Below, piece after piece: positions 1 through 64,000 of a stretch of 64,000 bases of DNA. The stretch is taken from the NCBI GenBank assembly GCA_949152475.1, contig OX424561.1, positions 29,010,481 through 29,074,480 of the forward strand. The letters are read 5' to 3'. The notes under the pieces are model-generated. The model did no database searches and had not been told where the DNA came from. It saw only the letters and a list, made by a program, of their open reading frames with translations. The stretch comes from Terebella lapidaria (taxonomy: Eukaryota > Annelida > Polychaeta > Terebellida > Terebellidae). A program made the translations under genes and the position numbers. Positions within the stretch are counted from its first letter, which is position 1, and each line of letters starts with the position of its first letter.

Positions 1-2395
1 ATCGCCACGTGCTTGAAATACTTTTTCCACAGTCGGTAGAAGTAGGACATGGAACAAACTGTGACGCCCTTCTCTTGCAATTCCATCTCCATTTGTGTGT
101 ATATCTCGAGCTGTGTCAGACATGACGGTAGATAGAGTCGAGTTGTGTTCGGTAGTTTGTCAGCGAACAACGTTACATACGAACGGATCCACGCAATACT
201 CTGTTGAACAGACGCCGAATGTAATCCGCGCTTGCTGCTGTTTGGCGTCACAGCGGTCACGCACCCAGCTGCAAAGCAGAACATTCCCCCGCATACAGTT
301 TTAAAATTAGAACATTTGGATTTCATGATTGCTGTAACTAGGTTACATTTTCTTCCACATCCTCTGTAACCCCTTGTATAATGTCATGCTAATGCGTGTT
401 CCAACGAAATGACAAAGTGCGATTTCATATCATTATAGCTTACATTCAAAAGCACGCCTGATCCTATAGACAGTTGCCCGTGATGAACCGATAACCAACT
501 GCCAGGCCGTGAAACACACAGTCATCGTACCTGGAAATAGGTGAGAAAATGACAACCAACCCTGTGCCAAAAGTGACTGTCATAGTGTGAAAGCTTATTT
601 TATAATATTTTAGGTGGGAAATCTGATGAGAAATAATGATACAAAAATTCGATATTTATATATTTATATACATGCATATGTATATGCAATTTTTGGTACA
701 CAAAGTCGATAGCAACTCTCATTCACACACGTTTCGTATTCACTGGGTGGGAGCTTGCCCATGATTCTCGACGAGTCAACTCGGTAAAAATCTTTCCTCG
801 CAGGGGCTTTGCTCGGCAAAAATCTTTTGTCGCATGGGCTTTCAGATGCCCCTGTGATTGAAGATTTTTGCCGAGCAATGCCCCTGCGTAGAAAGATTTT
901 TACCGAGTTGACTCGTCAAGAATCATGGGCAAGCTCCCACTCAGTGGTATTGTTCCCAAAATAAATCAATAGCAAATCTCTATTTTATTTGGGCAGACCG
1001 CACTCTCCCACCGCACCCCGAACCCCCGCTCCACCACTCCCATCTAACCGTATGCCAGGGACAACGCCCCAAGCATGGCAGCAGATTATAAAATGTAACA
1101 GATCGTCAGACAGACAAGTTGTACCTGCCGACAGAGGGCGATCCATCTATATTACATACCGATAACGAACGTGTAGGTGAAGTCTCCATCCATATCTTTA
1201 TTGGAATGCGTGCAAAAGTAGTCGAGTATCCATTTTCTCTGTTGACTTTTCGTCATGTCTTGGAATTCTTTCCTCACCCGTGTGATAGTGTCGTAGCATT
1301 CAATGTTGGCCGCAGCCAGACATAACCAACTACAACACATCACTGCTGCAAGCTGGGTAGTTGCGACGCAACCTCGTTTCACTGCAAAATGAATGGACGT
1401 TTGGATAACATAATTATTGCAAGTACAAACATCAGACCTGAGGTTATGTTTTGTCAACATCATTTACATTGTGAAATATTTGAGAACAATCGATACTGAA
1501 CAATATACCATAGCACTTGCCTTTCTTATGAGATTTCTGATGTGCTGGCACATTCCCATCTCCTGATTCAGGCGAACTATCATTCCTTCTTTTCCCTGAA
1601 CCAATCGGCCTGCCGCGGCGAGCTAATTCTGGAAACATAAACCACAACGTTTAAAGTTTAGGTGACAAATGAAACAGATATAAATTGAAGGCCCGAAATG
1701 TTCATCGGTATACAAAAGACTTATAATCTGATACCCTCCAGCAGCTTCACTGAGACTTAAATGTTTTTAAACTTCACTTACGATTGTGTCTGTTGCTGTC
1801 CTTTGATGCTTGACCCGGTTCTGCAGCCTCAGAATCACTGGATAGACTCTCGCTCGTGTCGTCGTCAGATAACCCATCGAATTCTTGGGCCCATTGTTTA
1901 CCAAACAGAACTCGTCTGCTAGATGTATCATGGTCTGTGCCCCACAAATCGAATAATGGAATTTAGCATACGATAAGTCGAAATTACATCGGGGTTTAAA
2001 AAACGTTCGTTCCCAAAATATAATCAATTGAATTGTCAACTGTTTTCAATACGAAATACGCTTATGCAGTTACATGAATATATTAAACATAGTTATTTGG
2101 AAGAAGTTGAATAGATATTGACTATATCCCGAAGAAGTCAAGATAATGGTTCGCACACCAAAGATATCTTAAAATAATAAAACATAATAATAGAATGTAA
2201 TCTTAGTATATCTTATAATGATTTCAATAAAATGTAATCTTAGTCATAGCTTGGAGCGACGCAGAATATCCGCGTATAATGGTTCAAGCATATGTATTTG
2301 ACCTGTTTAAACTATCAAACGCCTCGCCCTTGGTGTGATATTCAGAGTGAATGCTCAAACTTACCAGATTCGCTGCTAAATTCCTCACTCTCCAT
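1..2395 (-). CDS. Transposase-family-like protein with AT-hook, 5' part of gene (6 exons, runs off the window)
   Basis: Exons on the minus strand: 2365-2395 (start ATG, MESEEFSSES), 1782-1934, 1521-1628, 1160-1381, 444-530, and 1-268, which runs out of the window. All joints are phase 1 and all acceptors are CAG. Exon 3 uses a GC donor (AAG|gcaagt). The conceptual N-terminus is acidic and serine-rich (about residues 1-60), then carries an AT-hook-like ARRGRPIGSGKRR, then RVRKEF...QQRKWILDYF, then FVIG..TVCFTAWQLVIGSS, then LFADKLPNTTRLYLPSC. The 'F-I-G-x-x-x-V-C-x-x-A-W' plus 'LYLPS' layout resembles the N-terminal region of large uncharacterised transposase-like families in invertebrates and fish; that resemblance is recalled, not searched. 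A DDE core would be expected beyond position 1 but cannot be seen. Spliced frame is open throughout, so it may be a live or recently domesticated gene. Confidence 0.7.
741..946. mobile_element. Hairpin MITE with 5-bp target duplication GTATT
   Basis: Nearly perfect inverted repeat: left end CACTGGGTGGGAGCTTGCCC, right end its near complement (one mismatch in the first ten bases). It is flanked by GTATT at 736-740 and 947-951. It lies in the intron between exons 4 and 5 of the minus-strand gene. No coding capacity. A 5-bp duplication with CAC-starting ends fits Transib/ProtoRAG-like or some hAT families; superfamily is not settled. Confidence 0.8.
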
Positions 2396-3690
2396 GTTGT
2401 TGTTATCCGTCAGTGATCAGTGATGACTCCAAGTGGTCAAAAACGCAAGTTTTTTAGATGAACCAAATCGAATTTTTTACATCTACAATGTACATGCGCC
2501 CAAAATTACGAAGTTATCCGTGAGAGAACAATTATGGATAGAAAAAAAAATCCACACAAATCTGATCATCTCTCTCGCTGACAAAGCGTTCATGGACATG
2601 GGCTATCTACCGTATTAACGATCAGGCATACAATTCAGGGAAGGTGTGAATTACTGTTGTACAGTCGGGTGTTTGAACTCCAAGTACACAGAATGATACG
2701 ACAACCACGTGCACCCAAAACAATCGAGTTTCTTGTCAGCCAACATCAAAGGTATTGTGGTTCCCTGTGTTCATTCTGGGTTAGAGACCCAGATGAGAAA
2801 ACGGTAAAATTTGATACGGCGTATCCTAGCCTACATGCTTATTGTTATCGTCATTATGGAATGTAATACATGACAGTCCCTCTATTATGTATTAGTTAGT
2901 GGGCGAGACGCAGGTCATTATTAGAAACGAAGGGTTTTCGAGACCAAATTAACTACCTATATAGAACAATGAATATATCCATTAACTCCACATCTGGAGT
3001 GAAACTAAGCCTGTTGTGAAATTAAGCCTTTTTTTTTTTATCTATTTCTATCTATTAGCTACCAGCTTCAATTCCTCTAAATCAATGTGCATACCTGACA
3101 CGTGCTGACGAAAGGTGAAATGAAACATTATATTTTGGACCTGTGTTTCGAAGGAAAAAGATCAGAATGTCAAGCAATCATACCACGACAACACATGTGC
3201 ATTTTTTTAAGTACCAGTAAATTATATTATGGGGTCTCCTCAAACATCTGCCTTCTCGGTATTTCGACACCAGATGTACTTTTCCCCTCTATACGGCCAT
3301 TAATTATCAAACTGATTCCTCTACATATATACTTGTAGCATGGCAGCACATGGATCCGACTGGCAACTTGTGGGGGACTGAGTTGATTACTAGTATTGTG
3401 TTACTCCACGCTGAGGGGGGGGGGGGGGGGGAGGGGGGGGAGTCTCTTCGAAAAAGAATACCGGTAACAGTTTTCACGACATTATAACCGGCGTTTTAAG
3501 GTTTCGTTCTTCGTTCAGAATATGACTCCTATTTCTTAGTTTATGATACACAGTCGTTTACGTTAAATTTTGCATCAACCTCAGTGTTAAATTTTGGTCA
3601 CTTAGATAATTCAAGTCCCGACTCTGCACGTTGACCGTGTCCCAAACACCGGATTTAAACCCATGTGACTAATGGTGATATCTCAAATTA
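2396..3690. other. Intergenic stretch, nothing recognised except a G tract
   Basis: Short frames here (for example 2433-2618 and 2657-2866) show no recognisable motif and no convincing splice context. A long G tract interrupted by one A lies at about 3415-3440. Promoter elements of the minus-strand gene starting at 2395 would fall here, but I see no clear TATA or initiator that I would call. Confidence 0.5.
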
Positions 3691-4013
3691 AAGGTGTATA
3701 CAGACCCTGTATCATTTACCCTGGCCGAATTGATGGAAAACATCCAGAAGGAAATCAGGAGATTGAGAGCAACCTGATCGAACGCTGCATTGCATTTATA
3801 ACCGGTCGATTGAAAGACATCATGAAACAGTGAAGAGATCATTAGGAACTATACATCACACCAAACAATCAAGATAAAGAGATAGGCACCATTGACTTAG
3901 ATAAACTTGAGAACATATGGCTTACCTTGGTATAAAATTTGTGGTTGTTTTATTATTTTCGATGCAAATAACTGCAAATAATTTTGGGTAACTTTTTCTG
4001 GGACACCCTGTAA
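3691..4013 (+). mobile_element. Tc1/mariner-type transposon relic (transposase C-terminus and right end)
   Basis: Reading VYTDPVSFTLAELMENIQKE (from about 3694) and then, after a shift of frame, LIERCIAFITGRLKDIMKQ and a stop. This resembles the C-terminal 'Y-x-D-P...L-x-E-L...I-x-x-E-I' segment of Tc1/mariner/IS630-type transposases. Downstream, 3985-4011 reads TTTTTCTGGGACACCCTGTA, a typical mariner-like terminal sequence in inverted sense. The left end and most of the transposase are not recognisable. Inactive. Confidence 0.55.
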
Positions 4014-4798
4014 TTTCGATTTTGTTCATATTGGATTATCGGGTTCGGTTTATGTTTGTAAAAGTTGTTTTTTCACTAAGTTTTTAGATAAAATTCTGAA
4101 ATTAGGTGACAAATTGCGGTTTGATACACAAGTAAAACAAAGAATTTCAAGTTGATTTGATGATCACAAACAACTACGGCCAAAAAGCGTGTTTCACTGA
4201 TACATGGACTTGACTGTATATCGTTCGGCTAGTGAATATAAACTTCAATCTGACATGAGCAAATATCTATTCAACCATCTCGGTTAGGCAATAGATGGTT
4301 TGCCACTGCTCAACTTAACACCATTTTAACGAATGAAAAAGGCGATCACATAATCTGATGTAGAAATTATTTTCCGTTATGCAAGGAGTATAAATCGAAT
4401 CGTAGGAAGTGGTGTACAGTACTCTTGATTTCGTGGAAATAGGCTTCTTCGCTTATTGCGAACTTAAACACGAAAAATCTGTGTTATCTATATGGTTGGC
4501 ATATGCATGTTTGATTTCAATATGTTCTTATCGGGTGTAGACTTACGAAATGTTATCACACATTTGATTAAACTTTATTGTCTTGCATAAATAACAGGTT
4601 AACACTTGGTTTCTTCCAACTCGCCTTTTCGTTGCCATTTGTGTGTCCAGTAGTAAATTGCAATCAAGTACAAGAGATTGAAATATCGCATGCCACTCGC
4701 GAAATACTGCATCCCCCTTGCATTTTCTGCTGATACCGTTTTTAGGGGTGCATTATTTCTCGCGCTACGCCGGCAATCGTTCAATTGAAAAATTTTTC
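4014..4798. other. No gene recognised
   Basis: AT-rich sequence without a long frame, splice-linked exons or an obvious repeat. The minus-strand frame at 4599-4784 has no family features and overlaps the edge of the next repeat. Confidence 0.45.
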
Positions 4799-5280
4799 AG
4801 TTACCAGAGGAAATAGTGCGATAAACTATTGGCATGGCGTTGCGAGAGTCGTCCACCTGTCGTCTATATTTTTTTCTTTGAAATTTACACTCGAATTTTT
4901 TTTCTGAATTTTTGCAAAAAAAATAAAAAACATAATTCAAGAGGGAGGTATTCTTTTTAGTTCTTTTTTTATTATTTCCCCAACTTGTACCTATGGTATA
5001 TGCGACATGTATAGGTTTTGTTGCCCTTGAATTGCTCGTCCGCGCATGGCGGCCATTGGGATTTTTGAGATGGGTTGACAAAAAATTTCCCCACACACTA
5101 TTTGTAGAGGCACACTATTTACTGTACATCGCTAGGCCTACTATAAGTATGGTTTGAGCGATTTTCAGCCGCAGGCCCTTTGAAATGTTTTTGCTGTGGA
5201 CCCTCAAGCGTTTTCCCTTCAAAATGGGGGCTGTTCTTGTAAACTCACAGGACACTTCAAAATAGGGATTAGATCACATA
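4799..5280 (+). repeat. Copy of the dominant interspersed repeat family (5' part)
   Basis: Carries the family's marker stretches: CTATTGGCATGGCGTTGCG near 4826, the 'TTTGAAATTTACACTCGAA' segment near 4877, a T-rich stretch, and the 'TGTATAGGTTTTGTTGCCCT' segment near 5008. Diverged, with the hairpin start damaged and no 134-bp tandem core. Confidence 0.65.
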
Positions 5281-6425
5281 GTGTCACATTAAAATAGAAT
5301 TCCAACAAAGTCATTAAGCCCCGTAAAGAACCAGGCGATCAAATCCGATATATCGGTCATATGATCAAATATCGTACATACCGGTAATAAATAAATAAAT
5401 AAATAAAAGTTGTCAAAGCACTGAACAGTTTGGAATTTAGACCTCTCAGAGTGGTTACTACCAAGGCAAATCGTTCTCAGAGGGATTTTTTTGCAACATT
5501 TTAGAGCACCATGGCCCATTCCCTTTATAACAGCGGGTGACACCTCAGTGATGAGTTTGGACAATATATGGACTCCAGACACTTCAAATTGAGGCCAGAT
5601 GACAAGCAATTAGCTCCACTTTGAACTACACTTGTTGAGCGCGCTACCATTGTCTGTAGTACCACTGTTACTATTTATACGGCGTCAAATTTACATAGAA
5701 TGATAGCATATTGGGTGGGATAGAGAACAAATCCATCCCATGACTAAGTTGACTTTAAAAGTTAGACGAGCTGGTACTTCAAAGACATAGACACAAACGG
5801 AACAATCGTCTGATGAGAGTTGCCTGTACAATGTTCGATTGCAATTAGCCATACATATTCGGGGGGGGGGGGGGTCAAACGTCTGGAAACACTCATTAGC
5901 ATTCAGATGGTGCAGATGGTCCTGCACTTAATTGTTTTCTCATAAATTTTAGATTACGTAACATGAATTGATTACGTACGGCTGGACAGGTATATGTCGT
6001 TCATGTTATATGCATACAACATTATATATATATTGAACTCTGCGAAAATAGAGCGTACTGCATGCCGCTTTTGCAAATTTTTCAAAGACACAAAATGCCT
6101 GGTCATTTCGGATTTCCCATCATTACCCTTTTTGGGCTCATGAAAGAATCATGATTTGAGATACGAGTAAAACAAGTATTAACTGCATTAATAAACACTG
6201 GCCCTCTGCCGAGTGAAAAGGATCGATTCAATTTCTCATGAACAGGGTCAGTTTCTTGTCGGAAGTAGGTTGGTGCATCGTCGCGCTTAAGATATGTAAC
6301 ATCACACGGGAGTCCGCATTGAACTCTTCTATGTTTTTGTTAATTCTATTATTTTGACAGACCAACACAACATTCAATTTGAGTTGTTTGACGTTTATAT
6401 TGTATGAGATACAAAATATCAATAT
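5281..6425. other. No gene recognised; one G tract
   Basis: Frames on the minus strand (5289-5609, 5691-5927) show no family motif or codon bias that I can see. A run of 14 G lies at 5861-5874. Short TAAA tandem run near 5387-5407. Confidence 0.4.
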
Positions 6426-6429
6426 CCAA

Positions 6430-6850
6430 ATATCTAAAGGTACCAATATCCAAGGGATCTTTCATTTCAATTTCACAACTCAGGGTGTAAAGCTCTGGAA
6501 CAGTATTCCAGAAGCTCTCAAAAACGCCAATAAAAAAAATTAATGTCTTCAAAACTAAAGTCAAAACTTGGCTCCAAACCAGGCTCTGAGTAATGGACAA
6601 TCTGACTGTATTAGATACTAGTATCACCTATTATAACAATCCAATATGTACTCGTACTTCTGTATGTCATATCTTGCCTACCGTCATCTTTCACCCTAAA
6701 TGGCCCTTCCTGAAAATATGCAGCAATGCTACAGGGCGCTATCCATAGTGTATACTGTCAGTGTGCATGTCATTTCATTGCATTTTATCAATTATATGCT
6801 TGTGCATGTCATGTTGTTTTTATACACTGAATAAGTCGAATCAAATCAAA
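6430..6850 (+). mobile_element. LINE 3' end relic (CR1/L2/jockey-like reverse transcriptase tail)
   Basis: Plus strand around 6480-6560 reads approximately GVKLWNSIPEALKNA with stops nearby, matching the common 'G-x-x-L-W-N-x-L-P-x-x-I/L-K' ending of CR1/L2/I-type LINE proteins. It is followed by untranslated sequence ending in AATCAAATCAAAAATCAA near 6840-6855, like the short tandem tails of such LINEs. 5'-truncated, with several stops and shifts; dead. Confidence 0.6.
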
Positions 6851-7129
6851 AATCAAGTCTTACAAAATGTAGTTGAGTTGAATATTAGCTTACTAATTTC
6901 ATATAGAAAATGAAATGATTTTTTAACATGAATTTGTCTGTTTGTGAGATTTAGTGCCACAAAAATATATCTTATAGTGAGTGTGCATGTATGCTTTCAT
7001 GGTGCGCGAGGACAATCCCGCGTATCAAACATTGATAACTGGCCAGCCTCGCACTACGCGCTCGGCGAGGCTGGCAATGCCATCTATTTGGTGTACAATG
7101 TCCAAAAATGGTCGTTTTGATTAAAACGG

Positions 7130-7425
7130 TCATTTTTAAAAATGAAAGTCATTGAAGTCATTGAAGGGCCAATTCAATAAGGTCACCACTGGAATATCTA
7201 CATTGCGTTCCAATGTGCCATTATCTGAGCTCTATTTTAAGTCTTCTATGCAAAAAAGGTGTTTTCGAATAATTAAGGCCGTTTTGTCCATTCAATAAGG
7301 TCACCACTGAAATATCTGGATTGCTTTCCAATGTGTCATTATCTAAGCTTTATTTTAAGTCTTCTATGCAAAAATGGTTGTTTTCGACTAATTAAGGCCG
7401 TTTTGACCTTTCAAGATCCTCAAAG
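7130..7425 (+). repeat. Two tandem copies of a 118-bp unit
   Basis: 'TTCAATAAGGTCACCACTG' starts at 7173 and again at 7291, and the rest of each unit (through AATTAAGGCCGTTTTG) follows with few differences. The text resembles the 'aggtcacc...' part of the interspersed family, so this is probably a derived fragment. Confidence 0.75.
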
Positions 7426-7656
7426 GTAAAATTTATGGCCACACTATTTCTGTTACAACTATATTTGATTACGCAATTAAATGGAGTTATTGTACCACAT
7501 TTGTAAAGTGTTTGGAGGTTTTGATAATCACCTTTCACAATAAAACCTACTTTTTGTTTCACTATTCATTCTTTCGTTGCCGCATATATGGAGAATAAAT
7601 AAGAAATACCAAGCCGGAGACCGCTGCCCCTTTCCATACTACGGAAATCGCACATA

Positions 7657-8155
7657 CTCTGATTTTTCTAACTCGTTTACACTGTTTTTCGCTGATATTT
7701 TTTTGATGCTCAATGATCCGATAACTTGACAAACTTCACCCGGAAGTCAAACTGCAATTTTCCACCGAATTTCAGACATTCAGCGCGAAAATTGGAAAGT
7801 TGACAATCTGATCCAATGTTAAATTTGATATTTGATTGTTATTTAATTGTAGGTCCCCTTACAATTTTGTGCATTTGTCTGGTTTTGTAGCGGTGCAATC
7901 TTTCGAAATCAACATATTTGTAGAGAAAACACCCCAATGTATCTTCTGGTTCAAAATTACAATAATTGGCCGACTTGGAATCCTGATGGGTTTAAACAGG
8001 ACCAAATCCTCGATTATGCACAGATTCTCGAGATTCCGTTTGGGCTGAAATTTAACATTGGGGTAGATTGCCAACTTCTTCAAATTCTTCCGATAGAAGT
8101 CTGACTTCCCGTTTGACTTCCAGGTGAAGTATGCCAAGTTATAGAACGATAAAAC
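7657..8155 (-). mobile_element. TA-flanked MITE, diverged copy of the element at 62173-62736
   Basis: Starts with CTCTGATTTTTCTAACTCGT after a TA and shares long terminal inverted sequence and the whole core with 62173-62736, in the opposite orientation. The right end is degraded near 8155. The core keeps a minus-strand frame (7859-8137) whose peptide resembles a plus-strand frame in the other copy (62338-62553); both contain NQKIHWGVF. Likely Tc1/mariner-type by the TA target. Confidence 0.7.
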
Positions 8156-9480
8156 TTTAGTTCGCCAAAAGATCGTTTAAAGTCGGTGTGAACAATAACC
8201 GGAAAACGTTGTAATATTTCGACTTAATATATATATGACGACTGATTGATTCGTTGATGTTTTTGTCATGTAATTGTTGTCAGGATATCATAACTGGAAA
8301 ACAAGGGTTGCTCAAGGCCTACACAATGAACATGCAACTGTCAAAGGAAAATCAATATCAAGTTCCGTATCGATAGAATTTAATGAACTTCAAACTTCAA
8401 ATATTGTTCCGTTCATTTAAGTTATTGTAGAACGAAACCGCGTGTCCCGTTCAAAAACTATAGGATTTGGCCGAAAATTTGCCGGGAAACCTGCATGTCA
8501 CGAGGGCACAAAATAACGTATGGAATAATGCCTCTTCCATTGTGCATTATCATAACCACAGTGTTTAATATGGCAACCCCATTATGTCTGGTCCAATATG
8601 ACAACCCAATTTGTCCATTGTGTTTAACTTTGTTCAATCGTGCGTGATGATCATCCAGTTATGCTTTATGTAGTTATGATTCTCCAATGATCAGAGCACG
8701 CCCTACAAACGTGTACAATGTTTACAGGATTTCAATGTATACAGGACCATGCGATGAACATTTGTATTACATACAGTATGTTAAAATACACATGTTGCCA
8801 CAATGGGGAATATGTATCTACTACAGTTCTTGTTTCGAAAATAAATATTATCTACTATCTCGAGAACTAATAAAGGAATATTACAATACATCATGGTGGT
8901 AAAATTTCATGAAAAATTTCATAAATTCAGCAGCAGTTGAGATTGACCACAGAGGGGCATTGTATGTACATACAGGAATTTATGTATATATTCAGCAACT
9001 TTGTTACTCGTACTAAATGTACCGAGTGTAGATGTATCAGCAAGTGATGAAATGACCTGCCAGATCATGGTTCCGTTTTTATTCCGGTCTCAATTGTTGG
9101 AATGCTCTGACCAAAGGATGGTTTTATATTCAAAGGTGGTAATATATTTAATTATCAGTTTTTTACCCCTCCTCCCAACAATTTTTACGACTCTAACCCC
9201 TGATCCTAATGGTCTCAGCAATCAGCATCTGGATCAGCGCAAAGTCTCAACCGCCCTCCCTGCTCCCCCCCCCCCCCCCCCTCACGCCAACCTCCCTTCA
9301 CCTCCCCTCCCTCTCCCGACCCAAATATATGCCGGTAGAAACAACTCTTCGAATAAAAACTCCAGTAACTGTTATTGCGTGCCAGCAGACAGAGAAGTTG
9401 CCATTCACTATTACCCCCTTATGACTGCAAACCTCTTTCTGGGTTTTTTTCTTCTTCAAAATATCACTTCAAAATATTAT
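8156..9480. other. No gene recognised; C tract
   Basis: Region upstream of the first identified exon of the ParB-like gene. A C tract lies at about 9265-9281. The frame 9001-9561 is mostly low complexity (proline run from the C tract) and is not supported as coding. An upstream 5' UTR exon of the next gene may be hidden here. Confidence 0.4.
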
Positions 9481-9511
9481 CAGTTCAGTACAGAAGGAAT
9501 TGAAATCCGAA

Positions 9512-12500
9512 ATGGCGCACTGGATGTTGTCAAAGGACATGGACAAGGATCCAGAAGATAATGAAGATGGGACAGATATTTTCTTGTACATTACCGGCCG
9601 TCGTGCCTTAAGTTCAAACGGTGAAATTCTCGGAAACGTAGAGAAAGTGTCTCCAGGAAAAGACGAGCACCACATAGCGGTAAGTGTATTCTATTGTTCT
9701 CCGTTATCATTTGATAACCAATGGCTGAGTATTTCATCTCAGATTCTACAGATCATATGAATTGGACATCACTAGATGACATAAATTGCTTTTATGAATT
9801 TCCTGGCAAGATTTCCTGGAGAGTATAACTGATATGTATAATGTTTGGTCAATTTATCACTGTAGTCTCATTATTTCAAAGACAAATTTCCTCCTCTAAA
9901 ATATTTTTCCCTCAAAATCGAATGGGGTTTTATAATGGTAGTCATAGACTATTTCCTTCTGTACCTCTTCTTATTTTAGTTTGTAACTACTGGATTTGTC
10001 GCTATCATCAGAAACCCATATTGGTTTCTGCCATCATCAACTCACAGTCTCTATGTATTCTCTCAATATTTCTGTGACAGAGACCTCGAAACCACGTTGA
10101 TCACACTTTCAACGCCCTCTATGGCACTTACTTGCCAGTAAACTTTCTGCATGCACCAAAATCAGTTCGGCAAAAATCTTCTCACAGGTTACTAATCAAA
10201 CTATATTTTCAGAATAACTTTCCCGATATATTCTGCGGTTTTGTCGATATATCGGTATTGTTATCCACAGAAGTTATCAATCTTTCATTTGAATTGAACT
10301 GAATGTTAAATGATGAGAATGACAATCAGAAAGCTAATTATGGTCGATATACTGCACTGCGCATGCTTTAACCAAATAGTATTTATAGCTCGAATATAAA
10401 CACAATGATAATGGTAAAAACTACAATCGTAGTTGTTTGTTCTAGCTGGAATTTAAAAAAACATACACGGCAAACATACATTGTTTCAGATTTATTCATC
10501 ACCTGACAATGCCGTCCGAAATTTATATCGTATTCCGTATCAATTGCAATTAGCTTCGTCGGCAGGGGACGCAGTGTTAGCTGGTCATGAATACTGTGAA
10601 GGGTGCTCTTTTTGATAGGTCGACTGTCAAATAGTGTCCCCCACACACAATTTGCTGATTTGATTATGTGTTAGTTTACGAGTAGTGTAATGCTTTACAG
10701 ATAGGTTTGAGAAGTTGCATTAGAATTGCTCTTAATACTCTCAGTTTGATCAGGATTGAATCCTGAGCCCAACAATATACTTCAGTAAAGGGTTAGGGTT
10801 GAAATATAGAGATAGATTAAACGGAAGAAAAAAAGCCAGAACAATGAAACACAATACATTTTATTATATAACACCATTATCTCCTCTCCAGTTGCACTTC
10901 AAAGGTGCTTCGACATCCCGGAACATGAGAAGAGATATGTATCAGCCCAGAGGCATCGCACTGAAGATCGACAATGTTGGGACGAACGATGATTTTATCA
11001 CCGGTTTGTGCCATATCAGCACAATTGAACGCTGTGTCCGACAGAAAAGGACTGGACAACAAAAAACCTCCCGAGTTCGAGAAAAACGACCCAGACTCAG
11101 CGATATCCCAGCCGTAGAAGATACAAGAAGCGAACTCCCACATCAACTTCCGTGCGTGACAAAAGAAGATGAAGCGATATCCTGCAAATATGTAGGGAAA
11201 TTCGAAGTCCACATCATGGCTCTCAAAGCTCCACCGACAGAGTTCCAGGTCCGCGATGTCAACAGAAATCACGTGAACGCCATCAAACAGGGTCTCCTGA
11301 CATCTCCGGCCAAGCATGTGACTGTGCTCCCATGCGTCGTTGCCATATCAGACGTCGCAGATCGGAAGGACTTCGACCCCCTTAAGCTTTCGGGATACAA
11401 AATCGTCACTCTCGGCGGAAATCACCTCAGAACGGCATGTCAAGAGCTGCTGGCGGAACATGGGGACAGGGAAGAACTGGACCCGATACGCACCGCAAAC
11501 ATACATCTGTATGTTGGTTTGGATGGTACAGAAGCAAGGCGCATAGCTACGCTACACAACGTTCAAACGGAAACTCGCAGAACGTCTTTCTTCGAAAGAG
11601 TTCGGCACTGCCGCCGAGTGTTGTTCGAGATGAACAAAGCGAAAGAAGACGACGCGACCCCCTCATCATCAGTGGACTGGAAAAAACGCTGTCAAATCGA
11701 ACTAGCTGAAGACAATAAGGTATGTTTTTCTGTATTCATTACAACTATAATTAAATAAAGTATTATTCATTATTTTGAATATGTATTTATGCAGCTTGAT
11801 CAGAATAGTTTTTGCACGTTTCATTTAGTGGTTCGTTCAGCTTATTTTACTGACGCCCCTTACTCACATGCATGATATGTGCACCAATAATTACGGAAGC
11901 CCATAGGTGCCATGCGCGTGAAAATTTTCTATGTTTTTTTCCAGCAGAAAGCTAGCACGTTCGAACGTTGACTGGTTGAAGCATTCAACACTATCACGTT
12001 CGCACGTGGAGACAGTTAGGGCTATTGCGTTCACACGTGGAAAGTCCGAGGTTACCACGTTCTCACGTGGAAGCATTTAACGCTTCCACGTTCGCACGTG
12101 GAAACTTCAGGAGCTACCACGTTCGCACGTGCAAAGATTTGGGTGTGGTAGCATCAAATGCTTTCACGTGTGAACGTGGTAGCTTTGAATCTTTCCACGT
12201 GTGAACGTAGAAACCTAAACCTTTCTATGTGCGAACGTGGAAAAGAACAAATGCTTCCACGTGTGAACGTGGTAGCTTTGAAACTTTCTACCTATGAACG
12301 TAGAAACCTAAATCTTTCTAGTTGCGAACGTGGAAAGGTATAATGTTCCCACGTGTGAACGTGGTAGCTTTGAAATTTTCTACGTGTGAACGTGGAAACC
12401 TACGTCTTTCTACGTACGAACATGATAGGTTATAAAAATTCTACGTGCGAGAGTGAAAGCATATAATGTTTCCACGTGTGAACATGGTAGCTTTGGACTT

Positions 12501-15500
12501 TCTACGTGTGAACGTGGAAGCCTAAAACCTTTCTACGTGCGAACGTGATAAGTTTTAAAGTTACCACGTGCGAACGTGATAGTGCTAAATACTTCCGCGT
12601 GCGAACGTGGTAGTTTTGAACTTTTTACGTTCGAACGTGCATGGTGTTTAATAGAAAAAAAAACACCAATTTCTTTCCCGCAATGCCACCTATGGGCTTC
12701 CATAAATAATAGACTCAACGAGCAAAATTATTGTTAACTTATTTAGTAATTTTATTGGTAATTCTCTTGCCGAATCCAATAATAAACGTTTCTCACCCTG
12801 ATTATTTTCTTTGTGCTCAATAATATAATTAACTGGCAGAAGTAATGTTAACTTATTTGGTAATTTCATTATAACAGTAAAAAAATAATTAATGTTCAAA
12901 GGGTTTCCTTGCTAAACCAATAATAAACGTGTTTCGCCTTAACTATTTTTATTGTGCTCAATAATATAGTTACTATAACGTTAATTTATTTGGTATTAGC
13001 AATACTAGAGCCACATAATCTCTGGGTAAAACATTTTTGATGCTGATTTTAATAATAATTGTCTCAAGCCTTCAATAGCTATTTTTATTACTTGTTCGCC
13101 TATGATGTAATTCTTTCTTGGAAAGACGGGGGGAGGGGTGGGGGATAAAGGCCTCATATGCAGCTGAAAATAACTTCATTATTTTTGCAGACTCTGTCTT
13201 CCATGGAAACAACTTTTCACGTGTCCTGTTATTCCACAAGATGTTGGAAGCTTATCGAACGAATCATGGGCACCGAGTGTATGAACTCTCGTAACAAGCC
13301 ATTGGGACAAACGGTACATGGAAATTATTTTCTTTATCAACAAGTTTATATGGCAGACACTTTACTTTTTAAAAAAAATTGCCATGCCTCAATAGCTACA
13401 TCACCATGTCCTAAACTTATATATATATATTTTTTCTTTTTAATTAAACCTACGTCAACTTAATTTTTTCTCAGCATGTATTTATATTCCCGTGTTCTCA
13501 TGTTTTTCTGTGTTTCTTTCTCTTTCTATGGTGATGAAATTGATAACAGTACCTCTTTTTTATGTCCAATATGTGTACCTCATATTTGATTATTGTGTTC
13601 TAACCTTCCTTCCTTCTATGGTGTGTTTCTGTCACAACAAAAATATTATGATCGAATCCTTTTTTTTATTGCGGGCAGGGGGGGGGGGGGGGGGGGAGGG
13701 CAAGAAGCGAGATTGCCGATTGGTTATATGCGAGCGTTTAGTCACTCAATTCGAACCAACTTATAATATTCTACAATAAAATCTTAAAAAACTAATATAC
13801 TTCTCCTGACTTGTTGTGTCCCATACCAACGGATTACAAGTCAGTACAGATCCACGGGAAATTATTATGATGTCATAAAACAGACGACTATGACACGGCG
13901 TGGGTTCGATCATTGTAATTGTAGGGGAATTTCACTGGTATAAAAACGCACATTAATAACCCTTTTGTCACTTCCACAAGTTATTGTATTTATCGAAATC
14001 CTTTCAAGTCAAATCTACATAATCTTTATGGGCTCGCTTTGATATGACAGTTAGTTGAAAACTAGCAAAAGGCATCAACTACTTGGTCATGTCTAACAGG
14101 AATCACTTTACCAAGGTAACCCATTATATGGTCCGAAGTGTTCAAGTGGATACATATACTAGTAGTATTGATTATGTGTTTCCATGTTTTACCATGAAGA
14201 GGTAACCAACGCCACAATCTCAGTATTGTTTTTTTGGGGTGAACAATGCTACGCGGAATTATGTTTTATAAAATTAACGATTTTTGCAATTCGATGCAGT
14301 AACGAAATATTTCAGCCAAAAATTTGTTTGCAAGTCAAGATCAGCGCATACATAAATGTCGATTAGTGTACAAGCGTGTTAAATTTATATTCAGGAATTA
14401 TCGTGCATAACAGTTTATTTTGGTTTGCGAGATTGGGAGTTGTAGGGGTTAGGAAATAAAATTGTCTGGAAATTGTTCCGATTTAGGTCTGGAAAGTCCT
14501 TGATTTTGTTATCAGCTAGAGTGGGAAAAATGTGACTATATTTACAGTAGTTTAGGAGTTCAGAAGTCCAGACTAAAGAAAAATCCCCAGTGCCCCACAC
14601 TGGAATCAAGCTACGCACTGCTAAGAGGCGACACGTGTCTTTTACTGCATTTCCTGACGCTTGTGTATATATGTGTATCATGATTCGTTCACAAGTTTTA
14701 TTTCGAATTCCTTTCAATTATTTCTTCTCTTATCTTTTACTCCTTATTTCTCTGTTTATTTATTTATTTATTCCTTCGAGCGTTCCCCCACCCCCACCTC
14801 CTGCGATATTTTCTATCTCTCCGCGCAATGTCTCCTATCAGAATAACATAACAGAGGTCTCCATTGAAATATTGAGAACAATGAGGAATCAGATGTTCGC
14901 AACACAACGTGCAATGTGGTGATTAAATGTCCCCTATTCTCCTGCAGGTATTCCAAGATTTTCAGGGTCTTTCTGAAACTCTCCGGTTCAAGCTGCTGAG
15001 CCGAGTCGGTTCCGGACTGATAACTCTCCAGAAGGCTGCGGCTGAAGCCAAGAAAACTAAAAAGCTGAACCGGATCCAAGACTGTTTTGTTCACTTGACA
15101 AAATCAGCCACCTGGAAGGAAGCAGTACAATCACTGTAGGAACCCTCGATCGAAGCGATTACCGTAACGCGCGTTACGGTAATCAAAAACATGGCGGAAG
15201 GTGAGCCAGTTCGAATAAAAACTGCGTATTTTGCTAGGTATCTCGGGTATAGTATTGGAGTCACAGTGATACATATATATCAGACGTTGTGGGAAATTCA
15301 TCAGTACTGTTTCTGAAACGTGTCGTAGAGTTTGATGCGAGTAAGGAGGGATTTTAAAATTTGGGAAAGATTACCGTAACTTCTAGGCTTGATTACCGTA
15401 ACGTTCGACGGCACAGTGAGGCAGATTACCGTAACGTGTGGTCAAACTGTCCTGAAATCACTGGGATTTCTCGCATATACCGTCTCAAATTAGCAGGAAA

Positions 15501-18143
15501 ATCATAAATACATGTATCCTCATCAATAATCAATTGATCCAAATACAAGTATCCACATCATCAATTTAGATACGCAATGCCGATGTACTACAACAGCCGT
15601 TTGAAGCTGTATTATCGTCTTTGGTCAAACACGGAATACAGCACCACAGTTGGTCCAACAATGTATTGACTACCAGGCGAAAATGCCTTGATCCGCCAAC
15701 CGGTGCCTTATCTTGTGTGCCAGTACAATATGTTCTGGCCGAACTTCGATTCATTAACGAACAGAAATTAAATGCGTATACCCCCCCCCCCCTCTCGTGA
15801 TTATGGACTATATACCATTTATTTTCAGTACATTCAAGGAATGTGTGTTGAAAATAAGGTTTCATTAACTAATATCTCAAAATTACGTATCGACGACCTT
15901 CATAATATTGATAATACGACCCGTATTTCCGTGTTCTTGTATTTCTGAAATACATATGTCTGATCTGATCAGAATTGGGCATTTTTCGAAAAAAAAATGG
16001 CTGTTTTGACCTTTTAAGGTCATCGAAGGTCAACTTCAAGGTCACCATCCAAATCGTAATGACTTCACATTTGAAAGTGCCAATATCTAAGCTGTATCTT
16101 CAAGCTTTCTAGAGTACAGTTGTGGCAGTATTTATAATACACACTTTCAATATTTTGTATTGCTATTATGTTCATATTATTAATGACTATTGACTACTAC
16201 TTGTTTCACCGATGAGGTAAGTACTCAGGTCACGTCTTCGTCAGATCACCATTTCTCGTCCACCTATCACTATTTCATGTCTACATGTATTTGTTGTACA
16301 GGGTGGCCCAGAAAAAATTCCAACCGAAACCTACAAGCTCGAGTAAAGGGTATTATGCCATACAAATTCATTAAAATCGATCCTGGGCACCTAAGAAGCG
16401 GTCTATCCCTAAATATGCGCCTCCATTATGATGTTGCACAAAATGTTTCAATGAAAAATTATGGTTATAGGTAAGTTTTAATCATTCTATATAGATTCTC
16501 ACTTGTACATTAAAAAAATGATGAATCAGCAGAAATGCCTCAACTCAATGTTGAAGATAAAGATTATCCTGTTGAAAAATATGATAAGAGTGTACTTTTT
16601 GGGGAAACAATAGTCCCAGCATCAAATGGACATCCACTACCAAGTACGATCCAAGAACTGAAGAATAACACCAGCAAGAACTCGTTTTTGTACTCGATAA
16701 CAATCTCCGAGCAATTTGACGGAGAAAATTGAGCGACGAGATTGTGGCCAAAGGCGGACATTTCGAACACTGTTTACTGAACTTTACTGTCATTGGAAGT
16801 CAAATGTTATATCACAGACGGCGTGTATTTACTTATTTATTGTTTTCTTCCATTTCGAATGCGTTTGATACACCAGGCTGGTATAGCATACCACAGGGAC
16901 GAGTATTTGTTTCGGTTGGGTTTTTTCGGGCCAACCTATATGTTATATTTTTGTAGGCTTGAAAATATTGAATTCATTCCGGACATGTTTGCTGTAAAAT
17001 AGATAGCATATGTGCCGTTATATTTAAGATAGATCAAATGTCTGTGCGTCCTTTGGTCTGTAGGTATTTTCCCTGGCTATGCACATTCGCATAAAATATG
17101 ATTTATATATTAGTTTCTCAAATTATGAGTCGTATGCACTGGAGGAAGCAGCACGCACTACTTTTATACTTACATCACTTGAAATATGTATTTTGACATA
17201 ACACGTTACCGTAATCAGTCCTAAACGTTACGGTAATCACAGCTGCCAAACCTGATGACGTTACGGTAATCCAGAGATATTTTTTCTCAGACAAAATAAA
17301 CGTGCATGCCGTAAGTTGAGACAAACGTCCAACTCGCTGAATTTTAAACAATGTCCGAACTCCCATATGAATGCTGCAAGTGTATAAAACAAGTCGTGAT
17401 TTCTTTGGGAATGGACATGGACGAAACGAAGCGACTGGCCTTCCGCCATGTTTTTGATTACCGTAACGCGCGTTACGGTAATCGTTTCGACCGGGGGTTC
17501 CTACAGTGACAATGGTATCCGGAGCACGCCGACATCTCGACACTGGAGAAGAAGTTCCTTGGTGAATTTCTCTTTGATATATATGCTTTTAATATAGGCC
17601 TACATGTACCATGCTTTGTAGTTCGTATATATAGGTCAAGTGTGCAGTAAAATATACACATCAGATTATAATTTGGTTTAATTTTGACTGGAGGATAGAG
17701 TGAATGTACATGTAAGTTATTCATTGTGGTTTTCAGACATGAATTTCAAGCAAATTCCCCTGGAATTCGTCCAATATTGTCAAGAGGCGACGGACTGCGG
17801 CCGGGCTCCTAACGAATCCCATGGCATTTCGACGCTAGGCCTGACAGTGGATATCGCAGTGAAGGACAGGGGCAACACATTGGCGGGAAATCTTCTTGAA
17901 TCGCTCAAGAGAAAATATGCGATGAAATTGCGCAAGGACATCGCTAGTAATATCGAGACCATCAACAAACAGTCCACCCAACCATGCGTGACCCCCATCC
18001 CTTCATCATCATCAGCATCATCATCACCCCCCTCATCATCGGACGAACAATCGGACACGCTACCCCCTACACCGATAATGTCATCAACGATGGTTTCTGA
18101 CTCATCGCGCACCGACGTATCATGTGACATAGAACATGATTGA
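9512..18143 (+). CDS. ParB-like domain protein, five exons, exon 4 split by a DNA transposon
   Basis: Exons: 9512-9679, 10892-11719, 13191-13313, 14948-15131 continued at 17514-17561, and 17737-18143 (stop TGA). Introns are GT-AG and phases match. Leaving out the transposon and one target copy gives a reading of about 585 residues; with the element present, exon 4 ends in the terminal repeat (...VQSL stop). Exon 2 holds the recognisable domain: FQVRDVNRNHVNAIKQGLL, VLPCVVAI, then VTLGGNHLRTACQEL, which matches the ParB N-terminal 'G-x-x-x-L-R-x-A' box, then EARRIATLHNVQTETRR...FERV, which matches the ParB segment 'E-A...A...E-N-x-Q-R...E'. The arginine pair of the canonical box is N-H here. 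The C-terminus has a serine run coded by TCA repeats. ParB proteins bind DNA and CTP in bacteria; function in this animal is unknown. The start is the first ATG in frame; upstream exons are possible. Confidence 0.75.
11895..12701. repeat. Inverted array of palindromic CACGTTCGCACGTG-type units in intron 2
   Basis: Ends are inverted: GGAAGCCCATAGGTG at 11895 and its complement ending at 12701, each next to TA. Between them about two dozen copies of an interrupted palindrome (CCACGTTCGCACGTGG and variants) recur every 30-36 bp. The copies read mostly as CACGTTCGCACGTGG in the left third and CACGTGTGAACGTGG in the right two thirds, so the whole stretch is a large imperfect foldback made of small foldbacks. 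Frames such as 12158-12343 are by-products. Possibly a MITE with TA duplication that expanded internally. Confidence 0.75.
15132..15436 (+). promoter_or_regulatory. Left-end motif array of the transposon (candidate transposase sites)
   Basis: GATTACCGTAACG occurs as a perfect 28-bp palindrome of two facing copies at 15157-15184, then as three same-direction copies starting at 15369, 15391 and 15424. Offsets of the three from the element end are 237, 259 and 292 bp. The copy at 15369 has T in place of the last G. Confidence 0.8.
17204..17508 (-). promoter_or_regulatory. Right-end motif array of the transposon (candidate transposase sites)
   Basis: Mirror of the left array: the 28-bp palindrome at 17456-17483 and three copies of CGTTACGGTAATC at 17204-17216 (one mismatch), 17226-17238 and 17259-17271. 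Offsets from the right end are 237, 270 and 292 bp. Spacer sequences between copies do not match those of the left end. Confidence 0.8.
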
Positions 18144-18162
18144 TTCATGTCCCTTGGTCCAA

Positions 18163-19190
18163 AAACCTATTACCGTGGCGTTGCGTCCGTCGTCGGTGGC
18201 GTCCGTCTACATTTCTATCTTTGAAATTTACTGTCGAACCTTGCTGATATTTTGTATAAAATTGCCTAAAATATTTCAAAAGAGGTGTATTTTTTATTTA
18301 AATTTTCGCAATTCATTTTCTCAGAACTGTCCAATAACTTACTTAATAAGTTTAATTTATGCATAAGACTTCTTTTCGATGGGTCGGGCGAAATCTAGTC
18401 ACTATTCGTTTTGAGCCATTTCAAGCAAAAAACATATTTTCCCCATTCAACAAGTTTTTGGATTTCATCCACTTTTCTCTTCATAATCGGAGCTTCTAGA
18501 TATGGCTTGAATTTGCACATTCAAATGAGAAAGGTCAGAAAGGCATTTTTGTCGAAAAACGATGACTTCTAGGTTACCGGCCTCATGGTTCGATAACCTA
18601 TCTTGAAAGATGGGATTTTTTTTATTTTCGCAATTTTTACAAAAATGGCGACCATTTTCGATGAAAAATCACCAATTTCTGACTTTTGCGGCCATTTTCT
18701 CAAAGCTGTTCTGACAATTTTGAGTTTTTATTTCAAAAGATTCCTCTTATGTATCTTTGTGACATATATTAGTTTCGTTGCTCTTGAATCACTCGAAGTG
18801 GGACATTTTGGCCCAAACTTCGCCCAAATGGGACTTTCTTATGTTATATTATCCTATGTTTCATAATGGGACACATTTTTCCTAATATCTCCTTTAATGT
18901 TGTTGAGATTAGGAATCAATGGTGGACAAACAGGAAATGAATATTCTCGTGACCTTGAATTTGACCTCTGGCCTAATTTTCAAGGCCACAGGGCAAAATG
19001 GCTAATCGATTGTTATCGACTTCATAGATTGGGAATCAATTACGGACATATAAGAAACTATGTATGCCGAATATTTTGATTAACTTGAATTTGAACTTTG
19101 AGCTCTTTTTCAAGGTCAGCACAAATAAAAGTAGCTAATATCACGCTTATTATCGACAGATTTATAATCAAGTCAAATCTTTCTGAAATT
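18163..19190 (+). repeat. Copy of the dominant interspersed repeat family, just 3' of the ParB-like gene
   Basis: Begins about 20 bp after the stop codon with ACCTATTACCGTGGCGTTGC, includes the 'atggcgaccattttcgatga' and 'aagtgggacattttggccca' segments, and ends within degraded tandem-core units (GACCTTGAATTTGACCTCTG near 18950). The polyadenylation region of the gene is therefore inside or next to the repeat. Confidence 0.7.
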
Positions 19191-21275
19191 GTGCACAAGG
19201 ATTAATCCTTGCCAGATTTCCACAACTGCTCAGAAATGTTGTGTAGAAGAAACATAATATTGTTTTTGTGAGCCGGCTCCGGTTTCCTTGAGGATTAAAT
19301 CAATATTTTTCCTGATGTTTGGACGACAAATGCAAAAATATTCGGACAGTGGCTGCTAAACTTTAAGCCTTTAGATTTAAGGCTGATCATCAGGGATGAA
19401 CTTTGACCATAACCTGTACATGTACTTATTTTGCTGAGTCGGCATTATTTCTCATCGATATCTCAGAAACGGTGCTTCGTAGAGCAAAACAGGCATTGTT
19501 TTCGTACTTTTGCCCTAGCCACAGATATGTCGATAGTAGTTTCAAGTTTGTCCATGACTAACTACATACATGTACATTTCTCAGGGGTTCTCTTTGCCCT
19601 TGATCATGTTTCTCCTGGGTTAGCATTTGGTTTTTTCTCATGCTTCACACTGAATTGCCTCCAAGGCATTTAGGCCTTGCTGTCTAGTTGATGCATAGGA
19701 CGCCTCAAATGTACCGTTGTGATGTGTATAAATTTTGGTGTTTCTGAACCACTTGTCTGTATGTGTCGACCATTTCGATTTTTCGATGGGTCGGCAAAAA
19801 AGAGTTTGGTTAGAATTTAAATCACCATCACTTCTGAGCCATTTGCAACCGAACAAGAAAAACAATTCTGGCCATTAAAAATATTTTTCCTGGTTTCGCT
19901 TTATGATGGGAGCTGTATGGCGTAAACTCCTAGAACACTTCAAGGTAGAGCTCAAACATTCGCATATCCAAATGGCGAACCACTATTGTGATTTCAGTGG
20001 TGACCTTGAACTTGAACTTCAATGACGCTGAAAGGCCAGAACGGCAATTTTGGTTGGGAAAAATACTATTGTGGCTTAACGCCATACATTTTTCTGGTGA
20101 CCTGTCTTACGCATGCATATACTTAGTGTGTTTGTGCACCGAGGTTTGTTTTAATCACAGTGTTCTGTGATATTTGAATTTGTTTTTAATGTGTTTTATA
20201 TCCAAAACCGGTATCAAAATAAATATTTCAAAACCGGTTTGGAACCCACTAGTATGTTTTGTATCACTGTCTATATCTTACACAATTATTGTATGGTCAG
20301 TGATATGGTTCGTGGTTATGATGTATTTTTAGAATGCTAAATATACCGACAGGAGCCCTCAAAATTGCTCTCAATATTGCAACATGTGCGAGAAAAAAAA
20401 CAATATCTCATGTGCCTGTTTATCAAACATTGCATCATTTATCATCATATTACATGTAATATATGGTCTATAAGCATGCTAAGGCGATGAATACCTCCCT
20501 CACTTCCTCAGATACACACAATTTAGTGGCTGAAAATAGATTGAAATCAACCCCTATTAATTGTTACAAATAATGTGCGTGACCTCCAGTAACGAACACG
20601 GTAGGTTATATCAATTTATCAGTACACTAGTTTGGATACTACTAAATGTCCTGTTTGCTGATAAATTGTGCTCATTTTTTGTCCTAATATGTAGAAACGT
20701 CAGTGTTCAAAATCATATTTATGCAGCGTTAATTTCACTTTGATTCCAATCATTAAAGTGTATATATTTCAGGAAATAAACAAACATGAGTTCTGTAAAT
20801 CGCCATCGTGGAAAGTAGCTTCATAACATAATCCAAAAAACCCGCATGGCTCAGTTGGCATTCCTACGAATTTAAAATTGACGCGTGCTTGATGAGGAAA
20901 TGTGTAGTGCTCTGTGATATGAAATATGTAACGTGTTTCTGTACACCTCACCCGAGGGAGGCCATCCACAAACACAGGGAGACAACTGGATACATCTATG
21001 TAAACTATTTTACAATAAATAGACGTATTAAATGTTTACGTTTCTTGTTGTAGATGCCTCCTTACCGCCATACAGTCAAACATACTTTCATTTCTGCTGA
21101 ACAATCTTAAATATTCCACCTAAAACAAAGTGACGTGTTACGATGTGCACCGTTATTGTACATATATGGACAATAGTTAACTTCATACTACACTCAGCGT
21201 GCAGGCAAATATATATGAGAAATAAGCGGACAAAAATATAAGCGCACACAAAAAACACTGATATCTCCCCATCTC
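19191..21275. repeat. Degraded repeat fragments (19640-20110) and unrecognised sequence
   Basis: 19640-20110 has pieces of the same family in scrambled order (GTGGTGACCTTGAACTTGAA near 19998). From 20110 to 21275 I see no gene, only short frames without motifs and an AT-rich composition. Confidence 0.5.
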
Positions 21276-22140
21276 GAAACAGCATTGGTCATACCTCTAA
21301 TATTAGACGAATCATCCATCATAATGTTCATTTCTTCCCATGCAAAATAGCATGGGTCATACCTCTAATATTAGACGAATCATCCATCATAATGTTCATT
21401 TCTTCCCATGCGAAATAGCATGGGTCATACCTCTAATATTAGACGAATCATCCATCATAATGTTCATTTCTTCCCATGCAAAATAGCATGGGTCATACCT
21501 CTAATATTAGACGAATCATCCATCATAATGTTCATTTCTTCCCATGCGAAATAGCATGGGTCATACCTCTAATATTAGACGAATCATCCATCATAATGTT
21601 CATTTCTTCCCATGCAAAATAGCATGGGTCATACCTCTAATATTAGACGAATCATCCATCATAATGTTCATTTCTTCCCATGCAAAATAGCATGGGTCAT
21701 ACCTCTAATATTAGACGAATCATCCATCATAATGTTCATTTCTTCCCATGCGAAATAGCATGGGTCATACCTCTAATATTAGACGAATCATCCATCATAA
21801 TGTTCATTTCTTCCCATGCAAAATAGCATGGGTCATACCTCTAATATTAGACGAATCATCCATCATAATGTTCATTTCTTCCCATGCGAAATAGCATGGG
21901 TCATACCTCTAATATTAGACGAATCATCCATCATAATGTTCATTTCTTCCCATGCAAAATAGCATGGGTCATACCTCTAATATTAGACGAATCATCCATC
22001 ATAATGTTCATTTCTTCCCATGCAAAATAGCATGGGTCATACCTCTAACATTAGACGAATCATCCATCATAATGTTCATTTCTTCCCATGCGAAATAGCA
22101 TGGGTCATACTTCTAATATTAGACGAATCATCAATCATGA
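21276..22140 (+). repeat. 68-bp tandem satellite, about 12-13 near-identical units
   Basis: The phrase CATGGGTCATACCTCTAATA recurs every 68 bp (21351, 21419, 21487 and on). The unit ends in CCCATGCAAAATAG or CCCATGCGAAATAG. Read in order the variants are A G A G A A G A G A A G, that is a period of five units (340 bp). Units contain CATCCATCATAATGTTCATT and no open frame of interest. Confidence 0.95.
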
Positions 22141-22560
22141 TATTCATTTCTTCCCGTATTGCAATGACACGGATCTTACCTCTAACATTAGATGAATCAA
22201 AAGTCATAATGTCTCAATTCTTCCCATCCCGCAATTATATGAGGCATACCTCTAATATTATATGAATCATTCATGATATTTCATTTTTCCCGTATATGCA
22301 ATAGCATGGGTCATATGCCTCTAGTAATAAATTAATCACCGGTCATAATGTTTTGTTACTTCCCATCCTGCAACTGATGGCTGATAACTCTGATATTGAA
22401 TAAGTGCTTCTTGTACTGTTTAATCTCTTCCCCTCTATGCAATAGTCTTGGTCAGACCTCTAATATGAGAGGAATCATCTAATGTTTCATTTCCTCCCAT
22501 CCTGTTCCTCCCTATAACAGCCATACATGTAATATCAGTCCAATGTGTCATAATGTATTT
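22141..22560 (+). repeat. Decayed edge of the 68-bp satellite
   Basis: Further units can be followed to about 22560 (CTCTAATATTATATGAATCA, CCTCTAGTAATAAATTAATC, CCTCTAATATGAGAGGAATC), each more diverged and with changed length. This is the expected decay at the border of a tandem array. Confidence 0.8.
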
Positions 22561-24780
22561 TTCTTACCACCTCACAACACTAGTTGAGTTTTTATTCACA
22601 ATCTAATTTAGTGCTTCCCACGTCATACTCATGGCGATCTAGCAGTAAAACGTTTGATCACAGTGTACTAGTAATTGTTATTCATTTCATTCCACTGTAA
22701 TATATTCAAACATTGAGGTCCTTGTCAAAATTTAACTTGCTCAAGTGAGTCCCTCATGATGTATGCATGTTTGAAAAGCAGCATCTCGAAGAGAGACCAC
22801 CCAATTATGCATGTGTAAACATTATCCCCGAACCATTCATGTTTCTCAAATGGATGCCAAAATCTCAAATGAAAAAATAAGGTGTTTGGTATTCAATGTC
22901 CTATTCGTTGTTTTAGAACACCCATATCCTACAGCATTCAAAAAATCATGTAATTATGTACCACACGTAATTGTGTGTATCTGAACCCATAGACATCACC
23001 AGAGAACAGCTTCTTATGATCGTGCAACCAGTCCACATAGACATAATGTATTCTCATCATTAACACTTCTAATCGTATTTTGTTTTTCTTATTCCAATGC
23101 TATCATTGCAAATATATAAATCTGGAATCAGCTGAGGGAGTGTGTCGTTTCAGAGAGTGGATTTGCACGCCACCAATCAAATATTTGTGTTCACTGAAAT
23201 CTTTCCGTTTTACTCCTTATACCTGCTATTTCGCCATATTTTTCAGTGTGATGTCTGCTTTCAGGCATCGATGTATTAGTTTGTACTAATTTACCACTGT
23301 TTCTTGTCACAAAATAGAGGAAGAGTCAATCCATAATCTGCCGTGTACGTAGTTACCCAAGCGGAATTCTCGCTAATGACATTTTGTGTTTTTTCTTCTA
23401 AAAGTACCAGCCAGTCAGCAAAAAAAAACAGAGGGGAAAAAACACTGACATTCATTGTAACATTAGAATCTTTATTCACAAGTTAACTCGTGCCAAAATG
23501 TAAGATGAATGGTATTTTTGACCATTTGCTATTCTATTAAATAATTTATTGATACACAACAACAAAAGGAAAACAGCAACATTGAAACCCATCACTATAC
23601 TTCTCGATGTTCTGTGCTTTTAGAGATAAATAACACTCTTTTACGGAAGAAAGTCCAGAACTTCTATATCATTTTTTTCAAGATATTTGCTACTATCTCT
23701 TGCCTATTGACGTGAAAGAACAACATGGCCAAAGCATTTTATGTTCATTGCATGCTATCAATGGCAAATTCAGGATATTTCTCAAGAGGGGGGAACACTG
23801 AGAATTTCCCGATGTTTAAAATTGTAGGTTTTAAATTACAAACGCTACTGGCTTTAGCAGTAAAGTTCATACCAGCCAAACAAGTGTACTTTCCTTTTTT
23901 CGTCTGACTAAATTGATTATAATATTTTTGAATTCAATAAACATACCTCGGAAAAATCAGTGAACGATTTTCAATGAATTCATATATATTATGTTAAGCC
24001 CTGAATTAGCAAACTGCCGTTCGCACTGCACGTTTGGTCGGTTGGCCAACATATGTGCTAGATAAACATGTAGGTATATGGCATTGATGGCATTCATTTC
24101 AATATAAATCATTATTTGATGTGTTTGAGGTTCGCATCATATGTAATAGAAAACGGTCATTCGGAATGCTTTACGAAAGAAGCACACAAATAAACATATC
24201 AATGAAACAAACGAAGTTGTCATATTGTCAGAATGATCAATATAATTTTGACTCAATGTTTACTAGTGACGGCCTATGTATTCAGTGGAGAATTGAGGAA
24301 ATGTGGAGGATAATTATAACAACAGATAAACAATTGACATAATTAGTCGCAATGATTTGGGTCCTCCAATGATCGGTCATTAAATATCAATTTTTTGACA
24401 GGTATATTGAAGCGTTTTAACACACGCTGTCTTTCTGACACGCTGTTTTTCGCACAAACTTTTTGTATATAATATATTATATTGTGGCGCCTGTAGTTTT
24501 TTTTATGATGTTGATTTCCAAACATGAATATCTTAGGCTTATATCTTAGGCCTTCACCAGCTCACTGAATTCACCAGTTCCAGTAACTGGAGCCTGTGAA
24601 CTTAACTTCAATTTGAAATACACCGAAGTATTAACCTGTGTTCACCGATCAGTATGGACTTTCATTCTATGAACACCTATTTGGCTGATCAAGATGGAAC
24701 GTACGGACCCGGCATTTCTACCAGGAACTGGAGATTAATTTTGGAGATTTAAAATAGTTTTTGGAACTGAAAATTTCCCG
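22561..24780. other. No gene recognised
   Basis: AT-rich, short frames only (for example 24121-24342), none with motifs or splice-linked partners. No repeat of the families seen elsewhere is evident until 24786. Confidence 0.4.
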
Positions 24781-25195
24781 ATTATCTGGCTACCGGACAT
24801 ATGGTCCAACAACAAATTGGCGTGGTGTTTCGTTCATCGTCCGTCCTCTGTCGTCCGTCATCCGTCTTCGTCCACATGTTTATCTTAAATGTTTACAGTC
24901 GAATATTTCTGAAATTTTGCACAAATATGGTAAACAAATTTCAAGAAGGATGTATTTTTAGGTTACTGGACCTTTGGTCCGATAACCTATCGGCATGGCG
25001 TTGCGTCCGTCGTCCATCCGTCGTCCATAAACAATTTAATCTTTAAAGTTTACGGTGAAATTTTTGTGAAATTTTGCACAAAATTGCCTAGAAATATTTC
25101 AAGAAGGAGGTATTTTTTTAGCTTTTTATGTTCGCATTTATTTCAAAATGGCGGCCAGTTTTGACGAAATACGGTCAATTTTGGACTTTGACGGT

Positions 25196-25728
25196 TGTGA
25201 AGTGTTTCAGTTCAAATCCTCATGCAGTTCGGTTTTTCGCCTTTATCTTTTTTGTATCATAACGCGTGCACAATATTTTCGCTATTTCATTGTAAGGTAG
25301 TGACACCTAGCGAGTCCGCTAAATTTGTTTCTGGTTCATGACGCAAATTTTCAGTGTTGACGTTGTTTAGAGGAGAGTAGAAAATGCGCTAAATTTGGAT
25401 GAACATTGAACGCACATGTTGCTGGAACTTAAACTTTGCATGGAAAGAGGCATGAGAGGTAATATAAATCATGTTTTATTGTGGTCTAGATACTTGTGCC
25501 TTTAATAGCATTACTCTAGTTTGTGTATTCGATATGATCAGATGTATTTTTCAACCTTTGTTATTTTCGTAACCATGTGCTCAGTGCTGTATTATGATTG
25601 TATTTCAGTTTTCACGGGTTTGAATCAAAAGAATGAAGAACATAAACTGCTGTAAAAACGGTTCAAGCTCCGTCAATTCCTCCTGCCACTTACACGCACA
25701 ACACACAGTGCAAAACAAAGACTTAACA
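25196..25728 (+). repeat. 5' LTR of the BEL/Pao element
   Basis: Begins TGTGAAGTGTTTCAG and ends CTTAACA, with the TG...CA borders usual for LTRs. Matches 31171-31679 along its length, with a short extra segment near 25450-25490. Confidence 0.9.
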
Positions 25729-25867
25729 GTGAAAACTCTCGCCTACAGAATTGAGAACTGAGTTGGTTGCCACCGTGTGAGTACCCATGACCGCATGCAT
25801 GTCTGCCTGCTGGCCCAGCCCAAACTTGTGAAGAGTTGTAACGACAGCAAGTGAGTCATATTTACGG

Positions 25868-26512
25868 TGTCGTGCTGTCCAAGCCTCCCGTGGAGCCCTG
25901 CCGTGCTGTCTGAACCTCTCATGGAGCCCAGTAGTGCTGTTTGAACCTCCCGTGGAGCCCCGTCGTGCTGTCCAAACCTCCCGTGGAGCCCTGCCGTGCT
26001 GTCTGAACCTCCCATGGAGCCCCGTCGTGCTGTCCGAACCTCCCGTGGAGCCCCGTCGTGCTGTCCAAACCTCCCGTGGAGCCCTGCCGTGCTGTCTGAA
26101 CCTCTCATGGAGCCCAGTAGTGCTGTTTGAACCTCCCGTGGAGCCCCGTCGTGCTGTCCAAACCTCCTGTGGAGCCCTGCCGTGCTGTCTGAACCTCCCA
26201 TGGAGCCCCGTCGTGCTGTCCGAACCTCCCGTGGAGCCCCGTCGTGCTGTCTGAACCTCTCATGGAGCCCAGTAGTGCTGTTTGAACCTCCCGTGGAACC
26301 CCGTCGTGCTGTCCAAACCTCCTGTGGAGCCCTGCCGTGCTGTCTGAACCTCCCATGGAGCCCCGTCGTGCTGTCCGAACCTCCCGTGGAGCCCCGTCGT
26401 GCTGTCCGAACCTCCCGTGGAGCCCCGTCGTGCTGTCCAAACCTCCTGCGGAGTCTAGCCGTGCTGTCCAAACCTCATGTGGAGCCCCGTCGTGCAGCCC
26501 GAAAGGCCTGTG
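25868..26512. repeat. 30-bp GC-rich minisatellite inside the BEL/Pao element
   Basis: About 21 units of 30 bp around GTGCTGTCCGAACCTCCCGT with a few variant types in mosaic order (CCATGGAGCC, CTCATGGAGCCCAGTAGTG). Because 30 is a multiple of three, several frames stay open on both strands (minus 25743-26471, plus 25934-26254, 26182-26607); these are by-products. It lies between the 5' LTR and the gag-like region. Confidence 0.9.
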
Positions 26513-29500
26513 AAGCCCTGACAAGCCATTTGGAGCCCTTCAACTCTGATCCTAGGCTGCATCGGAACAACTTTGAGACAATGCATTGTCCGTCAACTGT
26601 ATACTAGTATGTTGCATTCATCATAACCCATGTAAATATTTGTGCATTGTTTGTGAACAGTCTTAATAGTATGTTGTATATAGGCTCTGTGTAAGAATGA
26701 TTCGAGTATCATTTGTTGTGTATGCCTTGTCAGTGATATCTGATTATTGATCTCTGGTGACTTGTTTTGATATAATATTTGAAACATACTGGATAACATT
26801 GTATTTCTAAGAATATACTTGGTATACAGTGTTAGGAAACGGCACAAGTCATAATCCTGATATATGTAAGTGTATAAGTATTTGGTTACCGGTATTGTGT
26901 GTGTATATGAATCAATACAATGTTATTATCATGTATATTGTAAACTGTCCTATGCTCACATTATGTGGTATGATATGTGCTATGTTCTAAAGGCTAGTGT
27001 ACGGTGGTGAATGGTAGAAAACTTGAAAAATGTCTAGGTCACTGAGTCTACCTTGTTTGGCTGTTAAGGAGCCACAATAGTCGTCAGAGGAAACAAGTCG
27101 CCAGAGGAAGAAAAGGGACGATTATTCCAACTCCAAAAACTAAAACAGCACTACAGAGCAGCAGTATCGCTATGGAGGAAACACGCCAACAAGTTAGATG
27201 AATTGCTCACAGATGATGAAGGACCCGAAGGCCTCACAGAACAACGCAACGTTCTCGACAAAAGTATCAACAGACTGTCTGAACTTCATGAAGAACTACA
27301 GTATACCAATGAAGTGACTGATAAAATGGCTGACACATTTGACAGAATCGGAGATGAACATCGACAGCTCATGAAGACAGTACGAGAAGCTATCGAAATG
27401 TCAAGACAAGGAAGTATCAAGTCACAAGTATCCAATCGATCCAAAAATTCCAATCACTCGAGGGTATCTCAGCATACACAGAGGTCTAGACGCTCACACC
27501 GATCCGATAACTCTCCCAGGTCAAAGCAACTGAGCCAAAGCTCAGATGATGAGATAGAGTTTCATGTGCAAGACGAAACAGACACAGTTGCTGAGAAGGG
27601 GGCAGAGATTGAAAGAATGCGAACTGAACTGGAACTCGCAGAATTGAAGCTTGAAGAAAATCAACTGAAAACTAAAACCGAGCTCATACTGAAGAAAACT
27701 AATGATGTGGCAAATCAAACTCAGCAAAATGAAAATGAAATGAATAAACACAACAAACCAGAGGATCAGGAAAATAGCCTCAAAGATATCATGAAATCTC
27801 TTCTCGAACAAACATCGAGCACACGTCTGCCACCCCTGGAGCCTGGAGTATTCTCTGGAGATCCACTTGCCTTCCAAGCTGGATGCACGCATTTGAACTA
27901 CTTATAGAAGGAAAGGAGATCAGTCCAGCTGAACGCTTACATTACTTAAAGCAATATTTGAGTGGAGAAGCAAAGGAAGTAGTGTCAGGGTTATTCATGT
28001 TATACACCGACGATGCCTACACCAAGGCCAAGGAAATGCTGAGGAAGAGATTTGGGAGCCCATTCCTAATAGTAGAGGCTTTCAGAAACCGCCTTGATAA
28101 GTGGCATCGCATATCGTTTAGAGATGGTCCAACTCTCATGAAACTAGTAGACTTTCTCCATTAATGCGACATAGCCAAAAACACAGTGACTGCCTTGAGC
28201 ATACTGGATGATGACAGGGAAATAAGGAAAATTCTACAGAAGCTACCTGATTGGTTGTCTATCAGATGGGCGAGAATTGTGGCAGATTACAAGGAAACAC
28301 ATTCCAAATATCCAGATTTCACACATCTTGTAAACCTCTTATCAAAGGAAGCAGATATCCTCTGCAACCCGGTAACGATGACCACACAACACAGAAACCC
28401 AAACCCACACAACTCGTCAAAGGGCTGATCGCTCAACACAGCTTCATCAGAAAATAGATCCGTCAAAACATCAGTTGAACCAGTCAAGCAAAGAACTTGT
28501 CCGTATTGCAAGTGATCTCATGGACTTGCCAGTTGTGAATTATTCAAGGAACTCAAAATGACAGAACGAAAAGAATTTGTGAAAGAACAAAAACTATGTT
28601 TCGCATGTTTCATGTCTGGTCACCGATCGAGTGAATATAGAGCCAAACACACATGCAAACATTGCCACAGGAAGTATCCAACTGCCCTGCATGATGAAAA
28701 TCCAAGACCCAAAGCGCCAGAATCAGTCCGTTCATCCTGCTGGGCAAACAGATTCTCTAAGAAGCATGTAAACAAAATCTTGATTGGGACGAACCAATCT
28801 CAGAAAAGCTTGAGGCACAATCCAAAGAATGAACAATGAATCTCAGTCAGCTGGAGAAATTATCCATCCCAAGATGTTACAAACATGAGAAGTTTGGAAC
28901 CGTGAAAGAGACTCAACTTCATCACTTCTCTGATGCATTTACAAAGGGTATGGACAGTGTTCCTACGTTGGTCCTAGATGGAAAGGTCTACTGTTCCGAG
29001 TTTCACCCCTGATAGCAGTTACGATTCCGCGCCTAGAGCTTACGGCTGCTGTACTGTTGGTGAAAGTCAGCCTTCTATTGCGTCAAGAACTCGACTTCGA
29101 GTAGTACACAGAATATTTCTGGACAGACAGCACCATTGTGCTCAATTATATCGCCAATGATGTTCGGCGGTTCCACACATTCGTGGCAAACAGAATACAA
29201 TTGATACGAGACAACACCAATATTGAAGCATGGAAGCATGTTCCCTCACAGATGAATCCGACAGATTTAACATCTCGAGGCATCCAGAATTCAGAAAGAG
29301 AAAAGTAAGCCAAGTGGTTAAACGGTCCTGATTTCCTCTGGGAAGCAGAATCGCCAGCATTTCCTATCCAAATCCCAAATCTTGCAGACACTGACCCTGA
29401 AGTACGAAAAACTTGTTTGACATCAGAGACTGAGGAAGCTGCTTCACTTCAGAACAGACTGGATAGGTTTTCTGATTGGACCATGGTAAGAAGAGCAATC

Positions 29501-31170
29501 GCAGTATGTCTCAAGTGGAAAGAACAGTTGAGAAACAGAGTGAACCAAAAGTCAGACAAGTCCGAAACTTCAACTTTAGAAGGGATACAAAGAGCTGAAG
29601 TGGAAATCATAAAGATAGTGCAACAAGAAGCCTTCAAGTCTGAATTTATGACTCTCACCAGAGAGGTGGTTAAACAAGATGAAAACCACAACCACCAACT
29701 TCTCAAATGACATAGCTCTATCTATCGTTTGGACCCCTATGTTGACCAACAGGGTGTACTCAGAGTTGGAGGTCGTATGACTTTAGCACAGATGCCAGAA
29801 CAAGTGAAACACTCAGCAATAATCCCTAAGAAAGAGCATGTAACAACCCTGATTGTAAAAAACACCATGAAAGAATAGGACACCATGGCACTGGGATGAC
29901 AAAAGCAGATGACCAGAGATGCAGGATACTTGATCATCAATGGTTCTACAGTTGTGTTAAACTACATCCGTCAATGTGTAGTGTGATGGAGAGCCTTCCG
30001 GAAACCTGAAGAACAGAAAATGTCCAATCTGCCTGTCAACCGAGTTGATCAATCACCACCGTTCACCTATTGTGGTGTTGATATCTTTGGATCATGGTAT
30101 CTCAAAGATGTCAGAAAACAGTTAAAACGTTACGGTCTGATTGTAAGTATCAATCTATTACAACCTGCTTAGCGTCACGTGCTGGTCATGTGGAAGTAGC
30201 TGTCAGCCTGAGCACAGATGACTTCTTAAACGCCCTTCGCAGAGTGATAGCTTTGAGAGGAATGATATACATGATTCGGTGTGACAATGGAACTAATTTT
30301 GTCGGAGCAGTAACAGAACTTAAGAAAGCTCTTGAAGACATTGACGAACCACACATCAGAGAAAATCTGGCGAAGAATGAATATTCATGGATGATGTTCA
30401 GGTGCAAGCCATGCTGGTGGTGTGTGGGAACGCCAAATTCGATCGATCACACGAGTGTTGTATGTGCTACTGCAGATCCATGGACAGCAACTGAGTGATG
30501 ATTTATTGAGAACGCTGATGTACGAAGTGGCTAGTATCGTCAACTGCAGACCCTTTTCGGTTGAAAACGAGAATGATCCATTTCCAACAATCTTGACACC
30601 AAATCATCTATTGACAGGAAAGACGAACATCATTATGCCACCACCAGGAAACTTCATCCGTGAAGACCTGTATCTCCGAAAGCAATGGAGGATTGTGCAG
30701 TACCTAGCCACTCAGTTTTGGAAGAAATGGAAGTCCGAGTACATACAGAATCTGCAAGCTCGCCAGAAATGAAACAATTCTCACAGAAATCTTCAAATCA
30801 ATGACATAGTCATTGTGAAAGTTGATAATCTCCCAAGGAACGAGTGGAAGCTAGGACGCATTGTAGAAGTGTACCCCGGGGATGGCGGTCATGTACGCCA
30901 TGCCAAAGTCACACTGGCCAGTCGAAAGTTGGACGATCAAGGGAAACAAACAGAACCAACAGTGATTGTAGAACGACCAGTACAGAAAATGGGGCTTCTC
31001 CTAGGAGTAGACCAGAGTTCAATCCCCGTTGAGGAACCACAACAGCCAAACGAGGGTGGAAAAAGTGACTCAGTCTCATACACGGCTTGAAAGCTCTGAT
31101 ATATCTAATGTTCATTGTAATATATTGGTATTGTTATTGTAAAAAAAAAATTAGATTTTTTGAGGAGCCA

Positions 31171-31679
31171 TGTAAAGTGTTTGAGTTCAAATCATTATGC
31201 ATTTCGGTTTTTTGTTTTTATCTTTTTTGTATCAAAACGCGTGCACAATATTTTCACTATTTCGGTGTAAGGTAGTGACACCTAGCGAGTTCGCTGAATT
31301 TGTTTCAGGTTCATGACGTAAACTATCAGTCTTGACGTTGTTTAGTGGAGAGTAGAAATTGCGCAGAACTTTGGATGAACATTGAACGCACATGTTGCTG
31401 GAACTTAAACTTTGCATGGAAAGAGGCCTGTGCCTTCATTAGCATTACTCTAGTTTGTGTATTCGATATGATCAGATGTACTTTTCAGCCTTTGTTATTT
31501 TCGTAACCACGTGCTCAGTGCTGTATCATTATTTACTGCCAATCATGATTGTATTTCAGTTTTCAAGGGATTGAATCAAAAGAGAGAAGAAAATAAACTG
31601 CTGTAAAAACCGTTCAAGCTCCGTCGATTCATCCTGCCACTTACACGCAAAACACACAGTGCAAAACAAAAACTTTACA
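31171..31679 (+). repeat. 3' LTR of the BEL/Pao element
   Basis: Begins TGTAAAGTGTTTGAG and ends CTTTACA; aligns with the 5' LTR. Followed directly by the target duplication ACGGT. Confidence 0.9.
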
Positions 31680-32510
31680 ACGGTTGTTTTCTCAAAATCT
31701 GTTCAGTACCTGTTTTTCTTATTGACGCATAACACTCCTCATATGTACCCTTGTGACGTGTATAAGTTTCGTTACCCTTGAATCGCTCGTAGTGGGCCAT
31801 TTTGGGCCCAAACTCGGCCCAAGTGGGACTTTCCCATGTTAAATTCTCCTATGCTTCATAATGGATTATGACTTGAATTTGACCTTTGATCTCATTTTCA
31901 AGGTCACAGGACAAAATGGCTAATATCTCACTTATTATCGACTTTACAGCTTAGGAATCAATTGTGAACATAAAGGATATGATATATGCTGAATATTCTC
32001 ATGACTTTGAATTTGACCTTTGACCTCCTTTTCAAGGCCACAGGACAAAATGGCTAATATCTCGCTTATTATCGACTTTACAGCTTAGGAATCCATAATG
32101 AACATATAGGAAATGATGTATGCTGAATATTTTGTGATCTAGAAGTTGACCTTTGATCCCATTTTCAAGGTCAGAGAACAAAATGGCTAATATGTCGATT
32201 GTTATCGACTTTACAGCTTAGGAATCAGTTGCGAATATAGAGGAAATGATATATGCTGAATATTTTCATGACCTTGAAATTGAACTTTGACCTAATTTTC
32301 AAGGTCACATCACAGTATGGCTAATATCTCACTTATTATCGACTTTGCAGCTTAGGAATCTATTGTGGACATACTAGAAGTGATATATTTGTTAGATATT
32401 TCATGGCCTTGAATTTATTAATGACTTTATATTCAAGGTCACTGGACAGAAGGCTAATATCTAAACTGTATATTGTCCGGTAACCTCTTTTAGCCCTTGG
32501 GCTAATTTTT

Positions 32511-33110
32511 TATTTTTTTATTTTTGCAATACTTTCAGAATTTTTTCTCAAAAGAAAAACGTTTAACCACTTTTAAGATATTTTTTCATAATATTTCCCT
32601 TTATGTATCGTGTCGCTCTTCGTTTTGAGCCATTTTCAGCCAAAAATGAAGATTTTTTATTTTAAAAAAAAATTTTGACTTGGACAATTTTTCGCAATTT
32701 TTTCCTTCATTACGGAAACTGCCACAACTATACTCCTAGAACGCCTGAAGTCATATATGGTGATTTGAGCGGTGACCTTTAGTTTGATCCTTCAATGACC
32801 TTGAAATGTCAAAACGGGTATTTTTTGGTAGAAAAAAAGCCCAATTTTGGACTTTGGCAGCCATTTTATCAAAATCTGTTCAGTAACATTTATTTGTAAC
32901 TACGCGTTATACTCCACTTATTAACCTTTGCTACAAAAAGGCACACGTCAACAAGAAATGCTTCATTGCTATCCAAATGTATATATTGATTGGTTTGTAT
33001 GTGTTTATTTGTCACGATTACTGATCACACTGCATCAGTGCAACTTCATAGGGCTCTGCCTGGAGAAAAGACTATTTGAGAACACGTTGATCATAGTGAG
33101 TTTATTTGGA
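32511..33110. repeat. Degraded fragments of the interspersed family
   Basis: Contains family phrases (CCAATTTTGGACTTTGGCAG near 32851, AAATCTGTTCAGTAAC near 32873) in diverged form. No gene seen; the frame 32928-33248 has no recognisable motif. Confidence 0.5.
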
Positions 33111-33114
33111 ATGT

Positions 33115-33705
33115 ATACTCAGGAGAGGCCAGAAAGCTACCACAGAACACAAAAAGGGTTCTGGCTTCTGGGGCCCTTCAGCACGCCCCAGACCTCCGAC
33201 ACAAATATGCAGCTTCCCTTCTACATTTTTTTCACAAATTTTTCATAACATAGTCATATCAGTGCAATTTCTACCCAGGAAAGGCCACACAATTAATTCA
33301 AAACTCAAAAAGGACTCTGGTGTCTTGGGCCTTTTACCTGTAAGGGGCCCCAGACCGCCGGCCGAGACGCGTTCATTTCTATTTTTCACATTTATTATGG
33401 AAGTATGGGGATCAATGGGTAGGCTTATTCAAAGGAATTTATACCACCAAGAGAGGCCACCAAGTTATCACAGAACATTAAAAAGTCTCTGACTCAGAGT
33501 CACTCGAGCCGGCCCCAGACTCCCACTGGGACAGGCTCGCTCCACTCCATAATAATTTTTACAAATATACCGGGAGCAAGAAGTGGGATCTATAGCTAGG
33601 AGATACCATGAAGCTAGCACAGGACATACGAAAAGATCTTGTTTCTGAGACCCTCGAGTGGGCCACAGACACCACGCGGTATACGGTTGGACCCCCGCTT
33701 TCAAA
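33115..33705 (+). repeat. Four degenerate tandem units of about 150-170 bp
   Basis: Units begin AGGAGAGGCC (33120), AGGAAAGGCC (33277), AAGAGAGGCC (33448) and AGGAGATACC (33598), and each continues with an 'acaraa...aaaaag...ctctg...ggccc...cagac' pattern. Old tandem array with strong divergence between units. Confidence 0.65.
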
Positions 33706-34138
33706 ATTCCTGGATCCGCCCCTGATTCACACACGTGGTTAAAACTCATAGTTAGAGCAAAGAGTATAAAAACAATTCGTTTTTTCCACTCTTTGGTTAC
33801 AGTGCGACCGCTCACCATGGCTACACAGAGGCCTCTGTTTAACCAACGAGTCTCGGTGTTCCTGTTATCGGCTAAAATATACTAGTATTTTATATCGATT
33901 CCATGTCCATATAATATACACGTTTTATTCATTCAGCCAGCTCCAGCGCTCAGTGTTCCGGCTGAGTCGTGATCCTAGACAAACATGTCTCAAAAGTATC
34001 CTGGGTGAATTTTTGCCTTTGCGAAAAGCGAAAATGTCCTAGAAATTGATGCTTGAACTGAGAGTCCGAAATACCTTCCGCATTACATCCAGGTCTACAT
34101 GTATAATGTATGTATACCTTTCTTCTATATTCGTTCAG

Positions 34139-34481
34139 ATTCACGAAGAAACTGTTTGGTGCGGCGGTTCTTCTTCAACCTCAAACATTTGAACTGGTGA
34201 ATGGTTTCACGAATCTTTTCTTTGGATGGGGCGGAGAAGACGATAATTTCAAGCAAAGGTGCGTTTATAGTTCTGAGCATTCGTGCCTCAGTGTGACCTC
34301 CGAGGTATACACGTTGCATGGTTAAAGTTTCCTTTTTTTTGTTCGTGGCAGAATTCTGAAGAAACGAATCAGGATTTATCGAGGGCCACTGAATATTACA
34401 CGCAGTAAACTGCTCAAACACAGGCGAGATGTTTTGTTCCAGCTTGCAACCAACGACAGCATAATCAAAAACCAAGTGTGA
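34139..34481 (+). CDS. Beta-1,4-galactosyltransferase-like, two C-terminal exons
   Basis: Exon 34139-34258 (acceptor TTCAG, donor gtgcgt) reads (R)FTKKLFGAAVLLQPQTFEL then VNGFTNLFFGWGGEDDNFKQ. This matches the beta-4-GalT segment 'GGVxAL...QF..xNGFxNxxWGWGGEDDD', which carries the acceptor-binding and catalytic acidic residues. The exon's span also matches the corresponding exon of vertebrate B4GALT genes as I recall it. Exon 34352-34481 joins in phase and reads ILKKRIRIYRGPLNITRSKL to a stop at 34479-34481, although GTGTGAGT at 34476 could be another donor. No upstream catalytic exons (DxD region) are visible in the preceding kilobases, so this is a fragment or a gene with very long introns. 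Family enzymes transfer galactose or GalNAc in the Golgi. Confidence 0.65.
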
Positions 34482-35770
34482 GTAATTTTGTTGTTGTATG
34501 AAATACATGTATGTATACAATACTTCTTACCAAACCACCGTGCAACAGTGGAAATAACTGTTTTACGAGGTCACGAGAATATTCAGCATATATCATTTCC
34601 TATATGTTCAAAATTGATTCCTAGTCTCTAATCGCAATATTAAGTGAGATATTAGCAATAATGTGTCCCATTATGAAGCATAGGAGAAACATGGGAAAGT
34701 CCTATTTGGGCCAAGTTTGGGCGAAAATGGACCACTTCGAGCGATTCAAACGAAACATATACACATCACAGGAGTACATATGAGGGGGGGGGGGGGTATG
34801 TATCAAAAAGAAAGAAAGTTACTGAACAGATTTTGAGAAAATGGCCGCCAAAGTCCAAAGTCAGACATTTTTTGTCGAAAACGGCCGCCATTTTGAAAAA
34901 AAAGCGAAAATAAAAAAACTGAAAAATACCTCCTTCTTGAATTATTTTAAAGCATTCTTGTGCAAAAGTTCAGAAACATTCGCCTGTAAAACAAAAAAGA
35001 TAACAATGTGGACGACGAAAAACCTAAAAATCTACCCACGTGTTGCTGATAGCGGGACATATAGGAAGTGATATATGCTGAATATTGTCCTGACCTTGAC
35101 CTTTAACCTCATTTTCAAGTTCAGAGCATGAAATGGCTAATATATCTCTTACTATCGACTTTACAGCTTAGGTATCAATTGTGCATATATAAGAAATGAA
35201 ATATACTGAATCTTGTCATGACCTTGAACTTGAATTGGACCTTTTGAACTAAATTTCAAGGTCACAGGACAAAATGACTAATATCTCGCTTATTATCGAC
35301 TTTACAGCTCATTAATCAATTGTGAACATATAGAAAATGATATATGCTGGATATTGCCATGGCCTTGAATTTGAACTTTGACCTCGTTTTCAAGATCGAA
35401 GGACAAAATGGCTAATATCTTGCTTCTGTATAGACTATATAGCTTGGGAACCAATTGTGGACATATAGAAAATGATATGCACTGAATATTTCGATGACCT
35501 TGAATTTGAGCCTGACCTTATATTCAAAGTCAGAGCACAAAATGGCTAATATCCCATAAAATGGCTATCATCAACTTCACAGCTTAGGAATCCATGGTGA
35601 ACATATAGGAAATGATATATGCTCAATATTTTGGTGATCTTGAGTTCGACCATTGACCTCGTTTCAAGATCAGAGAACAAAATGGCTAATAATTCTTGCT
35701 TATTATCGACTTGACAGATTAGGAATCAATTGTGGTCAAACTCCTTTGGCCCTTGGCCTCACTTTTTTAG
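34482..35770. repeat. Two interspersed-family copies in inverted arrangement
   Basis: 34565-35035 is in minus orientation (TATCATTTCCTATATGTTCA, then AAAATGGCCGCCAAAGTCCA, ending at GTGGACGACG). From about 35050 to 35745 plus-orientation core units follow (GAAATGATATATGCTGAA repeated with drift). The hairpin ends are not preserved at the junction. Confidence 0.65.
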
Positions 35771-37268
35771 CAATTCTTAAACCCTTCGAATGTATGCAAT
35801 ATATTTTTTTCAAAACTAAATTTTTGTGCAACACATCTAATGCAAGATCACAACAGGTGTGCTCAATGATTTTGACCATTACAATTGTCCGAGTTGTCTT
35901 TTCATCCCATCATTTTAATACACATTTTGTACCGGTTTTGTATATAAACAATCGAAAGTGTATCCATCAAACCCGAATGTAAACGAATGCCCAAATCGCG
36001 CCTAAAAGTCCACATCGAGTACATTTTCCAGTTCGTATGTGCATATATAGTGTAGTTATGAGAAACTTATCAGTGATATACCATGATGTACGTGAAATTG
36101 CCAGTCCATCTTGCACTTTTATGTTTTGTTTACATCTGCGTGTGATGGATACATTTCCTGTATTTACGCGAGAACCACCTGTTCAAATGAGCAAAGTTTC
36201 CCATAGGATTGGTCATAGTCATTACATTTGATGTGAGTATGTCTCATTTAATTAATTTAGCATGTTTAATATGAAATATAGTTTTGGAAAAATATTAACT
36301 GGTTTCGGAAGCAGTTGCTTTAACATTTTATGGTACTGCTGTATGTTGGCCATTCATAATACAGATGTAGGCATTGAATTCAAAACGTGCCCAACATTTA
36401 CATGTGCTAATATATTTTGAAGAAAATCGTTTCATATTGGTTGAAAAAAAAATGTCACATTGAGTTAAAGGGGAAGCGAAGTAAATAAAAAAAACTCATT
36501 CGATTGTATGAAAGATCTGTTTTCAAGAAATCCGATGGCTTTACAGAACCAAAATACTTTGATTTGTTCCAAAGTTATACCCATGTTTAATTTGCTCCTC
36601 TGGGAGTCCTCGAGGCAGCTCATTAGCTATGCGAGACGTCATCGATTGGGTTTCATTTATTTAGCTTTTTGTTATTCTTTGCTCCGCTTCCCCTTTAATG
36701 TAAAATATTTTTGACAGTAACGAACCGTAACCCACCCTTACATGTGCATTTGCCGTACAGCCTACATACACCACGCATGTTCAAGCACGTTCCCAGACTT
36801 GCACACGCACTAAAGGCACGTGCGTCTGTATACATGTACAGATTCCAAGTAACTCACACATCACCCCTCCAGCATGTGCACAGCACATGAATAACGCCAC
36901 AATTGACCAATCAGACACGACACCGCAACGTTAGGCGGGAAAATACCTGACACACTCAGACACACAGACTTGCCCTGTTGTTGTTGAAGAGTGGAAGTCA
37001 ATGAGAGTGGACATCTCTTGGATACTCTGACCATTTGTGAACTAAGCTAATAAGATTTTCTGGGATATTCGTTAGAGATACTTCATAGCTTGCCGTGCAA
37101 TGAAGGATTGTGTTGATCAAGTCAGACTTGTCTATACACAGCGCTTAAATGCGATCGTGCATGGTCTGAAAGGGAACAGAAGAACCCTATTACAGCACAG
37201 TTAAAAATTGTCATATATTGGTTGATATATACAAATTATCTTCCACATATGTCTCACACATTTTTCAG
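35771..37268. other. No gene recognised apart from a MITE
   Basis: Upstream part of the next gene may lie here, because its first identified exon begins in phase 2 and implies an earlier exon. I could not place it. Frame 36037-36231 has no motif. Confidence 0.4.
36465..36698. mobile_element. TTAA-flanked MITE
   Basis: TTAAAGGGGAAGCGAAG at 36465 and the inverted CTCCGCTTCCCCTTTAA ending at 36698. A TTAA target with short inverted ends fits piggyBac- or Kolobok-type elements. About 234 bp with both target copies; no coding. Confidence 0.75.
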
Positions 37269-39435
37269 ATTTTCGAAAATGTTGGTCGATCCAGTGTGGC
37301 AAGAGATTGACGGACTTGATCACGTGGCCTATGACGTCATACAAGAACGAATACTCCCATCACATACTCTTTTCATGGTCAACATCAAATGTAAGATTTT
37401 TCGTTATATTGCGGTCGAGTTCTCTTTCCGATGTAATGATAAATATCATTCACTGAACACCACAATGCAGATTTATTTACGATATATGAAAGGTGGTCAT
37501 CGCCTAGAAAATTTCATTTTCAGACAAACTTGTGAATTCTGATCATATCTATTTTGAAATTTGTCCGACCAATAGATTATATCATGTTTTAACGAGGATG
37601 TATTATGACAGTGAGCAAATAAATGTATAGATATAGCTGAATTTAAGCAACAGATAACAGGTAGAAAATTATCACAAGGGTGTTGTTTGTGATGATACTT
37701 ACACAATAATAAATTCATGTGTTCGTGATCACATACCTAGAATAGATATTCTGAAATTTACTGCAGGAAATGACGTACAATACACAAGCCACTTCATCCA
37801 GCTACTTCTTTCAGTAGGCCCATGCACGGCGACAAAATTCAGAATTATTTCAACATTGTAAAATAAGAACGGCTTGTCGCGACGGCCCAAGTATCATATC
37901 CTGCGCCTTCCTCTATATTCAATAAGGATTATAAAGGTGCGAGACGGATTAAATGGTATGTTTTCAGTGAACGAGTAGTATTAAGGAGCAGTGTATGGTA
38001 CTTGGGCCGTCGCGACAATGAATGACTTCCTCGCTATATTTTCTGAATTGAATGTAGGACATGATCTCTGTTGAGCTCAACACCTGAGAAATATTGCAAA
38101 TTCGCTTTGAGTGCGGTCGTCGCTGTCACTCTAACGCATATAACGTAATTAGCTCATATGCAGCGACCGCTGCGAGTGAGACTTTATGGGCCCAAGTAGC
38201 GCACCTTACTCTGTTAATACTACTCACCCACTGAAAGTATACTATATTTAATCCGTCTGGCACAACTTTTTTAATCTTCATTGAATTTAGAAGAAAGAGT
38301 AAGCTATGTCGCAATACTTTCATTGACGAATTTGCTAAATCTGCTGTGATTGCTTGTGAAAAATTCATAAATACTACATATTCATGGACATCATCACAGA
38401 AGTAAGTTTCGGTTTGTGATCTATATCATGTCACCTCACTATCCTGAAAGTTTCCCCACGAGACAAGTAAATGAACGGAAGATCTACGTGTACATTGTTA
38501 TCTATCAGTGATGTTCAACTGTCTGTATTCACTGTGTATTCGAACACATTAAAATTTTGTTGCCACAGTCTTCATTGACCGGGAATGCAGCAGCCATGTG
38601 CAAAGTTTGAGACAAATTAGTGTTTTTATGGCGGAGTCATAAATACAAACATGAATGAATAGAAAAACCCAAGCTATTCCCATATCCTAGGTGATACCCA
38701 CCCTTAAATGTGGTGGTGGTGGGTTGTGTGCTTCAACATGATATATGTTTATTCGAGTAGTTTTATGTGTAATAGCAAAACGTCTGTTATCACCAACAGG
38801 TCCTGCAATGGATGCGGACATACCACTGGCGTATTTAACAGATGGTAAAGAAAATGTTATATTTCTGGCGCTCGACATAATGTTTTCAAAGAAGTAAATA
38901 TGTTCCTTTTTTACTTTTATTACTTACATATCAGGAAAAAAGTGCATATTTTATGTTTTACGCACAATTCTGCCATGCTTTGAGGTCGTAAAATTCGACA
39001 CACGCTTGTACGTCTCAAGCAAAATTTGCTTCATTTTATACGAAAATATAATTCCAGTTTCCTTTAGGCCTAAAACTCACTTCGCGAAAGGAATATAATT
39101 TGAAAATCTTCGATCCCTTCTTTCCAGCGCGGAAACTGATTGACATGGGTTTCGCATATTCGCCCCAGGACTACTCCGTGATTAACACAAACTTCCGGTC
39201 TGAGGCTTTACCTGGTGAACGTCACTTCCTGTCACGTGTCACCTGCAGGTACAAGTGCGACCAGAGTGAAGTGTGTACGGGCTTCGAATATTACCCTGCA
39301 ACTGAGTGGGAACCGGATTCGTACTGTATACTCCAAGAAAAACCTGGATTACAGAGAACCATCGCAAAAACGAATACAACCGTTGAGATATTCACAAAAT
39401 GTTTCACAAACCAGACAGACTGTCACACTAACTAG
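37269..39435 (+). CDS. PAN/apple-like domain protein, three 3' exons
   Basis: Exons 37269-37390, 38800-38844 and 39128-39435 (stop TAG) join in phase 1 with GT-AG borders. The first in-frame ATG is at 37279, but the exon opens in phase 2, so earlier exons are likely. The reading starts MLVDPVWQEIDGLDHVAYDV, then CPAMDADIPLAYLTD, then RKLIDMGFAYSPQDYSV. The last exon has a cysteine pattern CRYKCDQSEVCTGFEYYP...YCIL...KCF, like the hydrophobic-flanked cysteines of PAN/apple domains (C-x3-C-x5-C-x-G-F). Such domains mediate protein or sugar binding outside the cell. No signal peptide is visible because the 5' end is missing. Confidence 0.55.
37874..38018. mobile_element. Short inverted-repeat element in an intron
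   Basis: TTGTCGCGACGGCCCAAGTA at 37874 and its complement ending at 38018, about 145 bp apart overall. No clear target duplication. A second imperfect inverted pair (GGTCGTCGCTG / CAGCGACCGC) follows near 38115-38170. Confidence 0.6.
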
Positions 39436-39689
39436 ATACTGCACGAAACTCGGAAATGGCCCTCGATATAGTATGTTTGAATTTGGCTTATACTAGAGTA
39501 AATCCCCCCAGTGCAGTGCATATGAACTTGATACATATCCTGACACAACATGTTTGAATTCACGTTGGAATTCCCATATATCTCAGAAATAATGAGTGAC
39601 ATTTAGAACTTCGTATTTGTCTAATAAAATGAATGCTTTAGTGAATTTGGCCGATATTTTTCGTCTCTCCTCAGTGTGCACACGACAGT

Positions 39690-39990
39690 TCGCAACCTCA
39701 CTGTGATATCACACGCACATATCTCACACCTTTGATTTCACATTTATGGATGCCGCATGGATGGATATCACAGTGACCTCACAACTATGATCTCTGGCGT
39801 GTGAAGTCGATCTGATGTCACCATGACTTCAGACATAATGGCATCACAAGCGTGATATCGTTGTGATATCACAGTGAACACACCACTGTGTCATGTATCG
39901 TGTCAGGCCGATCGATGTGATAACACAGTGACATCTCAGATATGACATCACAAATGTGATATTGCCGTGATGTCACCATGACGTAATAAA
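39690..39990. repeat. Degenerate TGATATCA / TGACATCA-rich stretch
   Basis: Variants of 'TGTGATATCACAGTGA' and 'GTGATGTCACCATGAC' recur irregularly about every 20-30 bp. The words are self-complementary, so the stretch is rich in small palindromes. It abuts the 5' end of the LINE insertion. Confidence 0.6.
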
Positions 39991-40553
39991 AATGACCAAT
40001 ATTTAAATAATTTAATAATTGATTAGTAATACCGATATCGAAAGCTGTATTTGTTATAATGGCTGGCTTTCTAAATGGTTCCCTTTGGAATGCGGTATTC
40101 GACAGGGCTGTCCTATTTCACCTCACTGCTTTATCGTCGCCTGTGAAATTCTGGCATGTAAAATAAGACAGGACAGTAATATAAGGGGAATAAAAACTTC
40201 TACATATACTGATGAGAGAAAAAATGAAATTAAAATCTTACAATATGCAGATGATACTACACTAATTTTAAGTGATGAAAGTTCAATATTGCACAGTATT
40301 TATAAGTTAAATAAGTTTCAATATTAAACTTATTCACACCTTTTCTCGTTTCTCATATTTAAATTTGAATATGAATAAGACAGAGGCGATGTGGGTAGGC
40401 TGCTGGAAATTTAGAAAGAAAAAATGTGGAGAAATTACGTGGAAACTACAATCGGAAGCATCTCTGACTATATTAGGTGTGAAATTCAAGAATAATTGTT
40501 CTGCCGGGGATATAGCTGAAAATTGGTAAATCACGAGTTATATGCCTATATCT

Positions 40554-40701
40554 TACCTCCAAAACACATTACGGGTTATGGCTTATTAGCCTTACTGACA
40601 TAGGAGTTCTCCATAGAGAGAACCCCATTTGGAAAATGGGCTAGACAATGAATTGTCCAAGCCACTAACCCACGTGACCGGATGGTGACGTCATTCTCGT
40701 C
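40554..40701 (+). repeat. Left inverted repeat of the DIRS-type element
   Basis: 148 bp, starting TACCTCCAAAACACATTACG. Identical, on the other strand, to 46912-47059. A further 17 bp of unique sequence (GTTATATGCC...) lies outside it at the very end. Confidence 0.9.
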
Positions 40702-40792
40702 TCCTATGGCTGCTCTACCACATTGGATTTGCCTTGCTGACATAACTTTGCGAATATTTTAGTTTTCATCGTCTTACGAACACTTTCTTTGC

Positions 40793-43700
40793 ATGCCTTT
40801 TTGGATATTTCTTTTCCTCACTCTTTTGGCGTGCTTCGCGTGGATAGTTTCTGCTCCTCGGACTTCGTTTTGTGTTTGGAGCGCGGACTCCCCTCTTGCC
40901 GTGATGCGCCGCTGTGCTCAGTGCGGGCAGCAGCTTCCGTCGTGGGAAGTACACTCAGAGTGTATTGCGTGCCAGGACCCGGTGCATACGGATCAACTTA
41001 CGTGCGGTTTGTGTGCGGACCGTTCGCGGGAGGAGTGGGGGCAGGTTCTTGGAGCTGTTCTCGCACGGAGAGACAAGTTGTCCCGTCAAGTGTCTCCAGC
41101 CCCGTCCTCTTCATCTTCCGCGTCGTCGGCCAAGCGTCGCCGCCGTCAGGAAAGGAAGACTTCTGCCCTGCTGGGCAAGCTGGATCGTACCCTGGTTTGC
41201 CTAGAAGCTAAGTTTTCTTCCCCTTCCTCTTTGTTTTGTTCCGCGGGTGATCTGCTGGTGGGAGAGTCGCACTCGACCCACGGTGGCACGCCCCGGGAGT
41301 CAATTCACTGTGTATTTCATGTACCGTCAGCGGGGATCCTGTTTGCGCGTGTCACCTCCGCTGTTATCGGTGAACAGGTTCCTGCAGCTGCGCCCGCGCC
41401 TTTTCTGGCCAGTTCTCCCGCGTTTTTTCGGTTCCCGGCCCCCGGCCCCCGGACTTCGGTCCAGGGGCTTTGTGTGGCCCGTCGTAGCGGTGCTCTGGTT
41501 AGTGTGATGGCGCGGAGTCCGGATCCCGTACGGGGTCCGGACCCCGACCCTTCGGGTATTCTGCGCTTGGCACAGCCTCAGTCGCAGAGGCCGGCCCCCG
41601 TGCTTCGGGGGCCGGGCCCCGTGTCACGGGGGCCGGGCTCCGTCCGACGGGGCCCGGACCCCGTGCCACGGGGTCCGGGCCCCGGGGTGCGGATCCGGCA
41701 CTCGACTCTCAGTGCTGCTTCTGCCCTGCCGTTGCCCGCTCGGGGCTCGGCCCCCGTCCTACCGGGTCCGAGCCTTGAGTGCATGCTGTTGACAGCTGCT
41801 TCTATAGAGAAATCTACCGCTTCTTTCTCTTTGCAGAGTTCATCGGCGTTGACTGCCTCTTCGGCCTCTCTCACCGTGACGACTAGCTCGGCGGCCCAGC
41901 CTTCCTTGCCAGGTCCTTCTTCGGTGGTCTCCCGGCCCCCCTCTCCGTCTGGAGTTCCCCCAGCGGCCCCAGCGATGGATGTGGCTAGCCTTGTTACGGC
42001 TGTTTTGGCAGCCCTGGACGCCCGCGCGGGTGTGTCCCTTCCCCCCACGTCAGATGCCTTACGGCGTACTCAGGCCTTGGAGCCTCCCCAGCAGTTGCCT
42101 GCGGAGATCTTCGGGGAGGAGTCTGATGAGGACTCTGGGGAGGAGTCGCTTGCGTGCGGGCAGGATGTGCCTACTCCTTCGGCGCCACTGGCTCCAGTTT
42201 CCAGGAAGCGCCCAGCTTCCGTCGTGGCTTCCGTGGCTCCCAGCGACAAGCGCTCTCGTCTTGACGCCGAGCCGGCCGACAGTGAGGAGGGAGAGGAGGA
42301 CCTTTCCTTTGATCACAAGCTCGACCTCGTGCGTTCGACCTTGGAGCCCACCCTCTTTCCAGCTGAGCCGAAGCCTACAGTGTCTAAGCGTCCGACGTCG
42401 CTGCTGGCATCCCAGCGCTCCCCGGAACGTCAGCCTCGACGGGGTCTCCCTATCCCGGACGGGCTCCGCGAGAAGTTTTCCCGGCGCCGCTGTGAGACAC
42501 TGGACCAGGGGAAAACAGAGTTGGGGAAGTTTCCCCGTCGGCCTCCTTTCCACAAGAAGGACTACCTCCCGTCCAACCCGGACTACCTGGATAAGCCAGC
42601 GGTATTCCCCGAGGCGGCGGCCCAGTACCTTGGCGACAAGGCTCGCCCCGTGACCCTTCAGCCGGAGACCTTACTCTCCCTGAACCACGCCGTCCGCGCC
42701 GCCACCTGTGTGTCCTCCCTGGAGGACTGGTTCCGTACTGCGGCTTACCGCCAACTACAGTCTGCCTTGACAGCGCTGGAAGACCTGGAATCCCCACCGT
42801 CTCAGCTAGTGTCCCTGGGGGACCACCTCCGTTCGGCGTCCCAACTCCTGGAGTCTTGTGACTTGGCGTCAGCCCACCGGATGGAGCAGTCCACGTACGT
42901 GGAGTGGGTCCTCCACTTACTGAGGAGAGACGATTTTCTAGGCCAAGCTAGGTTCAAGCTTCCCCCGGCCTTGGTGACGGAGCTTCGCTGTGCCCCGCTC
43001 GTAGATCCAGAGGCAGGGGCTGCTCTTACCTCTCCTCCACCTCTCTTCGCCGGCCTAGAGTCTAAGCTGCCTGCAGCCCGTGAGCTGGCCCGTCAGGAGG
43101 AGTCGGTCTCGACCAGTAAGCGTCTCACGGAGACGATCGCCAAGCGTCTGGCCTCCCCTCTTCAGGCGTACGCCCCCTCTTCCTCCAAGCCTCCACCGAC
43201 CAAGTCCAAGGAGAAGAAGGAGAAGAAGCCCTTTCAGAGGGCCCCTGCCGGCAGTAAAGCGACCAAGAAGTCAAAGCACAAGGGCAAGCCCAAGCCAGCA
43301 GGGGAGAAGAAGTCCTCCGCCCCCGCAGCAGGTGAGTACTTCACAGAATCAGCTCCCTGCGATGGACCCTGCGATACCTCGGGCTGTCAAACCCTCGTTC
43401 CAAAATTCAAGCGAGCCTGTGGGCGCCCGTCTAACAAATTATTGGCAAGAGTGGCAGACACTCGGAGCCAGCCCGTGGATCGTGTCGGTCCTTCGCAGGG
43501 GCTTTCGCATCCAGTTCAGTCAGCGTCCTGCACTGGCTACCGAGCCTATTCCCTTTTCACTTCCCGGAGCTCACGCCAAACGGTTAGCACTATCGCTCGA
43601 GATCGCCGATATGCTGGCCAAAAACGCGCTCGAAAAAGTAGGAATTTCCTCTCCAGGTTACTACAGTATCCTGTTCTTGACTCCCAAGAGCTCAGGCGGG

Positions 43701-46342
43701 TGGCGCCCCGTGATCGACCTGTCCGCTCTAAACCGCCATGTCAAGACCCCCAAGTTCGCCATGGAGACGGCGGAATCGATCCGCTTGTCCCTTCCAAAGA
43801 ACTCTTGGGTCGTCTCCCTGGATCTGAAGGACGCGTTCTTTCACATCCCGATTCATCCGGTCTCCCGCAAATATCTGCGCTTCGTGCACCGGGGCACCGT
43901 GTATCAGTTCCGTGCCCTGCCATTCGGACTGTCCCCGGCTCCATGGATCTTCACAATGGTGGTGAAAGAGTTACAGATACTCGCCCACAAGGAGGGCATC
44001 CTCCTCTACCAGTACCTAGACGACTGGATTGTCTATCACCAGTCTCCCGAGGTTCTGACTCGGCACTTACAGTGGGTCCTGGACTTGTGCAAACGCATGG
44101 GTTTGCTGGTCAATCTCCAGAAATCAGAGCTAACGCCGGCCCAGGACTTCGTGTTTGTCGGGTACCGGTACAAGACACAGCTGGGTATGGTTTTTCCCAC
44201 GGAGGAGCGGCTGTCAAAGATACGGTCCTTACTCCGCAGATTCTTGGACGAGCCCAGTCAGTCAGCACAGGTCTGGCAGTCGATGCTCGGGTTGCTGGCA
44301 GCAACCGAGAAGTTAGTTCCTTACGGTCGACTCCACATGCGGGAGCTACAGATCGACCTTCGCTCCCAGTGGATCGCAGCCACGGATTGCCCTCAGCAAC
44401 CGGTCGTCCTTTCTCCAGCAGGGAAGGCGTCCATACTGTGGTGGATGTCCGCTACCAACCTCACTCGGGGCTCACCCTTCCGTCAGCCTCCTCCCTCCAA
44501 GCATCTATTTACGGATGCCTCTACGGAGGGCTGGGGGGCACACCTGGACTTCAAGGAAGTGTCTGGGGTGTGGACAGAGCCCGAGAGCTCGTGGCACATC
44601 AACCGCTTAGAGTTGGAGGCGGTTTCCCTGGCCCTGGCCCACTGGGAGGAGGAGTGTGCTGGTCGTGCTGTCCTGGTGTCCACGGACAACTCCACTGTCG
44701 TGGCCTACATAAACAAACAGGGGGGTACAAAGTCCGTTACCCTGTGTCGGCAGGCCACGACGCTTCTTCTGTGGTGCCGGTCTCGGAACATTCACTTGCG
44801 TGCACGTCACATCCCGGGCCGGTTGAATGTGTTGGCGGACCAGCTGTCACGCAGGGGGCAGATCCAGCCAACAGAGTGGTCTCTCCATCCTCAGGTGTTC
44901 AGTTCCCTGTGCCTCAGGTGGGACCGCCCTACAGTGGATCTCTTCGCGACCAGGTGGAACAACAAGCTTCCAGTGTTTGTCTCTCCGCTTCCGGACCCCC
45001 TTGCGATGTCCATCGACGCGTTGTCCACGGATTGGGATGGCCTGTTCGGGTATGCATACCCTCCGGCGATTCTGTTGCCCAAGGTTTTGGCCAAGATCAG
45101 GTCCCACACATGCCGTATTCTCCTGGTCGCTCCATACCAGCCACAGCGGCCTTGGTTCCCAGAACTTCTGGGCCTGTTGGTAGATCAACCAGTGGCCCTA
45201 CCCCCTCGGGACGACCTTCTCAAACAGCCCCGGGCGCAGCTGTTTCACAGCCGACCCGCGAGCCTGAACCTCCACGCGTGGCTTCTGTCCAGCGATCCCT
45301 TCGCGCAAAGGGATTTTCTTCAGAAGTGTCCAGTAGGATCGCCCGCCCTAATAGAAACTCATCCTTGGGAGTCTATGAGTCTAAATGGCGAGTCTTCGCT
45401 GCTTGGTGCGATGGCAGGCAGGTTGATCCATTCAACGCCTCTGCTCAGACAGTAGCTGATTTTCTCTTGGAGAAATTCCAAGCGGGTGCGGCCCCTTCGA
45501 CATTAGCGGGTTATAGGACCGCTCTAGCCAAGACTATTTTGCCTCACACTGGTATCAATCTCGGCGAGGATCAAGATCTGAGCGCCTTGCTCAATAACTT
45601 TAAAGTTGAGCGTCCGCTTACCCGTAACTCAGTTCCGGAGTGGGATCTATCCCTGGTTTTGAACCGTTTGGCGTCTGCTCCCTTTGAACCTATGTCTTCC
45701 GCCCCCCTAAAGTTCCTTACTTGGAAGACAGTCTTCCTGCTGGCTCTGGCTTCTGGACGTCGCAGGAGCGAAATCCACGCCTTGGATTTCTCAAAAGTTA
45801 GATGGCGAGAGGATGGCCTCCAGGTCTCCTTACAGGTCATCCCTTCTTTCCTGGCGAAAACCCAGCTGGCGTCGTCTCCCCCGCTGGCCTTCACGATTCC
45901 GGCTTTGTCGGCGTCTGTAGGCCCGAATCTCGAGGAAGACTGTCTCCTGTGCCCGTTGCGGGCTTTGCGCTTGTACCTTAAGCGGACAAAAGGTCTCCGG
46001 GCTGGCAAGCGACTGTTGTTCATTTCACATCAGTTGAAATTCCAACGGGACATACGTTCCGCTACCATCTCATCCTGGATTCAAAAATGTATCCGCACCT
46101 GTTACGATTTGGCCGAGCAGGACTCCGCCTGTTCGTTCAAGGTACGCGCCCATGATGTTCGGGCCATGGCGGCCTCTCTTGCATATATGGGACGGGTTCC
46201 ACTTGATCAGGTCATGCAAGCATGTTCATGGCAATCCCATAACACCTTTACGTCTTTCTACCTTAGAGACCTGACGTGGACGGGGAGTGAGGGCTACCAC
46301 CTCGGGCCCGTGGTAGCTGCTCGGAGCGTCGTCACCCCTTGA
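40793..46342 (+). CDS. DIRS-type element: gag-like region (5') and tyrosine recombinase (3') in one open frame
   Basis: The first part has a cysteine-rich CAQCGQQLPSW...C..C motif, long proline/serine and PDPVRGPDPDP-like repeats, then a lysine-rich stretch, as in DIRS gag proteins. The last part (from about 45230) is a tyrosine recombinase with the expected catalytic signature: arginine in LALASGRRRSEIHAL, HDVRAMAASLAYMGR, then SWQSHNTFTSFYLRDL with the tyrosine. The middle of the frame coincides with the reverse transcriptase frame and is probably not itself a protein domain. DIRS elements are known to use overlapping frames. Confidence 0.85.
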   Translation: MPFWIFLFLTLLACFAWIVSAPRTSFCVWSADSPLAVMRRCAQCGQQLPSWEVHSECIACQDPVHTDQLTCGLCADRSREEWGQVLGAVLARRDKLSRQVSPAPSSSSSASSAKRRRRQERKTSALLGKLDRTLVCLEAKFSSPSSLFCSAGDLLVGESHSTHGGTPRESIHCVFHVPSAGILFARVTSAVIGEQVPAAAPAPFLASSPAFFRFPAPGPRTSVQGLCVARRSGALVSVMARSPDPVRGPDPDPSGILRLAQPQSQRPAPVLRGPGPVSRGPGSVRRGPDPVPRGPGPGVRIRHSTLSAASALPLPARGSAPVLPGPSLECMLLTAASIEKSTASFSLQSSSALTASSASLTVTTSSAAQPSLPGPSSVVSRPPSPSGVPPAAPAMDVASLVTAVLAALDARAGVSLPPTSDALRRTQALEPPQQLPAEIFGEESDEDSGEESLACGQDVPTPSAPLAPVSRKRPASVVASVAPSDKRSRLDAEPADSEEGEEDLSFDHKLDLVRSTLEPTLFPAEPKPTVSKRPTSLLASQRSPERQPRRGLPIPDGLREKFSRRRCETLDQGKTELGKFPRRPPFHKKDYLPSNPDYLDKPAVFPEAAAQYLGDKARPVTLQPETLLSLNHAVRAATCVSSLEDWFRTAAYRQLQSALTALEDLESPPSQLVSLGDHLRSASQLLESCDLASAHRMEQSTYVEWVLHLLRRDDFLGQARFKLPPALVTELRCAPLVDPEAGAALTSPPPLFAGLESKLPAARELARQEESVSTSKRLTETIAKRLASPLQAYAPSSSKPPPTKSKEKKEKKPFQRAPAGSKATKKSKHKGKPKPAGEKKSSAPAAGEYFTESAPCDGPCDTSGCQTLVPKFKRACGRPSNKLLARVADTRSQPVDRVGPSQGLSHPVQSASCTGYRAYSLFTSRSSRQTVSTIARDRRYAGQKRARKSRNFLSRLLQYPVLDSQELRRVAPRDRPVRSKPPCQDPQVRHGDGGIDPLVPSKELLGRLPGSEGRVLSHPDSSGLPQISALRAPGHRVSVPCPAIRTVPGSMDLHNGGERVTDTRPQGGHPPLPVPRRLDCLSPVSRGSDSALTVGPGLVQTHGFAGQSPEIRANAGPGLRVCRVPVQDTAGYGFSHGGAAVKDTVLTPQILGRAQSVSTGLAVDARVAGSNREVSSLRSTPHAGATDRPSLPVDRSHGLPSATGRPFSSREGVHTVVDVRYQPHSGLTLPSASSLQASIYGCLYGGLGGTPGLQGSVWGVDRARELVAHQPLRVGGGFPGPGPLGGGVCWSCCPGVHGQLHCRGLHKQTGGYKVRYPVSAGHDASSVVPVSEHSLACTSHPGPVECVGGPAVTQGADPANRVVSPSSGVQFPVPQVGPPYSGSLRDQVEQQASSVCLSASGPPCDVHRRVVHGLGWPVRVCIPSGDSVAQGFGQDQVPHMPYSPGRSIPATAALVPRTSGPVGRSTSGPTPSGRPSQTAPGAAVSQPTREPEPPRVASVQRSLRAKGFSSEVSSRIARPNRNSSLGVYESKWRVFAAWCDGRQVDPFNASAQTVADFLLEKFQAGAAPSTLAGYRTALAKTILPHTGINLGEDQDLSALLNNFKVERPLTRNSVPEWDLSLVLNRLASAPFEPMSSAPLKFLTWKTVFLLALASGRRRSEIHALDFSKVRWREDGLQVSLQVIPSFLAKTQLASSPPLAFTIPALSASVGPNLEEDCLLCPLRALRLYLKRTKGLRAGKRLLFISHQLKFQRDIRSATISSWIQKCIRTCYDLAEQDSACSFKVRAHDVRAMAASLAYMGRVPLDQVMQACSWQSHNTFTSFYLRDLTWTGSEGYHLGPVVAARSVVTP
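43080..45455 (+). CDS. DIRS-type element: reverse transcriptase and RNase H
   Basis: Overlaps the gag/recombinase frame in another reading frame. Motifs: GGWRPVIDLSALNRHV, VVSLDLKDAFFHIPIH, ALPFGLSPAPWIFTMV, QYLDDWIVY (catalytic aspartates), then RNase H with FTDASTEGWGAHL, LELEAVSLAL, STDNSTVVAYINKQGG and NVLADQLSR. Order and motifs are those of DIRS/Ty3-like enzymes. Confidence 0.9.
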   Translation: MSWPVRRSRSRPVSVSRRRSPSVWPPLFRRTPPLPPSLHRPSPRRRRRRSPFRGPLPAVKRPRSQSTRASPSQQGRRSPPPPQQVSTSQNQLPAMDPAIPRAVKPSFQNSSEPVGARLTNYWQEWQTLGASPWIVSVLRRGFRIQFSQRPALATEPIPFSLPGAHAKRLALSLEIADMLAKNALEKVGISSPGYYSILFLTPKSSGGWRPVIDLSALNRHVKTPKFAMETAESIRLSLPKNSWVVSLDLKDAFFHIPIHPVSRKYLRFVHRGTVYQFRALPFGLSPAPWIFTMVVKELQILAHKEGILLYQYLDDWIVYHQSPEVLTRHLQWVLDLCKRMGLLVNLQKSELTPAQDFVFVGYRYKTQLGMVFPTEERLSKIRSLLRRFLDEPSQSAQVWQSMLGLLAATEKLVPYGRLHMRELQIDLRSQWIAATDCPQQPVVLSPAGKASILWWMSATNLTRGSPFRQPPPSKHLFTDASTEGWGAHLDFKEVSGVWTEPESSWHINRLELEAVSLALAHWEEECAGRAVLVSTDNSTVVAYINKQGGTKSVTLCRQATTLLLWCRSRNIHLRARHIPGRLNVLADQLSRRGQIQPTEWSLHPQVFSSLCLRWDRPTVDLFATRWNNKLPVFVSPLPDPLAMSIDALSTDWDGLFGYAYPPAILLPKVLAKIRSHTCRILLVAPYQPQRPWFPELLGLLVDQPVALPPRDDLLKQPRAQLFHSRPASLNLHAWLLSSDPFAQRDFLQKCPVGSPALIETHPWESMSLNGESSLLGAMAGRLIHSTPLLRQ

Positions 46343-46748
46343 GGATGACGTGGCCCATCTTGTACATACGTTCCTCTTGTACATATGTTGAAGTTCCGTG
46401 TTGCGAGTTCCGGTTCCGATTACCGTTAAATTGGTCTCCTATGTCAGTACGGTCGTACTCCTTAGTTCGGTATGCATTGTGACTCAGTTGCGTCAGCAAG
46501 GCATATCCTCATGTACATACGTTACGTCACTTATGACCGGAAGCCAGTCACTCGACACTCGGAGGTAAGTGGTTTTTTCTACTTACCCTATTGTTAAACC
46601 ATAAATGTTTTGGTGACCCTGAGGACACCCTCCTTTGGTTCCTCCAATCATTCAGGGGAAAAGCCCACCCTGTCCCTCACTGAGGCCCTAGGGTTGAGCT
46701 TTTGGTTATGTCAGAGTTCTTTTTGGAGCACCCCGCCTCCAATCTTTA

Positions 46749-46862
46749 TTCTGATTTTACCCGTAATGTGTTTTGGAGGTAAGATATAGGCATATAACTG
46801 GCTGTTTTATGTTAATAAAACTAGTGTTATATACTATACTTACCTCCAAAACACATTCAGAG
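46749..46862 (-). repeat. Internal complementary region of the DIRS-type element
   Basis: Complement of the element's left terminus (to GTTATATGCC...) is directly joined to the complement of its right terminus (...AACATAAAACAGCCA). This is the joined-ends template expected for DIRS circle formation, and it fixes the element borders at 40537 and 47101. Confidence 0.9.
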
Positions 46863-46911
46863 TGCCCACCCGGCCGGCCCCGCGTACTCCTTCTGGTTGG
46901 TTCCTAGAATC

Positions 46912-47059
46912 GACGAGAATGACGTCACCATCCGGTCACGTGGGTTAGTGGCTTGGACAATTCATTGTCTAGCCCATTTTCCAAATGGGGTTCTCTCTAT
47001 GGAGAACTCCTATGTCAGTAAGGCTAATAAGCCATAACCCGTAATGTGTTTTGGAGGTA
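46912..47059 (-). repeat. Right inverted repeat of the DIRS-type element
   Basis: Complement of 40554-40701 without a difference that I can find; followed by 42 bp of end-specific sequence to 47101. Confidence 0.9.
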
Positions 47060-49004
47060 AGTATAGTATATAACACTAGTTTTATTAACATAAAACAGCC
47101 AATTTCTAGATGTGAAAATATCATAGAATCTTGGATGAACCGCAATATGAAAAATAACTCTTGTTAACAATTTACTTTTATCACAATTTTAATATGTAAT
47201 GCAAGGTATTCGATTACCAGACCTCGTATTGACGAGGTTGAACACGTTATTTTTCAAATTTATCTGGAATAACAAACCAATATATAAAGAAAAGGATCTA
47301 AAGGGAACCCCTGAAAAACTCAGTCGGGATATTGTTGTTCAACCTATCAGGAATGGGGGACTAAAAATGGTTAATATTTTTGATGTCCAGAAATCACTGC
47401 AGTTTAAATGGATATCACTGTTATGTATTAATGGTAACGGTGCTTGGCGTGTATTGCCAACGCGCTATTCAAACAAATTGGGCAAAAATTACAATGCTTT
47501 CAATATGAATACTAGTACCTCATACAAAAGTCTCAGGGGAATAGATGGGTATTTTCCAAAATTCCATAGACAGCTTCTGAAAGATTGGCTTGACACACCT
47601 AACAGGAATTCTGACCATACGCAAGGAAACAGTAGCCAAATTCTATGGAATAATGATCTGATTACATATAAAGGCAACACGTTATATCTTGGGAGATGGA
47701 TAGATAGAGGAATCATATATTTAAGCGATGTAATTGAAAATAGAAAAATCGTCGAATATGAGAAAGTAGCGGGTTTATTGGGCGATTCTCCTTTGACTCA
47801 ATTTCAATATAATATAGTAAAAATTGCTTTAAAGACTGATATATTGCAAGTCCTGCCAAAAAATGATAATAATACAATTTATTTCAATAATTTGCCAGTT
47901 GTGAATATCAAAGCCAAATTAGTACGGGATTTTTGTGTGCGTGATGTGTCGACCCGATATACGAAGTATTGGTTACAAAAATTTTTGATTTTGATTCTTT
48001 GTCGTCTTCGGAATGGGGTTTAGCGAGCGGGGTAACTAAAGAAGTATGATTAATTACGTTACAGTGGAAAATTTTGCATGGCATATATCCTACTAGATTG
48101 TTGTTGCATAAGATGAAAATAGCGGATTGTAATAACTGCCTATCGTGTAATGTATTAGATACAATTGAGCATTATTTTGTCACTTGTAGTTTAATCACAC
48201 CAATATGGTGCTTTGTAGAAAACGATATCGCAAAAATAACCGGTTGTCGAGTCAGTCTTAACGAACAAGTGAAGATAATAGATGTTGTAAACATAACAGA
48301 TGTATCATCGGAACTTGTGGTGAAAATAATATGCTTATATTGATTGCTAAACATTGTATTTCCGGCATAAAACAGACCAATTGTGTAAATATACGAATGA
48401 AGTATGAGCAAGCAAAAGTCATAAGAGGAATTATAATACAATAATACAGATTGGTTGCATATAATTGTATGAATTGTTTCTGAACAAGCACTTCTGAACA
48501 AGCACTATTGCATATATGAATAGGGTCAATTTTGTCAATTTTGTGATATTTATATGAAATTGTAATAACGTTGAACGAAGATTTCGGGGCAGCATTGGCG
48601 GCTTCAATATCAGAATCAACGTACCATATGAAATGTGAATTTTACGTTATTTTCATATTATATTGAGGTGGAATGCGAGTGGAAGATGAATGTATGAATC
48701 TATATAATTGTGTATCTACTACTATTTGTTAGTACTTGTAAACAAAAAAACAAAAACAAAACAAAGAAAAATTAATTGATTAGAAAAGTCGCAATTTGAG
48801 TTGAGCGTGTGTTATTTTTGACTTTCACAGAAAATCAGCCATGAAATACTATTTGCGCAGACTTTGTGAAACTATATGCGTAATGCATGGCAAAATATTT
48901 GCACATATTATTATATTTTTTATATTTTTTTCCTAATCTGCATTATTCATATTGCATGGGAAATTAATTCTCGATTCCACGCCTCTTGACTTCACAGTCA
49001 TGGG

Positions 49005-49705
49005 ATAAACTGTGTAGTCAGTGTGAGAGCACGTTGTGAGAGTGCGTTGTGAGAGCACGTTGTGAGGGCGCGTTGTAAGGGCACGTTGTGAGGGCGAGTT
49101 GTAAGGGCACGTTGTGAGGGCACGTTGTGAGGGCACGTTGTGAGGGCACGTTGTAAGGGCACGTTGTGAGGGCACGTTGTGAGGGCGTGTTGTGAGGGCG
49201 CGTTGTAAGGGCACGTTGTGAGGGCACGTTGTGAGGGCACGTTGTAAGGGCACGTTGTGAGGGCACGTTGTGAGGGCGCGTTGTGAGGGCGCGTTGTAAG
49301 GGCACGTTGTGAGGGCACGTTGTGAGGTCATTTGTGAGGGCACGTTGTGAGGGCACGTTGTGAGAGCACGTTGTAAGCTCACGTTGTGAGGGCACGTTGT
49401 GAGGTCACGTTGTGAGGGCACGTTGTGAGATCACGTTGTGAGGGCACGTTGTGAGGACACGTTGTTTGGTCACGATGTGAGGGCACGTTGTGAGGGCACG
49501 TTGTGAGGGCGCGGTGTGAGGGCGCAGTGTGAGGGCACGTTGTGAGGGCGCGTTGAGAGGGCACGTTGTGAGAGCGCCTTGTGAGGGCACGTTGTGAGGG
49601 CTAGTTTGAAGCCACGTTGTGAGGGCACGTTGTGAGGGCACGTTGTGAGAGCGCGTTGTGAGGGCACTTTGTGAGGGCTAGGTTGAAGCCACGTTGAGGT
49701 CACTG
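49005..49705. repeat. 13-bp minisatellite (GAGGGCACGTTGT), about 50 units
   Basis: Units GAGGGCACGTTGT with variants GAGGGCGCGTTGT, AAGGGCACGTTGT and GAGAGCACGTTGT; drift and a few longer units (TTTGAAGCCACGTT) toward 49700. As 13 is not a multiple of three, every minus-strand frame cycles through the same 13-residue peptide (VPSQRALTTCPHN), which explains several overlapping open frames of 60-160 codons. No sign that they are genes. Confidence 0.95.
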
Positions 49706-51640
49706 TGTGAATATAATACGATTACCGTTTAGCATCACCAAAATATCAACAACAAAACGGTGTTAAAACGAATTAGAAAATCAGTATAGTGATTGTGACA
49801 AGATGCATAGGCCTATATGTATATGATTGTTAGTTTGCATTATGATACAGTCATAATTTGCCCATGGTGTGACCAATGCCAGAAGCCTGGCACTTGGAGT
49901 TCTGATGCTCAATGTCTAATGGACCTGGACATGTGATTGGCCCCTGAATCAATGTGCTGAGGTAAGTACACATTTTGACCATTGGAGGCTCCGACACCAG
50001 ACCATGAGGGTCACTGATTTTTCCATGACGACATCCAAAGACACGAAGGTAAGAGATACTTATACATATTATTCATACCTGGTATTATTATATCCAGTAA
50101 TGTAGTATATTATGGCTAGATTTGAACATGCAAGTATGGAATTTAGAATGGTTTGGTAATTTCCTTATATATTGCTTTTCAACTTATTGCTTTTTACCTT
50201 TAAAGCACATGCTCTGGCTGCCATCTTGGGTAATTTCAGTTGTTTGCCTCTTCAAAGTATTTCTGAAGGTCAATACATGTGGAGTCAACTGTAATCATGT
50301 TGTTACAATATTTCAGGAAGTTACAGATATATATACAGTTTTGAAAACCTTGATGTGTTCGTCCCCAAGATGGATACATTGTATGTTGGGTAAGGGCAAA
50401 TTGATCCTGAAAATCATGTCACCACCGTAGATTTGAGAGCCCTCCTTAATTTTGCGTCCGTTTAAGTTCGAGTTTTCACGATATGGACATGTTTGCAGCA
50501 TTTTAATTTCGCGTACATGTATTAAAATATCAAAACATGGGTTGTGAAAGAAATGATTCGCGTCCAGGATATTCGCGTTTCAAATAAAAATGCAAACTTC
50601 GCGAATATTATCTCACGCGAAAAATGAAGAGGTTTACAATATTCCATAGACCCAGAGTTTATTTTCTGAGTCATCTGTAAGTGGTGTTTCTTGCGAGCCT
50701 ACTTGTGCATGTGAATGTCTTAGGGCTGAAAAAATGCAATTGATATATTCCGAGGAAAATGATCGATATACCGCGCCGTCACATGTCAATAATAAGGACT
50801 CTATATGGGTATGAGAGATCATTTTATATTCGAAAAACATAGCAATATACACCGATCTGTGTATCTCACCGCACACACCGTACATAACAAAAAAGTTGCT
50901 ACATGTACATGCAATAACTGCACCAAAATATATCAATTGCATCTTCTGTATATTAGAATTGTAAAGAATAGTAATTGTAAAACCACTTCAGCGTATATAT
51001 ACATGTATGTAAACCAATAACATTGCAGTTTTACATCAACATGTACTGTGACTACCACAATATTTACGTGAGCAATATCTATGTATACATAAATCAAATA
51101 ACGATGTGAACGTTAGTTATTCAATATTGAATTAATACTACCGTACACCTAGTATCGAATTCATTGAAATCACACTGACCATTCATATCGGTAAATGCGC
51201 CAAAGTACATCATTGTTCAAAATTCCATGAAACGAAATCTTTCAATAACAAAATTTATGTACTATACTTAAGGTCATGATGGGATAATCACTTCTTATTG
51301 ATTATTGAAATAATAATACATGTAAGAATGAATACACTGAAATCACACTTACATACGTCACAGTATTCATAGTTTGAGTGCGAGATCAGTACATTTACAC
51401 ACCACAATTACACACCAAAATTACTCACAGCTAACGACATCAACATGGATCTAATTACAACAAAAGACTGTATATTAGTCTATCTAAGAGTGATACGCGA
51501 TCACGGTTTGTGATATTTCACTACGTTTTACATTCTAAAGTTATGTCGCACAATATTGATTTAGTCGTAGTAACTTGAATGTCTAGACTACGTGTACCTA
51601 CATGTACAAACGTACATGAAATCCACGATTCCCAGCCACC
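49706..51640. other. No gene recognised; 3' flank of PHYHIP-like gene A
   Basis: 49709-49770 is an end fragment of the TA-flanked MITE (TAGCATCACCAAAATATCAA). From about 50740 to 51640 the sequence resembles 58834-59580 (ATTCCGAGGAAAATGATCGA versus ATTCCGAGGAAATTGATCGA), showing that the 3' flank is part of the segmental duplication. Frames 50122-50430 and 50634-50942 have no motif. Confidence 0.6.
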
Positions 51641-54600
51641 CTAGCGCCATGTACGCATACCCAGACAGCAGTCGGAGCAATTATCGTTCTTCTTGAGCCC
51701 TACGCTGCCTCCGCTACGGCGACCGAACGAACGGACAGTGGTCAGTGGATCTTCCAGCTTCAAGTCGACGTCCTGTGTGAAGAATAGCTCTAGCCAATAG
51801 GACGGGCGCGAGCCGTACGGAGACGCCACGTAACACGTGGTCTCCTTGACGACGCGCGTCCGCGGTTGTGCACTGATGTCTAAGGTCGACCCTGATGATG
51901 AAGGTGCAGGGTCTTCTGCAGGTGGTGAGGTATTTTCTTCTGATTCCTCAGTATTTCCGTCGGAATCAAGGGAACCACTTTGGTCTTGATCCTGGCATTG
52001 GTCGAGTCGGGGTTTCTTCGTTGGTGGCTTCTCTTCTTCGTCATCACTTTCATCATCTAGGTCTCTCTTCGTGGCTCCGCCGTGTTCACCTGCTTTGTTT
52101 TCTTCGCCTTGTCCCGTGTCTTCAACTCCCTCCAACATAGAGACTTGGTTTTCTGCCTCAAGTCGGCCACCTGGCAAGATTTCATGCACGTGAATACCGC
52201 TGTCATCGCTGGACAAGGCGGCTTCAACTCCTGTGGCGATGAGATCAGAATACGTCACTGTGCTAACTTTGTCTTCGTTCCCGACATCTCCCGGTGTCGA
52301 TTCTTGGAGAGGTGACTCGTCGTTCGTGACCGCATTAGCATCTTTATCATCAACAGTTTCCCCATCGCTTGCCGTGGTGCCATCATCTCGACTGGCATCC
52401 TCTCCTGCATCAGTTGGGCCCTCGCACTCAGGATTAGGCCTACTCTCGTTGGAAGGTTCGGCCACCAACTTGACGACATCTCTCGTTGTCCAGTAGAAGA
52501 ATGGGTTGTCACTTGAACTCAACTCGATCAAGTGCTTCCGGCAGAAGTCATCCGCTTCAGAACCCGGACTTGTCATCACAATCTGTACATAGTGTGGATT
52601 CTCCTTATCACTGACGCAGTAGAAGTCTGAGAAGTATAAGTTCGGTGCTCGTTCTACCATCTTGCTAGCCAGGATCTTGAGGCGGGTGTCGCCGTAAGGT
52701 GACTCCGACGGTGGGCCGTTGTTCGCACGGGAAACGCTTGGGTTGAAGAAAAGACCCAAGAGGCGTCCGTTGATCGGGTTCTTGGGGTCGCCGTGGTTGT
52801 CTTTCATGTACATCTCCATGATATTGTCATGGTTTCTCTCGATGTTGTTGAAGTAGGCCTGACACTTCTCGCGACAGAACCACTCGCATTCGATGGGAGA
52901 GCATCCCTCTTTCCTCACGAATGCTCTAGCTTTCGCCAGCAAATCGTCGAGTTGCCGCAAGTCATATCGTTGATCTAGCAACAAAATAACATTGCCTACG
53001 ATTAAATAGCACTGCATGCCTATGTGTCGTATACCGTATAGGGCTGGAAAGTGGAAGTACTGATCGATGACAAATTCCAATGAATTTATTCGGACTGGGG
53101 ATAAGCACCTGACGCCTCCCCATCTTTTAACATGGGGTGCATTTAACATGGTGATTTTAAGTATATAAACGATGTCTTTAGTGTATTATAGTATCCATAC
53201 ACGATGAAGATATACAAAAACTGTTGTAAAAGATGAAAAATTGTCCAATTCCACAACATATCAAAGCTTCGAAGAGGCACTGAAAAAATTAGCCCAATGG
53301 GCTAGTAAGGTTACCAGAGAAATATACAGAGTTAAGCCGAGAAAGTTGAAAGTCAAATTCAAGGTGACCACTGAAATCGCCATATCTCTAACCTTGAAAA
53401 TGGGATCAAAGGTTAAATTCTAGATCACCAAACTATTCAGCATACATCATTTCCTATATGTTCACTATGGACCCCTAAGCTGTAAATTTTGATAATAAGC
53501 GAGATATAAGCCATTTAGTAATCTGACTTTGAAAATAAAATGACTGACCTTGAAATTTAGGTCAAAGGTCAAATTCAATATCATTAAAATATTCAGAATA
53601 TATCATTTCCTATATGTTCACAATTGATTCCTAAGCTGTAAAGTCGATAATAAGCAAGATATTAGCCATTTTGTCCTGTTGACCTTGAAAATGAGGTCAA
53701 AGGTCAAATTCAAGGTCATGAGAATTTTCAGCATATATCATTTCCTATATGTTCACAATTAATTCCTAAGCTGTAAAGTCGCTAATAAGCAAGATATTGG
53801 CCATTTTGTCCTGTGACCTTGAAAATAGGTCAAAGGTCAAATTCAAGGTCACGAGCATTTTCAGCATATATCATTTCCTATATGTTCACAATTGATTCCT
53901 AAGCTGTAAAGTCGCTAATAAGTAAGATATTGGCCATTTTGTCCTGTGACCTTGAAAATAGGTCAAAGGTCAAATTCAAGGTCACGAGCATTTTCAGCAT
54001 ATATCATTTCCTATATGTTCACAATTGATTCCTAAGCTGTAAAGTCGCTAATAAGCAAGATATTGGCCATTTTGTCCTGTGACCTTGAAAATGAGGTCAA
54101 AGGTCAAATTCAAGGTCACGAGAATATTCAGCATATATCATTTCCCATATGTTCACAATTGATTCCTAAGCTGTAAAGTCGATAATAAGCGAGATATCAG
54201 CAATTTTGTCCTGTGACCTTGGAAATGAGGTCAAAGGTCAAATTCAAGGTCAGGAGAATATTCTGCGTATATCATTTCCTATATGTTCACAATTGATTCC
54301 TAAGCTGTAAAGTCGATAATAAGCGAGATATTAGCCATTTTGTCATGTGACCTTGAAAATGAGGTCAAAGGTCAAATTCAAAGTCATGAGAATTTTCAGC
54401 ATATATCATTTCCCATATGTTCACAATTGATTCTTAAGCTGTAAAGTCGCTAATAAGCAAGATATTGGCCGTTTTGTCCTGTGACCTTGAAAATGAGGTC
54501 AAAGGTCAAATTCAAGGTCACAAGAATATTCAGCATATATCATTTCCTATATGTTCACAACTGATTCCTAAGCTGTAAAGTCGATAATAAGCGAGATATT

Positions 54601-55908
54601 AGCCATTTTGTCCTGTGACCTTGAAAATGAGGTCAAAAGTCAAATTCAAGGTCACGAGAATATTCAGCATATATCATTTCCTATATGTCCACAATTCATT
54701 ACTAGTCTCTAATTTCAATATTAAGTGAGATATTAGGCTTAATGTGTGCCATTATAAAGCATAGGAAAATTTAACATGGGAAAGTCACATTTGGGCCGAG
54801 TTTGGGCAAAAAATGGCCCACTTCAAGCGATTCAAGCGCAACGAAATTTATACATGTCACAGGGGTACATATGAGGAGTGTTTTTCATCAATAAGAAAAA
54901 AAAGTTACTGAACAGATTTTGAGAAAACGACCGTCGAAGTCCAAAATTGGCCATTTTTCGACGAAAACGGCCGCTCTGACCTTGAAACCAAGGTCAGAGG
55001 TCAAATTCAAGGTCACGACAATATTCAGCATATATCATTTCCTATATGTCCACAATTGATTCCTATAATCTCAATATTAAGTGAGATATTAGGCTTTAAT
55101 GTGTCCCATTATAAAGCATGGGAGAATTTAACATGGGAAAGTCCCATTTGGGCCGAGTTTGGGCCCAAAATGGCCCACTTTGAGCGATTCAAGCGCAACG
55201 AAATTCATACATGTCACAGGGGTACATATGAGGAGTGTTATGCATCAATAAAAAAAAAAGTTACTGAACAGATTTTGAGAAAACGGCCGCCAAAGTCCAA
55301 AATCAGGCATTTTTCGTCGAAAACGGCCGCCATTTTGAAAGAAATGCGAAAATCAAAAAACTAAAAAATACCTCCCTCTCGAAATATTTTTAGGCATTTT
55401 TGTGCAAAATTTCAGAAAAATTCGATCGTAAACTTTAAAGATAAAATTGTTGACGGACGACGACGACGACGGACGACGACGGACGACGACGCCGGACGCA
55501 TCGCCATGCCAATAGGTTACGGACATAGGTCCGGTAACCTAAAAACGGCACTTCGAATAAAGCCTTGCTCTAGCAAAATTGCCGGCAGACGGTCTGTTAT
55601 TCTAATGAATTTTGACACAAGTATACCTGCTTTGTACTTTCGCTAAAGTTATTTGACACAAGACATGTTATTTCAGCAGTTATTGACGTTGTTAGAAATG
55701 GGCGATAATTGGGTTTATCCTCGGCAATGCCTTATTCACGAATATTTCATTGGAATTTATCATCGATCATACTTCCGCTTTCCAGCCCTATTGTATTCAG
55801 ACGTACTTGTAAGTAACATTCACATACATGTACATTAGTATGCTATGGCCTATATTTGTTTAATATAAGCTTACTGTCGGGTAAAGGCGGTCCTGCTTTC
55901 GGTCGCAT
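51641..55908 (-). CDS. PHYHIP-like protein A (two exons, about 455 residues)
   Basis: Exon 1 55875-55908 (MRPKAGPPLPD, donor gtaagc) and exon 2 51641-52974 (acceptor CTAG) join in phase 1. The core matches the C-terminal domain of phytanoyl-CoA hydroxylase-interacting proteins: WFCREKCQAYF, YMKDNHGDPKNPINGRLLGL, FSDFYCV, HYVQIVMTSPGSEADDFC, NPFFYW, and at the end ELFFTQDVDL and CSDCCLG, corresponding to 'Y-T-D-P-V-D-L' and 'C-x-x-C' of the vertebrate proteins. The vertebrate N-terminal fibronectin III domain is absent. Between NPFFYW and the final strand lies an acidic, low-complexity insertion of about 215 residues with a basic KPPTKKPRL signal. Biochemical role unknown. The intron of about 2.9 kb holds a large repeat copy. 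Confidence 0.8.
53286..55540 (-). repeat. Long copy of the dominant interspersed repeat, in intron 1 of PHYHIP-like A
   Basis: Minus orientation. It ends in hairpins: AGCCCAATGGGCT at 53290 and a GGTTACGGACATAGGTCC..GTAACC stem at about 55514-55539. The interior from 53455 to 54710 is a tandem core of about ten units of 133-135 bp (CTGTAAAGTCG at 53636, 53771, 53904, 54037 and on). Most units carry AGGTCAAAGGTCAAATTCAA followed by GGTCA. A duplicated end segment (54720-55060 and 55080-55440) follows. Confidence 0.85.
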
Positions 55909-56896
55909 TCCGTATGGTATGATACGAGTATCTCCTCCACTAAAATCGTATTTAAAACGACACAATTGTCTCCGCAGTGCTGGTCTTCACAATATATAGT
56001 GATTGTCACACGAATCTCTCATAATTCGATTTGTTGATTGTTTTGGGAACTACGTTAGTTTCGGTTGTGATAGTTGGAAATCTATGGTCGATAGCGTCAG
56101 TGCGTGGATGGCATTTTGCCAGGATTTTTTTATACATAGGCCTACATATACAGTCCAATAATATTTGTGCGTGGTGTTTATTGGTTGTCGGTTGTCCTGA
56201 CATCCTCTGTCCAAGAAAAAAAAACTTTCATCGAATACTGATTCAGAAACGAATAAAAATGCATACCCTATTATAGACTACGCACAATAAGTTACTTGAC
56301 TATGAAATACTGCTGGCGTTAAGATGTGTGCACCGTGTATTACAGACTAAGTGTTGCACGTACGACTGGGAACACATATTAACCTAAAATCCACTAAACT
56401 GTCCAAGTGTGAGCTCAGAAATAGAGATGCACATTGGGGAAAAGGTTCGAACTGGTTTCATTCACACTTACATAATTGTTATACCCGATAACTACATGTA
56501 TACAGTGATAATGAATGACTCATCGAATTATCGTTGTTCGTGTTCAATACATGTATTACGTCAATGCTTATCGTGCCTTTTGACAAGTGGGTTTACCGGT
56601 AACAGTAATTATTCCCAATAGCTACAAGAAACAAAACAAAACAATAGATCGAACGTCATGTAACTACAAGATTACTAGATTTGCAGTGGGTTTGGCAATT
56701 TGTCAATAAATTTCAAAATACCATGTTTCGTTGTCTATCATTTTCTCAACACCTTCACTATATAGATAAGCCTAAATTGGACAGCACTTACAATATTCTC
56801 AAAGATTTGAAAGTCATTTTAGTCCTCGAATTGGTGAAATTGCTTTGATTTGGATTTGTCATTGCAATAAATTTTGGACGCATTGTTCGAGACAAA
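55909..56896. promoter_or_regulatory. Shared 5' region of the head-to-head pair A/C
   Basis: 988 bp between the start codons of A (minus) and C (plus). Segments are conserved with the B/D spacer: CCACTAAAATCGTATTTAAA near 55937 versus CCACTGAAATCGTATTTAAA near 61409, GTGCTGGTCTTCACAATA, GGCATTTTGCCAGG near 56110, and ATAGATCGAACGT plus CACTATATAGATAAGCC on the plus-gene side. Candidate bidirectional promoter; 'CACTATATAGATAAG' (56757, 63269) is a possible TATA-like site for the plus gene. Confidence 0.5.
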
Positions 56897-57347
56897 ATGG
56901 CGAGGACTGATTCCCCACTCCTCGATGGTAAGTATAGTTGAAAAGTGTTCAGTAAGCTCGCCAGGAAAGCGCCCAATCTCTACTTCTCCGATTTCTACTG
57001 CGTCAATTTCCAGAAAACGATACACTACGTGCAGCTAGTTATGACGTCAGACGGGTCGGAAGCCGATCGTTTTTGCCGACAGAAGCTGGTCGCTCTCAGC
57101 GCGACTGATCGCACGGAGAACCCGTTCTTTTTCTAAACGGAGACTGGCGGCGACGGCGGCAATGGACCTATATAAGTGCACATCCGTTTGCTCAGCGTGG
57201 AGGAAGCTCTGGATCGAGTTGATCTACACAGAGGACATTGACCTCACGGACGAACTGCCCTTGTCACCCGTGATGACCATCGGACGTCGCAGCGGTGGCG
57301 GCGTGGGCCTCTGGAAACACGTCAGCTGTGACGTGTGTACATTGTGA
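56897..57347 (+). pseudogene. PHYHIP-like C, broken copy
   Basis: Exon 1 56897-56927 (MARTDSPLLD, donor gtaagt) is followed after only about 20 bp of intron by the middle of exon 2 (KLARKAPNLYFSDFYCV). The intron's 3' part and the first 100 or so codons of exon 2 are missing. It reads HYVQLVMTSDGSEADRFC and ENPFFF, then a stop at 57134-57136. The C-terminal piece is in another frame (57162-57347): ELIYTEDIDL, IGRRSGGGVGL, CDVC. It lacks the acidic insertion seen in A and B. Confidence 0.8.
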
Positions 57348-57439
57348 ATTGGAAGTGACTGGTGAACTCCTAGCCCCAGTGCCTAACAAGTTCTTCCCTA
57401 AACTCAAAAATGGAGACTGAAAAGTATTATCGATGTATA

Positions 57440-57925
57440 TGTATTAGCTTACCGGCCCATTTGAGCCGATAAGCTATTGTCGTACGTCGTCCGTCCGGGT
57501 CTGTAATTTTTTTAGGTAACCAGACCTATGGTCCAATAACCTATTGGCATGGCATTGCGTCCGTCGTCCGTCGGCGTCGACATTTTTATCTTCAAAGTTT
57601 ACGATCGGATCTTTCTGAAATTTAATATCAACTTCAAGTTAGGATTCAAATGTGGACGAACAGCAAATGATATATGCCGAATATTCTGATGGCCTTCTAT
57701 TTGACTTTTGATTTCATTTTCAAGGTCACAGGACATAATGACTAATTTTTCTCTTATTATTGAGTTTACAGATTAGAGTCAATTGTGAACGTATAGGAAA
57801 TCATATATGTTGAATACTCATGTGACTTTGAATTTGACCGTGACCTTATTTTCAAGGCCACGACAAAATAGCTATTATGTATTGTTCGGCAACCTATCTT
57901 AGCCCTTGGGCTAATTTTTTGACAT
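57440..57925 (+). repeat. Compact copy of the interspersed repeat, with a second partial start
   Basis: A variant start (CTTACCGGCCCATTTGAGCC) lies at about 57449 and a regular one (GGTAACCAGACCTATGGTCC) at 57515. It contains two core units and the complete end CAACCTATCTTAGCCCTTGG then GCTAATTTTTT near 57920. At about 410 bp it shows the short form of the family with both hairpins. Confidence 0.8.
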
Positions 57926-58833
57926 GATGAATTTCCCCATAAATTTGTCAGAACATACCTTTGGCCAGTATTTAAAGATGCTTTTTTAATTTTTTTGATT
58001 GAATCGGTTTTGCCGATTTGGCAGCCGTTTATGACGAGCATGGCCAATTTTGGATTTCGGTGGCCATTGTCTTGAAAACTGTCTGATCAGTTTTGGGATT
58101 TCTATTTCAAAACATTCCTCTCATGAACCTCTATGACATGTATAAGTTTCGTTGCCCTTCAATCGCCAGTCTGCGTGTGGCGGCCATTTTGATTTTCTGA
58201 CGGGTCGACGAAAAATTATTTTGTCTCAAATCGAGTCACTATTCGTTTTAAGTTATTTTCAAGCCAATTTTTTCGGCCATTGAAAAACTTTTTGGACTTG
58301 AAAAACCCTTCATAATGGGAGCTGTGCGGAGAAAATTCCCAGAACACTTACAAATAGAGCCTAAGTATTGGCACATTCAAATGGGAAATCATATGTCACA
58401 GTTTGAATGGTGACCTTAATTTGACCTTCAATGACCTTATAACCCCCCCCCCCCGCGAATATCTGTCATTAATGAAGAAAACCTTTCAAGATGTAACTTG
58501 TTTCCGTATTATAGTCGGTACAGAAAATGTGTGTTTGGCAACATTTGCGAACATATTTTGACAATAGATTTGAAGATCAGTGTAACAGTTAATATTTTGG
58601 AAAATCAATACTCAATTCGCATGATTTGCCTTTAAGCTACAGCACCCTTGGTGCTATGTTTTCATTTAGATGAGCTTTAAATGAATCTACATGTAAAACA
58701 TTTTAAAATGAACATGTGTCATGGACGAGAAGCCACGTGGTTATTTGTTGTGATTCTGGTGAGATTTAATAAAGAAATATACACCCGTTTTAGGTTTTTT
58801 GTGAATGTCATGGGATTGAAATAAAACGCGAGT
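57926..58833. repeat. Degraded repeat (57926-58450), C tract, unrecognised sequence
   Basis: Family phrases in order (GCAGCCGTTTATGACGAGCA, GACATGTATAAGTTTCGTTG, TTTGACCTTCAATGACCTTA), then a C tract at about 58443-58454. From 58470 to 58833 I see no gene or repeat. Confidence 0.5.
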
Positions 58834-59581
58834 GATATTCCGAGGAAATTGATCGATATACTACGCCGTCATATATATTATAGACTGTATCAGTATTTGA
58901 AATCATTTTATATTCAAATAACATATATACATCATTCACTGTATCTCACCGCACACACCGTGCCATGACGAAACAGAGCTACACGCATAGCTCAACTGCC
59001 CAAAAATATATCAATTACATCGTACGTATACAGATTTGTAAATACTAGCAATTGTAAAAACACATAAAACCAGAAAAAAAACTTTTCTTTCCATCTACGT
59101 ATAAACTGTGAATATCAAAATATTTACGTGAGCAAAATCTATGTGTACCAGATCATGAAAAATAAGAATAAACGTTCGGTATTGCTTATTGAAGTAATAA
59201 CACACATACATCTGATACAGAATTCACTGAAATCACACTGGCCATTAGTATACATCAATAAATGCGTCACAGTACATCAATGTTCAGAATTTCATACAGC
59301 AAGATCCTTCTAGCTGGAATGAGAGATCAGAACATGTATAAAATTACACACTCACACAATCAAATTTGTGACCATACACAGCTAACTACTAGTATACCAT
59401 TGTAATTACAAAAAGAAACTGTATATTATAGAGTGATATGCGATCATGGATATTTCTCTACGTTGTACATTCTGAAGCTCTTTCATGCTTGAAATTGCGT
59501 CACACAATATTGTTTTAGTCGTAGTTGACCGGCTAGGCTACATGTACCACACGTACATGTAATCCACGATTCCCAGCCACC
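58834..59581. other. 3' flank of PHYHIP-like B, duplicate of the A flank
   Basis: Resembles 50740-51640 in order and wording (TATCTCACCGCACACACCGT in both, CACATGTACGT-type words near the stop). No separate gene seen. Confidence 0.6.
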
Positions 59582-61373
59582 CTAGCGCCATGTACGCATA
59601 CCCAGACAGCAGTCGGAACAGTCGTCGTTCTTCTTGAGCCCTACGCTGCCTCCGCTAGGGCGACCGAACGAACGGACAGTGGTCAGTGGCTCTTCCAGCT
59701 TCAAGTCGACGTCCTGTGTGAAGAACAGCTCTAGCCAATAGGACGGGCGCGAGCCGTACGGAGACACCAGGTAACACGTGGTCTCCTTGACGACGCGCAT
59801 CCGCGGTTGTGCACTGATGTCTGAGGTTGACCCGGAGTTTGGAGGTGTTGGGTCCCCTGAAGGTGGTGAGGAATTTTCTTCTGAGTCCTCGGTGTTTCCG
59901 TTGGAATCGAGAGATCCACTTTCGTCGTGATCCTGGAATGGATCGATTCGGGGTTTCTTTGCTGGTGGCTTTTCATCTCCGTCCGAAATTTCGTCCTCCA
60001 GATCTCGCTTCGAAGTGGACCCATTCTCAGCTTCTGTGCTTTGTTCACCTTGCCTCTTGTTTTCAGCTTTCTCCAACACTTCTTTGCCTTCAGTTCTCCA
60101 ACAGCTTCCCCATCACTTGCCGTGGTGCTACCATCTTCATCAGCAACCTCTTCCGACTCCGTGGAGCACTCGCTCTCGGGCTCACTGTCATTGGAAGCTT
60201 CGGCCACCAACTCGACGACATCTCTCGTTGTCCAGTAGAAGAATGGGTTGTCACTTAAATTCAACCTGATCAAGTGCTCCTGGCAGAAGTCATCCGCTTC
60301 AGAACCCGGACTTGTCATCACAATCTGCACATAGTGTGGACTCCTCTTTTCACTGACGCAGTAAAAGTCTGAGAAGTATAAGTTCGGCGCTCGTTCTACC
60401 ATCTTGCTAGCCAAGATCTTGAAGCAGGTGTCGCCGAAGGGAGACTTCCAATGTAGGCAGTTGGATGCACTCGGGGTGAAGAAAAGACCCAAGAGGCGTC
60501 CGTTGATAGGGTTCTTGGGGTCGCCGCGGTTGTCCTTCATGTACATCTTCATGATATTGTCATGGTTTCTCTCGATGTCTATGAAGTAGGCCTGACGCTT
60601 CTCGCGACAGAACCACTTGCATTCGATGGGAGAGCATCCCACTTTCTTCACGAATGTTCTGGCCTTTTCCAGCAAATTGTTGAGTTCATCCAAGTCATAT
60701 CGTTGATCTAGCAAGAAAATAACATTGCTTACGATTAACTAGCACTGCACATACATTAGGCCTATTATCTATGGCCTAGTTCAATATATGACTGTACCGG
60801 CCCATGGGCTTATAAACGGAATAAAATTTTGTCATGCGTGCATTTAATATCACAGTGAATATATGTTATATTCTATCTTTATGGAACTATAGAATAAAAT
60901 GTTTGTATAAATATAGTTATTACGCATATAAGAAGTGCTTCCTGTCTAATCCATTGTAAATTCAAGCGTACAAAATGAAAATCGTAAAATAAGCATTCCC
61001 CAAATATAAGCCCATGGGTCTATATATGGAGTTAAATTCCATTCTACACAACCCTTTTTCCCCAATTATAAGCCTAGAGCTTAAATACGGGGATATCCGG
61101 TAGTATCTCGTTCATATGTATTGTTCATGTCGCAAATTCGTAATCCATGTTGTTCTCAATACTCGATACTTTTCTGTGAGATAATATGTGTTCGGTAACC
61201 GGATGTTGATTCGGGGAAATAAATTATGTTAATGAACCAAACATTTGTGGATACTGAAAATGTGTACAATTAAACAATAATACAGACAATTAGAATCAGA
61301 ACATTTGCAAGATATAACAATGATATTAGTAACGCTTACCGTCTGGCAAAGGCGGTCCTGCTCTTGGTCGCAT
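59582..61373 (-). pseudogene. PHYHIP-like B (two exons, reading frame disturbed in the acidic region)
   Basis: Exon 1 61340-61373 (MRPRAGPPLPD) joins exon 2 starting at 60707 (acceptor CTAG) in phase 1. The conserved core reads through: WFCREKRQAYF, YMKDNRGDPKNPINGRLLGL, YFSDFYCV, HYVQIVMTSPGSEADDFC, NPFFYWTTRDVVELV. After the acidic segment (ASDGEAVGELK, near 60100) the frame that matches gene A shifts. The A-like C-terminus (KPPAKKPRID, ELFFTQDVDL, CSDCCLG) lies in another frame, 59582 to about 60095. About 80 residues present in A are missing at that point. Either a recent frameshifted copy, a protein with a different C-terminus, or a sequence error. Intron is 632 bp and lacks the large repeat present in gene A. 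Confidence 0.75.
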
Positions 61374-63429
61374 TCTGTGTGATATGCGATATGATACGAG
61401 TATTTCCTCCACTGAAATCGTATTTAAAACGAGACAAATGTCTCCGCGGTGCTGGTCTTCACAATACACGAATGTCTCAGAAGTTGATTTTATCGGGAAT
61501 TACGTTAGTTTCGGATTCGATGGTCAGCAATCTCCTTTGGTTGATGGAGTCATTGCGTGAATGGCATTTTGCCAGGTATTGGTATAATTCTACATATACA
61601 GTACAATAACTATATTCACATGGGCCTACATGTGAATATTAACCGTCTAGATCTACATGTATCCTACACTATGTGCTCATGAAAGTAGTAGTAGTAATTT
61701 ATCCTCACATCATAACACATAAAGTTTCAACACAAGGACCAATATAAAATATTTGTACATGAAAACATTGTGGTGGGCGAAGGGGCAGTATAGTCAATCC
61801 TAACTGCCCCCGAGATATATAGCAATAATAACTAATAGCAATTTAGACAAAATAATAAAAAATAAAAAGAAGAAATACTTAATTAAAAACAAAATAAGAC
61901 AAAGAAATACCAACACCGAAACTAGCGAACACGCTTAACCAAATAGCATTGATCCACCCACCACCCACACACCTTGGAATAATCGGCTTCTGAAAAAAAA
62001 ATCGACTGAGAAAAAAGAGAGCTATTTATCAAAGACTGAACTTTACATGCATTTTGAAAAAAAATAATGTATTCTCAATAATATGCTATGTAAAAAAAAG
62101 TAGAGACCTATGATTTGAAGGGAGTGGAATATTGATGTTATTGAATGTGTGTATCGTGTATCACAGACTATACTCGGATTTTTCTAACTCGTTTACACTG
62201 TTTTTCGCTAATATTTTCGTGATGCTAAACGCTATCGTTCTATAACTTGGCATACTTCATCTGGGAGTCAAACGGCAATTTTCTACCAAATTTCAGACAG
62301 CTATCGCGAAAATTGACAAAGTTGGCAATCTACCTCATTGTTAAATTTCAGCCCAAAACGGGATCTCGAGAATCTGAGCATATTCGAGGAATTGGTCCTG
62401 TTTACATCCATCAGGATTCAAAATATTCTTGTAGCTTTGAACCAGAAGATACACTGGGGTGTATTCTACACAAACATATTGATTTTGAAACATTGCTCCG
62501 CTACAAAACCGAGCAAATACACAAAATTGTGTGCGGGCCCAGAAATTAAATAATATGGCTAAATTTAACATTGGGGTAGATTGCCAACTTTTTCAATTTT
62601 CACGATAGCTGTCTGAAATTTGGTAGAAAATCGCCGTTTGACTTCCAGATGAAGTATGCCTAGTTATAGAACGATAGCATTTAGCATCACAAAAATATTA
62701 GCGAAAAACAGTGTAAACGAGTTAGAAAAATCCGAGTAATTATAAAAGCCCAGTCACACGGTGGTGTACGTACAACGTACGACCGGGAACCGAAATAACC
62801 CCGAGCATCCGCATCAACTGTACGTACGGGGCTTGGGATGAGAGGTGAATGTGCGTGTGTGAGTGAATGTGAATGTTTCGAATATTCAATCCTTTTTTTT
62901 TTTTTCACAACGTATGTCAACTTTCTTTTGTATTGAATGAACTAATTGCTGGATAATAACATAAGAATAACAAAGATTTAAAAACTAAGACATCCACTGT
63001 CAAAGTGTATGGTCTGGAAATGATTCACACTCAATACCCAATTTTAGTAATAATATGACTCATCAAATTACCATTATTCACGATCAATATTATTCATGTC
63101 ATGTGTCCATCGATAAGTGGGCATGCCAGTCCCACAGTAATCATTACAAATAGCTACAAAAATCAATAGATCGAACGTAACCACCGGAGTATTATGTCAG
63201 CAGTGGGTTTGGCAATTTGCCAATCAATTTCAAAATCCCATGTTTCGGTGTCAGTTTTTCTCAACAACTTCACTATATAGATAAGCCCAAACTGGATAGC
63301 ACTCACAGTAATCGCGAAGACTTCGAAGAGTGTAGCTCATTCTCAACACATTTTGCCCTCGAGTTGGCGAAATTGCTTCGATTTGGATTTTTTTCAACAA
63401 ACTAGAGCTCGGACACATTTCAAGACAAA
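61374..63429. promoter_or_regulatory. Shared 5' region of the head-to-head pair B/D, with insertions
   Basis: 2056 bp between start codons. The proximal parts (61374-61600 and about 63150-63429) align with 55909-56130 and 56640-56896. The middle is enlarged by AT-rich sequence (61680-62150) and by the MITE at 62173-62736. The conserved proximal blocks are the best candidates for promoter elements of both genes. Confidence 0.5.
62173..62736 (+). mobile_element. TA-flanked MITE, 564 bp
   Basis: TA at 62171-62172 and 62737-62738; ends CTCGGATTTTTCTAACTCGT and its complement. Inverted repeats extend over about 170 bp on each side (CTATCGTTCTATAACTTGGC / CTAGTTATAGAACGATAGC). Related copies: 7657-8155 and a fragment at 49709-49770. 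Probably Tc1/mariner type; non-coding. Confidence 0.85.
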
Positions 63430-64000
63430 ATGGCGAGGGCTGATTCCCCACTGCCAGATTGTGAGTATATTTGAAAATTTGTCCCAATAAAAATCTGCAC
63501 CTTTTAAAAACAAAAATCTCAATCAAACACTTCACTTTTTTTGTAAATATTCAGTTCTAATAAAACATTTTACCCCCAGAGGAAAAACAAAACGTGACGA
63601 GTTAATACTAGTAGTATTCGATCAATGTGTTTCGAAATATTCAGTTCTAATGAACCATCGATCCCCCGTTAAAAAATGTGACGAGTTAATACTATAGTTG
63701 TATTTTTTCAATGTGTTTCGTCATCAATTTTCAGTTGTTTTCTTGATTAATATTTCATTGCAGATGAGCGATACTCGAAACAAGATCTACAAAGGCTGCT
63801 AGAAAAAGCTCGGTCATATGTAGGCCTACAGTCAAGAAGTTCTTTGAAGTACGTTGAAATAGATTGGTTCTGTCGTGAGAAAAGCGAGGAATATTTCGAT
63901 GAAATAAAAGATGAAAAAGGCAATATAATGAATAAATACCTCAAAGACAATCACGGCGATCCTCGAAATCCCATCAACGGTCGGCTCCATGGGTTATTCT
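63430..64000 (+). CDS. PHYHIP-like D, first two exons (runs off the window)
   Basis: Exon 1 63430-63460 (MARADSPLPD, donor gtgagt) joins exon 2 from 63764 (acceptor TTGCAG) in phase 1. Exon 2 reads YERYSKQDLQRLLEKARSYV, WFCREKSEEYF and YLKDNHGDPRNPINGRLHGL before the window ends. Same family, exon layout and phase as A and B, but diverged, and the plus-strand partner of gene B. No break in the visible part. Confidence 0.85.

Follow-up and report, generated by a model that had tools for sequence, protein, structure and literature searches.

Ten mirrored copies of a thirteen-base site at the ends of a non-autonomous DNA transposon in Terebella lapidaria

Introduction

Eukaryotic integrase-type DNA transposons are kin of retroviral integrases. 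Phage Mu has an integrase-superfamily transposase and several binding sites per end. Tn7 and the CAST elements use accessory ATPases and are not known to have a terminal palindrome of two facing sites. The left end of Tn7 carries three separated sites and the right end four partly overlapping ones, and I-F3 CAST has three sites of 20 bp per end, those at the left being unevenly spaced (accessible text of PMC13370975).

The accessible text of its description defines Ginger1 by an integrase of Gypsy type, introns, long inverted repeats of 40–270 bp, and, in nearly all families, a C-terminal protease (Ulp1 or OTU), with a PHD finger in one listed family; its protein motifs include YPYY, an HHCC zinc finger, and GPY/F, its duplications are of 4 bp, CCGG or CCGT/ACGG, and its tips read TGTNR (Bao, Kapitonov and Jurka 2010, PMC2836005). 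The same text describes Ginger2/TDD as integrase-type, with TGTNR tips, the preferred target RTATAY, and 4-bp duplications in animal members. IS3EU/GingerRoot is a eukaryotic integrase-type group with TA..TA tips and 6-bp duplications, and IS481EU makes duplications of about 4, 15, or 25 bp and has tips TNT..AYA in T. vaginalis or TGT..ACA in H. meleagridis (accessible text of PMC10045372). RAG-like elements such as ProtoRAG have CAC tips, 5-bp duplications, bipartite ends in which the spacer length matters, and GC-biased targets (accessible parts of PMC7204232 and PMC8289069).

The element described here was found in a window of 64,000 nucleotides, by which we mean the whole stretch of DNA that was analysed. 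Like Ginger1, as far as that family is described in the accessible text, it has C-terminal Ulp1 and PHD parts in its longer copies (there behind an integrase-like fragment), an 83-bp repeat with 90% agreement, and an internal TGTAG. Unlike Ginger1, it makes AT-rich duplications of 5 (sometimes 6) bp, none of the 16 duplications holds CCGG, CCGT, or ACGG, and the tips are CACTGTAG. The strings “subterminal” and “palindrom” have no occurrence in the Ginger1 paper (PMC2836005). The element is not filed as Ginger1: protease and repeat length agree with that family, but duplication and tips do not. It shares AT-rich targets with Ginger2/TDD, of which TDD-4 and TDD-5 also make 5-bp duplications; unlike Ginger2, it has no TGTNR at the very tip, and its duplication is of 5 bp rather than the 4 bp of the animal members (accessible text of PMC2836005). 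It resembles IS3EU/GingerRoot and IS481EU as a candidate eukaryotic integrase-type DNA transposon, although tips and duplications differ from those in the accessible descriptions. As in the available accounts of Tn7 and CAST, each end has several sites whose unequal spacing differs between left and right, but those systems are bacterial and the CAST sites measure 20 bp against 13 bp here. We regard Tn7, with its CAST relatives, as the closest published parallel, one that would concern how the element works and not what it belongs to.

The element and the layout of its sites

The window element is a non-autonomous DNA transposon of 2377 bp (Table 1). TGTAG starts 3 bp inside its tips, and the duplication lies outside the CAC. 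The inverted repeat is 83 bp long when one flanking base is counted, and its left copy is 90% complementary to the right. A second copy on C4 is 99.8% identical over 2379 aligned positions; the movement is therefore recent.

Table 1. Features of the element and its flanks, in window coordinates
Feature	Position	Strand	Basis
Non-autonomous DNA transposon, termini CACTGTAGGAACC...GGTTCCTACAGTG	15132..17508	.	sequence; 99.8% identical second copy on C4
Target-site duplication ACAAT, left	15127..15131	.	letters flanking element
Target-site duplication ACAAT, right	17509..17513	.	letters flanking element
Left terminal inverted repeat	15132..15213	+	inverted-repeat search
Right terminal inverted repeat	17427..17508	-	inverted-repeat search
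28-bp palindrome, two facing sites, left end	15157..15184	.	motif scan; inverted-repeat search
28-bp palindrome, two facing sites, right end	17456..17483	.	motif scan; inverted-repeat search
Possible first exon of lost transposase gene: ATGGCGGAAG then GTGAG (splice-donor-like)	15191..15200	+	inference from sequence
Left subterminal site 1, offset 237 (GATTACCGTAACT)	15369..15381	+	motif scan; constrained columns
Left subterminal site 2, offset 259	15391..15403	+	motif scan; constrained columns
Left subterminal site 3, offset 292	15424..15436	+	motif scan; constrained columns
Right subterminal site 1, offset 237	17259..17271	-	motif scan; constrained columns
Right subterminal site 2, offset 270	17226..17238	-	motif scan; constrained columns
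Right subterminal site 3, offset 292, core flipped (GATTACGGTAACG)	17204..17216	-	motif scan; constrained columns

The repeated unit is a thirteen-base site, GATTACCGTAACG. The original prediction placed ten copies of one motif in the element, with a palindrome at offset 25 of each end, further copies at 237, 259, and 292 on the left and at 237, 270, and 292 on the right, and gaps of 22, 33, and 55 bp, all multiples of 11. The motif scan returned exactly these offsets and gaps; eight sites are exact and two, at 15369 and 17204, carry one mismatch. Each cluster spans 55 bp between its first and last starts, and the two are mirrored, with steps of 22+33 bp on the left and 33+22 bp on the right. 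The layout is better described as two sites close together (22 bp) plus a single one 33 bp off, the single site being the inner one at the left and the outer one at the right.

At a tolerance of up to three mismatches, the window holds 16 matches against a mean of 12.87 after shuffling, and 28 of 100 shuffles reach 16. This total is driven by matches with three mismatches: the six matches outside the element are all of this kind. A chance origin of the sites was rejected, as all ten matches with no or one mismatch in the 64 kb fall inside the element.

The core of the 13-mer, TTACSGTAA, is near-palindromic, and the “orientation” of a site rests on the GA/CG flanks alone. Each site may therefore be occupied by a dimer, or by a domain that can bind through either of its faces. 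A multi-site complex assembled on one face of the DNA had also been proposed. The sites are indeed constrained, as described below, but the single face holds only as an approximation. With a helical repeat of 10.5 bp, the phase error is 34 degrees for the 22-bp step, 51 degrees for the 33-bp step, and 86 degrees for the 55-bp step; the palindrome-to-cluster distance of 212 bp is 69 degrees out of phase, and the two sites of a palindrome, 15 bp apart, are out of phase by roughly half a turn. The sites lie roughly, not strictly, on one side of the DNA.

Copies across the genome

The genome searched comprises 761.6 Mb in 438 contigs. The exact 28-bp palindrome occurs 197 times, which implies about 100 copies of the element, and CACTGTAGGAACCCCC occurs 205 times (99 and 106 on the two strands). 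The exact palindrome had no match in the viral and prokaryote sequence collections. Left-end and right-end searches were scored for the best 40 of 346 and the best 40 of 337 first-look candidates, respectively, and old copies are under-represented in these samples for that reason. Twenty loci were checked (the window, L041–L058, and L073); 19 are complete, and the incomplete L055 is excluded from the counts.

Other copies keep the subterminal sites, as had been predicted. At up to two mismatches, exactly ten sites are present in 18 of the 19 complete copies and nine in L073, and in no complete copy does a site lie in the interior, deeper than 330 bp from the nearer end. Sixteen of the 19 measure 1.7–2.9 kb. 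The flanking duplication is 5 bp long in 13 complete copies and 6 bp in three, and the remaining three have no exact flanking repeat of 4–8 bp. The 16 duplications of 5–6 bp have a GC content of 31%; the window has 41%. The copy L039/L040 has AGAAA (5 bp) on both sides and is split by a nested Ty3/gypsy-like retrotransposon. A 13-kb copy that looked autonomous was rejected, as it contains a nested Ty3/gypsy-like retrotransposon.

Conservation of the sites and of their spacing

Because copies of one family share their offsets by descent, the spacing had to be tested in other ways. Column constraint was measured in 22 distinct left and 31 distinct right ends, sorted by their word content, a set from which ends with more than one difference in the first 13 bases were excluded. 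Difference from the consensus is 0.008 in site columns against 0.051 in other subterminal columns at left ends, and 0.002 against 0.050 at right ends, so that the site columns are 6–20 times less variable. When a comb of the same shape was slid along the end, none of 185 placements was as conserved on either side, and none of 20,000 random windows per side was as conserved as the site columns. CpG columns differ at 0.017 (left) and 0.013 (right) inside sites, against 0.040 and 0.046 outside.

The two ends of the element provide a further comparison. Left and right are 92% identical over offsets 0–25, 100% over 25–53, and 87% over 53–83. Over 83–237 the identity is 29.9%, with no alignable similarity (491 of 500 shuffles as good). 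Both clusters nevertheless begin at 237 and close with a site at 292, despite the unrelated sequence at 84–236 bp. The proposal that positions and not spacers have been kept is upheld by these ends. The 9-bp spacers in the 22-bp pairs are identical between the ends at six of nine positions, a likeness that is not significant (85 of 500 shuffles as good).

Length changes within the cluster were found in one of 22 left and none of 31 right ends; in the interval from tip to cluster, which has roughly four times the cluster's length, they were found in three of 22 and eight of 31. One right end with two visible sites was scored as shifted, its third site lying beyond the 330 bases at which the ends were cut. 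The cluster is thus not clearly poorer in length changes than its surroundings, and there is no clear extra constraint on its own spacing; the shared offsets within the family are therefore largely a matter of inheritance. In C1–C2, 47 of the 49 listed site pairs are 33 bp apart. An exact palindrome lies at most 400 bp away for 38 of these pairs, in 35 cases at the expected 212 or 234 bp, and 11 of the 49 have no exact palindrome within 400 bp.

A second, diverged family bears on the same point. A search for two exact sites 2–32 bp apart gave 207 places, 100 of which were listed, and the letters of 42 were examined. At two of these 42 places the spacer resembles neither end of the first family: it is TGAAAGCCGACTTTTGGTGT with a step of 33 at the first, and a variant one base longer with a step of 34 at the second. 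In the offset test, seven letters from the inner half of the palindrome were sought before the second-family site at a gap of 181–211. Two places matched, the step-34 place at a gap that corresponds to offset 237 and a place on C12 that corresponds to 243; the step-33 place gave no inner-half match in this test. Offset 237 is thus exact at one of three places, and step 33 and offset 237 were never found together. By arithmetic with equal base frequencies, seven letters would match by chance over 31 gaps at about 0.2% of places. The two agreements of the second family are in different copies, which weakens both the main explanation and the Tn7-like reading given below. Judged from column constraint, left/right offsets, and the second family, the layout is more than plain inheritance would give.

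Coding copies and the candidate transposase

An autonomous copy had been suggested as a further check. Four longer copies carry a gene with integrase-like, Ulp1, and PHD parts, but no complete gene was found among them. The copy L073, which is 7.2 kb long, lies on C4, and has the duplication TCAAG, carries in order the family left end, the third left site, an integrase-like exon (NGAEFKN...), GRARHSQSQGLVERGNRT, a Cys-rich part, a Ulp1 domain (PF02902, 1.7e-6), and a PHD finger (PF00628, 3.3e-10). From 5398 onward it agrees with the short copies, both in their interior and at their right end; the short copies therefore look like the same element minus its gene. The joint is a common one, as 30 of 36 scored matches to non-coding copies start at query 796–799; another five start at 874 and have a second piece at 797–878.

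The integrase fragment occurs in four family copies at five places (one a tandem duplication), about 480 bp from the left tip each time. The three coding copies whose left part was examined share one 5' truncation: the first part of the catalytic core is missing, including the first D and the N-terminus. The fragment spans the second-D to E region, and where D is expected the codon, which falls at the deletion joint, encodes Y. Pfam gave no match for it, and the PDB gave a weak match to an avian retroviral integrase (E 0.1). No complete transposase gene was found among the best 150 of 2953 candidates, which were scored. Of 56 matches to the fragment, 50 are 35–44% identical over about 70 residues and lie in other frames; these are taken to be Gypsy-type integrases. 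An integrase relative on C189 (61% identical) is decayed and was set aside, with no site at up to three mismatches in 2301 bases.

In the same genome, a pogo-like DDE_1 transposase also bears the Ulp1–PHD module, which is for this reason not diagnostic. Relatives of the module on C1, C17, and C4 were rejected as intact relatives of the element because they are pogo-like (the protein examined was that on C1). The cognate transposase is probably a Ginger-like integrase-type (DDE) enzyme with Ulp1 and PHD parts. We infer three things: the transposase is encoded by the integrase–Ulp1–PHD gene, this protein occupies the sites, and the complex assembles in the order given below. The coding copies may form a single lineage, and their coding part might be passenger DNA.

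The terminal repeats hold a possible start of the gene. The left repeat reads ATGGCGGAAGGTGAG in at least 14 of 22 left ends, and the right repeat reads ATGGCGGAAGGCCAG in at least 24 of 31 right ends (six commonest variants in each case), with GGCCAG in place of the donor. The start and donor-like sequence fit a gene that would begin in the left repeat.

Proposed working and alternative explanations

The explanation we favour, with moderate confidence, is that the window element arose by deletion from a DNA transposon of the cut-and-paste kind and is moved in trans by a multimer of a Ginger-related integrase-type transposase on the ten sites. Each end would consist of five copies of one putative transposase-binding site, and a transposase multimer would bind all ten, five per end. 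The terminal palindrome, which lies beside the cleavage site, would load the catalytic subunits, and the inner clusters would fold each end back and pair left with right. Insertion would involve cuts staggered by 5 bp and sometimes by 6. The enzyme itself would be an integrase-type (DDE) transposase with a Ulp1 protease and a PHD finger, related to Ginger.

A transposase of another class, be it hAT-like, CACTA-like, or undescribed, is rather unlikely to be responsible, with the integrase–Ulp1–PHD gene as a captured or nested passenger. Such a history would suit the presence of the gene in only four copies, with the same truncation as far as examined, and also the subterminal repeats, a typical feature of hAT and CACTA elements (compare Hermes and CACTA). 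However, inspection by eye showed no inverted repeats or target duplication where the coding part begins and ends, the gene has the same direction as the splice-donor-like start in the left repeat, and the duplications of the element differ in length from those of CACTA (EnSpm) elements, 3 bp, and hAT elements, 8 bp. A regulatory role, in which the subterminal sites would bind a factor of the host or of the element itself and so govern a promoter within the repeat, would account for the palindrome directly upstream of an ATG and a splice-donor-like sequence in the left repeat. We consider it very improbable, as the right end equals the left in the number and depth of its sites and yet has GGCCAG instead of the donor, and the constraint there (0.002) is at least as strong as on the left (0.008).

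The CAC tips and the 5-bp duplications (13 of 19 complete copies) at first suggested a RAG-like origin, and the genome holds RAG1-like open frames of 1022–1058 aa at three places, from which a RAG1-like transposase might move a non-autonomous RAG/Transib member. This origin is nonetheless quite improbable. Compared by eye with the protostome RAG-like consensus CACTWMCAAACKTYKBB, the tip of the element agrees at six of the first 15 positions (failing at 5–9, 11–13, and 15), whereas the genome's own RAG1-like element (CACATAGAAACGTCC; left edge from a two-copy comparison) fits at 12 of 15; the comparison concerns this consensus only and not the repeat of Transib itself. The ends and flanks of the RAG1-like loci are without the motif, no site at up to two mismatches being present in ten such loci and in four stretches beside them. 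The copies examined showed no noticeable RAG-like gene, and none of 18 RAG1 matches in the genome lies inside one. The duplications, at 31% GC (n = 16), also stand against the GC bias described in the accessible literature on ProtoRAG, Transib, and RAG.

A more specific form of the integrase-type explanation, which we advance tentatively and doubt somewhat more than we believe, makes the element a distinct eukaryotic integrase-type branch, characterised by 5-bp targets, CAC outside TGTNR, a Tn7-like mirrored grid of ten sites, and a conserved paired-end complex. On this Tn7-like reading the grid would have outlasted the intervening sequence, from one end to the other as well as from family to family, so that the three-dimensional paired-end complex would be what is conserved.

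Novelty and meaning

Unequal multi-site ends (Tn7, CAST) and subterminal repeats (Hermes, CACTA) were known beforehand, as the accessible literature records. The prediction that no described family has this exact arrangement holds in the literature examined, which excluded most subscription papers and Repbase: it contained no description of the element or of the arrangement, and no paper on a multi-site end arrangement in eukaryotic integrase-type DNA transposons. Among the literature matches listed for the 13-mer, in sources accessible in part, the nine-letter core alone was found. If the proposed working is confirmed, ordered multi-site end pairing, familiar from bacterial Tn7, would extend to a eukaryotic relative; the ends of the element offer a ready substrate for structure determination. 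The approximately 100 copies in the genome form a natural mutagenesis record of which bases and distances matter.

The empty site was reconstructed by excising the element in silico, retaining a single ACAAT and joining window positions 14927-15131 to 17514-17650. Because an open reading frame continues across the restored insertion point (...TWKEAVQ/WYPEHADISTLEKKF...), the insertion may have interrupted a coding exon; the frame spanning this junction has no Pfam match.

Elsewhere in the genome, three open frames resemble RAG1 (Table), with E values down to 6e-87, and sit in elements with 98-99% mutual similarity. Comparison of two copies was used to locate the left edge, GCACATAGAAACGTCC, which after its G agrees by eye at 12 of 15 positions with the published protostome RAG-like repeat. 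These elements are possibly RAG-like transposons active in recent time.

The Ulp1-PHD module of a pogo-like fusion is the same as that on the integrase-like element, a module common to unrelated transposons. Relatives of the fusion occur on contigs C17 and C4; only the C1 protein was read.

The retrotransposon that splits one element copy contains long open frames, and its type was assigned by eye from sequence. In L073, a 7.2-kb coding copy, the third subterminal site contains the left edge of the tandem duplication.

Table. Locations of features in the source genome (G000)
Feature	Stretch	Location	Remark
RAG1-like open frames	L059-L061	C7:27378022; C9:33534726; C3:39081053	1022-1058 aa
Fused pogo-like DDE_1 transposase, Ulp1 protease and PHD finger	L075, L077	C1:318300-320900	
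Element copy divided by Ty3/gypsy-like retrotransposon	L039/L040	C7:31206797-31219848	by eye
Perfect tandem duplication inside coding copy	L073	364-2097 and 2095-3828 of L073	1.73 kb
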